42,954 nt of DNA from an uncultured Bacilli bacterium. Its GTDB lineage: Bacteria; Bacillota_I; Bacilli_A; RF39; UBA660. Under the pieces are notes generated by a model. The model was not told where the DNA came from and ran no database searches. It saw only the letters and a program-made list of their open reading frames with translations. Both the position numbers and the translations under genes were made by a program. Of this stretch, positions 1 to 42,954 are shown piece by piece; within the stretch, counting starts at the first letter, position 1, and the number at the start of each line of letters is the position of its first letter. The stretch spans positions 1-42,954 of the forward strand of contig CALVJB010000008.1 in assembly GCA_944332025.1 (NCBI GenBank), given 5' to 3'.

Positions 1-927
1 TTTAACTTCTCTTTTTTTAGTAATAATTCCATATATTAAAGCAATTATAAAGATAGCACTTAATCCAAGAGAATAAGAAGAGTATAAAGTATTAGAAATA
101 TTAAAGTTAGGAATAAGTAATCCTAGTAATGAAATATCCTTATTAGTAGCAGTCCTACCATCAAGTAAAGAATAAAGCGTTGGAAGTAATAAAACACAGC
201 TCATAATAACTGGTATTAGCATTACAAAAAGATATTTAAATCCTTCTTTAAAGAAATCTTTAACTGTAATTTTCTCATTTTTCTTATCTTCTATATATCT
301 AAAAATACCATAAAGTAAGACACAAACTAATCCTACAACACTAAAGTAATAACTAGTTAAAATCATTAAGAAGATGGATATAACTAATAAAGATATTTTC
401 TTCTTATCAAAATACTTATCAACACCTATTAAAGCCATAAGTAAAAAAGGCATATAATCTACAAACATAATATGACGATGCAAATGGAAAATAAAACATC
501 CTGCAGTTAAAAATAGTAAAGTACTAATAAAACTTATCTTTGAATCAAATCTTCTTCTTAAGAAATAATACATTAAAGCAATACTTACTATTAAGCAAAT
601 AATCATACTAAACTGTATATAAGTCATCATAGATACAAAAGGTAATAAATAAGAAATTAAAATAATAGGATTAAAAAGTCCATAATAAGAAATATTATAG
701 ATATTTTGTCCTCCTCCAAGATTAAAAGCAAAGTTAGGAAAAAAATCACCTGTATCATAGAATAATTTTCTTAAATAATCAGGAAACATAATATGTTGAC
801 TAAGCCAGTCTTTCTTAGACCCAAAAAAATTAGTAAAGTTAATAAGAATTAAAACGATAACTAAACTAATAATAATCAAAGTTAAAACACTAATAATGTC
901 TTTTTTATGTTTATGCAAACTTTTCAT
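1..927 (-). CDS. YfhO-family membrane protein, C-terminus cut by window edge
   Basis: The frame is open from an ATG at 927 to the window edge, giving 309 residues without a stop. A basic N-terminus is followed by a first membrane helix (residues 10-30), a large extracytoplasmic loop with the GGGQNIYNISYYGLFNP signature, then many hydrophobic helices. This pattern is typical of the YfhO family, large GT-C-fold-like proteins; Bacillus YfhO takes part in glycosylating lipoteichoic acid. Family members usually exceed 800 residues, so most of the gene lies outside. It starts just downstream of the DUF3048 gene ending at 936, on the same strand, so the two are probably cotranscribed. The exact substrate cannot be told from this fragment. 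Confidence 0.8.
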   Translation of the reverse strand, partial: MKSLHKHKKDIISVLTLIIISLVIVLILINFTNFFGSKKDWLSQHIMFPDYLRKLFYDTGDFFPNFAFNLGGGQNIYNISYYGLFNPIILISYLLPFVSMMTYIQFSMIICLIVSIALMYYFLRRRFDSKISFISTLLFLTAGCFIFHLHRHIMFVDYMPFLLMALIGVDKYFDKKKISLLVISIFLMILTSYYFSVVGLVCVLLYGIFRYIEDKKNEKITVKDFFKEGFKYLFVMLIPVIMSCVLLLPTLYSLLDGRTATNKDISLLGLLIPNFNISNTLYSSYSLGLSAIFIIALIYGIITKKREVK

Positions 928-935
928 AAGTCCCC

Positions 936-2012
936 CTAACTAATTGTAATACTACTATTAACAGGTACTACTTGTATCATCGTATTACCATCACTAACAA
1001 CTAACTCATTATCTCTATAATAATAATGAGTCTTACCACTCCTAGAATCTTTACTCCAAGTAATAGGTATAGCATAACCATTAGTAATGTAATATCCTTC
1101 CCCATTACCTACAGTATCTAAATCTTGTCTTCCATAACTATCTAATGTATAGTTATTTACTTTCATAATAATTATATTTTTATAATGATATTGTACACTA
1201 CTATCTCTATCAGTATGCGGACTATTATTCATATAACGTAAATAATATCTATTAGTAGAATCATAAGTATAACTTCTAACCTGGCTATAAGAATATGTCA
1301 TACTAACATTATTGGCAGTTAACAAGTCACTTGTAGCATCAAAATTAACATCATCAGGAGTATAATTTAAAAGACTATAATTATCACTAGTAGTACTATA
1401 ACCTTTACTACTTGCAACATTATATAAATCTTCTATACTAGTAAAGACATTATGAGGTGCAGCAATATTATAATTACGATAATAACCATTATCATAAAGT
1501 CCATTAATATTATTAACGCCTAAAGCTCTAATATCATTTTGTGCAAAAGTGCTCCATCCATAGTGAGCATAAATAGCATCACTCTCAAGTGCATAATCTA
1601 AAAAATAATGTCTACTACTCCTAACAGGACCAATAACACTAGTATTAACATCTTTAAAAATAGCCATTATACGAGTTAATCCACCTTCTACTATTATTTC
1701 ATAAGTTAAATAAGCATCTTGTAATCCTACATGAGCATTATTACCTACATTATTATCAATCATAACGGCGATAGGTCTTCTATTACTATTAACATCGTAA
1801 ACAGTTAAATCCTTTTTCTCCACAGTACTAGCATCATCTATTTTTATCTTTTCTTTTTTATTAGATTTATTATCATTCATAGATAACAAAAAGTAGAAAA
1901 GACCTATTAATATTAAAAACAATGCTACACTAATAACACTAATTATAATTATTTTCTTTTTATTACGATTAGGTTTAATCCTAACTTCTCCTAAAAGTTT
2001 TGGCTTTCTCAC
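936..2012 (-). CDS. DUF3048 (YerB-type) membrane-anchored protein, copy 1
   Basis: DUF3048 family protein with the family hallmarks RRPIAVMIDN, LTYEIIVEGGLTRIMAI, GPVRSSRHYF and AHYGWS in the first half and a TSRSGKTHYYYR-like C-terminal region. One N-terminal membrane helix with a short basic cytoplasmic tail anchors an extracytoplasmic domain; there is no lipobox, unlike Bacillus YerB. I place the start at GTG 2012, because an AGGTGG Shine-Dalgarno sits nine bases before it; an in-frame ATG at 2039 lies upstream of that site. A close paralogue lies at 2542-3585. The biochemical role of the family is unknown to me; a cell-envelope function is inferred from topology and from the YfhO gene downstream. 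Confidence 0.85.
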   Translation of the reverse strand: MRKPKLLGEVRIKPNRNKKKIIIISVISVALFLILIGLFYFLLSMNDNKSNKKEKIKIDDASTVEKKDLTVYDVNSNRRPIAVMIDNNVGNNAHVGLQDAYLTYEIIVEGGLTRIMAIFKDVNTSVIGPVRSSRHYFLDYALESDAIYAHYGWSTFAQNDIRALGVNNINGLYDNGYYRNYNIAAPHNVFTSIEDLYNVASSKGYSTTSDNYSLLNYTPDDVNFDATSDLLTANNVSMTYSYSQVRSYTYDSTNRYYLRYMNNSPHTDRDSSVQYHYKNIIIMKVNNYTLDSYGRQDLDTVGNGEGYYITNGYAIPITWSKDSRSGKTHYYYRDNELVVSDGNTMIQVVPVNSSITIS

Positions 2013-2141
2013 AACTACCACCCACCTAAATTTTACCATATAATAAAGAATAATTAAACTTTAAAGAAGAAGTTTCCAAAACTTGACAAAAAATATACTA
2101 TTTACAAAGCGTTAAAAACATGATACATTATAAGCATAATT

Positions 2142-2258
2142 AAAAAGCGGTGTTCCCCACCAATCAAAAAGCGGGAATGAAAAAAGCGGTGTTCCCTACC
2201 AAACAAAAAACGGGAATGAAAAAAGCGGTGTTCCCTACCAATAAAGAAAATGGGAATA
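2142..2258. repeat. Three tandem 39-bp repeats with conserved hairpin
   Basis: Three head-to-tail units (2142-2180, 2181-2219, 2220-2258) share the core AAAAAGCGGTGTTCCC and a second arm GGGAAT. In every unit TTCCC can pair with GGGAA across a loop of about 15 bases, and the loop varies more than the arms. They lie between the terminator of the small gene at 2303 and the start of the DUF3048 gene at 2012. In one plus frame the 39-base period gives a 13-residue repeat (KKAVFPTxQKxG), but no convincing start signal goes with it. Function unknown. Confidence 0.85.
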
Positions 2259-2294
2259 AAAAAAGTGACTATCTATATTCATTCATAGATAGTC
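2258..2294 (-). terminator. Rho-independent terminator after the 73-aa gene
   Basis: A perfect 10-bp stem (GACTATCTAT / ATAGATAGTC, 8-nt loop) at 2267-2294 is followed on the minus strand by a run of T at 2258-2264. It closes the transcript of the gene ending at 2303. Confidence 0.8.
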
Positions 2295-2302
2295 TTTTAT
2301 TA

Positions 2303-2524
2303 TCATCTTACAAGTTTCTTAACATAAGGACTGTCCACAGATTTATATCCTTTAAATGTTTCTGTACTAGCAATATCTTCTCTTCTATTTTGTAAAGCAA
2401 TAACTTCATTAGCTTTATTCAATTCAAACGCATCTGCTTTATAAATGATTTTTACAACTTTACTTGACCTTACAACACTAGTACCAGGCAAAGCTTTTTC
2501 TTTCATTTTATCCGCCATTCCCAT
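2303..2524 (-). CDS. Small hypothetical protein between the two DUF3048 genes
   Basis: A 73-residue, basic, soluble protein beginning MGMADKMKEKALPG. The start is supported by a GGAGG Shine-Dalgarno nine bases upstream of ATG 2524, and the gene ends eight bases before a strong terminator, so I regard it as real. It has no signal peptide, membrane helix or motif I recognise. It follows the DUF3048 gene 2542-3585 after 17 bases and is probably cotranscribed with it. Confidence 0.7.
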   Translation of the reverse strand: MGMADKMKEKALPGTSVVRSSKVVKIIYKADAFELNKANEVIALQNRREDIASTETFKGYKSVDSPYVKKLVR

Positions 2525-2541
2525 AATTTAAAACCTCCATA

Positions 2542-3585
2542 TTAATTAACAACTACATCTCTACTACTAGGCATCACTTGAATAAAAGTATTACCATCAC
2601 TCACCTTTATTTCATCACCATTACTATAAGAATAATAAGTCTTACCACTTCTGGAATCTTTCTCCCAAGTAATAGGCATCATATAACCATTAGTAATATA
2701 ATAACCAACTCCTGTTCCTACTGTATCTAAATCTTGTCTACCATAATCATCAAGAGTACTATTATCTACTTTCATAATAATTATATTTTTATAATGATAT
2801 TGTTCTCCACTATCTCTATCAGTATGAGGAATACAATTCATATAACGAAGATAATAACCATTATCACTATCATAAGTATAACTTCTAACTTCACTATTTG
2901 AATAAGGAATATCAATACTAGTTAAACTTCTACCTTCTAAACTACAATTCTCCCCATCACAGTTTAATGAATTATCAGTTTTCTCCAAATCTACCTTTTT
3001 ACTAACATAATTTAAATTTTCATAATCACTAGATGTAGTATCGTAACCTAACTCTTCTGCTTTTAAATATAAATTATCAATACTAGTAAAAACGTTATGA
3101 GGAGCAGCAATACTACTATCACGATAAAAGGCATCATCATAAAGTCCATTAATATTATCAACAGAAAGAGCCTTTACATCATTCTCTGCATAAGTACTCC
3201 ATCCATAATGAGCATATATTGCATCATTTTCAAGAGCATAATCTAAAAAGTAATGTCTACTACTTCTAACAGGTCCAATTACACTAGTATCAACATCTTT
3301 ATATATAGCCATTATCCTAGTTAACCCACCTTCTACTATTATCTCATAAGTTAAATAAGCATCTTGTAATCCAACTTGTTCATCATTTTCTACATTATTA
3401 TCAATCATAACAGCAATAGGACGTTTATTACTATTAACATCATAAACATCTAACTCTTCTTTTTTTTCTACTAAAGGAATATCATTACCAAGATAAATAA
3501 AATAATAGTAAGCTCCTCCTATCAAAGCTAATAGTAAAATTATAAATATAATAAATGTAATTATTCTTTTCCTCTTCTTTTTCAT
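2542..3585 (-). CDS. DUF3048 (YerB-type) membrane-anchored protein, copy 2
   Basis: Paralogue of the protein at 936-2012: both carry DVYDVNSN(K/R)RPIAVMIDNN, GLTRIMAI, GPVRSSRHYFLDYALE, AHYGWST and a shared C-terminal block ending in an SDGNT-I-QV motif. A basic N-terminus and one membrane helix (about residues 8-30) precede the outer domain. Compared with copy 1 it has an insertion containing two cysteines (NCDGENC) near the middle. Start: ATG 3585 after GGAGAGGTGG. The tandem arrangement implies local duplication followed by divergence. Function unknown; envelope location inferred. Confidence 0.85.
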   Translation of the reverse strand: MKKKRKRIITFIIFIILLLALIGGAYYYFIYLGNDIPLVEKKEELDVYDVNSNKRPIAVMIDNNVENDEQVGLQDAYLTYEIIVEGGLTRIMAIYKDVDTSVIGPVRSSRHYFLDYALENDAIYAHYGWSTYAENDVKALSVDNINGLYDDAFYRDSSIAAPHNVFTSIDNLYLKAEELGYDTTSSDYENLNYVSKKVDLEKTDNSLNCDGENCSLEGRSLTSIDIPYSNSEVRSYTYDSDNGYYLRYMNCIPHTDRDSGEQYHYKNIIIMKVDNSTLDDYGRQDLDTVGTGVGYYITNGYMMPITWEKDSRSGKTYYSYSNGDEIKVSDGNTFIQVMPSSRDVVVN

Positions 3586-3676
3586 AAGTACCACCTCTCC
3601 TTTAATTTTATCACAGTTTTATACTACTTAGTAGAACAATTTATAATAAAAAACATAAAGTATATTAGGTGATTAT

Positions 3677-4108
3677 ATGTCTCAATTAGTTCAATATACA
3701 AGTAAAGAATTAGATTTACTAGCAAGATTAATGCGAGCAGAAGCAGTTGGTGAAGGAGAATATGGTATGCTTATGGTAGGTAATGTTGGTGTAAATAGAG
3801 TCCTTGCTAACTGTTACACTTTTAGAAATATAAGTACTGTTACTCAAATGGTTTACCAAAATCCTGGAGGTTTTGCAGGTATCAACAGTCCCCAATTCAC
3901 ATCAGGTTCAACTATTAAAGAAAGAGAACTAGCAGAAAGAACTTTAAAAGGAGAATATTACTACCCTGCTACTAATGCTTTATGGTTCTATGCTCCTGGA
4001 AGAAATAACAACTGTATTAGTACTTGGTATGACCAAGCCTTAGCAGGAAGATTTAAAAATCATTGTTTCTATGCCCCTGATCCAAATGTATGTCCTCCAC
4101 TGCATTAA
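3677..4108 (+). CDS. SleB/CwlJ-like cell-wall hydrolase (Hydrolase_2 family)
   Basis: A 143-residue single-domain protein matching the SleB/CwlJ catalytic domain: LARLMRAEAVGEGEYGM holds the conserved glutamate (E22) near the N-terminus, followed by VGNVGVNRV and the aromatic-rich NPGGFAGINS and TNALWFYAPG blocks. In the family this domain cleaves peptidoglycan glycan strands, often as a lytic transglycosylase on spore cortex. Here there is no signal peptide and no peptidoglycan-binding domain, so it may be cytoplasmic until lysis or use another route out. ATG 3677 follows AGGTGATT. It stands alone on the plus strand with a TATAAT (3642-3647) upstream. The family call is good; a spore role is not shown. 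Confidence 0.85.
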   Translation: MSQLVQYTSKELDLLARLMRAEAVGEGEYGMLMVGNVGVNRVLANCYTFRNISTVTQMVYQNPGGFAGINSPQFTSGSTIKERELAERTLKGEYYYPATNALWFYAPGRNNNCISTWYDQALAGRFKNHCFYAPDPNVCPPLH

Positions 4109-4125
4109 ACGCAATCAAAAATATA

Positions 4126-4155
4126 TTGTCAAATCATAGTAAACTATGATATAAT
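4126..4155 (+). promoter_or_regulatory. Promoter of tRNA-Trp
   Basis: TTGTCA (4126-4131), 18-base spacer, TATAAT (4150-4155) with an extended -10 TG one base upstream. It ends 24 bases before the tRNA. The TATGATATAAT form recurs at other promoters in this window. Confidence 0.75.
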
Positions 4156-4179
4156 TAATGTGTTCTTAAAAGAACCCAT

Positions 4180-4253
4180 AGGGGCGTGGTATAATGGTAG
4201 CATAGGAGTCTCCAAAACTTTTGATGGGAGTTCGATTCTCTCCGCCCCTGCCA
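4180..4253 (+). tRNA. trnW: tRNA-Trp (CCA anticodon)
   Basis: Full cloverleaf: acceptor AGGGGCG pairs with CGCCCCT, the T loop is TTCGATT, and a G plus encoded CCA ends the gene. The anticodon loop CTCCAAA gives anticodon CCA, which reads UGG. It is preceded by its own promoter and followed by a terminator. No UCA-anticodon Trp tRNA is seen here, in line with TGA being used as a stop. Confidence 0.95.
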
Positions 4254-4264
4254 TTAAGAAACTT

Positions 4265-4293
4265 AAAGACTCTTGGCATAAGAGTCTTTTTTT
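4265..4293 (+). terminator. Terminator of tRNA-Trp
   Basis: AAAGACTCTT / AAGAGTCTTT stem with a GGCAT loop and a T run, starting 12 bases after the tRNA. Confidence 0.85.
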
Positions 4294-4320
4294 ATATTAT
4301 TATATAAAAAGGTGATACAA

Positions 4321-4863
4321 ATGAATGAAACTGATAAAAAAAGTTTAGAAAAAGCTAAAAAACTATTTTCAAGTGGAGATATTAACAACATTGAAGTTGG
4401 TACTGTTAAAGGATTACAACAAATTCATAAATATCTATTTGAAGGCTTATATGATTTTGCAGGTATCATCAGAAAAGAAAACATTTCTAAAGGAAATTTT
4501 AGATTCACCAACACTCTATATTTAGAAGACATTTTAAAAAAAATAGAAACAATGAAAGAATCTACACTAGATGAAATAATTGATAAATATGCAGAAATGA
4601 ATATCGCTCATCCTTTTTTAGAAGGAAATGGTAGAAGCACAAGAATTTGGTTAGATTTAATATTAAAGAAAAATTTAAATAAAATAGTTAATTGGGAAAA
4701 AATTGATAAAAGATTATATTTACAAGCAATGGAACGAAGCCCAATTAACACTTTAGAAATTAAAACTTTAATCGAAAATAATCTAACAGATGATTTAAGT
4801 TTAACTACAATTTTTAAAGGTATAGAAACTTCATATTATTATGAAACAGATGAATATCATTAA
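4321..4863 (+). CDS. fic: Fic-domain protein, class III-like (protein adenylyltransferase)
   Basis: A 180-residue single-domain Fic protein. The catalytic loop HPFLEGNGR (97-105) is intact, with the histidine base and the Gly-Asn-Gly-Arg anion-binding segment. Fic enzymes transfer AMP from ATP to a target hydroxyl. The protein strongly resembles, from memory, class III Fic proteins such as Neisseria NmFic: [26 protein letters not shown] and a C-terminal helix SYYYE (171-175). In class III the Ser-xxx-Glu-Gly/Asn motif blocks ATP and tyrosines in it are auto-AMPylated; here the last position is Thr (T176). NmFic-type proteins modify topoisomerase subunits, which is only a suggestion here. Start: ATG 4321 after AAGGTGA rather than the GTG nine bases earlier. 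Solitary, with its own terminator. Confidence 0.9.
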
Positions 4864-4901
4864 TATTCAAGTTAAGCAAAGTGAAAATACTAAAAAAGTA
4901 A

Positions 4902-4938
4902 AAAACTTTCTTTACACATAATTGAAAGTTTTTTTATT
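4902..4938. terminator. Bidirectional terminator after fic
   Basis: AAAACTTTC (4902-4910) pairs with GAAAGTTTT (4924-4932); a T run follows on plus and a T-rich stretch follows on minus. It serves fic and the convergent pseudogene ending at 4952. Confidence 0.75.
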
Positions 4939-4951
4939 TTCAAACTCTAAC

Positions 4952-5599
4952 TTACTTTTTTAACGTATATGTAAATGCTTTATCTTCTAAGGTTTCAGGA
5001 ACAAAACGATGTCTTAACGGTCCAAATGTTAAACGGGAAAATGCATTACCACTAGCACCTACATCAATCATCATTCTAAGCTGTATTATCTTATCATTAT
5101 TCTTTTTAGCATTATCTAATATTAATAAACATTCACAGTCTAAAAAATTATCAGGATTAAAAATCTCCTTCATTTCTGAAAGTGATAATTCCATTACTTT
5201 ACTAGATAACACTTCTATATTATTATTTTCATAAGAATAAATTCTTTTTATAACATTACAAGAACTATCATCACAAACTAAGAATTCATCATTTATACAT
5301 TTTTTAGGCATATCAAGAATATCAAGATCATTATCAGGATTAGTAATAGAAAAAGCAGTATGTCTTACTGAGAAAAAATTTATATCAGTAATAGCTATTT
5401 CAACAATATCACTTAACAAAGGACCATCTGATAAACGATATTCAATCTTATAATAATGCTCATTATCTTTTAAATAGCAGGATTTCTTATTTTGAAAAAT
5501 AATCTCCGGATTAAGTCTTTCTATCTCTTATAAACATGATATTAAAGGTTCAAAAGATAATACTTCCTATCGATTTTGTAATAAAGATATTAAAGTCAT
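4952..5599 (-). pseudogene. Broken gene with two in-frame stops near its 5' end
   Basis: Reading on the minus strand from ATG 5599, which has a GAAAGGA Shine-Dalgarno, the same frame continues to 4952 (216 codons) but is interrupted by TAG at codon 11 (5567-5569) and TAA at codon 24 (5528-5530). The segments between and after the stops read as ordinary protein (for example NPEIIFQNKKSCYLKD), so one gene has decayed by point mutation. A promoter is still present upstream (5657-5685). Initiation downstream, for instance at TTG 5419, would give a 155-residue fragment, but that lacks a good ribosome site. The protein family is not recognised; no membrane helices or metal motifs are seen. Confidence 0.75.
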
Positions 5600-5656
5600 A
5601 TATTTTTTTCCTTTCTCATTTTCATTGCTTTTTATATACCAGTTTTCAATGAAAAA

Positions 5657-5685
5657 ATTATATCATAGACTAAACATCTTTTCAA
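5657..5685 (-). promoter_or_regulatory. Promoter upstream of the broken gene
   Basis: On minus: TTGAAA (5685-5680), 17-base spacer, TATAAT (5662-5657), with extended -10 TGA. It is near consensus even though the gene it serves has stops. Confidence 0.7.
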
Positions 5686-5759
5686 ATTAGCATAATAAAA
5701 ATATAATTAATGTTATTTACAAAAACTTAACATCAAATAATGTCAACTGACTTGCATTT

Positions 5760-5791
5760 CTCCATCTAAAAAACTACAATTAAGATGGAGG
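5760..5791 (+). promoter_or_regulatory. Hairpin that sequesters a Shine-Dalgarno
   Basis: CTCCATCT (5760-5767) is perfectly complementary to AGATGGAG (5783-5790), which overlaps the GGAGG ribosome site (5787-5791) of the gene starting at 5798. The loop is 15 bases. Translation would need the stem to open, by heat, a ligand or a protein. No known riboswitch class is recognised around it. Confidence 0.55.
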
Positions 5792-5797
5792 TAGAAT

Positions 5798-6763
5798 ATG
5801 GAAGCAAAAGATATTAAGAATGTTGCCTGTGTTGGGGCAGGTGTAATTGGTTATAGTTGGGCTTTATATTATTCTCTAAAAAAACTATCAGTAAATGTTT
5901 ATGATATAACTGATGAAGTTTTAAACCTTGCTAAGGAAAGAATACATGAAAGCCTACTAAACTTAAAGAAAAATAATGTTGTTACAGAAGAAGAAATTAA
6001 AGAAATTGAAAGTAGGATTAGTTATACTACATCTATGGAAGAAGCAGTTAAAGATGTAGAATTTATTACTGAATCTGGTCCTGAAAGTTATGATATTAAA
6101 AGAAAAATGGTTGAAGAAATGGAAAAATATACTAAAGATGACACAATCATCTCATCATCTACATCAGGACTATTAATCACTGAAATAGCAAAAGATGCTA
6201 AACACAAAGAAAGATTTATAGGAGCACATCCTTATAATCCACCACATTTAATACCATTAGTAGAACTTACTAAAGGCGACTATACAACTGATGAAGTCAT
6301 AAACACTGCCAAAGAGTTTTTCCAATTAATTGGTAAAGAACCTGTAGTATTACAAAAAGAAGCTTTAGGATTTATCTGTAATCGTATTCAAATGGCTGTT
6401 TATAGAGAAGTATGTAGTCTTGTAATGAATGGTGTATGTACTATAGAAGATGCTGATAAAGCTGTTACTTATGGCCCAGGATTAAGATGGGCTATTATGG
6501 GACCTAGTCTAGTCTTTGAATTAGGTGGTGGTAAAGGTCATATAGATGGACTTATGAAACACTTAAACCCATCTATTAGTTTATGGTTACACGATATGGC
6601 AGACTTTAAAGACTTTCCTGAAGATTTTCCAGAAATAGCAAGAAAAGGTGTAGAAGAAGCCTTAAAAAATAGACCTAAAGAAATAGGTAATGATGATGAA
6701 TCACTTGCCGAATATCGTGATAAAATGCTAATAGAAATATTAAAATTACATAACAAACTATAA
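5798..6763 (+). CDS. 3-hydroxyacyl-CoA dehydrogenase family oxidoreductase
   Basis: A 321-residue NAD(H)-dependent dehydrogenase. The N-terminal Rossmann fold has GAGVIGYSWA; SSSTSGLL and HPYNPPHLIPLVEL supply the Ser and His of the family's catalytic set, and GFICNRIQ starts the C-terminal helical domain. The block YGPGLRWAIMGP is closer to the L-gulonate/L-carnitine dehydrogenase branch than to beta-oxidation enzymes, so the substrate may be a small beta-hydroxy acid rather than an acyl-CoA; this is inference. No fatty-acid oxidation genes are nearby. Start ATG 5798 has GGAGG seven bases upstream, inside a hairpin. It ends at a terminator shared with the convergent ABC exporter. Confidence 0.85.
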   Translation: MEAKDIKNVACVGAGVIGYSWALYYSLKKLSVNVYDITDEVLNLAKERIHESLLNLKKNNVVTEEEIKEIESRISYTTSMEEAVKDVEFITESGPESYDIKRKMVEEMEKYTKDDTIISSSTSGLLITEIAKDAKHKERFIGAHPYNPPHLIPLVELTKGDYTTDEVINTAKEFFQLIGKEPVVLQKEALGFICNRIQMAVYREVCSLVMNGVCTIEDADKAVTYGPGLRWAIMGPSLVFELGGGKGHIDGLMKHLNPSISLWLHDMADFKDFPEDFPEIARKGVEEALKNRPKEIGNDDESLAEYRDKMLIEILKLHNKL

Positions 6764-6781
6764 TTAAAAAGAAAGAACAAA

Positions 6782-6805
6782 AAAAGAGGAAGGCTAACCT
6801 CTTTT
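6782..6805. terminator. Bidirectional terminator
   Basis: AAAAGAGG (6782-6789) pairs with CCTCTTTT (6798-6805), flanked by T runs in both directions, between convergent genes. Confidence 0.85.
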
Positions 6806-8535
6806 TAATTTTCACTTTCAGCAGTATATAAATTTTGATATTGCTTACAACTTTCTAACAACTCTTTATGAGTACCACTACCAACTAATTTACCTTTTTC
6901 TATTATATGAATAGTATCAGCATCTACAATAGTAGATAATCTATGAGCAACTATGATCACGGTATGATCTTTTACTAAATCATCAATAGTCTTCTTAATA
7001 TATTCTTGAGACTCATTGTCAAGTGCACTAGTCGCTTCATCAAAAAGGATTATCTTAGTATTTAAAAGAAGAGTTCTAGCAATAGCAAGTCTTTGTTTTT
7101 GTCCCCCTGATAAATTAATACCACCTTCCCCAATAACAGTATCATATCCTTTAGGTAAACTCATAATATAATCATCTATATAAGCTCTTTTACAATACTC
7201 TCTCACTTCCTCTAAACTAACATCTTCCTTAACTAATCTAAAATTATCAAGTATTGATAAGTTAAATAGAAAAGGACTTTGTCTAATAATAGAAATATTA
7301 CCTCTTAAAGACTCTTCAGTTAAATCTTTAATATTAATACCATCTATAGTAATAGAACCAATATTAGCATCAAAATATCTAAGTAACAAGTTAAATATTG
7401 TACTCTTACCATTACCACTACGTCCAACAATAGCAATCTTTTTATTAGGAACAATCTCTAAATTAAGACCATTTAAAGTATAATCTTCATCTTCTTTATA
7501 TTTAAACTTAACATTATTAAATTTAATAACACCTTTAGTATTATCTAACTCTTTAGAACCATACACTTCATCTTTATATAAATCATTATTTAATAATTCC
7601 CCTATTCTTTTTAAAGAAACAGTTACTTTATTAAAACTAACACCAAAGTCACTAATACTCTCAACTACTTCATCAATTCTCCATATATAAGACTCCATCA
7701 TTAAGAAAACAGAAAGACTAATAACACCATCTAAGTAACACTTACCAGTTGTAAAAAGAATTAAAAACTGAATTAAGAAATAAGCTAAGTTATTAAAACC
7801 ATAATACCATCTTTCATATTTTCTAACTTTAGCAGTATGACTATAAAGTTTATCTATAACTTTAGAAATATTATTCTCTATTATTTTAGTAATACCAAGT
7901 GACTTAATCTCTCTAATTCCTGTAATATTTTCTGTCGCTACTTTTACATAAGAGTCACTTTCTTTTTTAATATTTTCTTGGCTTTTCTTAATTCTAGGAA
8001 AGAACTTCATCGAAATAAATCCCATAATAACAGCAAGTAACATAATTTCTATAAATAATACAAGAGATATTCTAATTGCAATAACTATAACTATAATTAC
8101 GACTACTGCTTTACAAATAAGTCTAACCATCTTAGATAATAATTCCATTACTCTATCAGGATCTGTATATAAACGATTAATAAACTCGCCAACACCAATC
8201 TCTTCAAAAGCAATAGCAGGTAACTTATCTATCTTTTTATATAGGTCTTTACTTACATTTTTTGTAAACTTAATCTCAAAATATGTATATAAAGCATCTC
8301 TTGGTATCTGTAAAAAAGTGTAGAAGATAATGTAAATACTTTCATACATTGCTAGATAAAAGATAAATGAATTTAGGTCTTTAGCAGTCAATGCCTCAAC
8401 TGCAACACCCCAAAAATATACAGATATTAAAGCAGGTAAATAAGATAATGCAACTAGAATAATATAAAGAACAAGCTTTAATTTATCATCTTTAATATAA
8501 TCCCAAAATATTTTAAAATGTTTTAACTTTTTCAA
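6805..8535 (-). CDS. ABC exporter, fused permease and ATPase (half-transporter)
   Basis: A 576-residue type IV ABC exporter subunit: about six membrane helices in residues 15-310, then the ATPase domain with Walker A GRSGNGKST (371-379), Q-loop Gln (419), signature LSGGQ (475-479), Walker B ILFDEAT (about 496-502), D-loop SALD and H-loop His (531). All catalytic residues are intact. Such half-transporters work as homo- or heterodimers exporting drugs, lipids or peptides; no partner gene is adjacent, so a homodimer is likely. Start: TTG 8535 after GGAGGTG; no ATG fits. Its long leader holds a small reading frame and a terminator just before the ribosome site, suggesting induction by antibiotics that stall ribosomes. 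Confidence 0.9.
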   Translation of the reverse strand: MKKLKHFKIFWDYIKDDKLKLVLYIILVALSYLPALISVYFWGVAVEALTAKDLNSFIFYLAMYESIYIIFYTFLQIPRDALYTYFEIKFTKNVSKDLYKKIDKLPAIAFEEIGVGEFINRLYTDPDRVMELLSKMVRLICKAVVVIIVIVIAIRISLVLFIEIMLLAVIMGFISMKFFPRIKKSQENIKKESDSYVKVATENITGIREIKSLGITKIIENNISKVIDKLYSHTAKVRKYERWYYGFNNLAYFLIQFLILFTTGKCYLDGVISLSVFLMMESYIWRIDEVVESISDFGVSFNKVTVSLKRIGELLNNDLYKDEVYGSKELDNTKGVIKFNNVKFKYKEDEDYTLNGLNLEIVPNKKIAIVGRSGNGKSTIFNLLLRYFDANIGSITIDGINIKDLTEESLRGNISIIRQSPFLFNLSILDNFRLVKEDVSLEEVREYCKRAYIDDYIMSLPKGYDTVIGEGGINLSGGQKQRLAIARTLLLNTKIILFDEATSALDNESQEYIKKTIDDLVKDHTVIIVAHRLSTIVDADTIHIIEKGKLVGSGTHKELLESCKQYQNLYTAESEN

Positions 8536-8556
8536 AAGAATACACCTCCAACAAAA

Positions 8557-8625
8557 AAACTACTTTACAGTAGTTTCCATCAAAATAATATTAAAAGCAT
8601 GAGACATCTTTTAAAACACTACTGT
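8557..8625 (-). promoter_or_regulatory. Attenuator: terminator and competing antiterminator in the ABC exporter leader
   Basis: On minus, AAACTACTGTAAAGTAGTTT (8576-8557) forms an 8-bp stem running into seven T (8559-8553), an intrinsic terminator directly before the GGAGGTG of the exporter. Upstream, ACAGTAGT (8625-8618) is complementary to ACTACTGT (8574-8567), so pairing there would destroy the terminator's 5' arm. A further stem, ATGAGAC (8675-8669) with GTCTCAT (8605-8599), encloses the antiterminator arm and starts exactly at the leader peptide's start codon. Which state forms would depend on translation of the leader. Confidence 0.7.
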
Positions 8626-8675
8626 AAAAAAATGTAATAAAGTTTTCTATTTACACTAGTAACTAAAAGTCTCAT
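8619..8675 (-). CDS. 18-residue leader peptide of the ABC exporter
   Basis: ATG 8675 to TAG 8619 encodes MRLLVTSVNRKLYYIFLQ. An AGGAAGAG ribosome site lies about nine bases upstream. The stop codon falls inside the antiterminator arm ACAGTAGT, and the first seven bases form one arm of the competing stem, so a ribosome moving or stalled on this frame would directly choose between structures. This resembles the leader peptides of antibiotic-inducible ABC genes of Bacillota (bmrB-bmrCD type). Short length makes chance possible, but the placement is hard to explain otherwise. Confidence 0.6.
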   Translation of the reverse strand: MRLLVTSVNRKLYYIFLQ

Positions 8676-8704
8676 CCTAATCACTCTTCCTTTCAAGTGA
8701 CATA

Positions 8705-8733
8705 ATAATATCATATAGATACATACTTGTCAA
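8705..8733 (-). promoter_or_regulatory. Promoter of the ABC exporter leader
   Basis: On minus: TTGACA (8733-8728), 17-base spacer ending TGA, TATTAT (8710-8705). Consensus -35 and extended -10. The transcript would begin about 25 bases before the leader peptide. Confidence 0.8.
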
Positions 8734-8751
8734 ACTACACATCTTATAAAT

Positions 8752-8780
8752 TTGAAAGAAATACTTAATAGAGTTATAAT
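8752..8780 (+). promoter_or_regulatory. Promoter of the PASTA protein gene
   Basis: TTGAAA (8752-8757), 17-base spacer, TATAAT (8775-8780), divergent from the exporter promoter 20 bases away. Confidence 0.75.
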
Positions 8781-8798
8781 ATAGCCGAGGTGATAATT

Positions 8799-9638
8799 TT
8801 GATTATATGTCCAAATTGTAAAACTGAAAATGATGATGATGCTAAATTCTGTAAAAACTGTGGTTATTATTTCTTAGAAGAAAATAATAAGCAAGATAAT
8901 AATAGAAGAGAAAGCAAAAAGAAAGATAAAGTGAAACATAAAACCAAAACTAAAAATAAGACAAAAGTAAAAAAGGAAAAAGTAAAAGCTCCTAAAAACA
9001 AACAATATAATGATAAACCAAAATCTAGTATCTTTACCAAAATACTTTTACTATTCTTTATTCTTTTATCTATAGGACTATTAGTAATTGCAAGTATCCT
9101 AGGATATCACTACTATGAAGAAAATAATATAGAAGTTCCTAATGTAATAGGATATTCTTATGAAGAAGCGACAGTAATACTCGATACTGCAAACTTAAGT
9201 TATGAAATGAAAGAAGTAGAAACAACTAATCAAGAAGAGATTGGTATTGTCGTAAAGCAAAGTAAGAAAGGCGGCTCTAAAACCCATGAAAATGCTGTTA
9301 TAACTCTAACAGTAGGAGTTCTAGATAATCACGTTACTGTTCCAAATGTTATTGGTATGACTTTAGAAGAAGCCACAAGTACTTTAAATAAAAATAACAT
9401 ATCTTATAGAATAGAATATGAAGAAACTACTGATGAAGAAAACAATACAGTTATAAAACAAAGTATAAGAGCAGGCAAAAAAATAGAGAATACAGAAATT
9501 ATAACTATTACAGTTGCAAGAAACACAAATAATAATAGTGATACTGATAATAATGAAACAAATAATGAAGAAACAGATAATAATAATAAGGAAGATGAAT
9601 CATCTAATCAAAACCAAGAAAAAAATCTACAAAACTAG
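8799..9638 (+). CDS. Zinc-ribbon membrane protein with two PASTA domains
   Basis: About 279 residues. Order: zinc ribbon with C4, C7, C18 and C21 (CPNC...CKNC), a Lys-rich linker (about 30-75), one membrane helix (about 77-100), two PASTA domains (about 107-168 and 171-232; VPNVIGYSYEEA and VPNVIGMTLEEA), and an Asn/Asp/Glu-rich tail. The zinc ribbon is therefore cytoplasmic and the PASTA repeats outside. PASTA domains bind muropeptides or beta-lactams in PknB kinases and penicillin-binding proteins, but here neither a kinase nor a transpeptidase domain is present. I prefer TTG 8799, eight bases after GAGGTGA; GTG 8790 lies within that site. Likely a wall sensor or scaffold, by inference. Confidence 0.8.
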   Translation: MIICPNCKTENDDDAKFCKNCGYYFLEENNKQDNNRRESKKKDKVKHKTKTKNKTKVKKEKVKAPKNKQYNDKPKSSIFTKILLLFFILLSIGLLVIASILGYHYYEENNIEVPNVIGYSYEEATVILDTANLSYEMKEVETTNQEEIGIVVKQSKKGGSKTHENAVITLTVGVLDNHVTVPNVIGMTLEEATSTLNKNNISYRIEYEETTDEENNTVIKQSIRAGKKIENTEIITITVARNTNNNSDTDNNETNNEETDNNNKEDESSNQNQEKNLQN

Positions 9639-9648
9639 TAGATTTTTT
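9620..9648. terminator. Bidirectional terminator between convergent genes
   Basis: AAAAAATCTAC (9620-9630) pairs with GTAGATTTTTT (9638-9648). It overlaps the last codons of the PASTA gene and touches the stop of the next gene. Confidence 0.85.
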
Positions 9649-10594
9649 AATTTAAAGAATTACCTTTAACATCAACCTTTTCTATATTAACATTAACATT
9701 ATTACTCAAACTATCTGGAAGTCCTTTATTTAATAAGATACTATCTTGCCTTACACCATAAGTATCTAATCCATTTAATCTAAGTACATCTGGATCTACA
9801 CTATGTTGATAATCAGCATCATCACTAGGTCTTAATAAAAATTCACTATTATGAATATCAACATAATTTAACGAATCATTATAACGAGCCAAGCCTTCTA
9901 AAAGACTATCGGTAAAACTATCATTTAATCCAGTATCAACTTTAATAACACCTTCACCATAATCTTCTAAATCTGCTCCTTCTGGTACAGCAATAGTAAC
10001 ATTAGGCATAATCTGATCACCTACTGCAACTTCAATATCAGAAGGAATTAAAGTTGGCTCTGCTACACTTTTATCATAAACACCCTTTTGAATACTACCG
10101 CCAAAAGATTCTTTCATTCCAATAGCAAGTAAATCAGCATGATTATTACCTTTATTATAATTACCTATTACTTTGTAGTCATCACCACCATAATTAGTTA
10201 ACGCTACAAAGCACTCTGTACCATCTTTATTTAACTCATTTATATCTCTAACTTCAACATCAAGTCCTGTCGCTTCCAACGAATCTTCTGCCTGCTTCAT
10301 CTGTTCATCACTAATACCATCATTAACAAGTACTACATTTAGTGTTGATAAATCTTCAGTGCTAGTAGTAAAAGAATATGGCTCTTCAACTGGTTTTGGC
10401 TCCACAATTGGACCATCACTAGACCCTCCTCTCATAATATTACTACAACCAACACCTAAAGCAGAAACACCTACTGTAACTCCCACAATAGCACCTAACA
10501 TTTTTCTTTTTCTAGCAAGTAAACTTCCCCTCCTAGATTTTCCAATCATCTCAGGAGCTATATAAATATTACTACCAACTTTTCTCTCACTCAT
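9647..10594 (-). CDS. Putative exported or lipid-modified protein, unknown family
   Basis: 315 residues. A basic 32-residue N-terminal segment precedes the hydrophobic stretch MLGAIVGVTVGVSALGVGC, which looks like a lipoprotein signal with Cys at about 50. The start at ATG 10594 has AGGG eight bases upstream, so the long pre-signal segment appears genuine; an internal start at Met32 would give a classical lipoprotein. The rest is acidic and contains a region (about 85-135) alternating strands and helices. No catalytic motif recognised. It lies 9 bases after the 113-residue membrane protein and probably shares its transcript. Confidence 0.65.
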   Translation of the reverse strand: MSERKVGSNIYIAPEMIGKSRRGSLLARKRKMLGAIVGVTVGVSALGVGCSNIMRGGSSDGPIVEPKPVEEPYSFTTSTEDLSTLNVVLVNDGISDEQMKQAEDSLEATGLDVEVRDINELNKDGTECFVALTNYGGDDYKVIGNYNKGNNHADLLAIGMKESFGGSIQKGVYDKSVAEPTLIPSDIEVAVGDQIMPNVTIAVPEGADLEDYGEGVIKVDTGLNDSFTDSLLEGLARYNDSLNYVDIHNSEFLLRPSDDADYQHSVDPDVLRLNGLDTYGVRQDSILLNKGLPDSLSNNVNVNIEKVDVKGNSLN

Positions 10595-10603
10595 AACAAA
10601 ACC

Positions 10604-10945
10604 CTACTTTCTACTTGTATTATTTGCAATTATATTAAGTAATCTAATTACTTCTCCAAGTCCATAAATCATACTACAGAATATAAAACTACCAAGCCAA
10701 AATAACAAAGTTAAAGTTAAATTATATTCAGTTTTAGTACAAGTAGCAAATAACTCTGATGTCTCACTACAGGCAGGAAATAAATTTCCTACAATAACAC
10801 CTGCAATAAATAAGAATATAAATAGACATACCGCTAACTGTTGATAAAAGTTATAATTTCTCTTTTTCTGAACTTCATTACTTATCTTCTTTAATTTAGG
10901 CAAATCTTCTCTTTCTTCATCAATTTCATCAAATAAATCTCTCAT
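10604..10945 (-). CDS. Small two-helix membrane protein, unknown
   Basis: 113 residues: an acidic N-terminus (MRDLFDEIDEEREDLPKL), two hydrophobic helices (about 38-56 and 76-98) and between them a loop with two cysteines (PACSETSELFATC) that could form a disulfide outside the cell. It overlaps the upstream gene by four bases (ATGA), a sign of translational coupling. No family recognised. Confidence 0.65.
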   Translation of the reverse strand: MRDLFDEIDEEREDLPKLKKISNEVQKKRNYNFYQQLAVCLFIFLFIAGVIVGNLFPACSETSELFATCTKTEYNLTLTLLFWLGSFIFCSMIYGLGEVIRLLNIIANNTSRK

Positions 10946-11694
10946 TTCAAAGCCTCCTCATCTTTATTTTTTTTAGGTCTACCACGTCTTTTAACCTCTT
11001 TAGGCTTTTCTTCTTCTTTAACATTTTTATCTTCCTTAACTTCTTCTACTACTTTCTCTTCTTTCTTCTCTTTTTCTTTAGATGTTTCTAACTCTTTTCT
11101 TTCAATATATTCTTTATATAAATAGATATATCTAACAAACATAAACTGATATATCGCTTCCAACAAATAAACAACTACATCTTCAAAACTATTAACTGAT
11201 ACTAAAGACACAATCAAACTAATAGCAATTATACCTATCAACAAATAATAATATTGTCCATTATTAATCTCTGCTAAAGGACTATCAGATAATCTTAAGT
11301 CTTTACCAATAACAGTACTAGTAAAAAAAGAATAACCAAAATAAAGTGTAATTAATACATTAAAAGCTAAATTCAAAATAGAATCAAATCCAAAAGATTG
11401 AAATATTGTAAATAAACTAGCAAAAGTTGTAAGTAAATAAAATACAAACATAACTACATTTAAATAATCAAAATATTTCTTACCAAACTTAACTCTAATC
11501 AAAATAAAATAAATTAAACTAATTAAATAAATACTATTATGATTAATAATAGATCTAAATATATCTCCTGCTGCCATATGACTTTGAATAGCAAAAGATT
11601 GTGAAAGAATTATAAGCACAACTAAAAGTCCAATTAAAATATAAGTAATCATACTAGGACTATCAAAAAAATCTTTTTCATTACTTTTATTCAT
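10942..11694 (-). CDS. Polytopic membrane protein with charged C-terminal tail
   Basis: 250 residues with about six membrane helices in residues 15-190, then a Lys/Glu-rich cytoplasmic tail (about 195-250) ending with KRRGRPKKNK, an AT-hook-like motif. The charged tail may contact nucleic acid or simply be a flexible tether. First gene of a three-gene minus-strand unit (10942, 10604, 9647), with an extended -10 (TGCTATAAT) 32 bases upstream. Family unknown. Confidence 0.65.
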   Translation of the reverse strand: MNKSNEKDFFDSPSMITYILIGLLVVLIILSQSFAIQSHMAAGDIFRSIINHNSIYLISLIYFILIRVKFGKKYFDYLNVVMFVFYLLTTFASLFTIFQSFGFDSILNLAFNVLITLYFGYSFFTSTVIGKDLRLSDSPLAEINNGQYYYLLIGIIAISLIVSLVSVNSFEDVVVYLLEAIYQFMFVRYIYLYKEYIERKELETSKEKEKKEEKVVEEVKEDKNVKEEEKPKEVKRRGRPKKNKDEEALK

Positions 11695-11725
11695 TAAACA
11701 TACCTCCTATACTTACTCCATAATA

Positions 11726-11734
11726 ATTATAGCA
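11726..11734 (-). promoter_or_regulatory. Extended -10 of the 9647-11694 operon
   Basis: On minus TGCTATAAT (11734-11726); the -35 region is poor. The ribosome site AGGAGG follows before ATG 11694. Confidence 0.5.
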
Positions 11735-11749
11735 TAATTTTTAAGAAAA

Positions 11750-11776
11750 AAACATTAATTTAACTAACTAATGTTC
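11750..11776 (-). terminator. Terminator overlapping the end of the 207-aa gene
   Basis: On minus AACATTA pairs with TAATGTT, followed by TTTTTT; the stop codon at 11760 lies in the loop. It ends the ezrA transcript. Confidence 0.6.
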
Positions 11777-12383
11777 TTTTTCTATAAGCAGTTTTCTCTT
11801 CTACTTTATAATTTTTCTTAATATCTTTAAGGCTATCATATTTCCCCCCATAATTTTCTGCAACTAACTTAATAAAAAGTTCTTTTTCATAATAACCATC
11901 AAGTAAATTATTACCATTTTTTATAAGTCCATAGACCTTCATAGTATCAACATTATCACCATTTATTGTATCGAAAGACCAGTCACTAACTTTATAAATA
12001 TCAAATTTATCAGCAGTAACATCTTGATTATAAATTAAATAGTAACCACATCTTAAAGTAACTTGTTTAGTATTATTATTAAACACTACTTTAGACTCAT
12101 AAACATCACAAAATTCATCACCAGAAAAATTATTTTTTATTCTTGTTACTAAATTACTATTAATTAATTCATATAAGTATACTACATTATCACTAGTTCT
12201 ATTATTATAATTAATAGCATTAACACCTACAGTTTTAGCATTATATCTAAATACTTCATACTTCTCTTTTTGATTATTATTAATAACTATAAATAAAAGT
12301 ATCGCACTACATATTAAACAAGTAACCGCTACTGTTAAAAACTCATATGTTCCCCTTCCATTCTCATTAAATCTTACTTTCAT
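11760..12383 (-). CDS. Single-pass exported protein, pilin-like N-terminus
   Basis: 207 residues. A short positively charged leader (MKVRFNENGRG) is followed by TYEFLTVAVTCLICS and a long hydrophobic helix, recalling type IV pilin-like proteins, although the Glu stands at +3 rather than +5 after the Gly, so prepilin cleavage is uncertain. Two cysteines in the outer domain (about 85 and 109) could pair. The gene overlaps the end of ezrA by 17 bases and is cotranscribed with it. No pilus assembly genes are in view. Function unknown. Confidence 0.55.
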   Translation of the reverse strand: MKVRFNENGRGTYEFLTVAVTCLICSAILLFIVINNNQKEKYEVFRYNAKTVGVNAINYNNRTSDNVVYLYELINSNLVTRIKNNFSGDEFCDVYESKVVFNNNTKQVTLRCGYYLIYNQDVTADKFDIYKVSDWSFDTINGDNVDTMKVYGLIKNGNNLLDGYYEKELFIKLVAENYGGKYDSLKDIKKNYKVEEKTAYRKRTLVS

Positions 12384-14082
12384 AAGCTTTTATTTTTCCT
12401 TCTATTGTATCATCAACTAATTTAACAGTATCAACACATAATTTCAAAGCACTATCATAATTGCCTTTATAGAATAGGGAACTAGCTCTATCAAGGCCAT
12501 TATTAATATCTTCATGTAAGCTTCTATATCTATTACCATACACTATTAAAGCTTCTGTTAACTTAGCTTTATTAATCATATTTAATGTTGTATTATAAAG
12601 TTTTAAAACTAAGTCTCTCGCTGTATCTACTCTCGTATTAAGAGTCTTAATAACAATAGGTTTACGCGATAATTCTTTAACTACTTCTTCTATCGCTTCA
12701 TTCGCTTCATTAAGTTCAACAAAATAGTTATCACTAATTATAGGTAGTTTAAACTCTCTCATCTTTTCTTTACATTCTCTTAATAGTTTATCTATCTCAC
12801 CTAACTGTTCTCTAGCTCTTTGCTCATCTTCATACATATTACCTAAACTCTTCAAAGCTACATCTAAAGTTGATTCAGTCTGTTTAAGCTTTAAAGTAAG
12901 TTCATCAACTTCTTTAGTAACTAATGAATAAGGAGTTACTTTATTCTTAACTCTACCTAAAAGATTTTTATATTCGTCTTTAATAGAGGTTAAATCTTTA
13001 TTAACTTCATTAATAATCTTAACATCCTCTTCATTAAGGTCATACATATTCTTAATATCATCTAACTGGTCATAAATATCACTAACTATTTTATCAGTCT
13101 TCTTTAATTTCTTACCAAAATCTCTAATACCTTCATCATATACTTTTCTTGAAAGTCTTTCTTTCTCAAAATCAACAAAAATACTATCTAAATAATCAAG
13201 AATAGTCTTAAGTTCAAACATACAATCTTCTAGATTCAAGACCTTAATTCTATCTAAAATAACTCCTACATTCTTACGAGACTCTTCTAAGTTATAATCA
13301 AGATTTAAATATTCAATAGGATAACCTTTTTCTATCATATCTTTAGAAGTATCTTCTATCTCTTTAACTCTCTTAGGAATCAACTGTTTACACATAAGCA
13401 TTAGATCAGGAACTTCTGATACTACTATTTCCATATGTTCTATCATCGTATCCAAAGCTTTTACAATATGTACTACTTCACTATACATATTATCATCCAT
13501 TGCTTTTTCAAACTCTAAAAATCTTTTCTCAATATTTTCAAGTTGTAACTCTATCGCTTCCGCCATCTCTTCATAAAGATTCTTATGTTCATTATATTCT
13601 TTATTTAAAGCTCTATACTTAGTTTTAAGTTTACTAATAATACTACGATACTTCTCTTCACTTAAAGTAATCTCTTTTATCTGATCAAGTAAATCATCAG
13701 CTTGTTCTCTAACTTTATAAACTTCAATTTCACATTTTGCAATTCTAAATTTAGCAGTCTTATATTCTTTCTTATCTAAAAGAGTATCTAATTCTATAAG
13801 CATATCATCTATCTTAGGAATATCTTCATTTTTAATCGTATCAAATCTCTCTTCCCACTTTTGATACTTCTCTTCCATTTTCTCATTCTTGATAATTGGC
13901 TCTAACTTAGAAAGCTCTAAAAGTACAGGAGTACTTCCAATTAAGTTTTTTTCTCGCTCTAAACTATCATATATATCTTGATAATATCTCTTTTGTTTCC
14001 TTTTTAAAATAGTAATAATAAGGACTACTAATATTAAAACAACAATAATAGCACTAATTATATATAATAACGTATGTCCCAT
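12367..14082 (-). CDS. ezrA: Septation ring formation regulator EzrA
   Basis: 571 residues. One N-terminal membrane helix with the amino end outside (YIISAIIVVLILVVLIITIL), then a long, almost wholly helical, spectrin-like cytoplasmic region made of coiled-coil repeats, including a SLEREKNLIGSTPVLLELSKL-like segment typical of EzrA. EzrA binds FtsZ, limits Z rings to midcell and links division to wall synthesis. Length is close to the usual 560-570. Start ATG 14082 after GAGGTGA. It is divergent from rpsD; ezrA, rpsD and tyrS being close together recalls the Bacillus arrangement. Cotranscribed with the 207-residue gene downstream. Confidence 0.9.
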   Translation of the reverse strand: MGHTLLYIISAIIVVLILVVLIITILKRKQKRYYQDIYDSLEREKNLIGSTPVLLELSKLEPIIKNEKMEEKYQKWEERFDTIKNEDIPKIDDMLIELDTLLDKKEYKTAKFRIAKCEIEVYKVREQADDLLDQIKEITLSEEKYRSIISKLKTKYRALNKEYNEHKNLYEEMAEAIELQLENIEKRFLEFEKAMDDNMYSEVVHIVKALDTMIEHMEIVVSEVPDLMLMCKQLIPKRVKEIEDTSKDMIEKGYPIEYLNLDYNLEESRKNVGVILDRIKVLNLEDCMFELKTILDYLDSIFVDFEKERLSRKVYDEGIRDFGKKLKKTDKIVSDIYDQLDDIKNMYDLNEEDVKIINEVNKDLTSIKDEYKNLLGRVKNKVTPYSLVTKEVDELTLKLKQTESTLDVALKSLGNMYEDEQRAREQLGEIDKLLRECKEKMREFKLPIISDNYFVELNEANEAIEEVVKELSRKPIVIKTLNTRVDTARDLVLKLYNTTLNMINKAKLTEALIVYGNRYRSLHEDINNGLDRASSLFYKGNYDSALKLCVDTVKLVDDTIEGKIKAYESKI

Positions 14083-14140
14083 TACTATCACCTCTACTAT
14101 AACATCATATCATAAACTATATTTTTTTGCTACCTAAAAC

Positions 14141-14169
14141 TTGACAAAAAGAAAATTTCATAATATGAT
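14141..14169 (+). promoter_or_regulatory. Promoter of rpsD
   Basis: TTGACA (14141-14146), 17-base spacer, TATGAT (14164-14169). Confidence 0.8.
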
Positions 14170-14171
14170 AT

Positions 14172-14320
14172 TAGAGCAATTTACTTGAACAGCAATGCTT
14201 TACTTTATTCAATGTGTTTTTTTAAACTGAGTAGCTTTTGTGCTGTAAAGCGAAAAAATTACTCCCTGAATAAATGGTGAAAGCAACAATCAAGAAAGTG
14301 CAAATATAAGGAAAGGAGAA
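14172..14320 (+). promoter_or_regulatory. S4 (rpsD) autoregulatory leader with pseudoknot
   Basis: GCTTTAC (14197-14203) pairs with GTAAAGC (14245-14251), while TTTATTCA (14204-14211) pairs with TGAATAAA (14267-14274). The helices cross, giving a pseudoknot, as expected of the Bacillota S4 leader that binds free S4 and represses rpsD. The GGAAAGGAG ribosome site lies just downstream. Confidence 0.75.
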
Positions 14321-14325
14321 AAATT

Positions 14326-14928
14326 ATGGCAAGATATACAGGACCAAGTTACAAAAGATCAAGACGTGTTGGTTTTTCTTTAAGTGAAACAGGAAAAGAA
14401 CTTGCTAAAAGACCTTATGGACCAGGACAACACGGAAATGCAAGACATGGTAAACCAAGTGATTATGGTAACCAATTAAAAGAAAAACAAAAATTACGTT
14501 TCATGTATGAAGTTAATGAAAAGCAATTTAGAAAGACTTTTGATGAAGCTGCTAAAATGCCAGGTGTACATGGTACTAACTTCTTAATTTTATTAGAGTC
14601 TCGTCTAGATAACTTAGTATATCGTATGGGATTTGCAACTACTCGTCGTGGAGCAAGACAACTTGTAAACCATGGACATATTACTGTAAATGGTAAAAAA
14701 GTAGATATCCCATCATACAGAGTTAAACCAGGAAGTGTTATAGCATTAAAAGAAAACTCTAAAGATCACAAAGCTGCTAATGAAGCTTTAGAAAAAGTTA
14801 ACAAACGTGTGGAATATGTAACTTTCGATGAAAACAAAAAAGAAGGTACTTATGTAAGATATCCTGAAAGAAATGAACTTAACATGGATATCAATGAGTC
14901 ACTAATCGTTGAATTCTATAATAAATAG
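14326..14928 (+). CDS. rpsD: 30S ribosomal protein S4
   Basis: 200 residues, standard length. [18 protein letters not shown] at the N-terminus and the S4 RNA-binding fold with [26 protein letters not shown] and [11 protein letters not shown] identify it. It initiates assembly of the 30S body and represses its own synthesis through the leader. Zinc-binding cysteines are absent, so this is the C-minus type. Single-gene unit with promoter and terminator; a strong GGAAAGGAG precedes ATG 14326. Codon use is more GC-ending than neighbours, as expected for high expression. Confidence 0.98.
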
Positions 14929-14933
14929 GAAAT

Positions 14934-14975
14934 AAAAGAATCAATGACTGAACAAGTTCTTGATTCTTTTGTTTT
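14934..14975 (+). terminator. rpsD terminator
   Basis: AAAAGAATCAA (14934-14944) pairs with TTGATTCTTTT (14960-14970), then GTTTT. Confidence 0.85.
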
Positions 14976-15007
14976 GAACATAAGAAATAAAATAAATTTT
15001 ATTTCGC

Positions 15008-15096
15008 CCTTGTCGTTACCTCCAATGTTTCCTACTTCACAGATAAGGTATCCCTTATTCTCCATAGGCTTAAATTCCGATAGTCGCTACCGTACT
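15008..15096 (-). ncRNA. omega-RNA-like scaffold of tnpB element 1
   Basis: An 89-base block at the right end of the tnpB element, transcribed in the tnpB direction. It is repeated at the same length at 21346-21434 and 42762-42850. On minus it begins AGTACGGTAGCGACTATCGG and ends GGTAACGACAAGG. An internal stem is ATAAGG/CCTTAT here and ATGGAG/CTCTAT or ATAGGG/CTCTAT in the other copies, so pairing is kept while the sequence changes. Location and conservation match the reRNA/omega-RNA that TnpB nucleases use. A hairpin (GAAATAAAA / TTTTATTTC) starts two bases beyond it. The guide begins either directly after the scaffold or after the GAACA/TGTTC box at 14976-14980. Confidence 0.75.
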
Positions 15097-15140
15097 AATT
15101 TGATTTTGTTATTTAATTGTTATTTCATCTAAAACATTAT

Positions 15141-16289
15141 CTATACTAAACTAACTAAATTATAGTGTAACTTTAATCCTTCAAACATTATATTTAAACT
15201 AGCATTTATATCTCTATCATTATGAGTTCCACATTCTGGGCAATCATACTCTCTTATACTTAAATCTTTTATTTCATTATTCTTATAACCACAATGGCTA
15301 CATATTTGACTACTTGGATAATAAGTACTTATCTTATAATAATACTTGCCTTTTATCTTACTTTTCCATTCTGTTAGAGAACATAATTTACTTAAACTTG
15401 CATCTGATAGACTTTTATTAAATACTTTTTTCTTTTCTTTAAACATATCTTTTACTAATAAACTCTCTGTTACAATAATATCGTGCTCATTTACTATTTC
15501 GTTCGCTATATTATTTAAATAATGTTTTCTATAATTCTTTATCTTAGCATTTAACCTTGCTATCTTTTCTTTTGTCTTTAAATAATTCTTACTACCTTTA
15601 ACTTGTCTTGATAATTTCCTTTGTAATCTTTTTAATCTTTTTTCATATTTTGTTAATACTTTCTCATTACCATATTTAATACCATCACTTGTTACTACTA
15701 AATCTTTTATTCCTAAATCTATTCCTACTATAGTGGTAGGTGTTACTTTTTCTCCTAACAAATCTTCTTCTACTAATACACTAACATAATACTTATTTGT
15801 TGATTCTCTTGAAATAGTAGCATTTACTATCTTACCTTCTATTTTATCTTTATCCCTAAATCCTCTTATTTTTACTTTACCTAATTTAGGTAATTTTATA
15901 AATCTAGTTAGTAAATCTACTTCTATATTACTATACTCTTTACCTTTATAATTACTTCTTATACAACTAGTTCTATAAGACTGTCTTGCAAACTTACTCT
16001 TGAAATTTGGATATCCACTTCTCTTAGCAAAGAAGTTATTAAAACCGTCTTCTAAATCAAATATAGAGCACCTTAAAGCGCATGAATCTACTTCTTTAAG
16101 AAATTCATATTGACATTCTAATTCTTTTAAATCTTTACATAAATTAAATGCTTTTTGTATTCCTTTGTCTTTTTGATAATTTAGATAATAGTTATAAACA
16201 AAACGACTACATCCAAAAGTCTTATGTATTAATATCTTTTGTTCTTCATTTGGATATAATCTAAACTTATATGCTCTATATATTTCCAT
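15141..16289 (-). CDS. tnpB: TnpB RNA-guided nuclease (IS200/IS605-type, no tnpA)
   Basis: Full-length 382-residue TnpB. N-terminal helix-turn-helix-like region (YKFRLYPNEEQK), RuvC-like nuclease with D191 (GIDLGIKDL), E275 (VTESL) and D360 (NDRDINASLN), and a zinc finger C330-C333...C350-C353. All catalytic residues are present, so it is probably active. TnpB cuts DNA next to a transposon-adjacent motif, guided by RNA from the element's right end; it helps the element persist after excision. No transposase tnpA is near, so movement would need one in trans. The C-terminus is nearly the same as that of the partial copy at 42893-42954. Confidence 0.95.
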   Translation of the reverse strand: MEIYRAYKFRLYPNEEQKILIHKTFGCSRFVYNYYLNYQKDKGIQKAFNLCKDLKELECQYEFLKEVDSCALRCSIFDLEDGFNNFFAKRSGYPNFKSKFARQSYRTSCIRSNYKGKEYSNIEVDLLTRFIKLPKLGKVKIRGFRDKDKIEGKIVNATISRESTNKYYVSVLVEEDLLGEKVTPTTIVGIDLGIKDLVVTSDGIKYGNEKVLTKYEKRLKRLQRKLSRQVKGSKNYLKTKEKIARLNAKIKNYRKHYLNNIANEIVNEHDIIVTESLLVKDMFKEKKKVFNKSLSDASLSKLCSLTEWKSKIKGKYYYKISTYYPSSQICSHCGYKNNEIKDLSIREYDCPECGTHNDRDINASLNIMFEGLKLHYNLVSLV

Positions 16290-16323
16290 AATACGAACCC
16301 TCTTTCTTGTAACTTAAGTGTAC

Positions 16324-16355
16324 TGCATAAAATATACGTTCGTCAATACATAAAT
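16324..16355 (-). mobile_element. Left end of tnpB element 1
   Basis: On minus TATGTATTGACGAACGTATA (16351-16332) occurs almost unchanged at the mini element (21497-21478), marking the left end. TATGT can pair with ACGTA (one G-U) around ATTGACGA to form a small subterminal hairpin. The whole element spans about 14976-16355. Confidence 0.65.
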
Positions 16356-16362
16356 TCGATTT

Positions 16363-17793
16363 TTATCCAAAAAAACGCAATTTCCTTATAGATAAAAAAA
16401 CTGCATCACTGCAGTTTTTTACTTTGTTTCCATTCTTAGACTTACTATATTCTAAAATAAATTTATCTATTTGTTCTTGTAAATAAGGTAAAGGTATCTC
16501 ACTCTTTATCTGTTTCATAAAATTAATTACATCTTTTTCAATTTTTCTAGTATTAACTAAATCTCTAATATCAATATCAGAAGAAATCGCTCCTCTACCA
16601 TTTCTATAACACTTATTAATAACATCAATAAAAAACTCAATTCTATTTTTTAAAGTATCCATAGAAAGTCTTTCATCATCATAATAAATATTATCAATAT
16701 ACTTATAAATATCACCTTTTCTACTTCTATAACTAAAAGAAAAGTTTTTATCTCTATTATTAATCCTTATAAGGTACATACCATTAATCTTACCATTGTT
16801 TCTATGGGTCCTAAAATCAATATAACATTTATCAATATCATCATTATCATCAAGTCTAACCTCTAAATAAATAGAAGATTTATCGACAATATCACTCTTA
16901 TAAATTATTTTTTTAGTACCTTTTTCTTTAGATTTAATTAACTCTTCATTAGGAGTTATTATTTTAGTACGAGTTTGATCATCTTCAAGTAAAAAACCAA
17001 AAGTATTAACATTAAAACCATCTTTTCTCACATTATAAGTAAACTCACACATAGAATCATTTTTCTTTATTTTTTTAGAAAAACTAACATTTCCATCTAT
17101 ATCAAAAGTAACATTTCTATCTAGAGTATAATCAACCAAGCTAAAAGATGAAGCTTTACTAAACATTTCATCTGACTTTTCGATATAATCATTATCAAAT
17201 AAAAGATGAAAATCATCTGAAGTTCTATGTTGAATCTCTTGCCACCAAGTCTGTTTCCAAGAAACTAAAGTATCCTCACAACTTTTAATTTCTTTTAATA
17301 ATAAAGGTATAGTTTTATTGTACTTGTTATTACTACAAACATAAGTAAAAATATTTGGCAACAGATACTCCCTGTTATATTTAAGACAATTATATTTAGA
17401 TAAATCTATTTTATTTAGTAATTCAATACAAATATTTTTTCTTTCATAACAATAAAGTCCTAAAGAATCTACTAACTGATTAATAAGCATATACATTTCT
17501 GTTTCATTAGCAAATTTACTTTCATCTAATTGTAATTTTACCTCTAAGTCCTTTTCATCAGTACTAGTACCAATATAAGTAGCACCAACACCTATATCAT
17601 CATCTTTAACAATCATATAAGCCTGATGATCACTATTTATACTATAAATCACAGGACATGCTATAACAGAATCAATTAAATTAGTATCAATTCCTTCCAT
17701 AGAATCCAAAATATGTTTATATTTATCTTCATATTTAACTAAACTATACTGATAATCTTTGTTACCATTTAAACTAATACTCTTATATTTCAT
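16363..17793 (-). CDS. Hypothetical protein with GNAT-like N-terminus
   Basis: 476 residues from ATG 17793, preceded by GAGGTG. Residues about 10-150 look like a degenerate GNAT acetyltransferase (AYMIVKDDDIGVGATYIG as the central strands, then a strand-helix pattern); the remainder alternates strands and resembles sugar- or ligand-binding repeats, with no motif I can name. The last 20 codons run through a perfect 11-bp inverted repeat with T runs (16401-16427) that looks like a terminator, so the original stop may have been lost by a small frameshift: a TAA lies one base out of frame just before it. Last gene of the tyrS operon. Confidence 0.55.
   Translation of the reverse strand: MKYKSISLNGNKDYQYSLVKYEDKYKHILDSMEGIDTNLIDSVIACPVIYSINSDHQAYMIVKDDDIGVGATYIGTSTDEKDLEVKLQLDESKFANETEMYMLINQLVDSLGLYCYERKNICIELLNKIDLSKYNCLKYNREYLLPNIFTYVCSNNKYNKTIPLLLKEIKSCEDTLVSWKQTWWQEIQHRTSDDFHLLFDNDYIEKSDEMFSKASSFSLVDYTLDRNVTFDIDGNVSFSKKIKKNDSMCEFTYNVRKDGFNVNTFGFLLEDDQTRTKIITPNEELIKSKEKGTKKIIYKSDIVDKSSIYLEVRLDDNDDIDKCYIDFRTHRNNGKINGMYLIRINNRDKNFSFSYRSRKGDIYKYIDNIYYDDERLSMDTLKNRIEFFIDVINKCYRNGRGAISSDIDIRDLVNTRKIEKDVINFMKQIKSEIPLPYLQEQIDKFILEYSKSKNGNKVKNCSDAVFLSIRKLRFFG
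16401..16427. terminator. Terminator-like inverted repeat inside the end of the 476-aa gene
   Basis: AAAAAACTGCA and TGCAGTTTTTT form a perfect 11-bp stem with a 4-base loop and T runs on both sides. It lies before the annotated stop at 16363, which is unusual. Confidence 0.7.
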
Positions 17794-17819
17794 TACCGAA
17801 CACCTCACATTAAATATAT

Positions 17820-18170
17820 TTACTTTAACTCTATACAATTAAAATTATCTTTAATAACAGAAATAACTTCATCGCTAGCAACTACTAAAATTGATTTATC
17901 TTGTGGAAGAGATTTAATAAAATTGATTATCTCTTCCTTTTCATTATTATCTAAACTATGAGTTCTCCTTACTATTAATTTATCTCCTACAAGAATAAGA
18001 GCACTTCCAAAATCTTTTAACTTAAATGATGTATAACACATATCAAACTTAATTGCATTATTTCTTAATTTTAATTTCTTACCAAACTCTACTCCCTCTT
18101 CTGATAAAGGAGGATTATTATTACCACTAGTATCTTTGTCTTCTCTAAAACTCTTAACTACATAAATCAT
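17820..18170 (-). CDS. Histidine-phosphatase-like protein lacking catalytic residues
   Basis: 116 residues. The layout is that of the histidine phosphatase (phosphoglycerate mutase) family: MIYVVKSF where RHG is expected, PLSEEGVEFGKKL matching LTxxGxxxAxxL, FDMCYTSFKLKDFGSALIL matching the D-x-x-x-x-S-x-x-x-R-A segment, and ILVVASDEVISVI matching VVSHGGVIR. The two catalytic His and both Arg are replaced, so it is presumably inactive or a binding relic. Translationally coupled to the upstream gene (TAATG overlap at 18170). Resemblance is by eye and moderate. Confidence 0.5.
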   Translation of the reverse strand: MIYVVKSFREDKDTSGNNNPPLSEEGVEFGKKLKLRNNAIKFDMCYTSFKLKDFGSALILVGDKLIVRRTHSLDNNEKEEIINFIKSLPQDKSILVVASDEVISVIKDNFNCIELK

Positions 18171-19462
18171 TACTTATACCACTGTCTCTCTAAATCTTTA
18201 TTATATTTTAGGAAATAAGTACGATAATCTTTATTATTACTACCAAGTTCACGTGATGAAGATGCTCCCCCTACTAAGTAACCATCACTAGTAACTATAA
18301 CATCACTAAAGTAATCAACACCTTCACCATTTTCTTTATTATCAGTAATTCTTCCTAAATTCCTATTATATTTAACAATGATACCACGATAATCCAAATA
18401 ATTATATGTATCAGTAGACTTCTCTTCATCTATTTTATAAGTATGACCAACAACAACTAAATCATCACCATCATAAACAATTTTATTAAATCTAGCATTA
18501 TTATTTTTCTTATACGTAATTTCATCAATAACATTACCATCACTATCATACTTAACGATTAATCCTTCAGTAACTTTATCGGCATCTTTAGCATCAATAT
18601 TAATAGTTTTAGAGCCTGCTACAAATAATTCATCTCCAACTTTTACAATAGAACTAAAACCAACAGTATCAGTATATTCATAACTTTTAGCATATACTCT
18701 TTCTCCATCTAATGTATATTTAGCAATTAAACCATAACGAGTAGCATCTTTACCAACTAAATAGATATAATCTCCATCAATAACAGCATCATTAAAATTA
18801 CCTGATTTACTACCACCATAATTAGCTTTCCATACTTCATTAAGATCAAAATCATATTTAACTATTAAAGCCCCACCATTTGGATTATTACCAATAACCA
18901 TGTTTTGTAAAATACTTTGTCCAATAACAAGAAAGCCATCATCTAAAAGTAATACTTTATTAAAAGTTGTATCCCCTGCTATTTGTAATCTTTTACTATC
19001 CTTTTGATTTCCTTCTTTATCATATAATACAATTAAGCCATCAGTAGCATTATCACTAACTTGTTGTTCATCATACTGAGCACCACCTACAGCAATAAAA
19101 CCATCACTATATTCTATAACATCACTAAAGTATGAAGCATAACCTTTAGTATAAGCACTCTCAAACTCTACTTCAAAGTCATCATTATATTTAGCAAACT
19201 TAGCTTTATTATCATCTTTTTCATAATCATTAAACTTACTCTTCTTAAAATCACTATTACCAACAACTAAATAACCATCATCTGTCTCTTTAAAGCTATT
19301 TAAAGTATCAGTATAAACAATAGACCTAGTTCTATTATAATAGGAAAGACCAATATATCCAAGTTCTACAACAATAATTGCAATACATAAGAAAATAATA
19401 ACTTTTAGCCATTTAACAATTCTTTTCTGATCATTTTTTAATTCCTTCTTATTCTTCTTCAT
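18170..19462 (-). CDS. Membrane-anchored beta-propeller-like repeat protein
   Basis: 430 residues from ATG 19462, which follows GGAGG. A basic cytoplasmic segment and one membrane helix (about 20-42) precede an extracytoplasmic domain of repeats of the type DDGYLVVGxS...KYDxDxxxxW...FxDVI, about six or seven copies, typical of beta-propellers built from YVTN/NHL-like blades. Each blade contains a glycine-rich GG/VG turn. No enzyme motif. The start overlaps the end of tyrS by 14 bases. The role may be surface binding; this is inference. Confidence 0.65.
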   Translation of the reverse strand: MKKNKKELKNDQKRIVKWLKVIIFLCIAIIVVELGYIGLSYYNRTRSIVYTDTLNSFKETDDGYLVVGNSDFKKSKFNDYEKDDNKAKFAKYNDDFEVEFESAYTKGYASYFSDVIEYSDGFIAVGGAQYDEQQVSDNATDGLIVLYDKEGNQKDSKRLQIAGDTTFNKVLLLDDGFLVIGQSILQNMVIGNNPNGGALIVKYDFDLNEVWKANYGGSKSGNFNDAVIDGDYIYLVGKDATRYGLIAKYTLDGERVYAKSYEYTDTVGFSSIVKVGDELFVAGSKTINIDAKDADKVTEGLIVKYDSDGNVIDEITYKKNNNARFNKIVYDGDDLVVVGHTYKIDEEKSTDTYNYLDYRGIIVKYNRNLGRITDNKENGEGVDYFSDVIVTSDGYLVGGASSSRELGSNNKDYRTYFLKYNKDLERQWYK

Positions 19463-20708
19463 TACTACCTCCAAAACATACGATAAAGTATTTCTTCTTA
19501 CCACGTCTTACTACTACATATTTATTATCTATAGCAATAGATCTATCTATAGTAAACTCTAAGTCATTAATCTTCTCTCCATTAATACTAATACTATTAT
19601 TATTAACAAACTCACGAGACTCTCTTTTACTACTACAGATATTATATTCTACAAGAAAATCTACTATATTCATATCTTTATCTATAATAAGTTTATCTAA
19701 CCCTTTAAAAGCCATTTCTATCTCTTTACTAGTAAGGTTCTTAATATTACCACTAAATAATGCTTCACTAATATTTAAAGCCTCATTATAAGCATCCTCT
19801 CCATGTATAAAAGTAATAACTTCTCTTGCTAATGCTTTATGAGCAATACGTCTTTCAGGTGCCTCTAACTGTTCTTTCTCTATTTTCTCTATTTCTTCTT
19901 TACTTAAAAATGTTAAGAATTTCAAATAATCTATTACTTTAGTATCTTCTGCATTAATTAAAAATTGATACATCTCATAAGGAGTAGTCTTTTCTCTATC
20001 TAACCAAATCGCTCCTCCTTCACTCTTACCAAACTTAGTACCATCCGCTTTAGTTAAAAGAGGCATTGTAAAAGCATATACTTCTTTACCAGTCTTTTTA
20101 CGAATCAAATCAATACCTGCAGTAATATTACCCCATTGATCTTGTCCAGCGACTTGTAATGTACAGTCAAACTCACTATTAAGATGTAAATAGTCTAAAG
20201 CTTGTAATATCATATAAGAAAACTCTGCATAAGTAATACCAGAATCAAGTCTTCTTCTTACAATATCTTTATCAAGCATATAGTTGATATTAAAGTACTT
20301 ACCATAATCTCTTAAGAAATCTATTACATTAATATCTTTAATCCAATCAAAGTTATTAACTACTCTAAAGTCATTATCTCCTCTTGCAAATATCTTTTCC
20401 GCTTGTTCTTTTAAGCAAAGAAAATTATGATTTAACTCTTCTTTACTAATCATAGGTCTTTCACTAGTAGGACGAGGGTCCCCAATAAGACCAGTCGCAC
20501 CACCTACTAAAAGTATTGGATGATGTCCTGCTTCTTTCAAACGTCTTGCAATTAAGAACGATGAAAAATGTCCAATATGCAAACTATCAGCAGTTGGATC
20601 AGTTCCAATATAAAAAGTAAGACCTCCTTTATTAAGTTTATCAACAAGTTCAGGACTAGATATATCTTTAATTAGTCCTCTCCATTTTAATTCTTCAAAT
20701 AATGTCAT
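19449..20708 (-). CDS. tyrS: Tyrosyl-tRNA synthetase
   Basis: 419 residues, the normal bacterial length. Class I signature HIGH (44-47) in TDPTADSLHIGHFSS, KMSKS counterpart KFGKS at about 230, GQDQWGNI for tyrosine/ATP binding, and a C-terminal S4 RNA-binding domain (about 350-419). It charges tRNA-Tyr. It overlaps the upstream 126-residue gene by four bases (ATGA) and is under the tyrosine T-box at 21112-21300. Confidence 0.97.
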   Translation of the reverse strand: MTLFEELKWRGLIKDISSPELVDKLNKGGLTFYIGTDPTADSLHIGHFSSFLIARRLKEAGHHPILLVGGATGLIGDPRPTSERPMISKEELNHNFLCLKEQAEKIFARGDNDFRVVNNFDWIKDINVIDFLRDYGKYFNINYMLDKDIVRRRLDSGITYAEFSYMILQALDYLHLNSEFDCTLQVAGQDQWGNITAGIDLIRKKTGKEVYAFTMPLLTKADGTKFGKSEGGAIWLDREKTTPYEMYQFLINAEDTKVIDYLKFLTFLSKEEIEKIEKEQLEAPERRIAHKALAREVITFIHGEDAYNEALNISEALFSGNIKNLTSKEIEMAFKGLDKLIIDKDMNIVDFLVEYNICSSKRESREFVNNNSISINGEKINDLEFTIDRSIAIDNKYVVVRRGKKKYFIVCFGGSNEEE

Positions 20709-21085
20709 TTTATCCCTCCTAATTTTTTTACTTTATTTTTACTTTCAACTTCACCATAGCAATATTGGTAAACATCTTCTCCACTCATAAGTGACATCTG
20801 AGTAATCCCATCAAATAACACTTCTATGGCACTACCATAAGTTTTCCAAAATTGAAGAGCATCTTGTGGAGCCTCCAAATCAAAATCTTCTTCTACTTTC
20901 AAAGCATCAGCATTTATTTCATTTTTATAATCATGATAAAAATGCTCAATATTTACATCAGTAGGAAAAAAATCATCTTTCTTATCCAAGAGTAACATTG
21001 TTAAAACCTGACTAGGCTCAACTTGTAATTCACCAGTTTTTCTATACTGATTAACTTCTTCACTATATAATTCGCTTAAACTCAT
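20705..21085 (-). CDS. Hypothetical protein, first gene of the T-box(Tyr) operon
   Basis: 126 residues from ATG 21085 (GGAG eight bases upstream); a longer in-frame start at 21172 would lie inside the T-box and is rejected. The protein is acidic and soluble, beginning MSLSELYSEEVNQYRKTG, without a recognised domain. Being first behind a tyrosine-sensing leader and fused by ATGA overlap to tyrS suggests a role tied to tyrosine supply or to translation, but the sequence itself does not show one. Confidence 0.65.
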   Translation of the reverse strand: MSLSELYSEEVNQYRKTGELQVEPSQVLTMLLLDKKDDFFPTDVNIEHFYHDYKNEINADALKVEEDFDLEAPQDALQFWKTYGSAIEVLFDGITQMSLMSGEDVYQYCYGEVESKNKVKKLGGIK

Positions 21086-21111
21086 ACTACCACTCCTACA
21101 AAATAAAAAGT

Positions 21112-21300
21112 TCCCATAAACTAAGGACGAGACAAACCCGTGGTACCACCTTATTTCATAGAAACTATGCACTCTACCTAATTAACGCTTAAGTCACGTT
21201 TTTTCTCCATCTATGTAATTTCAAAATATAACTATCTTAGTTTACACCATCCACTAAGTCTCTTATAGTAGTTATATTTCTACTTTTAGATTTCATCAAA
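21112..21300 (-). promoter_or_regulatory. Tyrosine T-box leader
   Basis: On minus: the AGTAG loop motif at about 21281, stem AAATATAACTA / TAGTTATATTT, distal loop GGATGGTGTAAA, then the specifier TAC (21217-21215) followed by A, matching tyrosine. The conserved T-box AAGGTGGTACCACGGG (21152-21137) follows. A weak, bulged terminator (GTCCT...GGGAAC, then TTTTTATTTT) precedes the 126-residue gene. Uncharged tRNA-Tyr would stabilise the antiterminator and allow expression of the gene at 20705 and tyrS. Confidence 0.9.
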
Positions 21301-21345
21301 AAATCTAATTAAACTATAGAACAACTAAAGCAAAAAGTGCTTTTA

Positions 21346-21434
21346 CCTTGTCGTTACCTCCAAGGATTCCTATTTCACAGATAGAGTAACCTCCATTCTC
21401 CATAGGCTTAAATTCCGATAGTCGCTACCGTACT
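21346..21434 (-). ncRNA. omega-RNA-like scaffold in the mini element
   Basis: Same 89-base length as the copies at 15008 and 42762. The final 35 bases of the plus-strand block are identical in all three, and an internal stem is preserved by compensating changes (ATGGAG/CTCTAT). A promoter-like sequence sits just upstream on minus. It could supply an orphan guide RNA to a TnpB made elsewhere. Confidence 0.65.
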
Positions 21435-21463
21435 CAGAGTTATTTTTTAATAACTATAAATTA

Positions 21464-21493
21464 AATATACTATACAAAATATATGTTCGTCAA
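21464..21493 (-). promoter_or_regulatory. Promoter-like sequence in front of the orphan scaffold
   Basis: On minus: TTGACG (21493-21488), 18-base spacer, TATATT (21469-21464), about 30 bases before the scaffold. The -35 lies in the left end; the -10 is in sequence not found in the tnpB copy. Confidence 0.5.
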
Positions 21494-21562
21494 TACATTT
21501 TTCGTTTCTTTTTTTAAAATTTCATTATTATGAAAAAACTAATTAAAACTTTCTCATCAAAA

Positions 21563-22309
21563 TTACTCATCACTACTCATCAATTCCTTAAATCTATTTT
21601 CTTTACTAACATTACCACTAGAATCAATAAACTCTACACTATAACTCTTATTATCAAAAGTAATACCCCTAAGTTCTAACTGTCTAACTAACTCTTTACT
21701 AACACCTAAAGAACCATCAAAAAACTTAACATCTCCTAAAACTCTTCTAATATTTTTCTTAATTAAAGGATAATGGGTACAACCTAAAACAACGTTATCT
21801 ATATCTATATCTTTATATTTACTAAGATTATCATCTAAATATCGATCTATTTTTACTTCATTACCTTCTTCTATAAGTTCTGCAAGTCCCTTACAAGGAA
21901 GAAGTATTGTCTTATGATTATCATATTTATTAAATAAGGTAAGAAACTTCTCACTATTTATTGTCCCTTCCGTAGCCATAACTAAAGTCTTACCATTAGG
22001 ATTATAATCATGTACCATTTTATAAGCAGGCTCAATCGCAATAAATAAGGTATCAGGATATTCTTCTCTTAATCTCTTAACACAAATAGCAGAAGCAGTA
22101 TTACAAGCAAGAACAATAGCAACACACCCCTTATCTAAAAGATAATCAACTATTGTCTTAACAATACTATAAACTTCATCCTCACTCTTATCACCATAAG
22201 GATTATTTTTAGAATCTGAGTAGTATATGAATTTAGCATGAATATTCTGCTTTAAAATCTCTCTTAAAACAGTAACACCACCAATTCCAGAATCTAATAT
22301 TCCTATCAT
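21563..22309 (-). CDS. murI: Glutamate racemase
   Basis: 248 residues. D7 (GILDSGIGG), C69 (LACNTAS) and C177 (LGCTHYP) are the conserved racemase residues; PYGD is also present. It converts L- to D-glutamate for peptidoglycan, in the cytoplasm. Slightly shorter than the usual 260-270. Its ATG overlaps the truA stop (ATGA), so the two are coupled. Its presence confirms a peptidoglycan wall. Confidence 0.95.
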   Translation of the reverse strand: MIGILDSGIGGVTVLREILKQNIHAKFIYYSDSKNNPYGDKSEDEVYSIVKTIVDYLLDKGCVAIVLACNTASAICVKRLREEYPDTLFIAIEPAYKMVHDYNPNGKTLVMATEGTINSEKFLTLFNKYDNHKTILLPCKGLAELIEEGNEVKIDRYLDDNLSKYKDIDIDNVVLGCTHYPLIKKNIRRVLGDVKFFDGSLGVSKELVRQLELRGITFDNKSYSVEFIDSSGNVSKENRFKELMSSDE

Positions 22310-23049
22310 ATGTCACTCTCCAAAGTAGTTTTAACTAGATAAAGTCCACATGGCCTCGCTGTCGCCCCATTCTTACCTCTTACTTTACTTTCAAGTATTC
22401 TTTTAACTTCATAAGGCTCTATCTTACCAGTACCAACTTTAAGTAAAGCACCAACCATATTTCTAACTTGATATCTTAAAAAACCACTACCAACAAACTT
22501 AATATCTAAAACGTCATTCTTTCTTGTAATAGATGCTTCATATATAGTCCTAACACAATTTTCTTTAACATTATTCTCAGTAACAAACGCTCTAAAGTCA
22601 TGTTCACCTTCAAAAAAGTGTATTGCCTTTCTCATTCTACTAACATTAAGAAGATGTCCATGTTGATAAATATAATTTCTCATCATAGGATTAAACTCTT
22701 TCATATTTATATAATAATGATACTCTTTTCTTAAGACATGATACCTAACAAAGTAATCATCAGGAACTTCCATCGCTCTATTTATATGTATCTCATCACT
22801 CAAATAACTATTCAATGCTCTTTTTAACTTATAAGGAGTAATATCAACATCTAAATCTAAATGAGCCACCTGATCAATTGCATGTACCCCTTTATCAGTT
22901 CTACCTGCCGCTACTATCTTAACTTTAGTATTATTATTAATCTTATAAAGAGCACTCTCCAACTCACCTTGTATAGTCCTATACCCCTCTTGTTTCTGAT
23001 ACCCCTTAAAATTAGTACCATCATAACTAAATCTAATCAAAAATCTCAT
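22306..23049 (-). CDS. truA: tRNA pseudouridine(38-40) synthase TruA
   Basis: 247 residues, typical. The catalytic Asp is D52 in AAGRTDKGVHA; FSYDGTNFKGYQKQ and FVGSGFLRYQVRNMVGAL are family signatures. It makes pseudouridine at 38-40 of the tRNA anticodon arm. In many Bacillota it follows ecfA1-ecfA2-ecfT; here it follows two EcfA-like genes directly. Confidence 0.96.
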   Translation of the reverse strand: MRFLIRFSYDGTNFKGYQKQEGYRTIQGELESALYKINNNTKVKIVAAGRTDKGVHAIDQVAHLDLDVDITPYKLKRALNSYLSDEIHINRAMEVPDDYFVRYHVLRKEYHYYINMKEFNPMMRNYIYQHGHLLNVSRMRKAIHFFEGEHDFRAFVTENNVKENCVRTIYEASITRKNDVLDIKFVGSGFLRYQVRNMVGALLKVGTGKIEPYEVKRILESKVRGKNGATARPCGLYLVKTTLESDI

Positions 23050-23053
23050 AATA

Positions 23054-23839
23054 TCACTTCACATTCCAATATATATCTTTAATAAGGTCCATAACGCTTT
23101 TCCGTCTAGGTAACTTAACATTCTTTTTCTCTTTAACTAATAATATAAAGGAGACTATATCAGGTCTTTTAATATTATATTTATTATCAAAGAAAATATC
23201 ACTACAATTACCTTCTACTAACACTGTATTATTGCTAAGTACTATTAAATAATCAGTATATTGATATAAGTAATTAGGATTATTACTATAAATAACTATA
23301 GTCTTAGCAAATTTATCTTTAAGTCTATTAATAATTCTAACAAGTTTCTTTCTCACATTCAAATCAAGTCCTCTAAAAGGCTCATCTAATAGTATTACTT
23401 TAGGATTTGTTAGAAATGCTAAAGCAAACTGCAAAAGTTTTAACTCACTCCCTGTCAAAGTAGAAATACGTCTATCTAAGATATCTACTTTAAGTCCTAC
23501 TATTCTTAAAGAATCTTTTATTTTTTTATCAATATCATCTACTTCAAGTTTTCTATATCTAATATACTCTCTAAAATATTCATAAATATTATCTATATCA
23601 AACAAATTAGCAAATCTCTTCTCTACAAGTTCAATTGTCTTACTAAATAAATAGTAATTACGTCTTAACTTTCTAATTTTATTAAAGTAAATAATACCCT
23701 TACTATCATCTTCTAAAGATATTAATCTAAGTAATTTATCCCCATTCTCTCCATATATACCAGTAATCTCTCCTTTAGGTATAACAAAGGATAAATCAGA
23801 AAAAATTTTACTATTAACATGAGAAAACTTTATTTCCAT
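23054..23839 (-). CDS. EcfA2-like ABC ATPase with destroyed Walker A
   Basis: 261 residues, ABC ATPase fold. The Walker A loop reads GENGDKLL (30-37) in place of GxxGxGKS/T, so the phosphate-binding Gly-Lys-Ser/Thr is gone. The signature is LTGSE (128-132) instead of LSGGQ, but Walker B ILLDEP (149-154) with the catalytic Glu is intact. Position between another ABC ATPase and truA matches ecfA2 (cbiO2) of energy-coupling-factor vitamin transporters. The protein cannot bind ATP in the usual way at its own Walker site; in a heterodimer it could still help one composite site. Overlaps the upstream gene by 10 bases. Confidence 0.75.
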   Translation of the reverse strand: MEIKFSHVNSKIFSDLSFVIPKGEITGIYGENGDKLLRLISLEDDSKGIIYFNKIRKLRRNYYLFSKTIELVEKRFANLFDIDNIYEYFREYIRYRKLEVDDIDKKIKDSLRIVGLKVDILDRRISTLTGSELKLLQFALAFLTNPKVILLDEPFRGLDLNVRKKLVRIINRLKDKFAKTIVIYSNNPNYLYQYTDYLIVLSNNTVLVEGNCSDIFFDNKYNIKRPDIVSFILLVKEKKNVKLPRRKSVMDLIKDIYWNVK

Positions 23840-24600
23840 AAATGCTCCACCATCCCTAAAGGACTCAAATTAATTTTGTCGGTAAGATTATAATACTCTA
23901 ATTTAACAGATAAATCTACCATAAAAGGAAGTTCTAGACCAATTTTATTTAATAGACTATCATCACTTAATACTTCTAACATATCACCATTACTAACAAT
24001 CATACCTTTATCAAGTACATAAATAATACTATTAATAGTATAAACTACTTCATCCAAAGAAGAACTAGAAACTACTATAGTAATACCTCTTGTCCTCAAC
24101 TGTTCTAAAAAGCCCATAAACTCTTCTTTTTCTAAAGGAGACAAAAAAAGACATGGATCATCTAATAATAATAGTTTAGGATTATAAATAACTTTAGATG
24201 CTAAAAAGACTCTAAGTTTCTCATATTCATTTAAATCTTTAATATTTTTATTAAGTAAATTAGTAATCTTTAAGTCTTTAGCAATATCCCTAACTAATAC
24301 ATTAATCTTATCATCCTCATATCCTAATCTTTCCAATGGATATCTAATATTTTTTAGGACAGTAGCATAGTTAAAGGTTAAAGTAGAAATATAAGAAATA
24401 TCATTATCACTTTTTATTATCTCTTTATCATAAGTAATTTTATTTTTAATATTAACTATACCTGCAAGTACTTTAAGTAATAAACTCTTTCCACTATTAT
24501 TAGAGCCTGTAACAAATACTAATGAGTTTAAAGGTATCTCTATACTAAACTTAGTAAAGGGACCTAACATTAAGTTATCAACCGAAACCAAACTACTCAT
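23830..24600 (-). CDS. EcfA1-like ABC ATPase with altered signature and Walker B
   Basis: 256 residues from ATG 24600 (ribosome site GGGA). Walker A GSNNSGKS (32-39) is good, but the signature is LNEYE (123-127) instead of LSGGQ and Walker B ends LLLLDDP (D147-D148), with Asp in place of the catalytic Glu. Its defects are complementary to the partner's. By position it corresponds to ecfA1 (cbiO1). Together one composite site could keep Walker A here, and the partner's Glu could sit in the other. No ecfT gene follows. It begins one base before the end of the dehydrogenase gene upstream. Confidence 0.75.
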   Translation of the reverse strand: MSSLVSVDNLMLGPFTKFSIEIPLNSLVFVTGSNNSGKSLLLKVLAGIVNIKNKITYDKEIIKSDNDISYISTLTFNYATVLKNIRYPLERLGYEDDKINVLVRDIAKDLKITNLLNKNIKDLNEYEKLRVFLASKVIYNPKLLLLDDPCLFLSPLEKEEFMGFLEQLRTRGITIVVSSSSLDEVVYTINSIIYVLDKGMIVSNGDMLEVLSDDSLLNKIGLELPFMVDLSVKLEYYNLTDKINLSPLGMVEHLWK

Positions 24601-24601
24601 C

Positions 24602-25360
24602 TTATTTTCCCTTCTTTTTTTGAATATTATAGTTAATATGGGTAACAAACTTATCAGGTAAAAATCTAACAATAAACTTAACAAACTTCATCTTAAAACC
24701 TGGAATAATTATAGTCTTACCACTAAGCATCTTCTCCACTGCATATCTTGCCACATAACTACTACTTAAAGCTTTAACACCAAACTCTACACCTGCTCTA
24801 TTATTGAAGTTAGTATCAACTGGTCCTGGACATAAAACAGAAATAGTAACTTTACTCTTATGTCTTCTTAACTCTTCATTAATCGCTAAACTAAGACGAT
24901 AAACATAACTCTTAGATGCATAATAACTACTCATTAAAGGTCCTGACATAAAAGCTGCGCTTGAAGAAACATTAAGAATAATACCTTTATCTTTTTTTAT
25001 CATATCTTTTAAATAAAACTTACATAACATATCAAGTGCTCTAATATTAACATCTAACATATTAAGTTCAGTATTAATGTCTATATCATAAAACTCTCCA
25101 AACACTCCAAAACCTGCATTATTAACAAGAATATCAATATCATCATTTTTAGTTAAGACATAAACTTCTTTAACTTTTTGTAAATTACTAAGGTCTACTA
25201 CAACTATCTTAACTTTAACTTTACCATTAATAGTAGATTTAACACTCTCTAAAGCTTCTCTATCTCTACCAACAAGTATTAAATCATAATCTAATTTAGC
25301 AAGATTAAGAGCAATATCACGACCAATACCACTACTTGCCCCTGTTACCATAGCCTTCAA
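24602..25360 (-). CDS. Short-chain dehydrogenase/reductase
   Basis: 252 residues, classical SDR: TGASSGIG (6-13) for NAD(P), NNAG (80-83), SSS (132-134), Y146 and K150 of YxxxK. A basic, aromatic C-terminal tail may touch the membrane, as in the YqjQ/DltE-like group that reduces lipids or retinol-like substrates. The start is TTG 25360 with GGAGGTGG five bases upstream; ATG 25351 would sit too far from it. First gene of the operon ending with murI. Confidence 0.9.
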   Translation of the reverse strand: MKAMVTGASSGIGRDIALNLAKLDYDLILVGRDREALESVKSTINGKVKVKIVVVDLSNLQKVKEVYVLTKNDDIDILVNNAGFGVFGEFYDIDINTELNMLDVNIRALDMLCKFYLKDMIKKDKGIILNVSSSAAFMSGPLMSSYYASKSYVYRLSLAINEELRRHKSKVTISVLCPGPVDTNFNNRAGVEFGVKALSSSYVARYAVEKMLSGKTIIIPGFKMKFVKFIVRFLPDKFVTHINYNIQKKKGK

Positions 25361-25387
25361 CTAAACCACCTCCGTCTTGTCTAATTA

Positions 25388-25399
25388 CATTTTATCACA
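25388..25399 (-). promoter_or_regulatory. Extended -10 of the dehydrogenase-to-murI operon
   Basis: On minus CTGTGATAAAAT: TGA then TAAAAT. The -35 is weak. Confidence 0.4.
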
Positions 25400-25422
25400 G
25401 AAAAAAAGATAAAGAAAGAATT

Positions 25423-25451
25423 TTGACTAATCAATAAAAATATGATATAAT
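25423..25451 (+). promoter_or_regulatory. Promoter of the 25481-26773 pair
   Basis: TTGACT (25423-25428), 17-base spacer ending TATGA, TATAAT (25446-25451); extended -10. Confidence 0.8.
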
Positions 25452-25480
25452 TTAGTAACTTTATTAAAAGAGGGGATTTT

Positions 25481-26233
25481 ATGGTTGAAAAAAGAATTAA
25501 AAATATGAAATTAATACCAACATCTGAACTTATTTTACATGCCAATAATTATCAAAGTGATCTTGATAATATCTTAATAAAAAGACTAACTAAAAAATAC
25601 AAAATTAATTATGAAAAATCAAAACAATTAATAAAAAGAGACCAAAAAATAATATTAAGTAAAGGAAACAATATAAAAGATTATGTATTTGATTACAATA
25701 GAGGTCTAAGTGGTACAATTGAAGCTTTATATAAAAAGATAGAAAAACCAAATAACCAAAAATTCTCAACCAACCAAACCGCTAACTTAACTTTTAGTGA
25801 ATTATGTATAGGTTATACTCTTATAAACAAATTAACAAAATTATATAAAAAGAGAAATAATGAATTAGAAAAACATTCCGAAGATAATTATGAATATATT
25901 AAAATATTAGAATTCTATAAAACATTATATAGTCTATATGCTACATCAATTAGTGAAATTACTTTAAATGAAGATAATATAGAAAGCATATTTTTATACT
26001 ATATAAATGAGTATCTTTTAAATTCTCTAATAGCAAAAGAAAACAGATTATGTATGAATAATGAATCTAAGAAAAATATAAAAGCTGAATTTGAATGTTA
26101 TCAAAACTCCTCTTTTGATGTTATTTCCTTAGATACACATTCAATTACAAAAAGTGAAGGTACTACTAAAATATATACAATGGCTACACATAGTAATATT
26201 CAAAACACAAATAATATGATAATATATAAATAG
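25481..26233 (+). CDS. Hypothetical protein
   Basis: 250 residues, basic and helical, with no signal peptide or membrane helix. ATG 25481 follows GAGGGGAT. No known motif. Codon use is extremely AT-rich. It precedes the coiled-coil gene at 26249 by 15 bases, so they form a two-gene unit between a strong promoter and a terminator. Confidence 0.65.
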   Translation: MVEKRIKNMKLIPTSELILHANNYQSDLDNILIKRLTKKYKINYEKSKQLIKRDQKIILSKGNNIKDYVFDYNRGLSGTIEALYKKIEKPNNQKFSTNQTANLTFSELCIGYTLINKLTKLYKKRNNELEKHSEDNYEYIKILEFYKTLYSLYATSISEITLNEDNIESIFLYYINEYLLNSLIAKENRLCMNNESKKNIKAEFECYQNSSFDVISLDTHSITKSEGTTKIYTMATHSNIQNTNNMIIYK

Positions 26234-26248
26234 AAAGAAGGCGTTACA

Positions 26249-26773
26249 ATGACAAGCGACAAATTATATCAAGAATATAATAAAGCATTTAATGAAAGAG
26301 CCAGCTTAGAAAATAAAATAAATGACTTTATTACAAAATGGAAAGAAGGAAATAATACATTAAGTACCAAAGAAATAGAAAATGTAGTTGAAAAGGGATA
26401 TGAAAGACTAGAAGCTCTAAAGAAAAGAGAAGAAGAATTACACGAAACATATCAAAAACAAGAAGAATTAGAAAAAAATATTCAAAGTTCATCTATTAGT
26501 ATTGAACATCAACTAAATACAAGACCAACTAAATTAAATATAACTGGTGGTGTACTTTCTTCTGATGCAACTAAATCACATTTAACTGCAGAGCCTAAAA
26601 CAGAAGAAGAATTACACAAAGATAAAGAAAATCTTTTAAACAAGTTAAAAGAAAAAGTAATAAAAGGAGAAATAACAAGAGAAACAGCCTCAAAATTAAT
26701 AGCAGATATTAACACAATATATAGTCCTGATACTTCTTCTTATGAAACAACAACTGAATCAAAGCATAAATAA
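26249..26773 (+). CDS. Hypothetical coiled-coil protein
   Basis: 174 residues. Heptad-rich helices at about 5-85 and 120-155 flank a Ser/Thr-rich linker (about 85-118). The second helical part, KLKEKVIKGEITRETASKLI, resembles a short dimerisation hairpin (SHOCT-like pattern). Ribosome site GAAGG. Function unknown; partner of the gene before it. Confidence 0.6.
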   Translation: MTSDKLYQEYNKAFNERASLENKINDFITKWKEGNNTLSTKEIENVVEKGYERLEALKKREEELHETYQKQEELEKNIQSSSISIEHQLNTRPTKLNITGGVLSSDATKSHLTAEPKTEEELHKDKENLLNKLKEKVIKGEITRETASKLIADINTIYSPDTSSYETTTESKHK

Positions 26774-26797
26774 AAATTCACAAGACTGTGAATTTTT
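26772..26797. terminator. Bidirectional terminator
   Basis: AAAAATTCACA and TGTGAATTTTT form an 11-bp stem with a 4-base loop between convergent genes. Confidence 0.85.
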
Positions 26798-26805
26798 ATT
26801 ATTTA

Positions 26806-29229
26806 TTATACACTTTCTATATATTCCATAAGTTTTAAGAATAATTTCATATGTTCATGAGACAATCCTTCTTTTCTAAGTTTACGAATAGCAATTCTCT
26901 TTTTCTTAATAGTCATATCACTAAATGTAATATTAGCAATCTTCTCTTTTAAATAAGTACTAATCTGTAAATCCATTAAAATACTATCTATATCTTCATT
27001 AATAAGTCTAACAGCATCAATCTCAATATCTTTACCTTTACAATTTATAGTTAACTGACCAATAGTATTAACATTATTAACTTCAACTACAAAGTCGTTT
27101 TCCTCTATATACATTGCTTCTATTTTAATTTCCTGATCATTATAATGTGCAGTAACAGAATCAGCTTTCTTTGTATTTCTAAATCTAAATTTATAATTAC
27201 GTCTAATAGGAGCAATACCACTTTTACCTTCTACTGATCTAATAATAACTGTATAGTTATTTTGCATATAATTATAATCTATATCTGTCTTTAAATAATA
27301 ACCATCTTTATATAATGAAGTAAGTCCATCATCTTCATAAAGAGTATATGTATTAGATACTCCAGGAAATATATGAATTTCCATATCTAAAGGAAGTCCT
27401 ACATTATTAACATCACTTCTATTCGATAATGGTATAACAGAACCAGCTTTTGCAAAAACAGGATAATCTTCTTCTTTATAGAATGATACATATTTCTTAT
27501 CACCAGGAAACTTCTTACCAGTTTTAAAGTCATACCAAACACCTTCAGGTATATAAAAGCGATGTATTGTCCTATTCATTACTGTATCTTTTCTAGTTAA
27601 TATAGGACAAACAAGAAACCCACTTCCTAAAAAATATTGATATTTATAGTTATTATCATCTATAACCCATTTATATTTATAATAGAAAGGTTCTATTAAC
27701 ATCTTCGCTTCTTTATAATATCTATAACTCTCTGTATATAGATATGGAATTAATCTATGTCTTAAACGTAAATAATCATTAACAATAGTCTCTGTTTTAA
27801 TATCCCATCTCCAAGGCTCTCTTTTATAATAATTACCCCTCGCCGCATGAAATCTTAAAATAGGACTAAAAACACCAAGTTCTACATATCTAATATATAG
27901 TTCACTCATCTCTATACCACCGTGGTTTCCACCTACATCATGACTCCAGAATGATACTCCAATATTAGCAGCAGCCATCATACTAGAAGATATTTCTTTA
28001 AGTCCATCCCAAGAAACTTCAGTCTCTCCAGCATAAAGAACAGGATATCTATGAGCTGCAAATATACCATTACGACTTAACATAATACTTCTTTTAGCAG
28101 GATTCCTACCTATATCTTTATAGTTAAAATGGTTATAAGCAAGAAGCTTTAAAACATTATTATCTCCCTTATAATCATGCCAGAAAAAGTCAACACCTAA
28201 AGATTCTAGTGGATGTAAAAATAGTTTAAAATAAACATCTAATAGTTTAGGATTCAAAGGATCAAAAGTAATAATTTTATTCCCATTAATACCAAGATAA
28301 GAACAAGCTTGAGAATAATAAGTCTCATGAGGATAAAGTCCTTCACTAGGATCTATAAGTAGACCAAATCTAATATTATGTCCATGTAAAAACTTAGATA
28401 TCTCACTTGGATTAGGAAATAAATCTTTATTAAAAGTAAAACCAGTATGTAACCCTTTAGCATTACCTATATCTCTATAATGCCAATCTTTATCTAATAA
28501 GAAGACTGCTAAAGGTACATTACGTCTTTCAAAATCAGTAACAACTTCTTTAAGACTCTCTTCACTATAAGTAGTATTACGACTCCACCAATTACCTAAA
28601 GCATATCTTGGTATAAGTTCAGGATTACCAGTAAGACGAAAATAATCTTTCATCGCTAAAGAGAAATCATCTTTATACATAAATACATATATATCAAGAC
28701 TACCTTTCTCTCTATTTTCTAAAGTACCATCAGGATTAAATAAAAGACTATTACTATCATCAAAACTAGCGAAGCCTTCAAGAGAATATAAACCTCTACG
28801 TAAATATTTAGGGGTATTTACATCTTCACTAATCATATTACCACCTAAATTACGTACTTCAGGATGACCATAATACCAATCTCTCTCATTCTCTCCATTT
28901 CCCATAAATAAAGAAATTTTTAAATTCTTCATAGGATCTACTTTAGTACCAGAAAAATGAGCTTCTTTAGTATATATTAATCTAAAATATTTAGTAGTAA
29001 TTTCCAAAGTCTTAGCATCTTGTTTAACCTGATATTCAGGAAAAGGAAACGCTCGATTCATAACAAATTGACTAGGAGCATCAACAAATTTACCACTAGG
29101 ACTATATTCAAGTCTAACTAATCTCTCAGAAAGAACAGAAATACGATAATGATTACCTTTATATATACATTTATCATTACTTTTAGTTTTACTATAATCA
29201 ACTTCAAACTGTTTACCTAGTGGATACAT
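26806..29229 (-). CDS. Glycoside hydrolase family 31 (alpha-glucosidase type)
   Basis: About 807 residues. Order: N-terminal beta-sandwich (VLSERLVRLEYSPSGKF), (beta/alpha)8 barrel with RYALGNWWSRNTTYSEE, DKDWHY, the nucleophile region FFWHDYKGDN (Asp), GVSFWSHDVGG (acid/base Asp), then C-terminal sandwich domains (YEDDGLTSLYKDG). GH31 enzymes release glucose or xylose from alpha-glycosides. No signal peptide, so the substrate is imported or internal (for example maltodextrins). ATG 29229 is eight bases from GGAG; ATG 29235 is only two bases away. A C-terminal extension of about 60 helical residues follows the usual fold. Single gene. Confidence 0.9.
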   Translation of the reverse strand: MYPLGKQFEVDYSKTKSNDKCIYKGNHYRISVLSERLVRLEYSPSGKFVDAPSQFVMNRAFPFPEYQVKQDAKTLEITTKYFRLIYTKEAHFSGTKVDPMKNLKISLFMGNGENERDWYYGHPEVRNLGGNMISEDVNTPKYLRRGLYSLEGFASFDDSNSLLFNPDGTLENREKGSLDIYVFMYKDDFSLAMKDYFRLTGNPELIPRYALGNWWSRNTTYSEESLKEVVTDFERRNVPLAVFLLDKDWHYRDIGNAKGLHTGFTFNKDLFPNPSEISKFLHGHNIRFGLLIDPSEGLYPHETYYSQACSYLGINGNKIITFDPLNPKLLDVYFKLFLHPLESLGVDFFWHDYKGDNNVLKLLAYNHFNYKDIGRNPAKRSIMLSRNGIFAAHRYPVLYAGETEVSWDGLKEISSSMMAAANIGVSFWSHDVGGNHGGIEMSELYIRYVELGVFSPILRFHAARGNYYKREPWRWDIKTETIVNDYLRLRHRLIPYLYTESYRYYKEAKMLIEPFYYKYKWVIDDNNYKYQYFLGSGFLVCPILTRKDTVMNRTIHRFYIPEGVWYDFKTGKKFPGDKKYVSFYKEEDYPVFAKAGSVIPLSNRSDVNNVGLPLDMEIHIFPGVSNTYTLYEDDGLTSLYKDGYYLKTDIDYNYMQNNYTVIIRSVEGKSGIAPIRRNYKFRFRNTKKADSVTAHYNDQEIKIEAMYIEENDFVVEVNNVNTIGQLTINCKGKDIEIDAVRLINEDIDSILMDLQISTYLKEKIANITFSDMTIKKKRIAIRKLRKEGLSHEHMKLFLKLMEYIESV

Positions 29230-29305
29230 AGACATAACTCCTTTCAATCCTCTTTTACTCTTTAATTTTAACACAAATACAAAAAGATGAAAAGACAAAA
29301 TAAAA

Positions 29306-29332
29306 GAGTTATAAACATATTATCTATAACTC
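29306..29332 (-). terminator. Terminator of the diversified surface protein gene
   Basis: GAGTTATA and TATAACTC pair across an 11-base loop; on minus the stem is followed by TTTTATTTT. Confidence 0.8.
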
Positions 29333-29352
29333 AAAATTTATATAAATAATTA

Positions 29353-31305
29353 TTATTGAAGGGCAAGCTCAAACGGATCAGATTTAGTACCTGTTCCTGA
29401 TGTTATCTCCACGCTAGATTTTAGATTTAAGGATGGCCGGACACCGCACGAATAGGTCGGAGCGTCGTAGCTCGCATAGCCATTGCTGCTCACGCTACGC
29501 ACGCGAGACGACATATATGGTGTTAAGGTCCAATAATCAGTTGTTAACCCTGTACTTGAATAGCTACCTTTTACGGCATATCTTTCAAATTGTCCTGCCA
29601 TTAATTCTCCCATTCGAAGTAATCCTACTTTAGATTCTGTACTTGTAGCATACCCTGACATACTGATATCTGTATATTTGGCAAGTTTATAACTTGCACC
29701 ACTTCCTACTGTTCCTAGATACCAAGTTGTATTATCTTCTATCATATCACTATATGTACTATCTACATAACTTGTTAGATATTCCCCATTTAAAAATGTA
29801 CCAATTACACTATTAGTTGAATAATTAACTTCACTATTTGAACTTCCAAATGCACTTGTTATAAATGTTCCAGAATTTTTTAGGGGTTCAGCACTAGTTA
29901 TCTTAGTCAAACCTGAAGTCTCATGACTTACTATTCTATATAGATTATTCTCATCATTTCCAAATCTTACATACTCACCACTATATCTACTTGAAAGTAA
30001 TGTACCTGATAGACTAGTATCATTATCTCCTTCTAAGCGATAGGGATTTTCTATTGTTCCATTACCATCTACGATACGAACGCTAGATTTTAGATTTATT
30101 GATGGCCGGACACCGTACGAATTGGTCGAAGCATTGCTGTAGTCCACATCGCCATCTTCGTACACGTAACGCACGTAAGACGACCTATATGGTGTTAAAG
30201 TCCACCAAATAAGTCCATTATTTAAATAGCCATTAGTATCGCCATTGTTGCTGGATTGATACTCATACATATTTAGTAATCCTACAGATGCTGTTACCGT
30301 TGTTGTTCCATTAGGTCTTGTTATACTTCCTAAACTAGTCGCATCAAGTGTCGCATCCCATACTGCATCTGTTACTATAAAGTCCTCATAATCTCTTAAA
30401 TTGCCTAAGAAACCATCGACACTAGTATCATTTAGCCAATCTTCCATATAACTTCCTTCAAAATTAGTTTGATTACTTGCATTATATGGAATTGCACTTA
30501 TATTCCATTGTGTCACTAATTTAGTAGTATTCGCTTCATTATTAACAGATACTGCTCTCCATAACTTTCCACTATACCAGATGTAGTTATTTGGATCTTC
30601 TCCAGTGATAAATGTATCTACCTCATCATTGTATTGATTATCTTCAGGTATATTAGACAACAATACTTCATTTACAGGACCAGTTGTAACAGGCATCTTA
30701 TCTCCATCTTTACCATAAACATTTATTTGTACTGAGAATTGTAATCCTCCTCCATCTCCTTGAGGATTATAATCTTCATCTACCCACATTCTAAGTCTAT
30801 AATTATTAGACTCGCTAGAATTCATACTACTCGTATATAAACTCATCTCTCCTGATGGTCTTCCTGTAAAGTTATTGGCACTTGCTTCTTCATTATAAAC
30901 TTCTGGTGTCATTAACTCTTCTTCACCATCATCTGTTAATCTAGTTAGATATAACTTTATATTACTTCCATCTATTTTATTAGCACTACTACTAGTTACA
31001 TCTTTTGCAGATATTTCATAATTAATATTAGTATCTCCTGATATATTACTACTTACTGTAAAATCAAAATACTCTCCAGGATTTAATCTTGTCTTACCTG
31101 TTTTATCTGTTGTCGGTAATGCTCCATTTAAACTAATAGTATTATCAGTCTCTTCATATGTCATCGTAATAGATCCTGTTGTTATTGAATTTACTTTAGT
31201 TCCCTCTCCTGTAAATCTAAAAGCTGCATATGACACTCCTATTAATGCTATTACCATTAATAGTATTAATCCTATTATTACTATCTCTTTCTTTGTCTTT
31301 TCCAT
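29353..31305 (-). CDS. Secreted SipW-type/TasA-like protein with two variable lectin-like domains
   Basis: 650 residues. The signal peptide (IVIIGLILLMVIALIGVSYA followed by AFRFTG) is of the SipW-dependent type, then a TasA/camelysin-like beta domain (about 30-205), then two related domains (about 225-430 and 435-650) of the DUF6273-like kind. Each ends WTLTPY...GVRPS-NLKSSV, recalling the formylglycine-enzyme/C-type-lectin fold that displays DGR variable residues. The variable stretches are residues 374-397 and 598-620. The local base composition there is far richer in G and C than the surrounding gene. AGGAGG lies before ATG 31305. Probably a surface or matrix adhesin. Confidence 0.85.
   Translation of the reverse strand: MEKTKKEIVIIGLILLMVIALIGVSYAAFRFTGEGTKVNSITTGSITMTYEETDNTISLNGALPTTDKTGKTRLNPGEYFDFTVSSNISGDTNINYEISAKDVTSSSANKIDGSNIKLYLTRLTDDGEEELMTPEVYNEEASANNFTGRPSGEMSLYTSSMNSSESNNYRLRMWVDEDYNPQGDGGGLQFSVQINVYGKDGDKMPVTTGPVNEVLLSNIPEDNQYNDEVDTFITGEDPNNYIWYSGKLWRAVSVNNEANTTKLVTQWNISAIPYNASNQTNFEGSYMEDWLNDTSVDGFLGNLRDYEDFIVTDAVWDATLDATSLGSITRPNGTTTVTASVGLLNMYEYQSSNNGDTNGYLNNGLIWWTLTPYRSSYVRYVYEDGDVDYSNASTNSYGVRPSINLKSSVRIVDGNGTIENPYRLEGDNDTSLSGTLLSSRYSGEYVRFGNDENNLYRIVSHETSGLTKITSAEPLKNSGTFITSAFGSSNSEVNYSTNSVIGTFLNGEYLTSYVDSTYSDMIEDNTTWYLGTVGSGASYKLAKYTDISMSGYATSTESKVGLLRMGELMAGQFERYAVKGSYSSTGLTTDYWTLTPYMSSRVRSVSSNGYASYDAPTYSCGVRPSLNLKSSVEITSGTGTKSDPFELALQ
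29433..29525 (-). repeat. Variable repeat 1 (C-terminal)
   Basis: Variable core 29446-29514 (23 codons) flanked by bases shared with variable repeat 2: TTAACACCATAT on one side and GGTGTCCGGCCATC on the other. Many variable codons are of the NNC/NNT form (CGC, AGC, AGC, AAT, TAT, AGC, GAC, TAT, TGC), as produced when AAC or AAT in a template is mutated at A. Confidence 0.75.
30100..30197 (-). repeat. Variable repeat 2 (internal)
   Basis: Variable core 30115-30186 (24 codons). It shares invariant bases with repeat 1 but differs at 20 of 69 aligned positions, none synonymous, plus one inserted AAT codon. Confidence 0.75.
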
Positions 31306-31373
31306 TTTTTACTCCTCCTCAATTTATTTTTTCTCACACTAAAAAGAACAGAATATCTCTATCCTGCTCTTAT

Positions 31374-31404
31374 ATCATAATGAAAGAAAGTAATTATATT
31401 ACTT
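31374..31404 (-). promoter_or_regulatory. Promoter region of the surface protein with palindrome
   Basis: Extended -10 TATGATATAAG on minus near 31370-31382, and upstream the palindrome AAGTAAT-TAT-ATTACTT (31388-31404), a possible operator overlapping the place of a -35. No strong -35 is seen. Confidence 0.45.
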
Positions 31405-31407
31405 AAT

Positions 31408-31536
31408 CTACAAGTAAAACTGCCTTTTATGCTTAAGGATAAAAACTGCCCCCCCCCAGGTAACATATTGTAAACCTGAAGTTTTTAAAGATTGACGAAT
31501 TAATTTACCCCAGAATTGACGATTTATTTTCTCCAT
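31408..31536 (-). CDS. Small basic ORF containing a G9 tract (possible phase-variable peptide)
   Basis: 42 codons from ATG 31536, with GAAGG seven bases upstream, to TAG 31408. The peptide begins MEKINRQFWGKLIRQSLK and ends VFILKHKRQFYL. Nine consecutive G (minus; C at 31449-31457) encode Trp-Gly-Gly-Ala in the middle. Loss or gain of one G changes the last third and its end. It precedes the diversified surface protein on the same strand. No family recognised; the reading frame could be fortuitous, but the start signal is good. Confidence 0.45.
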   Translation of the reverse strand: MEKINRQFWGKLIRQSLKTSGLQYVTWGGAVFILKHKRQFYL

Positions 31537-31602
31537 AGTTTAACCTTCTTTCTTATCTTTTGTTATCTATATATTAACATAACTTTTCTTAATTAACAAT
31601 CA

Positions 31603-32736
31603 CTAATCATCTAAAAACATTACATAATACTCATCATAAGTAATATTATTCTCTTTTATATATTTAGCAATTTTCTTACCAACATATCTATAATGCCAAG
31701 CTTCACATTTATAACCTGTAATATCTTCTTTACTTCTAGGATATCTCAATATAAATCCATACTTATAAGCATTATCCATCATCCAACTATATTCATCACT
31801 TTCAACAAAAGTATTAACTGACTTACTAGCAATATCTAAACTCATCGCTGTCTGATGTTCAGAAAAACCAGGTTTCGCTACATAATTATCAACATAATTT
31901 TGTCCATAAAGCTCTAAATATGTATTTGTAATCTCCTCTTGATCTTCATAACTTCTATAACCAGAACTTACCATTAACTCAAGACCTTCTTTACTAGCAG
32001 CCTCTGCCATATCATAAAAAGCTTTCGCAACATTACGTTCTATCTCAATCTCTCCATCCGCTTTAACATACTCTTCTTCAATAGTAACTAAATCATCAGG
32101 AACATATTTACTACTAAGTTGTCTATGCTTATTAACAAGTACATAATCATCAAAATCATCTATAACTAAAGGATCTACATAATCTTCTTTATCAAAATCC
32201 ATATTTACATATAAAACAGTAGTCTCTGCATCATCATTTTCCTTTTCTTTATAAGCAACATATCTATCTAAATTCTCAAGTTTAGCATAATCAACAGATA
32301 AAAACTCTTCTATATATTTAACCTTATCACGTTTTACAAAGTCACTAACAGACTCATCATCACCTTTAGAAATAATTAAGTTAACTTCATCAACACTATA
32401 ACCTTTTTTTAATAACTTATTTATATTACTAATTAAATGCTCTTGTTTCTCATAATCAATTTTAGCATAATTATCAAGATTATCTTCATTATAAACATCA
32501 CTACTAAACGCTGCATTTAAAGTTTTATTTTCTCCAATATCCATTACATAAGAGTATTTAAACTTAAAAATAATACTCTTCGCTGCTTCCTCACTATAAC
32601 CTAAGTTTTTAAGTTCTCCTATTCTATTAAAATAAAAAGCTAAAAGAATTATTATAATTAAAAGAATTACTCCAATTATCATCAAAGGTTTCCTAGCACT
32701 ACTTTTTAACTTTAATTTAACTCTTTTCTGTGGCAT
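31603..32736 (-). CDS. D-alanyl-D-alanine carboxypeptidase, VanY/M15B type
   Basis: 377 residues. Basic N-terminus, one membrane helix (about 17-37), a helical spacer with two repeated LGYS-E/KGYSVDEV units, then an M15B LAS peptidase domain: SGYRSYEDQ, zinc ligands H294 and D301 in SEHQTAMSLD, and E345 with H348 in EAWHYR. It trims the terminal D-Ala from wall stem peptides outside the membrane. No van resistance genes are near, so housekeeping wall maturation is likelier than vancomycin resistance. Confidence 0.9.
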   Translation of the reverse strand: MPQKRVKLKLKSSARKPLMIIGVILLIIIILLAFYFNRIGELKNLGYSEEAAKSIIFKFKYSYVMDIGENKTLNAAFSSDVYNEDNLDNYAKIDYEKQEHLISNINKLLKKGYSVDEVNLIISKGDDESVSDFVKRDKVKYIEEFLSVDYAKLENLDRYVAYKEKENDDAETTVLYVNMDFDKEDYVDPLVIDDFDDYVLVNKHRQLSSKYVPDDLVTIEEEYVKADGEIEIERNVAKAFYDMAEAASKEGLELMVSSGYRSYEDQEEITNTYLELYGQNYVDNYVAKPGFSEHQTAMSLDIASKSVNTFVESDEYSWMMDNAYKYGFILRYPRSKEDITGYKCEAWHYRYVGKKIAKYIKENNITYDEYYVMFLDD

Positions 32737-32765
32737 ATAATCACTTCCTCTACTACTATATAGAA

Positions 32766-32774
32766 ATTATATCA
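32766..32774 (-). promoter_or_regulatory. Promoter of the VanY-type gene
   Basis: On minus TGATATAAT (32774-32766), with TTTAAA 17 bases upstream. It overlaps the divergent promoter of the patatin gene. Confidence 0.6.
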
Positions 32775-32797
32775 CAGTTTTAAAATCTTTTAAACTA

Positions 32798-32806
32798 TGA
32801 TATAAT
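32798..32806 (+). promoter_or_regulatory. Promoter of the patatin operon
   Basis: TGATATAAT (32798-32806), extended -10; the -35 is weak. The two divergent promoters share the region 32766-32806. Confidence 0.6.
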
Positions 32807-32830
32807 AAGCACTTGAAAGGCGTGATTATC

Positions 32831-33964
32831 ATGAAAACAGCGATTGTCTTATCAGGCGGTGGAGCCAAAGGTAGTTATCAATTAGGTGTTTGGAAAGCCT
32901 TAAGAGAACTACATATTAAATATGATATTGTAACAGGAACATCAATTGGTGCCTTAAATGGAGTTTTAATGTGTGAAAATTCTTACTTTAAAGCGAAAAG
33001 GATATGGCGCAAACTAAATCTAGAATATCTTTTTAACGAGTTACCTAAATCTAATAAAGAAATAGATATCCTTAAACTATTTGGTGGTAATTTTATAAAA
33101 AACGGTGGTATGGATATTAAAAAGATTGAAACTATTCTTGAAGATAATGTCAATAAAAGAAAGTTTTATAATAGTAAAATAGATTTTGGACTTATTACTT
33201 ATAATTTCACTACTAAAAAACCTTTAATCTTATCTAAAGAAAAAATACCAAGTAATAAACTAATAGACTATCTAATGGCCTCTGCTACCTGTTACCCTGC
33301 CTTTAAAATGAAAGAAATAGATGGAGATAAATATATAGATGGTGGTTACTATGATAATTTACCTGTTGAACTTGCTATAAAACTAGGAGCAGAATTTCTA
33401 ATAATTGTAGATCTAGGATCTCCTGGTTTTAAGAAAAGACCTAGTAAACATATAGATAGTATTTTAATAAAACCTAAAAATAACATCTCTTTCTTCTTAA
33501 ACTTTGATGAAGAAGCCGCAAAAATAAATGTTAGATTTGGCTATAACGATACCCTAAAAGCTTTTAAAAAGTTAGATGGTAATAAATTTACTTTTAAAAA
33601 GAACACTATTTCTAAATATTATCTTAATAACAAAACTAACTTATTAGATGATACTGAAAAGAAATTCTTAACATCAATAGAACAGTTAGGTAGAATTTTC
33701 AAATTAAATGAAAGTAAAATATATAGTCTAAACAGTTTTAGTAAAGCTTTAAGTAAAAAAATAGAATTAGAAGAAGCTTTAGATAAAAAAACTATAAGAA
33801 ATATAAAATCTCTAACTACTAAAATAAACTCTAAAACTTTAATTTTATTTTTCTTAAGTCATATAGAAAATGGTAAAAATCCAAAAAAACTAAGTAAAGT
33901 CTTTTCTAAAGAATATAAATTAGCCAAGTACTTAAAACTATTAGGAGTAGAATATGGAAAATAA
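32831..33964 (+). CDS. Patatin-like phospholipase
   Basis: 377 residues. Oxyanion loop GGGAKGSYQLG, nucleophile S38 in GTSIG and catalytic Asp170 in DGG form the Ser-Asp dyad of patatins, close to the RssA/YlbK subfamily, which hydrolyses acyl esters of membrane lipids. No signal peptide. The C-terminal third (about 250-377) is Lys-rich and unique. ATG 32831 follows AAAGGCGTGA. The end overlaps the radical SAM gene by 11 bases. Confidence 0.88.
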   Translation: MKTAIVLSGGGAKGSYQLGVWKALRELHIKYDIVTGTSIGALNGVLMCENSYFKAKRIWRKLNLEYLFNELPKSNKEIDILKLFGGNFIKNGGMDIKKIETILEDNVNKRKFYNSKIDFGLITYNFTTKKPLILSKEKIPSNKLIDYLMASATCYPAFKMKEIDGDKYIDGGYYDNLPVELAIKLGAEFLIIVDLGSPGFKKRPSKHIDSILIKPKNNISFFLNFDEEAAKINVRFGYNDTLKAFKKLDGNKFTFKKNTISKYYLNNKTNLLDDTEKKFLTSIEQLGRIFKLNESKIYSLNSFSKALSKKIELEEALDKKTIRNIKSLTTKINSKTLILFFLSHIENGKNPKKLSKVFSKEYKLAKYLKLLGVEYGK

Positions 33965-34910
33965 ATTCAAATATAGTGATGATAATAAAAGATATCATAC
34001 ATTAACTTATTATTATAAAAAGAAATTCAATACTAAGGTCTGTAAAGTTAGTCTAAATGCTAATTTCACTTGTCCTAATATTGATGGTAAAGTTGGTTTT
34101 GGTGGTTGCATCTACTGTTCAAAACTAGGTAGTGGTGACTATGCAGGTAATCCTAAAGAAAGTTTAAATGAACAGTTTGAAAAAGGAAAAGAAATGATGC
34201 AAAGAAAGTGGCCTAATGCTAAATTTATCGCTTACTTTCAAGCGAATACTAATACTTATGCACCTATAGAAAGATTAAAAGAATGTTTTGAACCATTTAT
34301 AGAAAGAAATGACTGTATAGGATTATCCATCGCTACAAGAAGTGATTCTATTACAGATGAATGTTTAGATTATTTAGAAGATATTAATAAAAGAACTTTT
34401 CTTATTGTAGAATTAGGTCTTCAAACAATCCATGAAAAAACAAGTAAGCTTATTAACAGATGCTCAACTCTTAATAGTTTTGATAATATGGTAAAAAAAC
34501 TAAAACAAAGAAATATCAATGTCGTCGCTCATATTATTAATGGACTACCTTATGAAACAGAAGAAATGATGATAGATACAGTTAAACATCTAAATGATTT
34601 AAATATAGATGGTATTAAGATACATATGTTAGGAGTATTAAAAGACACACCATTAGAAAAATATTATCAAAAACATAAATTTCATATTCTAACCAAAGAA
34701 GAATATGTTAATATAGTAGTGAAACAACTAGAATATTTAAATGAAGAAATAGTAATACACCGTCTAACAGAAGATCCAAAGAAAGACGATATAATAGAAC
34801 CTACATGGCTTACAAAAAAGTTTACAATTTTAAATGAAATTGATAAAATAATGAGTACTAGAGATCTCTATCAAGGAGATATGATAAAGGAGAAAAAGAA
34901 AAATGAATAA
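33954..34910 (+). CDS. Radical SAM protein, TIGR01212/YtqA family
   Basis: 318 residues. C40, C52 and C55 (TCPN...GGCIYCS) form the widely spaced radical SAM cluster site typical of the YhcC/YtqA group; the rest matches the Elp3-like radical SAM barrel (FQANTNTYAP, GLSIATRSD, VELGLQT, HIINGLPYET). The reaction of this family has not been firmly defined as far as I recall; a role in tRNA or other modification has been proposed. In an operon with the patatin gene and the unknown gene after it (8-base overlap). Confidence 0.9.
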   Translation: MENKFKYSDDNKRYHTLTYYYKKKFNTKVCKVSLNANFTCPNIDGKVGFGGCIYCSKLGSGDYAGNPKESLNEQFEKGKEMMQRKWPNAKFIAYFQANTNTYAPIERLKECFEPFIERNDCIGLSIATRSDSITDECLDYLEDINKRTFLIVELGLQTIHEKTSKLINRCSTLNSFDNMVKKLKQRNINVVAHIINGLPYETEEMMIDTVKHLNDLNIDGIKIHMLGVLKDTPLEKYYQKHKFHILTKEEYVNIVVKQLEYLNEEIVIHRLTEDPKKDDIIEPTWLTKKFTILNEIDKIMSTRDLYQGDMIKEKKKNE

Positions 34911-35745
34911 CAGTTATAATTTATTAATGACAAGAAGGAAAGTATTAATTGACCAAGATTTAAATGAAGAATATATAAAAAAATTTAATCTTAGTATTAA
35001 TACTATTAAAAGGAAGAAGAAAAAAAAGCTAAAACCAAAAGAATTAGATGAACTAGAAGGCATTATCAAAGATTTACAAACTATTCCTAAAGATGAAAAA
35101 ATTAAGGACTATATCTTAAGACATCTAAAAGTATTTTTAATATATGGAAATGTAAAGTTAATAGATAAGAATGCTATTGTTTTAGAACTAACAAGTAATA
35201 AAGAAACTCATATATTATATATATCAATAGACAAAGATAATATTAATTCTATTCTAAAAGGAAAAGATTATAGAGAAGAAGCTAGTTATAAAAAACTTGA
35301 TAATGATTACTATACAACATATAAAAGAACTGAAACAAATATCTATGAGAACAAAGAAACAAGTCTACATGAGATTAATACTAATGATGAATTCCATGGT
35401 TTCCATAATAATAAAGAAATAATAACTAGGCTTATTTCTGAACATGATAATTATATAAAAGATAACACAACAGGATCAATAAGCAGAAAAGGATTTGAAG
35501 AAAACAATTACCAAGAGATAACTAATTACTATAGAAAAGATGGTTATATTATTAGAAAACACAAAAAAAGATATAAAAATAAAAACATAGGTGAATTATT
35601 AAACTATGAAGAATATCAAATTAGTGAAGATTACAATATAGATGATAAATATCTAAAGCAAGTCGGTCATTACAAAGATTTTGATAGAAAACTATATAAT
35701 CCTTTCTTAAAAGGAAAATGTAATGTAAAAACTCTTTATAAGTAA
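34903..35745 (+). CDS. Hypothetical protein
   Basis: 280 residues, charged and soluble, rich in Lys, Asn, Asp and Tyr. The N-terminal third is helical with a KRKKKKKLKPK basic patch, the remainder likely beta-rich. AAGGAG precedes ATG 34903 inside the end of the preceding gene. No family recognised. Confidence 0.6.
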   Translation: MNNSYNLLMTRRKVLIDQDLNEEYIKKFNLSINTIKRKKKKKLKPKELDELEGIIKDLQTIPKDEKIKDYILRHLKVFLIYGNVKLIDKNAIVLELTSNKETHILYISIDKDNINSILKGKDYREEASYKKLDNDYYTTYKRTETNIYENKETSLHEINTNDEFHGFHNNKEIITRLISEHDNYIKDNTTGSISRKGFEENNYQEITNYYRKDGYIIRKHKKRYKNKNIGELLNYEEYQISEDYNIDDKYLKQVGHYKDFDRKLYNPFLKGKCNVKTLYK

Positions 35746-35757
35746 TATGGAGGCAAT

Positions 35758-36417
35758 ATGAAGAATATAGAATTTAAAAAAGCTTTAAAAAGATTAATTG
35801 CAATGGGTTCACTTTCTTTTGTACTAGTAATAACAGGTTGTTCTAGTAAGGAAAATAATGTTGAGCCAGAAAACGTTGTTACAACTGAAGTAGAAAATAA
35901 CAATGAACAAGAAAATACAGCAAATGCTAATGATACACAAGAAACAGAAAATAACAATACTGAAGATAACGAAATAGTTAAATATTTTGAAGATAAAAAT
36001 GAGGAAATGGATAATATAATTTATACAGAAAATATTGAAGTTGCCAATGAATTTTGGAATGAATATTTTATAGATGCTATAGACTTTATATTTTATGACA
36101 AGGAGTATAAAGATACTAAATTTGCTGATTTAAATCCTGAAGCACAGGCAAAATGTATTGATGAGCTTCAAGAAGCTGAAAATAAAATGAATATGATTAA
36201 TCCTAATTGGAAAGAAGATCTAGGAACTATCAAAGATGCAACTGCAGAAGCTTATTCAAATCTTTTAGATAGTATTGAAAACCTTATTGGAACAGATAAT
36301 TATAACAAAATAAAAGATATCAAAGATAGCCTTAAAGACGGTCTTAGTGATATAGGTAACTCTATAAAAGATAGTGCAAATAACTGGTATCAAGGTTATA
36401 AAAGTAGAAATAAATAG
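35758..36417 (+). CDS. Lipoprotein, unknown function
   Basis: 219 residues. Basic N-terminus, hydrophobic stretch and lipobox VITGC with the lipidated Cys at 24; then an Asn/Glu-rich linker (about 27-75) and a helical domain (about 80-219). GGAGG precedes ATG 35758. Twelve bases after the previous gene, last in the operon, followed by a terminator. No known domain. Confidence 0.75.
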   Translation: MKNIEFKKALKRLIAMGSLSFVLVITGCSSKENNVEPENVVTTEVENNNEQENTANANDTQETENNNTEDNEIVKYFEDKNEEMDNIIYTENIEVANEFWNEYFIDAIDFIFYDKEYKDTKFADLNPEAQAKCIDELQEAENKMNMINPNWKEDLGTIKDATAEAYSNLLDSIENLIGTDNYNKIKDIKDSLKDGLSDIGNSIKDSANNWYQGYKSRNK

Positions 36418-36446
36418 TGAATTATGTAAAGTAATCACTATTTTTT
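36413..36446 (+). terminator. Terminator of the patatin-lipoprotein operon
   Basis: AATAGTGA (36413-36420) pairs with TCACTATT (36435-36442), followed by TTTT. Confidence 0.75.
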
Positions 36447-36447
36447 C

Positions 36448-36476
36448 TTGTAAATAGACACATCTTAGATTATAAT
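36448..36476 (+). promoter_or_regulatory. Promoter of the Ig-like repeat protein
   Basis: TTGTAA (36448-36453), 17-base spacer, TATAAT (36471-36476). Confidence 0.7.
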
Positions 36477-36501
36477 GTTTATAAGAGTAAAGGGTGATTA
36501 T

Positions 36502-37218
36502 ATGGATAAGCATATTAGAATTATAACTGTCAGTTCTCTTGCTTTACTTGGAGTTCTTTGTATATCATCAGGAGTAATGTACAATTCATTACAGTCAAAT
36601 AGTGTCGATGAAAAAGTACTAGTTATAGTTGAACAAAAACAAGTAAGTAAAGAAACTGATGTTGACATAAAATTAAAAAATCTAACTATTGAAGTTAACA
36701 CTCCTTTAAGTGTCAAGATAATTGACTATTTAGATAGTGCTGTTTCAGATGAAGTTCTTGCAAATCTAAAGCTTGATACAAGTGGTGTTAATGTTACTGA
36801 ACCTGGTACTTACAATTACACAATTACATATAAAAAGAAGGTTTATCAGGGTATCATTGTTATAAAAGAAAAAGAAGTAAACACAAATATTTTACAAAGT
36901 ATAACTTTAAAAACTGTAAATATAAATGTAGGTACTACTTTACCAACTGATGTAAGTAACTATGTAATTGAAACACTTACTGATGATGTAAAAGCAACTA
37001 TGTTAATTGATCTTAGCAAAGTCAATGTAAACAAAGCAGGTAGTTATCAATATACAATCACTTATAATAATAGTATATATACAGGAACTATAGTAGTAAC
37101 TGAATCTCAACCTACTTTATCTACTGATATAGGAGAAAGCACTAATACAACTCCACCACAATCTGAAGAAAAAAATCCTCCTACTACAGAAAATGAAAAT
37201 AATATTCAAACTAATTAA
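36502..37218 (+). CDS. Exported protein with two bacterial Ig-like repeats
   Basis: 238 residues from ATG 36502 after AAGGGTGA. One N-terminal membrane helix or uncleaved signal (about 7-27), then two related 70-residue repeats of the Big_3/DUF5011 type, each ending PGTYNYTITYKKKVYQG or AGSYQYTITYNNSIYTG plus a beta strand, and a Ser/Thr/Pro/Glu-rich tail. A simple surface stalk or adhesin module is likely. There is no LPXTG anchor. Single gene. Confidence 0.7.
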   Translation: MDKHIRIITVSSLALLGVLCISSGVMYNSLQSNSVDEKVLVIVEQKQVSKETDVDIKLKNLTIEVNTPLSVKIIDYLDSAVSDEVLANLKLDTSGVNVTEPGTYNYTITYKKKVYQGIIVIKEKEVNTNILQSITLKTVNINVGTTLPTDVSNYVIETLTDDVKATMLIDLSKVNVNKAGSYQYTITYNNSIYTGTIVVTESQPTLSTDIGESTNTTPPQSEEKNPPTTENENNIQTN

Positions 37219-37241
37219 AACTTCCCCAAAAAGGAAGTTTT
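37217..37241. terminator. Bidirectional terminator
   Basis: AAAACTTCC (37217-37225) pairs with GGAAGTTTT (37233-37241), between convergent genes. Confidence 0.85.
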
Positions 37242-37242
37242 T

Positions 37243-38187
37243 TTATAACATATTTTTCTTTTTTAAGATAAGAGCAACTATAAGTGATAAGAGAAGTGAT
37301 ACTAAAAGTAATAAAACAAAGGCATAAGGATTATCAGCAAACTTACCAAATGTAACATTCATACCCATAAAAGAAGCTACCATTGTAGGAATAGAAAATA
37401 CAATAGTAATACCTGCTAAAAACTTCATAATAGTATTAAGATTATTAGATATAATAGTAGCAACAGTATCAGTAGTACTAGATAAAATTCCTCTATATAA
37501 ATCAGCCATCTCTATCGCTTGATTATTCTCAATAATTGCATCCTCAAGTAAATCTTCATCTTCTTCATATAACTCTATTACATTACCCTTTAATATCTTA
37601 TCAAGAACAACTCCATTACTCTTTAAAGCTGTAATAATATAAGTCAAACTATTTTCAATAGAAAGTAAATTCAAAAGTTCTTGATTCTTAGTAGCATTTA
37701 AAATATTAGATTCAGCTATCTCTATTTTATTATCTATTTCTCTTAACATCTTTAAATAAAGTAAAGCAAGCTTATAAATCATTTGAATAATAAATCTACT
37801 TTTCTTATAAGTATAAAACTCTTTAACCTTACCCTTAGTAAACTCATCAATAATACTATATTTCTGTAAACAAACTGTAACAATATAATCATTCCTAACA
37901 ACTAAAATACCTATAGGAAGTGTTGTAATAGTTTTAATATTATTCTTAGTCTCATAAACAGGTACATCTAAAAGAAGCATCTTAACCCCATCTTCCTCAT
38001 CAATACGAGGTTTCTCATCATCATCTATTATACTCATAATAAAGTTTTTCTTTATACCAAGAGCATTAACTACTTCATCTATCTCTACTTCTGTAGGATT
38101 AACTAAATTAACCCAACTACCTACTTCATAAGTATCTGTTCTACTAAATTCTCCACTAGTAATATCAGTATTATAAATCTTTAACAT
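37243..38187 (-). CDS. corA: CorA-family divalent cation channel
   Basis: 314 residues. A long soluble N-terminal domain is followed by two C-terminal membrane helices; the selectivity motif GMN (275-277, in MGMNVTF) lies at the end of the first. CorA pentamers admit Mg2+ (some members Co2+, Ni2+ or efflux Zn2+). ATG 38187 is eight bases from GGAG. Last gene of the fhs operon. Confidence 0.92.
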   Translation of the reverse strand: MLKIYNTDITSGEFSRTDTYEVGSWVNLVNPTEVEIDEVVNALGIKKNFIMSIIDDDEKPRIDEEDGVKMLLLDVPVYETKNNIKTITTLPIGILVVRNDYIVTVCLQKYSIIDEFTKGKVKEFYTYKKSRFIIQMIYKLALLYLKMLREIDNKIEIAESNILNATKNQELLNLLSIENSLTYIITALKSNGVVLDKILKGNVIELYEEDEDLLEDAIIENNQAIEMADLYRGILSSTTDTVATIISNNLNTIMKFLAGITIVFSIPTMVASFMGMNVTFGKFADNPYAFVLLLLVSLLLSLIVALILKKKNML

Positions 38188-38202
38188 AATCATCACTCCT
38201 TT

Positions 38203-39408
38203 TTAACTTTTTAAAATATCATTCTTATCTTTAATACTCTCTCTATCATTAGCATTCTTTATCAAAGTAAGATAAATCTCTTCTAAACTCTCATCTTTAT
38301 TCTGGAAAGTCATCTCATCCACAAGTTCCATTTTACTTTTATAAATAACTTGTCCCTCTTCTTCTTTAAATTCATAATGTAACTGTGGATACTTATAAAA
38401 CAAATCTTTTTTATCTTTTATAAAATTAGCGAATAATTCATTAATATTAACAAGTTTTCCCTCTATTTCTCTTAAAGGATTATCTAATCTTGTTAAATCA
38501 TTATTAATAACACCCGAAATATTTAAAACAGCCTCTTCGCTTATTTCAAACCCTAAACTTTTTAAATAATTAGTCCCAGCACGATAAGAAAAAGCATTCG
38601 CTTCTATTTCATGAAGATTCTTAACATAGTTTTTATCATTATAATAGATATCTTGATTATATTCTCTAAGTAATCTCTCTTTTAAAGCTAGAGTATCATA
38701 GATACTACCAACTATACCTTTACTTTCTACATATGTCCTATAAGTATGCATCATCTCATGAGGTAAAACATAAAATATTGAAATATCTCCTTTATCATAA
38801 AAATTATCCATTACTTCTCTATCTAAATAAACATAATAATGAAAAGCTAGACCACCAACATTCTCTCCTAAATTACGTATATAAAATCTACTATCTTTAC
38901 TAATATTTCTAGTATCAGAAAGAACTAAATGACTAATTGTTTTTTCTATCAATTCTTTACTAAGACTATTTTTTCTTAAAATTACATTTCTAAGTATTAT
39001 ATCTCTTAATACGTTATCTATATCTAAGAAGATATCATTACTAAAAATACATTCTAAAAGTTTAGTATCTAAATCATTATACTCTACTTTAGTCTCTAAT
39101 TCTTTAATAATACTATTAGTTTCTTTAGTTAAATCAAACTGTTCTAAAGCATGATTAAAGATATCACTACTGTTAACAAGTTTATATAAGTATAAGGTTA
39201 TCTCTTTATCTACATTATCTTTATTTAAATAAGGTATTATAGAAAAAATGTTAAGATAACTTTTCTTTAATTCTTCATTAATACTACCACAGAACTCACA
39301 AGTAAATGTTTGATAATTATAAGTACCACCACAGCCTAAACAATTAATGTTTTTACAAAAGATATTTATACTATTAATTAAGTTCTCTTTGTAATTCTGA
39401 TTTAACAT
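38203..39408 (-). CDS. Putative zinc metallopeptidase with N-terminal zinc ribbon
   Basis: 401 residues. An N-terminal ribbon with C23, C26, C37 and C40 (CLGCGG...CEFCGS) is joined to a helical region carrying HEMMH (217-221), the HExxH zincin motif, and about 45 residues later HEIEANAFSYRAG, whose Glu could be the third ligand as in gluzincins. No signal peptide or membrane helix, so the protein should act inside the cell. Neither the domain pairing nor a close family is known to me. The N-terminus overlaps the 51-residue gene by 35 bases; the end is 15 bases from corA. Confidence 0.65.
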   Translation of the reverse strand: MLNQNYKENLINSINIFCKNINCLGCGGTYNYQTFTCEFCGSINEELKKSYLNIFSIIPYLNKDNVDKEITLYLYKLVNSSDIFNHALEQFDLTKETNSIIKELETKVEYNDLDTKLLECIFSNDIFLDIDNVLRDIILRNVILRKNSLSKELIEKTISHLVLSDTRNISKDSRFYIRNLGENVGGLAFHYYVYLDREVMDNFYDKGDISIFYVLPHEMMHTYRTYVESKGIVGSIYDTLALKERLLREYNQDIYYNDKNYVKNLHEIEANAFSYRAGTNYLKSLGFEISEEAVLNISGVINNDLTRLDNPLREIEGKLVNINELFANFIKDKKDLFYKYPQLHYEFKEEEGQVIYKSKMELVDEMTFQNKDESLEEIYLTLIKNANDRESIKDKNDILKS

Positions 39409-39529
39409 CTAATAACTCCCTATATTTTTTTATCTGATATAAAATTAATAATTTCTTCTCTTCATCTTTTTCTTTAACATATAGTTGTTCTAATACTTTA
39501 ATCTTATCTTCTATACTTATATCATTCAT
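39374..39529 (-). CDS. 51-residue coiled-coil protein overlapping its neighbours
   Basis: ATG 39529 shares its A with the stop of fhs (TAATG), and an AGGGG ribosome site lies eight bases upstream inside fhs. The product, starting MNDISIEDKIKVLEQLYVKE, is one amphipathic helix. It ends 35 bases inside the metallopeptidase gene in another frame, so translation of all three is probably coupled. Function unknown; perhaps a partner of the peptidase. Confidence 0.7.
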   Translation of the reverse strand: MNDISIEDKIKVLEQLYVKEKDEEKKLLILYQIKKYRELLDVKSELQRELN

Positions 39530-41124
39530 TAAAATAACCCCTTTATCTCTCCATCTACTAAATCTATATTTTCATAATTAGGTTTCTTAGGAAGTCCTGG
39601 CATTGTATATATTTTACCAGAAAGTACTGTAATAAAACCTGCTCCACTATTTATAATTAAATCTCTAACATGTAATATATTATCTTTAGGATATCCTAAT
39701 AGTTTAGGATCATCACTTATCGAATATTGTGTTTTCGCTACACAAATTGGAAGATGAGATAAGCCTAACTTATCTATAAGTTTTAACTTTTCTTCTGCAT
39801 CTTCACTATATTCAACATAATTAGAGTTATAAACAAGCTTATTAAGTTTACTAATTTTATCTCTTATACTATCACTTTTATCAACAAGCGGTTTAAAATT
39901 ATTTTCCACATCACATGACTCAATAACTGCTTTAGCAAGATCTATCGCACCTTCTCCTCCCTTACTATAAGCATCACTTACTTCACAAGGATAACCTAAA
40001 TTACTAACATAGTCTTTTATATATTTAATATCTTCTAAACTATCATCACTAAATTTATTAAGACAAACAACTATAGGTACATTATAATTCTTTAAATGAT
40101 TAAGATGAGCATCTATATTACATATACCAGCTTCTAATGAACCATCACCATTATATTTTAAAGCACGAACTGTCACAACTAAAACAATAGTAGCAGGAGT
40201 AATAGAAGCGGTAGGACATACTATATCAAGAAACTTTTCAGAACCTAAATCACTACCAAAACCTGCTTCAGTAATAACATAATCAGATAGACTTCTAGCA
40301 AGTTTTATAGAGGTAATACTACTACAGCCATGTGCAATATTAGCGAATGGTCCCCCATGAATAATAGCAGGCGTTCCTTCTAAAGTCTGTACCAAATTAG
40401 GTTTAAAAGCATTACTTAACAAAACAGTTAAAGCTCCTTCTAATTTTAAATCATGAACATAAACAGGTTCGTTCTTACTATTAAAACCAACTATTATTTT
40501 AGATAATCTATTTTTTAAATCATCTATATCAGTAGCAAGACAAAATAAAGCCATAACTTCACTAGCAGAAGTTATATTAAAGTGATCTATATATTCACCA
40601 TTTTTACACTCTAACTTAACATCTCTTAAACTTCTATCATTAACATCTAAACAACGATTAAAGGTTACTGTTTTAATATCTAAATCATTTCCCTGTTCAA
40701 TATGATTATAAACAGCCGCACTAATCAAGTTATTAGCAGAAGTAATCGCATGAAAATCCCCTGTAAAATGTAAATTAATATCCTCCATCGGAACAACTTG
40801 ACTATAACCTCCACCAGTCGCTCCCCCTTTAATACCAAAAACAGGTCCTAAAGAAGGTTCTCTTAAAGCAAGACATACATTTTTATTAAGCTTATTAAAG
40901 GCATCTGCAAGTCCTATACTAACAGTAGTCTTACCTTCTCCATAAGGAGTAGGATTAATTGCTGTTACCAAGATAACTTTACCATTTTTATCTCCCTTAT
41001 CTTTAACAATCTTAGCTTTACCCCTCCCATACATTTCTATATCATATAAAGAAAGATTAAGTTTACTTGCAATATTACTAATATCTTTTAGTTTTATACT
41101 ATGAGCGATTTCTAAATCAGTCAT
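39529..41124 (-). CDS. fhs: Formate-tetrahydrofolate ligase
   Basis: 531 residues, slightly shorter than the usual 555. P-loop-like PTPYGEGKTT (58-67), FNRCLDVNDRSLR, GGGYSQVVPMEDINLHFTGD and EAGFGSDLGSEKF are diagnostic. It makes 10-formyl-THF from formate, THF and ATP in the cytoplasm, feeding purine and fMet synthesis. ATG 41124 after GGAGGTGA. Begins the unit fhs, 51-aa gene, peptidase, corA. Confidence 0.96.
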   Translation of the reverse strand: MTDLEIAHSIKLKDISNIASKLNLSLYDIEMYGRGKAKIVKDKGDKNGKVILVTAINPTPYGEGKTTVSIGLADAFNKLNKNVCLALREPSLGPVFGIKGGATGGGYSQVVPMEDINLHFTGDFHAITSANNLISAAVYNHIEQGNDLDIKTVTFNRCLDVNDRSLRDVKLECKNGEYIDHFNITSASEVMALFCLATDIDDLKNRLSKIIVGFNSKNEPVYVHDLKLEGALTVLLSNAFKPNLVQTLEGTPAIIHGGPFANIAHGCSSITSIKLARSLSDYVITEAGFGSDLGSEKFLDIVCPTASITPATIVLVVTVRALKYNGDGSLEAGICNIDAHLNHLKNYNVPIVVCLNKFSDDSLEDIKYIKDYVSNLGYPCEVSDAYSKGGEGAIDLAKAVIESCDVENNFKPLVDKSDSIRDKISKLNKLVYNSNYVEYSEDAEEKLKLIDKLGLSHLPICVAKTQYSISDDPKLLGYPKDNILHVRDLIINSGAGFITVLSGKIYTMPGLPKKPNYENIDLVDGEIKGLF

Positions 41125-41167
41125 CAAATCACCTCCAAAACTACTCTTATTATATGCTAAAACTAAA

Positions 41168-41194
41168 GAAAAAACTAGTCTAAAATAAGACTAA
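41168..41194 (-). terminator. Terminator of tmk
   Basis: On minus TTAGTCT pairs with AGACTAG (one G-U), then TTTTTT; it overlaps the tmk stop. Confidence 0.75.
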
Positions 41195-41847
41195 TTAATA
41201 ATGCCCTTTACTATAGAATAAACCTCTCTACTTATATCATCAATACTACGTAACACTCCATCTTTACTACATTCTATTACTTTAAAGTCATATTTATCTG
41301 CAACATATAAACTATTATCATATACTTTATCTAAAAAAACAGTATCTTTCTCATTAATATCTCCTTCTACTCCATCGGTATCTCTATTTTTTCTAAGTTC
41401 TTTTGCAATAGATTTATCTAGTTTTAAAAAGATAACTAAATCAGGTTTCTTAAGACCTAGTTTATTATATTCATAATCTGTTACATAGTCTAAAAACTCA
41501 TCTTTATCTTCAAAAAAAGAGCCCTGATAAATTAAATTAGAAGTAGTATATCTATCTAGTAAAACTATCTTTCCCTCATTCAATGCTTTTTTTAATTCAT
41601 TATGATAAGCATAAAATCTATCCATAGCAAAGAAACTACTAATTGCATAAGGTCCTATACCTTCTCTTTTACCTAAATTACCCTTTAAGTATTCCTCAAC
41701 TAAACTTGCTCCTACACTACCATAACTAGGAAAATGATGATAAACTACCTCCTTACCTGAATCAATTAATTTTTTATACAACTCTTTAACTTGAGTAGTC
41801 TTCCCTACACCATCACTAACTCCTTCAATTACGATTAACTTACTCAT
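41191..41847 (-). CDS. tmk: Thymidylate kinase
   Basis: 218 residues. P-loop EGVSDGVGKTT (8-18), DRY motif LLDRYTTSN and a lid region KELRKNRDTDGVEGD. It phosphorylates dTMP to dTDP. The P-loop has a Ser where most family members have a direct EGxDGxGK spacing, and the domain is somewhat closer to the deep-branching TMPK-like group with a long C-terminal half. GGAGGGTAAGAT ribosome region upstream. Follows the anchored protein gene by 18 bases. Confidence 0.9.
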   Translation of the reverse strand: MSKLIVIEGVSDGVGKTTQVKELYKKLIDSGKEVVYHHFPSYGSVGASLVEEYLKGNLGKREGIGPYAISSFFAMDRFYAYHNELKKALNEGKIVLLDRYTTSNLIYQGSFFEDKDEFLDYVTDYEYNKLGLKKPDLVIFLKLDKSIAKELRKNRDTDGVEGDINEKDTVFLDKVYDNSLYVADKYDFKVIECSKDGVLRSIDDISREVYSIVKGIIN

Positions 41848-41865
41848 ATCTTACCCTCCTAAACT

Positions 41866-42654
41866 CTAATTATTAAAACCTTCTATTATCTCTTCAACTG
41901 TTATTTCTTCATTACTAGAATTATGTCTAACGATTAATTTATTATAATAATTATCTTCAATACTCAATAATAATTTTTTATCACCTGTACTATTCTGATA
42001 TTGTTGATCTATTTGTTGATATCCTTCGTTATTAGCATAATAAATCTCAAAAGTTATATTAAAATTATAGAGTTGTTCTAAATCAACAAGTTGTTTAACT
42101 TTAGAAGCTTCCATATTCTTATCAATACTTTCTTCATTAACAACAATAATAACTCCAAGATCCATTCTCTCTTCTTCTATTATATCTAAGGGATAACTAT
42201 CAACTGACCAGTCTTTACTAGGAACATCATTTTCAAAGTAAATATCTAATTCTTCTATATATTCATTCCAATCATTATCAATAAGTGGATCTATTTTTTC
42301 TTTTAAATAATCCTCTACTATACTTTTAACTCTCCCATCTTTACATTTACCTGTTTCAACATCTATTTCCACAACATAACTAAAAGGACTAGAAACATAA
42401 GCTTGAAAATTACCATTTTCTGATCTAAACGGTAAACTAACCTCTACTTTCTCCCCATACTTTTCAAAAAGAAACTTCTCCATCTCTTCCCTTGCTTGCT
42501 CTTTACTAGTTATAACAACATCTCTAATATTAGGACTCTCATAAGAAGAATTACCAGGCCACAACATAATAATAGCGACAAAAGCGATAATAAATACTAT
42601 AACAAAAGTACCAAAATAACTAAGACCTTTCAAAACTTTATTCTCTTTTTTCAT
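41866..42654 (-). CDS. Membrane-anchored extracytoplasmic protein, unknown
   Basis: 262 residues. A basic N-terminus and one membrane helix (about 13-35, ending at LWPGNSS) precede an acidic outer domain with mixed alpha/beta pattern. No motif recognised. ATG 42654 follows AAGGTGAG. First gene of a unit with tmk; it begins about 75 bases from the right end of the second tnpB element. Confidence 0.6.
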   Translation of the reverse strand: MKKENKVLKGLSYFGTFVIVFIIAFVAIIMLWPGNSSYESPNIRDVVITSKEQAREEMEKFLFEKYGEKVEVSLPFRSENGNFQAYVSSPFSYVVEIDVETGKCKDGRVKSIVEDYLKEKIDPLIDNDWNEYIEELDIYFENDVPSKDWSVDSYPLDIIEEERMDLGVIIVVNEESIDKNMEASKVKQLVDLEQLYNFNITFEIYYANNEGYQQIDQQYQNSTGDKKLLLSIEDNYYNKLIVRHNSSNEEITVEEIIEGFNN

Positions 42655-42761
42655 AAACACTCACCTTACTTAAATAATAGTTTATTAAGGTTAAAAAAGC
42701 AATGAAAGTATTAGTAAAAGACAAAATTTTAGAACAAATAAAACAAACAAGTTTGTTTTTA

Positions 42762-42850
42762 CCTTGTCGTTACCTTCAAGGATTCCTACTTCATAGATAG
42801 AGTAACCCCTATTCTCCATAGGCTTAAATTCCGATAGTCGCTACCGTACT
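42762..42850 (-). ncRNA. omega-RNA-like scaffold of tnpB element 2
   Basis: Same length and order as the copies at 15008 and 21346; internal stem ATAGGG/CTCTAT. It is followed on minus by TA and a 9-bp hairpin. Confidence 0.75.
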
Positions 42851-42892
42851 AATTTATTTTTTATTTAATTGTTATTTTATCTAAAACATTAT

Positions 42893-42954
42893 CTATACTA
42901 AACTAACTAAATTATAGTGTAACTTTAACCCTTCAAATAATATATTTAAACTAG
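42893..42954 (-). CDS. tnpB: TnpB, C-terminal fragment (continues beyond window)
   Basis: The last 19 codons read SLNILFEGLKLHYNLVSLV and stop, differing from element 1 by Leu for Met. The rest lies outside, so whether the copy is intact cannot be judged. Confidence 0.85.
   Translation of the reverse strand, partial: SLNILFEGLKLHYNLVSLV

What the first reader, a model, noticed from the sequence alone, without database searches (positions are those of the whole stretch)
29433..30197. Two DGR-type variable repeats in one secreted TasA/SipW-type protein
Seen: aligned cores 29446-29514 and 30115-30186 differ at 20 of 69 bases, with no synonymous change and 19 of 20 in codon positions 1 or 2, while intervening bases and flanks (TTAACACCATAT before, GGTGTCCGGCCATC after) are identical. 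Every difference can be explained by one template base A changed to something else: AAC to CGC/TAC/AGC/GAC, GAG to GCG/GTG, AAG to ATG/AGG, ACG to CCG/TCG. Known: DGR reverse transcriptases mutate template adenines, diversifying lectin-fold proteins. Inferred: both repeats are written from one template, and the diversified protein sits on a SipW-type secreted scaffold. Two variable repeats in tandem domains of one gene is uncommon.
Basis: partly seen in the sequence, partly recalled or inferred. Interest (0 to 1): 0.88.

Follow-up and report, generated by a model that had tools for sequence, protein, structure and literature searches.

The report
Surface protein with two self-mutating patches
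An uncultured bacterium targets mutations to two patches of one exported protein using a reverse transcriptase that scrambles the A's of a template; the gene is one of at least 13 such targets in a 1.6-Mb genome, and relatives carry a sister system that stores up to 24 alternative templates plus a 'blank' one that appears to switch its target off.

Summary
Gene 29353-31305(-) encodes an exported N-terminal domain plus two DUF6273-type domains, each ending in a variable repeat (VR). The genome outside the window has DGR reverse transcriptases (RTs), Avd and template repeats (TRs). Against a TR from another contig, 24 of 26 template-A columns are hypervariable over 17 VRs, versus 2 of 49 other columns (p=4e-15). 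The window gene is a remote target: 21 strong VR copies lie in 13 genes, and two VRs per gene is the rule in this genus. Corrections: the two VRs differ by a 3-nt indel and by 4 substitutions (of 20) not at template A, so one identical template does not explain both; their exact TR is not in the assembly; both assembled RTs of this cassette type are broken, though relatives have intact ones. New: (1) a poly-G tract 143 bp upstream belongs to a conserved leader found at all nine G>=9 tracts of the genome; (2) a second DGR here and in relatives uses arrays of alternative templates (up to 24 plus a null template), and in two species the null sequence occupies the target's VR.

The parts
29353..31305 (-). 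DGR target gene, 650 aa: exported N-terminal domain plus two DUF6273-type domains, each ending in a VR
   Evidence: ORF and translation; DUF6273 55.2 bits against cut-off 23.5; same architecture in paralogues and relatives
30691..31305 (-). N-terminal domain: membrane helix (residues 5-25) and predicted beta-sandwich, TasA-like by resemblance only
   Evidence: alignment over several target types; model; SipW-type peptidases in genome; no TasA model hit
30034..30669 (-). Domain D1 (first VR domain)
   Evidence: domain alignments A2, A3
29356..30033 (-). Domain D2 (second VR domain), DUF6273
   Evidence: Pfam 32.2 bits on the domain alone
30104..30189 (-). VR1, 86 nt, with flanking shared ends
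   Evidence: A-confined variation against independent TR; orthologue VR 51/68 identical while 3' flank is 119/120
29435..29517 (-). VR2, 83 nt
31449..31457 (-). Poly-G tract (G9 on the coding strand), candidate phase-variable element 143 bp upstream of the start codon
   Evidence: all nine distinct G>=9 tracts of the genome share this context; eight lie 119-221 bp upstream of genes with this N-terminus
31344..31371 (-). Terminator-like hairpin between the poly-G tract and the gene (possible attenuator)
   Evidence: 1 found, 0.0 expected; same sequence in other leaders

Best explanation
The window gene is a remote (in trans) target of a cellular DGR family with the cassette order target - TR - msl-like - Avd - RT. 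A TR RNA is copied by an error-prone reverse transcriptase that puts random bases opposite template adenines, and the cDNA replaces the matching VR at the end of each of the two DUF6273 domains. One exported protein thus carries two separately rewritten patches, presumably binding sites. Shown by sequence: RTs, Avd, TRs and VRs in the genome; variation confined to template A; two VRs per target across the genus; VR divergence after species split. Inferred: which TR serves this gene (missing from the assembly), that an intact RT of this type exists in the strain, the lectin-like fold, display on a TasA-like domain, and binding of variable ligands. The poly-G leader tract probably adds on/off switching of expression (inference).
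For: RTs and Avd in the genome, Avd over NCBIfam cut-off; the best solved match of both RT types is 8ub7, which I know as the BPP-1 DGR RT; TRs downstream of two-VR targets with a shared leader; C49 and C52 overlap by 77 identical bases, joining TR to msl-like-Avd-RT; own TR-VR pairs A 49/98, other bases 2/213; 24/26 A columns hypervariable against 2/49; intact 304-317 aa RTs in relatives; orthologue comparison.
Against: The TR matching the window VRs is not in the assembly. Both assembled RTs of this cassette type are broken: internal deletion on C52; YMDG and frameshift on C41. A few non-A differences and a 3-nt indel remain unexplained by a single template. No same-species reads were available to show ongoing change at this gene. 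Lectin fold not shown.
Confidence: 0.9

Rival explanations
1. DGR relic: the VRs were written by a DGR that this strain has since lost; the gene is now a frozen or drifting leftover, as reported for target genes of Treponema denticola isolates that lack the core DGR (PMC4891356). This rivals the claim of present activity, not the claim of DGR origin.
For: C52 RT has an internal deletion, C41 RT has YMDG and a frameshift, and the TR for the window VRs is absent; precedent in PMC4891356.
Against: The draft lacks at least one cassette end (C57 stops just inside the msl-like gene). Own TR-VR pairs show almost no non-A change (2/213). Relatives keep intact RTs.
Confidence: 0.25
2. The window VRs are diversified in trans by the intact C5 reverse transcriptase, not by the msl-type RT.
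For: It is the only RT in the assembly without visible damage.
Against: Its templates share other ends (GCGGCGGT ... TCGTTCCGCCTCGTGATGAG), and all six copies of that 3' arm lie on C5. Its template units carry weak Rfam RT-14 RNA matches; the C49 TR stretch does not.
Confidence: 0.08
3. No DGR: ordinary paralogue divergence under positive selection with gene conversion homogenising the flanks.
For: The genes are paralogues, and nonsynonymous change would look similar in a two-copy comparison.
Against: Variation follows adenines of a template found elsewhere (24/26 against 2/49), and TR, Avd and RT are present.
Confidence: 0.01

Closest known systems
Bordetella phage BPP-1 DGR (RT, Avd, TR, VR in mtd)
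   Same: RT related to the solved chain 8ub7, Avd, A-specific TR-to-VR change, VR near the end of a domain
   Different: Cellular, one cassette type serving many remote genes, two VRs per target, extra msl-like ORF, DUF6273 targets
Thiohalocapsa PB-PSB1 DGRs (PMC10907252)
   Same: Many DGR targets in one cellular genome (nine loci, 15 targets); some targets hold several VRs in tandem domains; remote or incomplete loci
   Different: Targets there are mostly conflict-system sensors; here exported DUF6273 proteins with poly-G leaders in a 1.6-Mb genome
Multi-VR DGRs: Marichromatium purpuratum three-VR ORF (PMC3521204) and 31 DGRs with several VRs in one ORF (PMC6642488)
   Same: More than one VR inside one ORF of tandem paralogous domains
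   Different: There rare and partly doubted; here the standard architecture over a genus, repeated in at least 13 genes of one genome
Treponema denticola DGRs (PMC4891356)
   Same: Several remote target genes; several TR types in a species; targets persisting where no core DGR is found
   Different: Other target family; no template arrays reported in the passages read

Membership tests
Diversity-generating retroelement | Reverse transcriptase of DGR type (IGxxxSQ, YxDD) | tested here: met
   C5 RT reads GLPIGNYTSQ and YMDD, intact; msl-type RTs intact in relatives but broken in this assembly
Diversity-generating retroelement | Avd accessory protein | tested here: met
   C5 Avd 83.4 bits against cut-off 80; Avd-like ORFs of the msl cassettes only weak
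Diversity-generating retroelement | TR and VR differing almost only at template adenines | tested here: met
   Own pairs A 49/98, others 2/213; window VRs tested against the C49 TR
Diversity-generating retroelement | The exact TR of the window VRs is present | tested here: not met
   Not in the 95%-complete draft with up to 3 mismatches; an incomplete assembly may explain it, so this lowers only the claim of a complete system for this gene
Diversity-generating retroelement | VR sits in a C-type-lectin fold | tested here: inconclusive
   Models of mean pLDDT 66 and 56; fold search without a lectin hit
Diversity-generating retroelement | VRs vary within a population | tested here: inconclusive
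   No same-species genomes or reads for the window gene; orthologue comparison supports change since species split
DUF6273 (PF19789) | Score over the curated cut-off | tested here: met
   55.2 against 23.5 bits; 72 of 84 domains match at E 0.1
TasA / SipW-dependent proteins | Family model hit to TasA or SipW-type signal | tested here: not met
   No hit in Pfam or NCBIfam at E 0.1; no significant PDB match
TasA / SipW-dependent proteins | SipW-type signal peptidase in the genome | tested here: met
   TIGR02228 over cut-off at two loci

The most novel reading that the evidence does not exclude
In this genus a DGR has become a template library. One exported target gene is served by a tandem array of alternative templates (4 plus one null unit in this genome; 24 plus one null in relative G010) that share homing arms but encode different, always in-frame backbones, so the cell can choose a backbone as well as mutate it. 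A distinct first unit, A-poor and carrying stops or frameshifts, is a null template: placed in the VR it truncates the target, the state found in two species with different null sequences. Together with poly-G leaders on other targets, including the window gene, this gives three layers of variation: adenine mutagenesis, backbone choice and off-switching.
Probability: 0.55. Interest if true: 0.88.

Novelty: new variant of a known kind. Interest (0 to 1): 0.72.

Why it matters
It shows DGR mutagenesis applied at family scale in a very small genome: at least 13 genes, usually with two rewritten patches each, and with a candidate on/off tract upstream of some of them. The sister array system makes an open question directly testable: can DGRs select among stored templates and silence their target, and not only randomise it? 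If so, a DGR would be a programmable cassette switch as well as a mutator, and shared arms with interchangeable interiors would be a natural design for targeted protein engineering.

Tried and rejected
A TR for the window VRs within the genome: not found, even with 3 mismatches. Exact pattern scan of the GTDB species genomes for the inferred TR core: one unrelated phage-like DGR (L082) and one genus member (L083). Viral origin: the window protein and the C5 RT find no relatives in viral contigs, the array pattern none, the msl-type RT only distant ones at 30-38% identity. Fold search: the full-length model gave only weak beta-sandwich hits; the single-domain model was too poor to search. PDB sequence search with the target or N-terminal profile: nothing significant. 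Plain paralogue divergence: rejected by the adenine test. Assembly artefact as cause of the null sequence in the VR: unlikely for G011, where VR and null unit differ by one T and one A-to-G; not excluded for G009, where a 113-nt block is identical. Literature searches for template arrays found none in the open-access library; that is absence from this library, not proof of novelty.

Full report
Observation. The window is contig C8 of an unnamed 1.59-Mb draft genome (101 contigs, 95% complete). The gene at 29353-31305(-) encodes 650 aa.

Template and enzyme exist in the genome. A search with one repeat found 24 related places, 21 of them strong, on 12 contigs in 13 genes. Three reverse transcriptases were found: C5 (354 aa, YMDD, next to an Avd over the curated cut-off), and C52 and C41, each behind an msl-like and a weak Avd-like ORF. 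'msl-like' is only my label for the small first ORF; no family model hits it. Template repeats lie downstream of two-VR targets on C49 and C57 with a shared non-coding leader. The last 77 bases of C49 are identical to the first 77 of C52, so the cassette reads target - TR - msl-like - Avd - RT.

Adenine test. In the four own TR-VR pairs A changed 49 of 98 times and C/G/T 2 of 213 (summed). Over 22 pairs in the genus A changed in 47% and other bases in 4-5%. The window VRs were tested with a template they did not contribute to: with the C49 TR as yardstick, 24 of 26 A columns are hypervariable (three or more bases) over 17 VRs, against 2 of 49 other columns (p=4e-15), and 16 of the 19 window differences in the compared stretch lie on its adenines (p=3.5e-7). 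Related VRs are not independent samples, so the p-values should be read as strength of pattern.

What does not fit one template. Four of the 20 differences and the 3-nt indel are not A changes. The VRs of the genome fall into several backbone classes, some of which look mosaic. VR1 and VR2 were therefore probably written from two related templates (inference). The exact one is not in the assembly; relatives have TRs up to about 90% identical to the inferred sequence.

State of the machinery. In this assembly the C52 RT has an internal deletion after YMDD, and the C41 RT has YMDG and a frameshift. Relatives have intact 304-317 aa RTs with YMDD in the same cassette. C57 ends just inside the msl-like gene, so at least one cassette is unassembled. 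That the strain has lost its active DGR remains a rival at about 0.25.

Genus view. The TR with its flanks is found in 25 of 34 genus relatives and hardly outside the genus. Two DUF6273 domains with two VRs are the usual target architecture. Against the orthologue in G032, the window VR1 is 51/68 identical, while the next 120 bases downstream are 119/120 and the part outside the VRs is 92% identical. Two other orthologue pairs also show VRs more diverged than most of the gene.

Protein. The N-terminus is a membrane helix followed by a predicted beta-sandwich. It is shared with the FGE-like target on C5, with C41-type targets and with repeat proteins. SipW-type peptidases are present, but no TasA profile matches, so the scaffold is TasA-like by resemblance only. 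A lectin fold of the VR domains was not shown.

Poly-G leader. A G9 tract on the coding strand at 31449-31457 lies 143 bases upstream of the start codon. All nine distinct G>=9 tracts of the genome lie in the same context, GGTTTACAATATGTTACCT-Gn with minor variants, and eight are 119-221 bp upstream of a gene with this N-terminus; the ninth is near a contig end. In 442 kb from relatives, six of seven distinct G>=8 tracts lie 72-143 bp upstream of such genes. Tract length differs between syntenic orthologues (C24 G11, G008 G8). A terminator-like hairpin follows before the gene. I infer phase-variable expression; whether through promoter spacing, a leader peptide or attenuation is open.

Template arrays. 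Upstream of the C5 Avd-RT lie five tandem units of about 340 bp with common ends but different interiors. The shared 3' arm occurs six times in the genome: five units and one VR. The VR of the FGE-like target derives from unit 3, with 11 A changes and no other; the next best unit would need 12 non-A changes or gaps. Arrays in relatives hold 2 to 25 units as assembled. Over five VR-unit pairs A changed 70/138 and C/G/T 1/234 (G032 and G004 are near-identical loci, so not fully independent). G010 has 25 units and its VR comes from number 19. All 60 ordinary units keep the frame and stay open for at least 30 codons, while the A-poor first unit (own genome, G009, G034, G031, G011, G010) always brings a stop or frameshift. 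In G009 and G011, whose null units differ, the target's VR holds that null sequence and the protein is cut short. In G009 none of 12 template adenines is changed, and in G011 one of 8, fewer than mutagenic copying would give, so recombination in place of retrohoming is possible. The loci of G032 and G004 are 99.2% identical over 6.4 kb, with 17 of 50 differences inside the 75-nt VR. Rfam RT-14 RNA matches below threshold recur between units. A stretch beside another RT type (G028) also has tandem repeats of about 400 bp.

Verdict. The window gene is a DGR target, a new variant of a known kind because of its scale, its paired VRs and its poly-G leader. The array system with a null template is the most novel part and deserves its own study.

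Noticed in passing
L012 (G000:C5) 11346-12925(-); arrays also in L142-L148, L191, L192: Tandem arrays of DGR template repeats (own genome 5 units, G010 25 units) with shared ends and different in-frame interiors, serving one FGE-like target; the VR matches one unit with A-only changes.
   Followed up: yes
L142 VR at 2036 and null unit at 3194 (reverse-complement offsets); L191 VR at 4550 and null unit at 5202: An A-poor first unit with stops or frameshift; in G009 and G011 the target's VR holds that sequence and the protein is truncated. Possible off template.
   Followed up: partly
window 31449-31457; also C3, C4, C9, C16, C24, C41, C64, C81: All nine G>=9 tracts of the genome share one leader context, eight of them upstream of exported proteins with the same N-terminus; candidate phase-variable tracts.
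   Followed up: yes
window 31444-31560 (-): The poly-G tract can be read inside a short ORF (about 43 codons, ...GLQYVTWGGA...) that recurs in other leaders; possible leader peptide whose frame depends on tract length. Read by eye, not tested.
   Followed up: no
L014 (G000:C41) 8382-8470 and 8678-8766 (-): A third DGR cassette with its own TR and VR in a different target type; its RT has YMDG and a frameshift.
   Followed up: partly
L020 (G000:C24) 2349-2399 (-): Broken TR remnant with intact leader downstream of a two-VR target, followed by ORFs (1088-2331) that look like a transposase; an insertion may have removed the rest of the cassette.
   Followed up: no
L144 and L145 (G032, G004): Array DGR loci 99.2% identical over 6.4 kb, with 17 of 50 differences in the 75-nt VR, while another region compared between the two genomes is about 86% identical: recent activity and possibly recent transfer of the locus.
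   Followed up: partly
L197 (G028:C51) 6331-10044: Six to seven tandem repeats of about 400 bp in the same contig stretch as another RT type; possibly a second lineage of template arrays.
   Followed up: no
L012 11294-11739, 12326-12412 (-); L148 2364-2494: Sub-threshold Rfam RT-14 RNA matches (best 43.4 against 48.1 bits) recur between template units; the template RNAs may carry this structure.
   Followed up: partly
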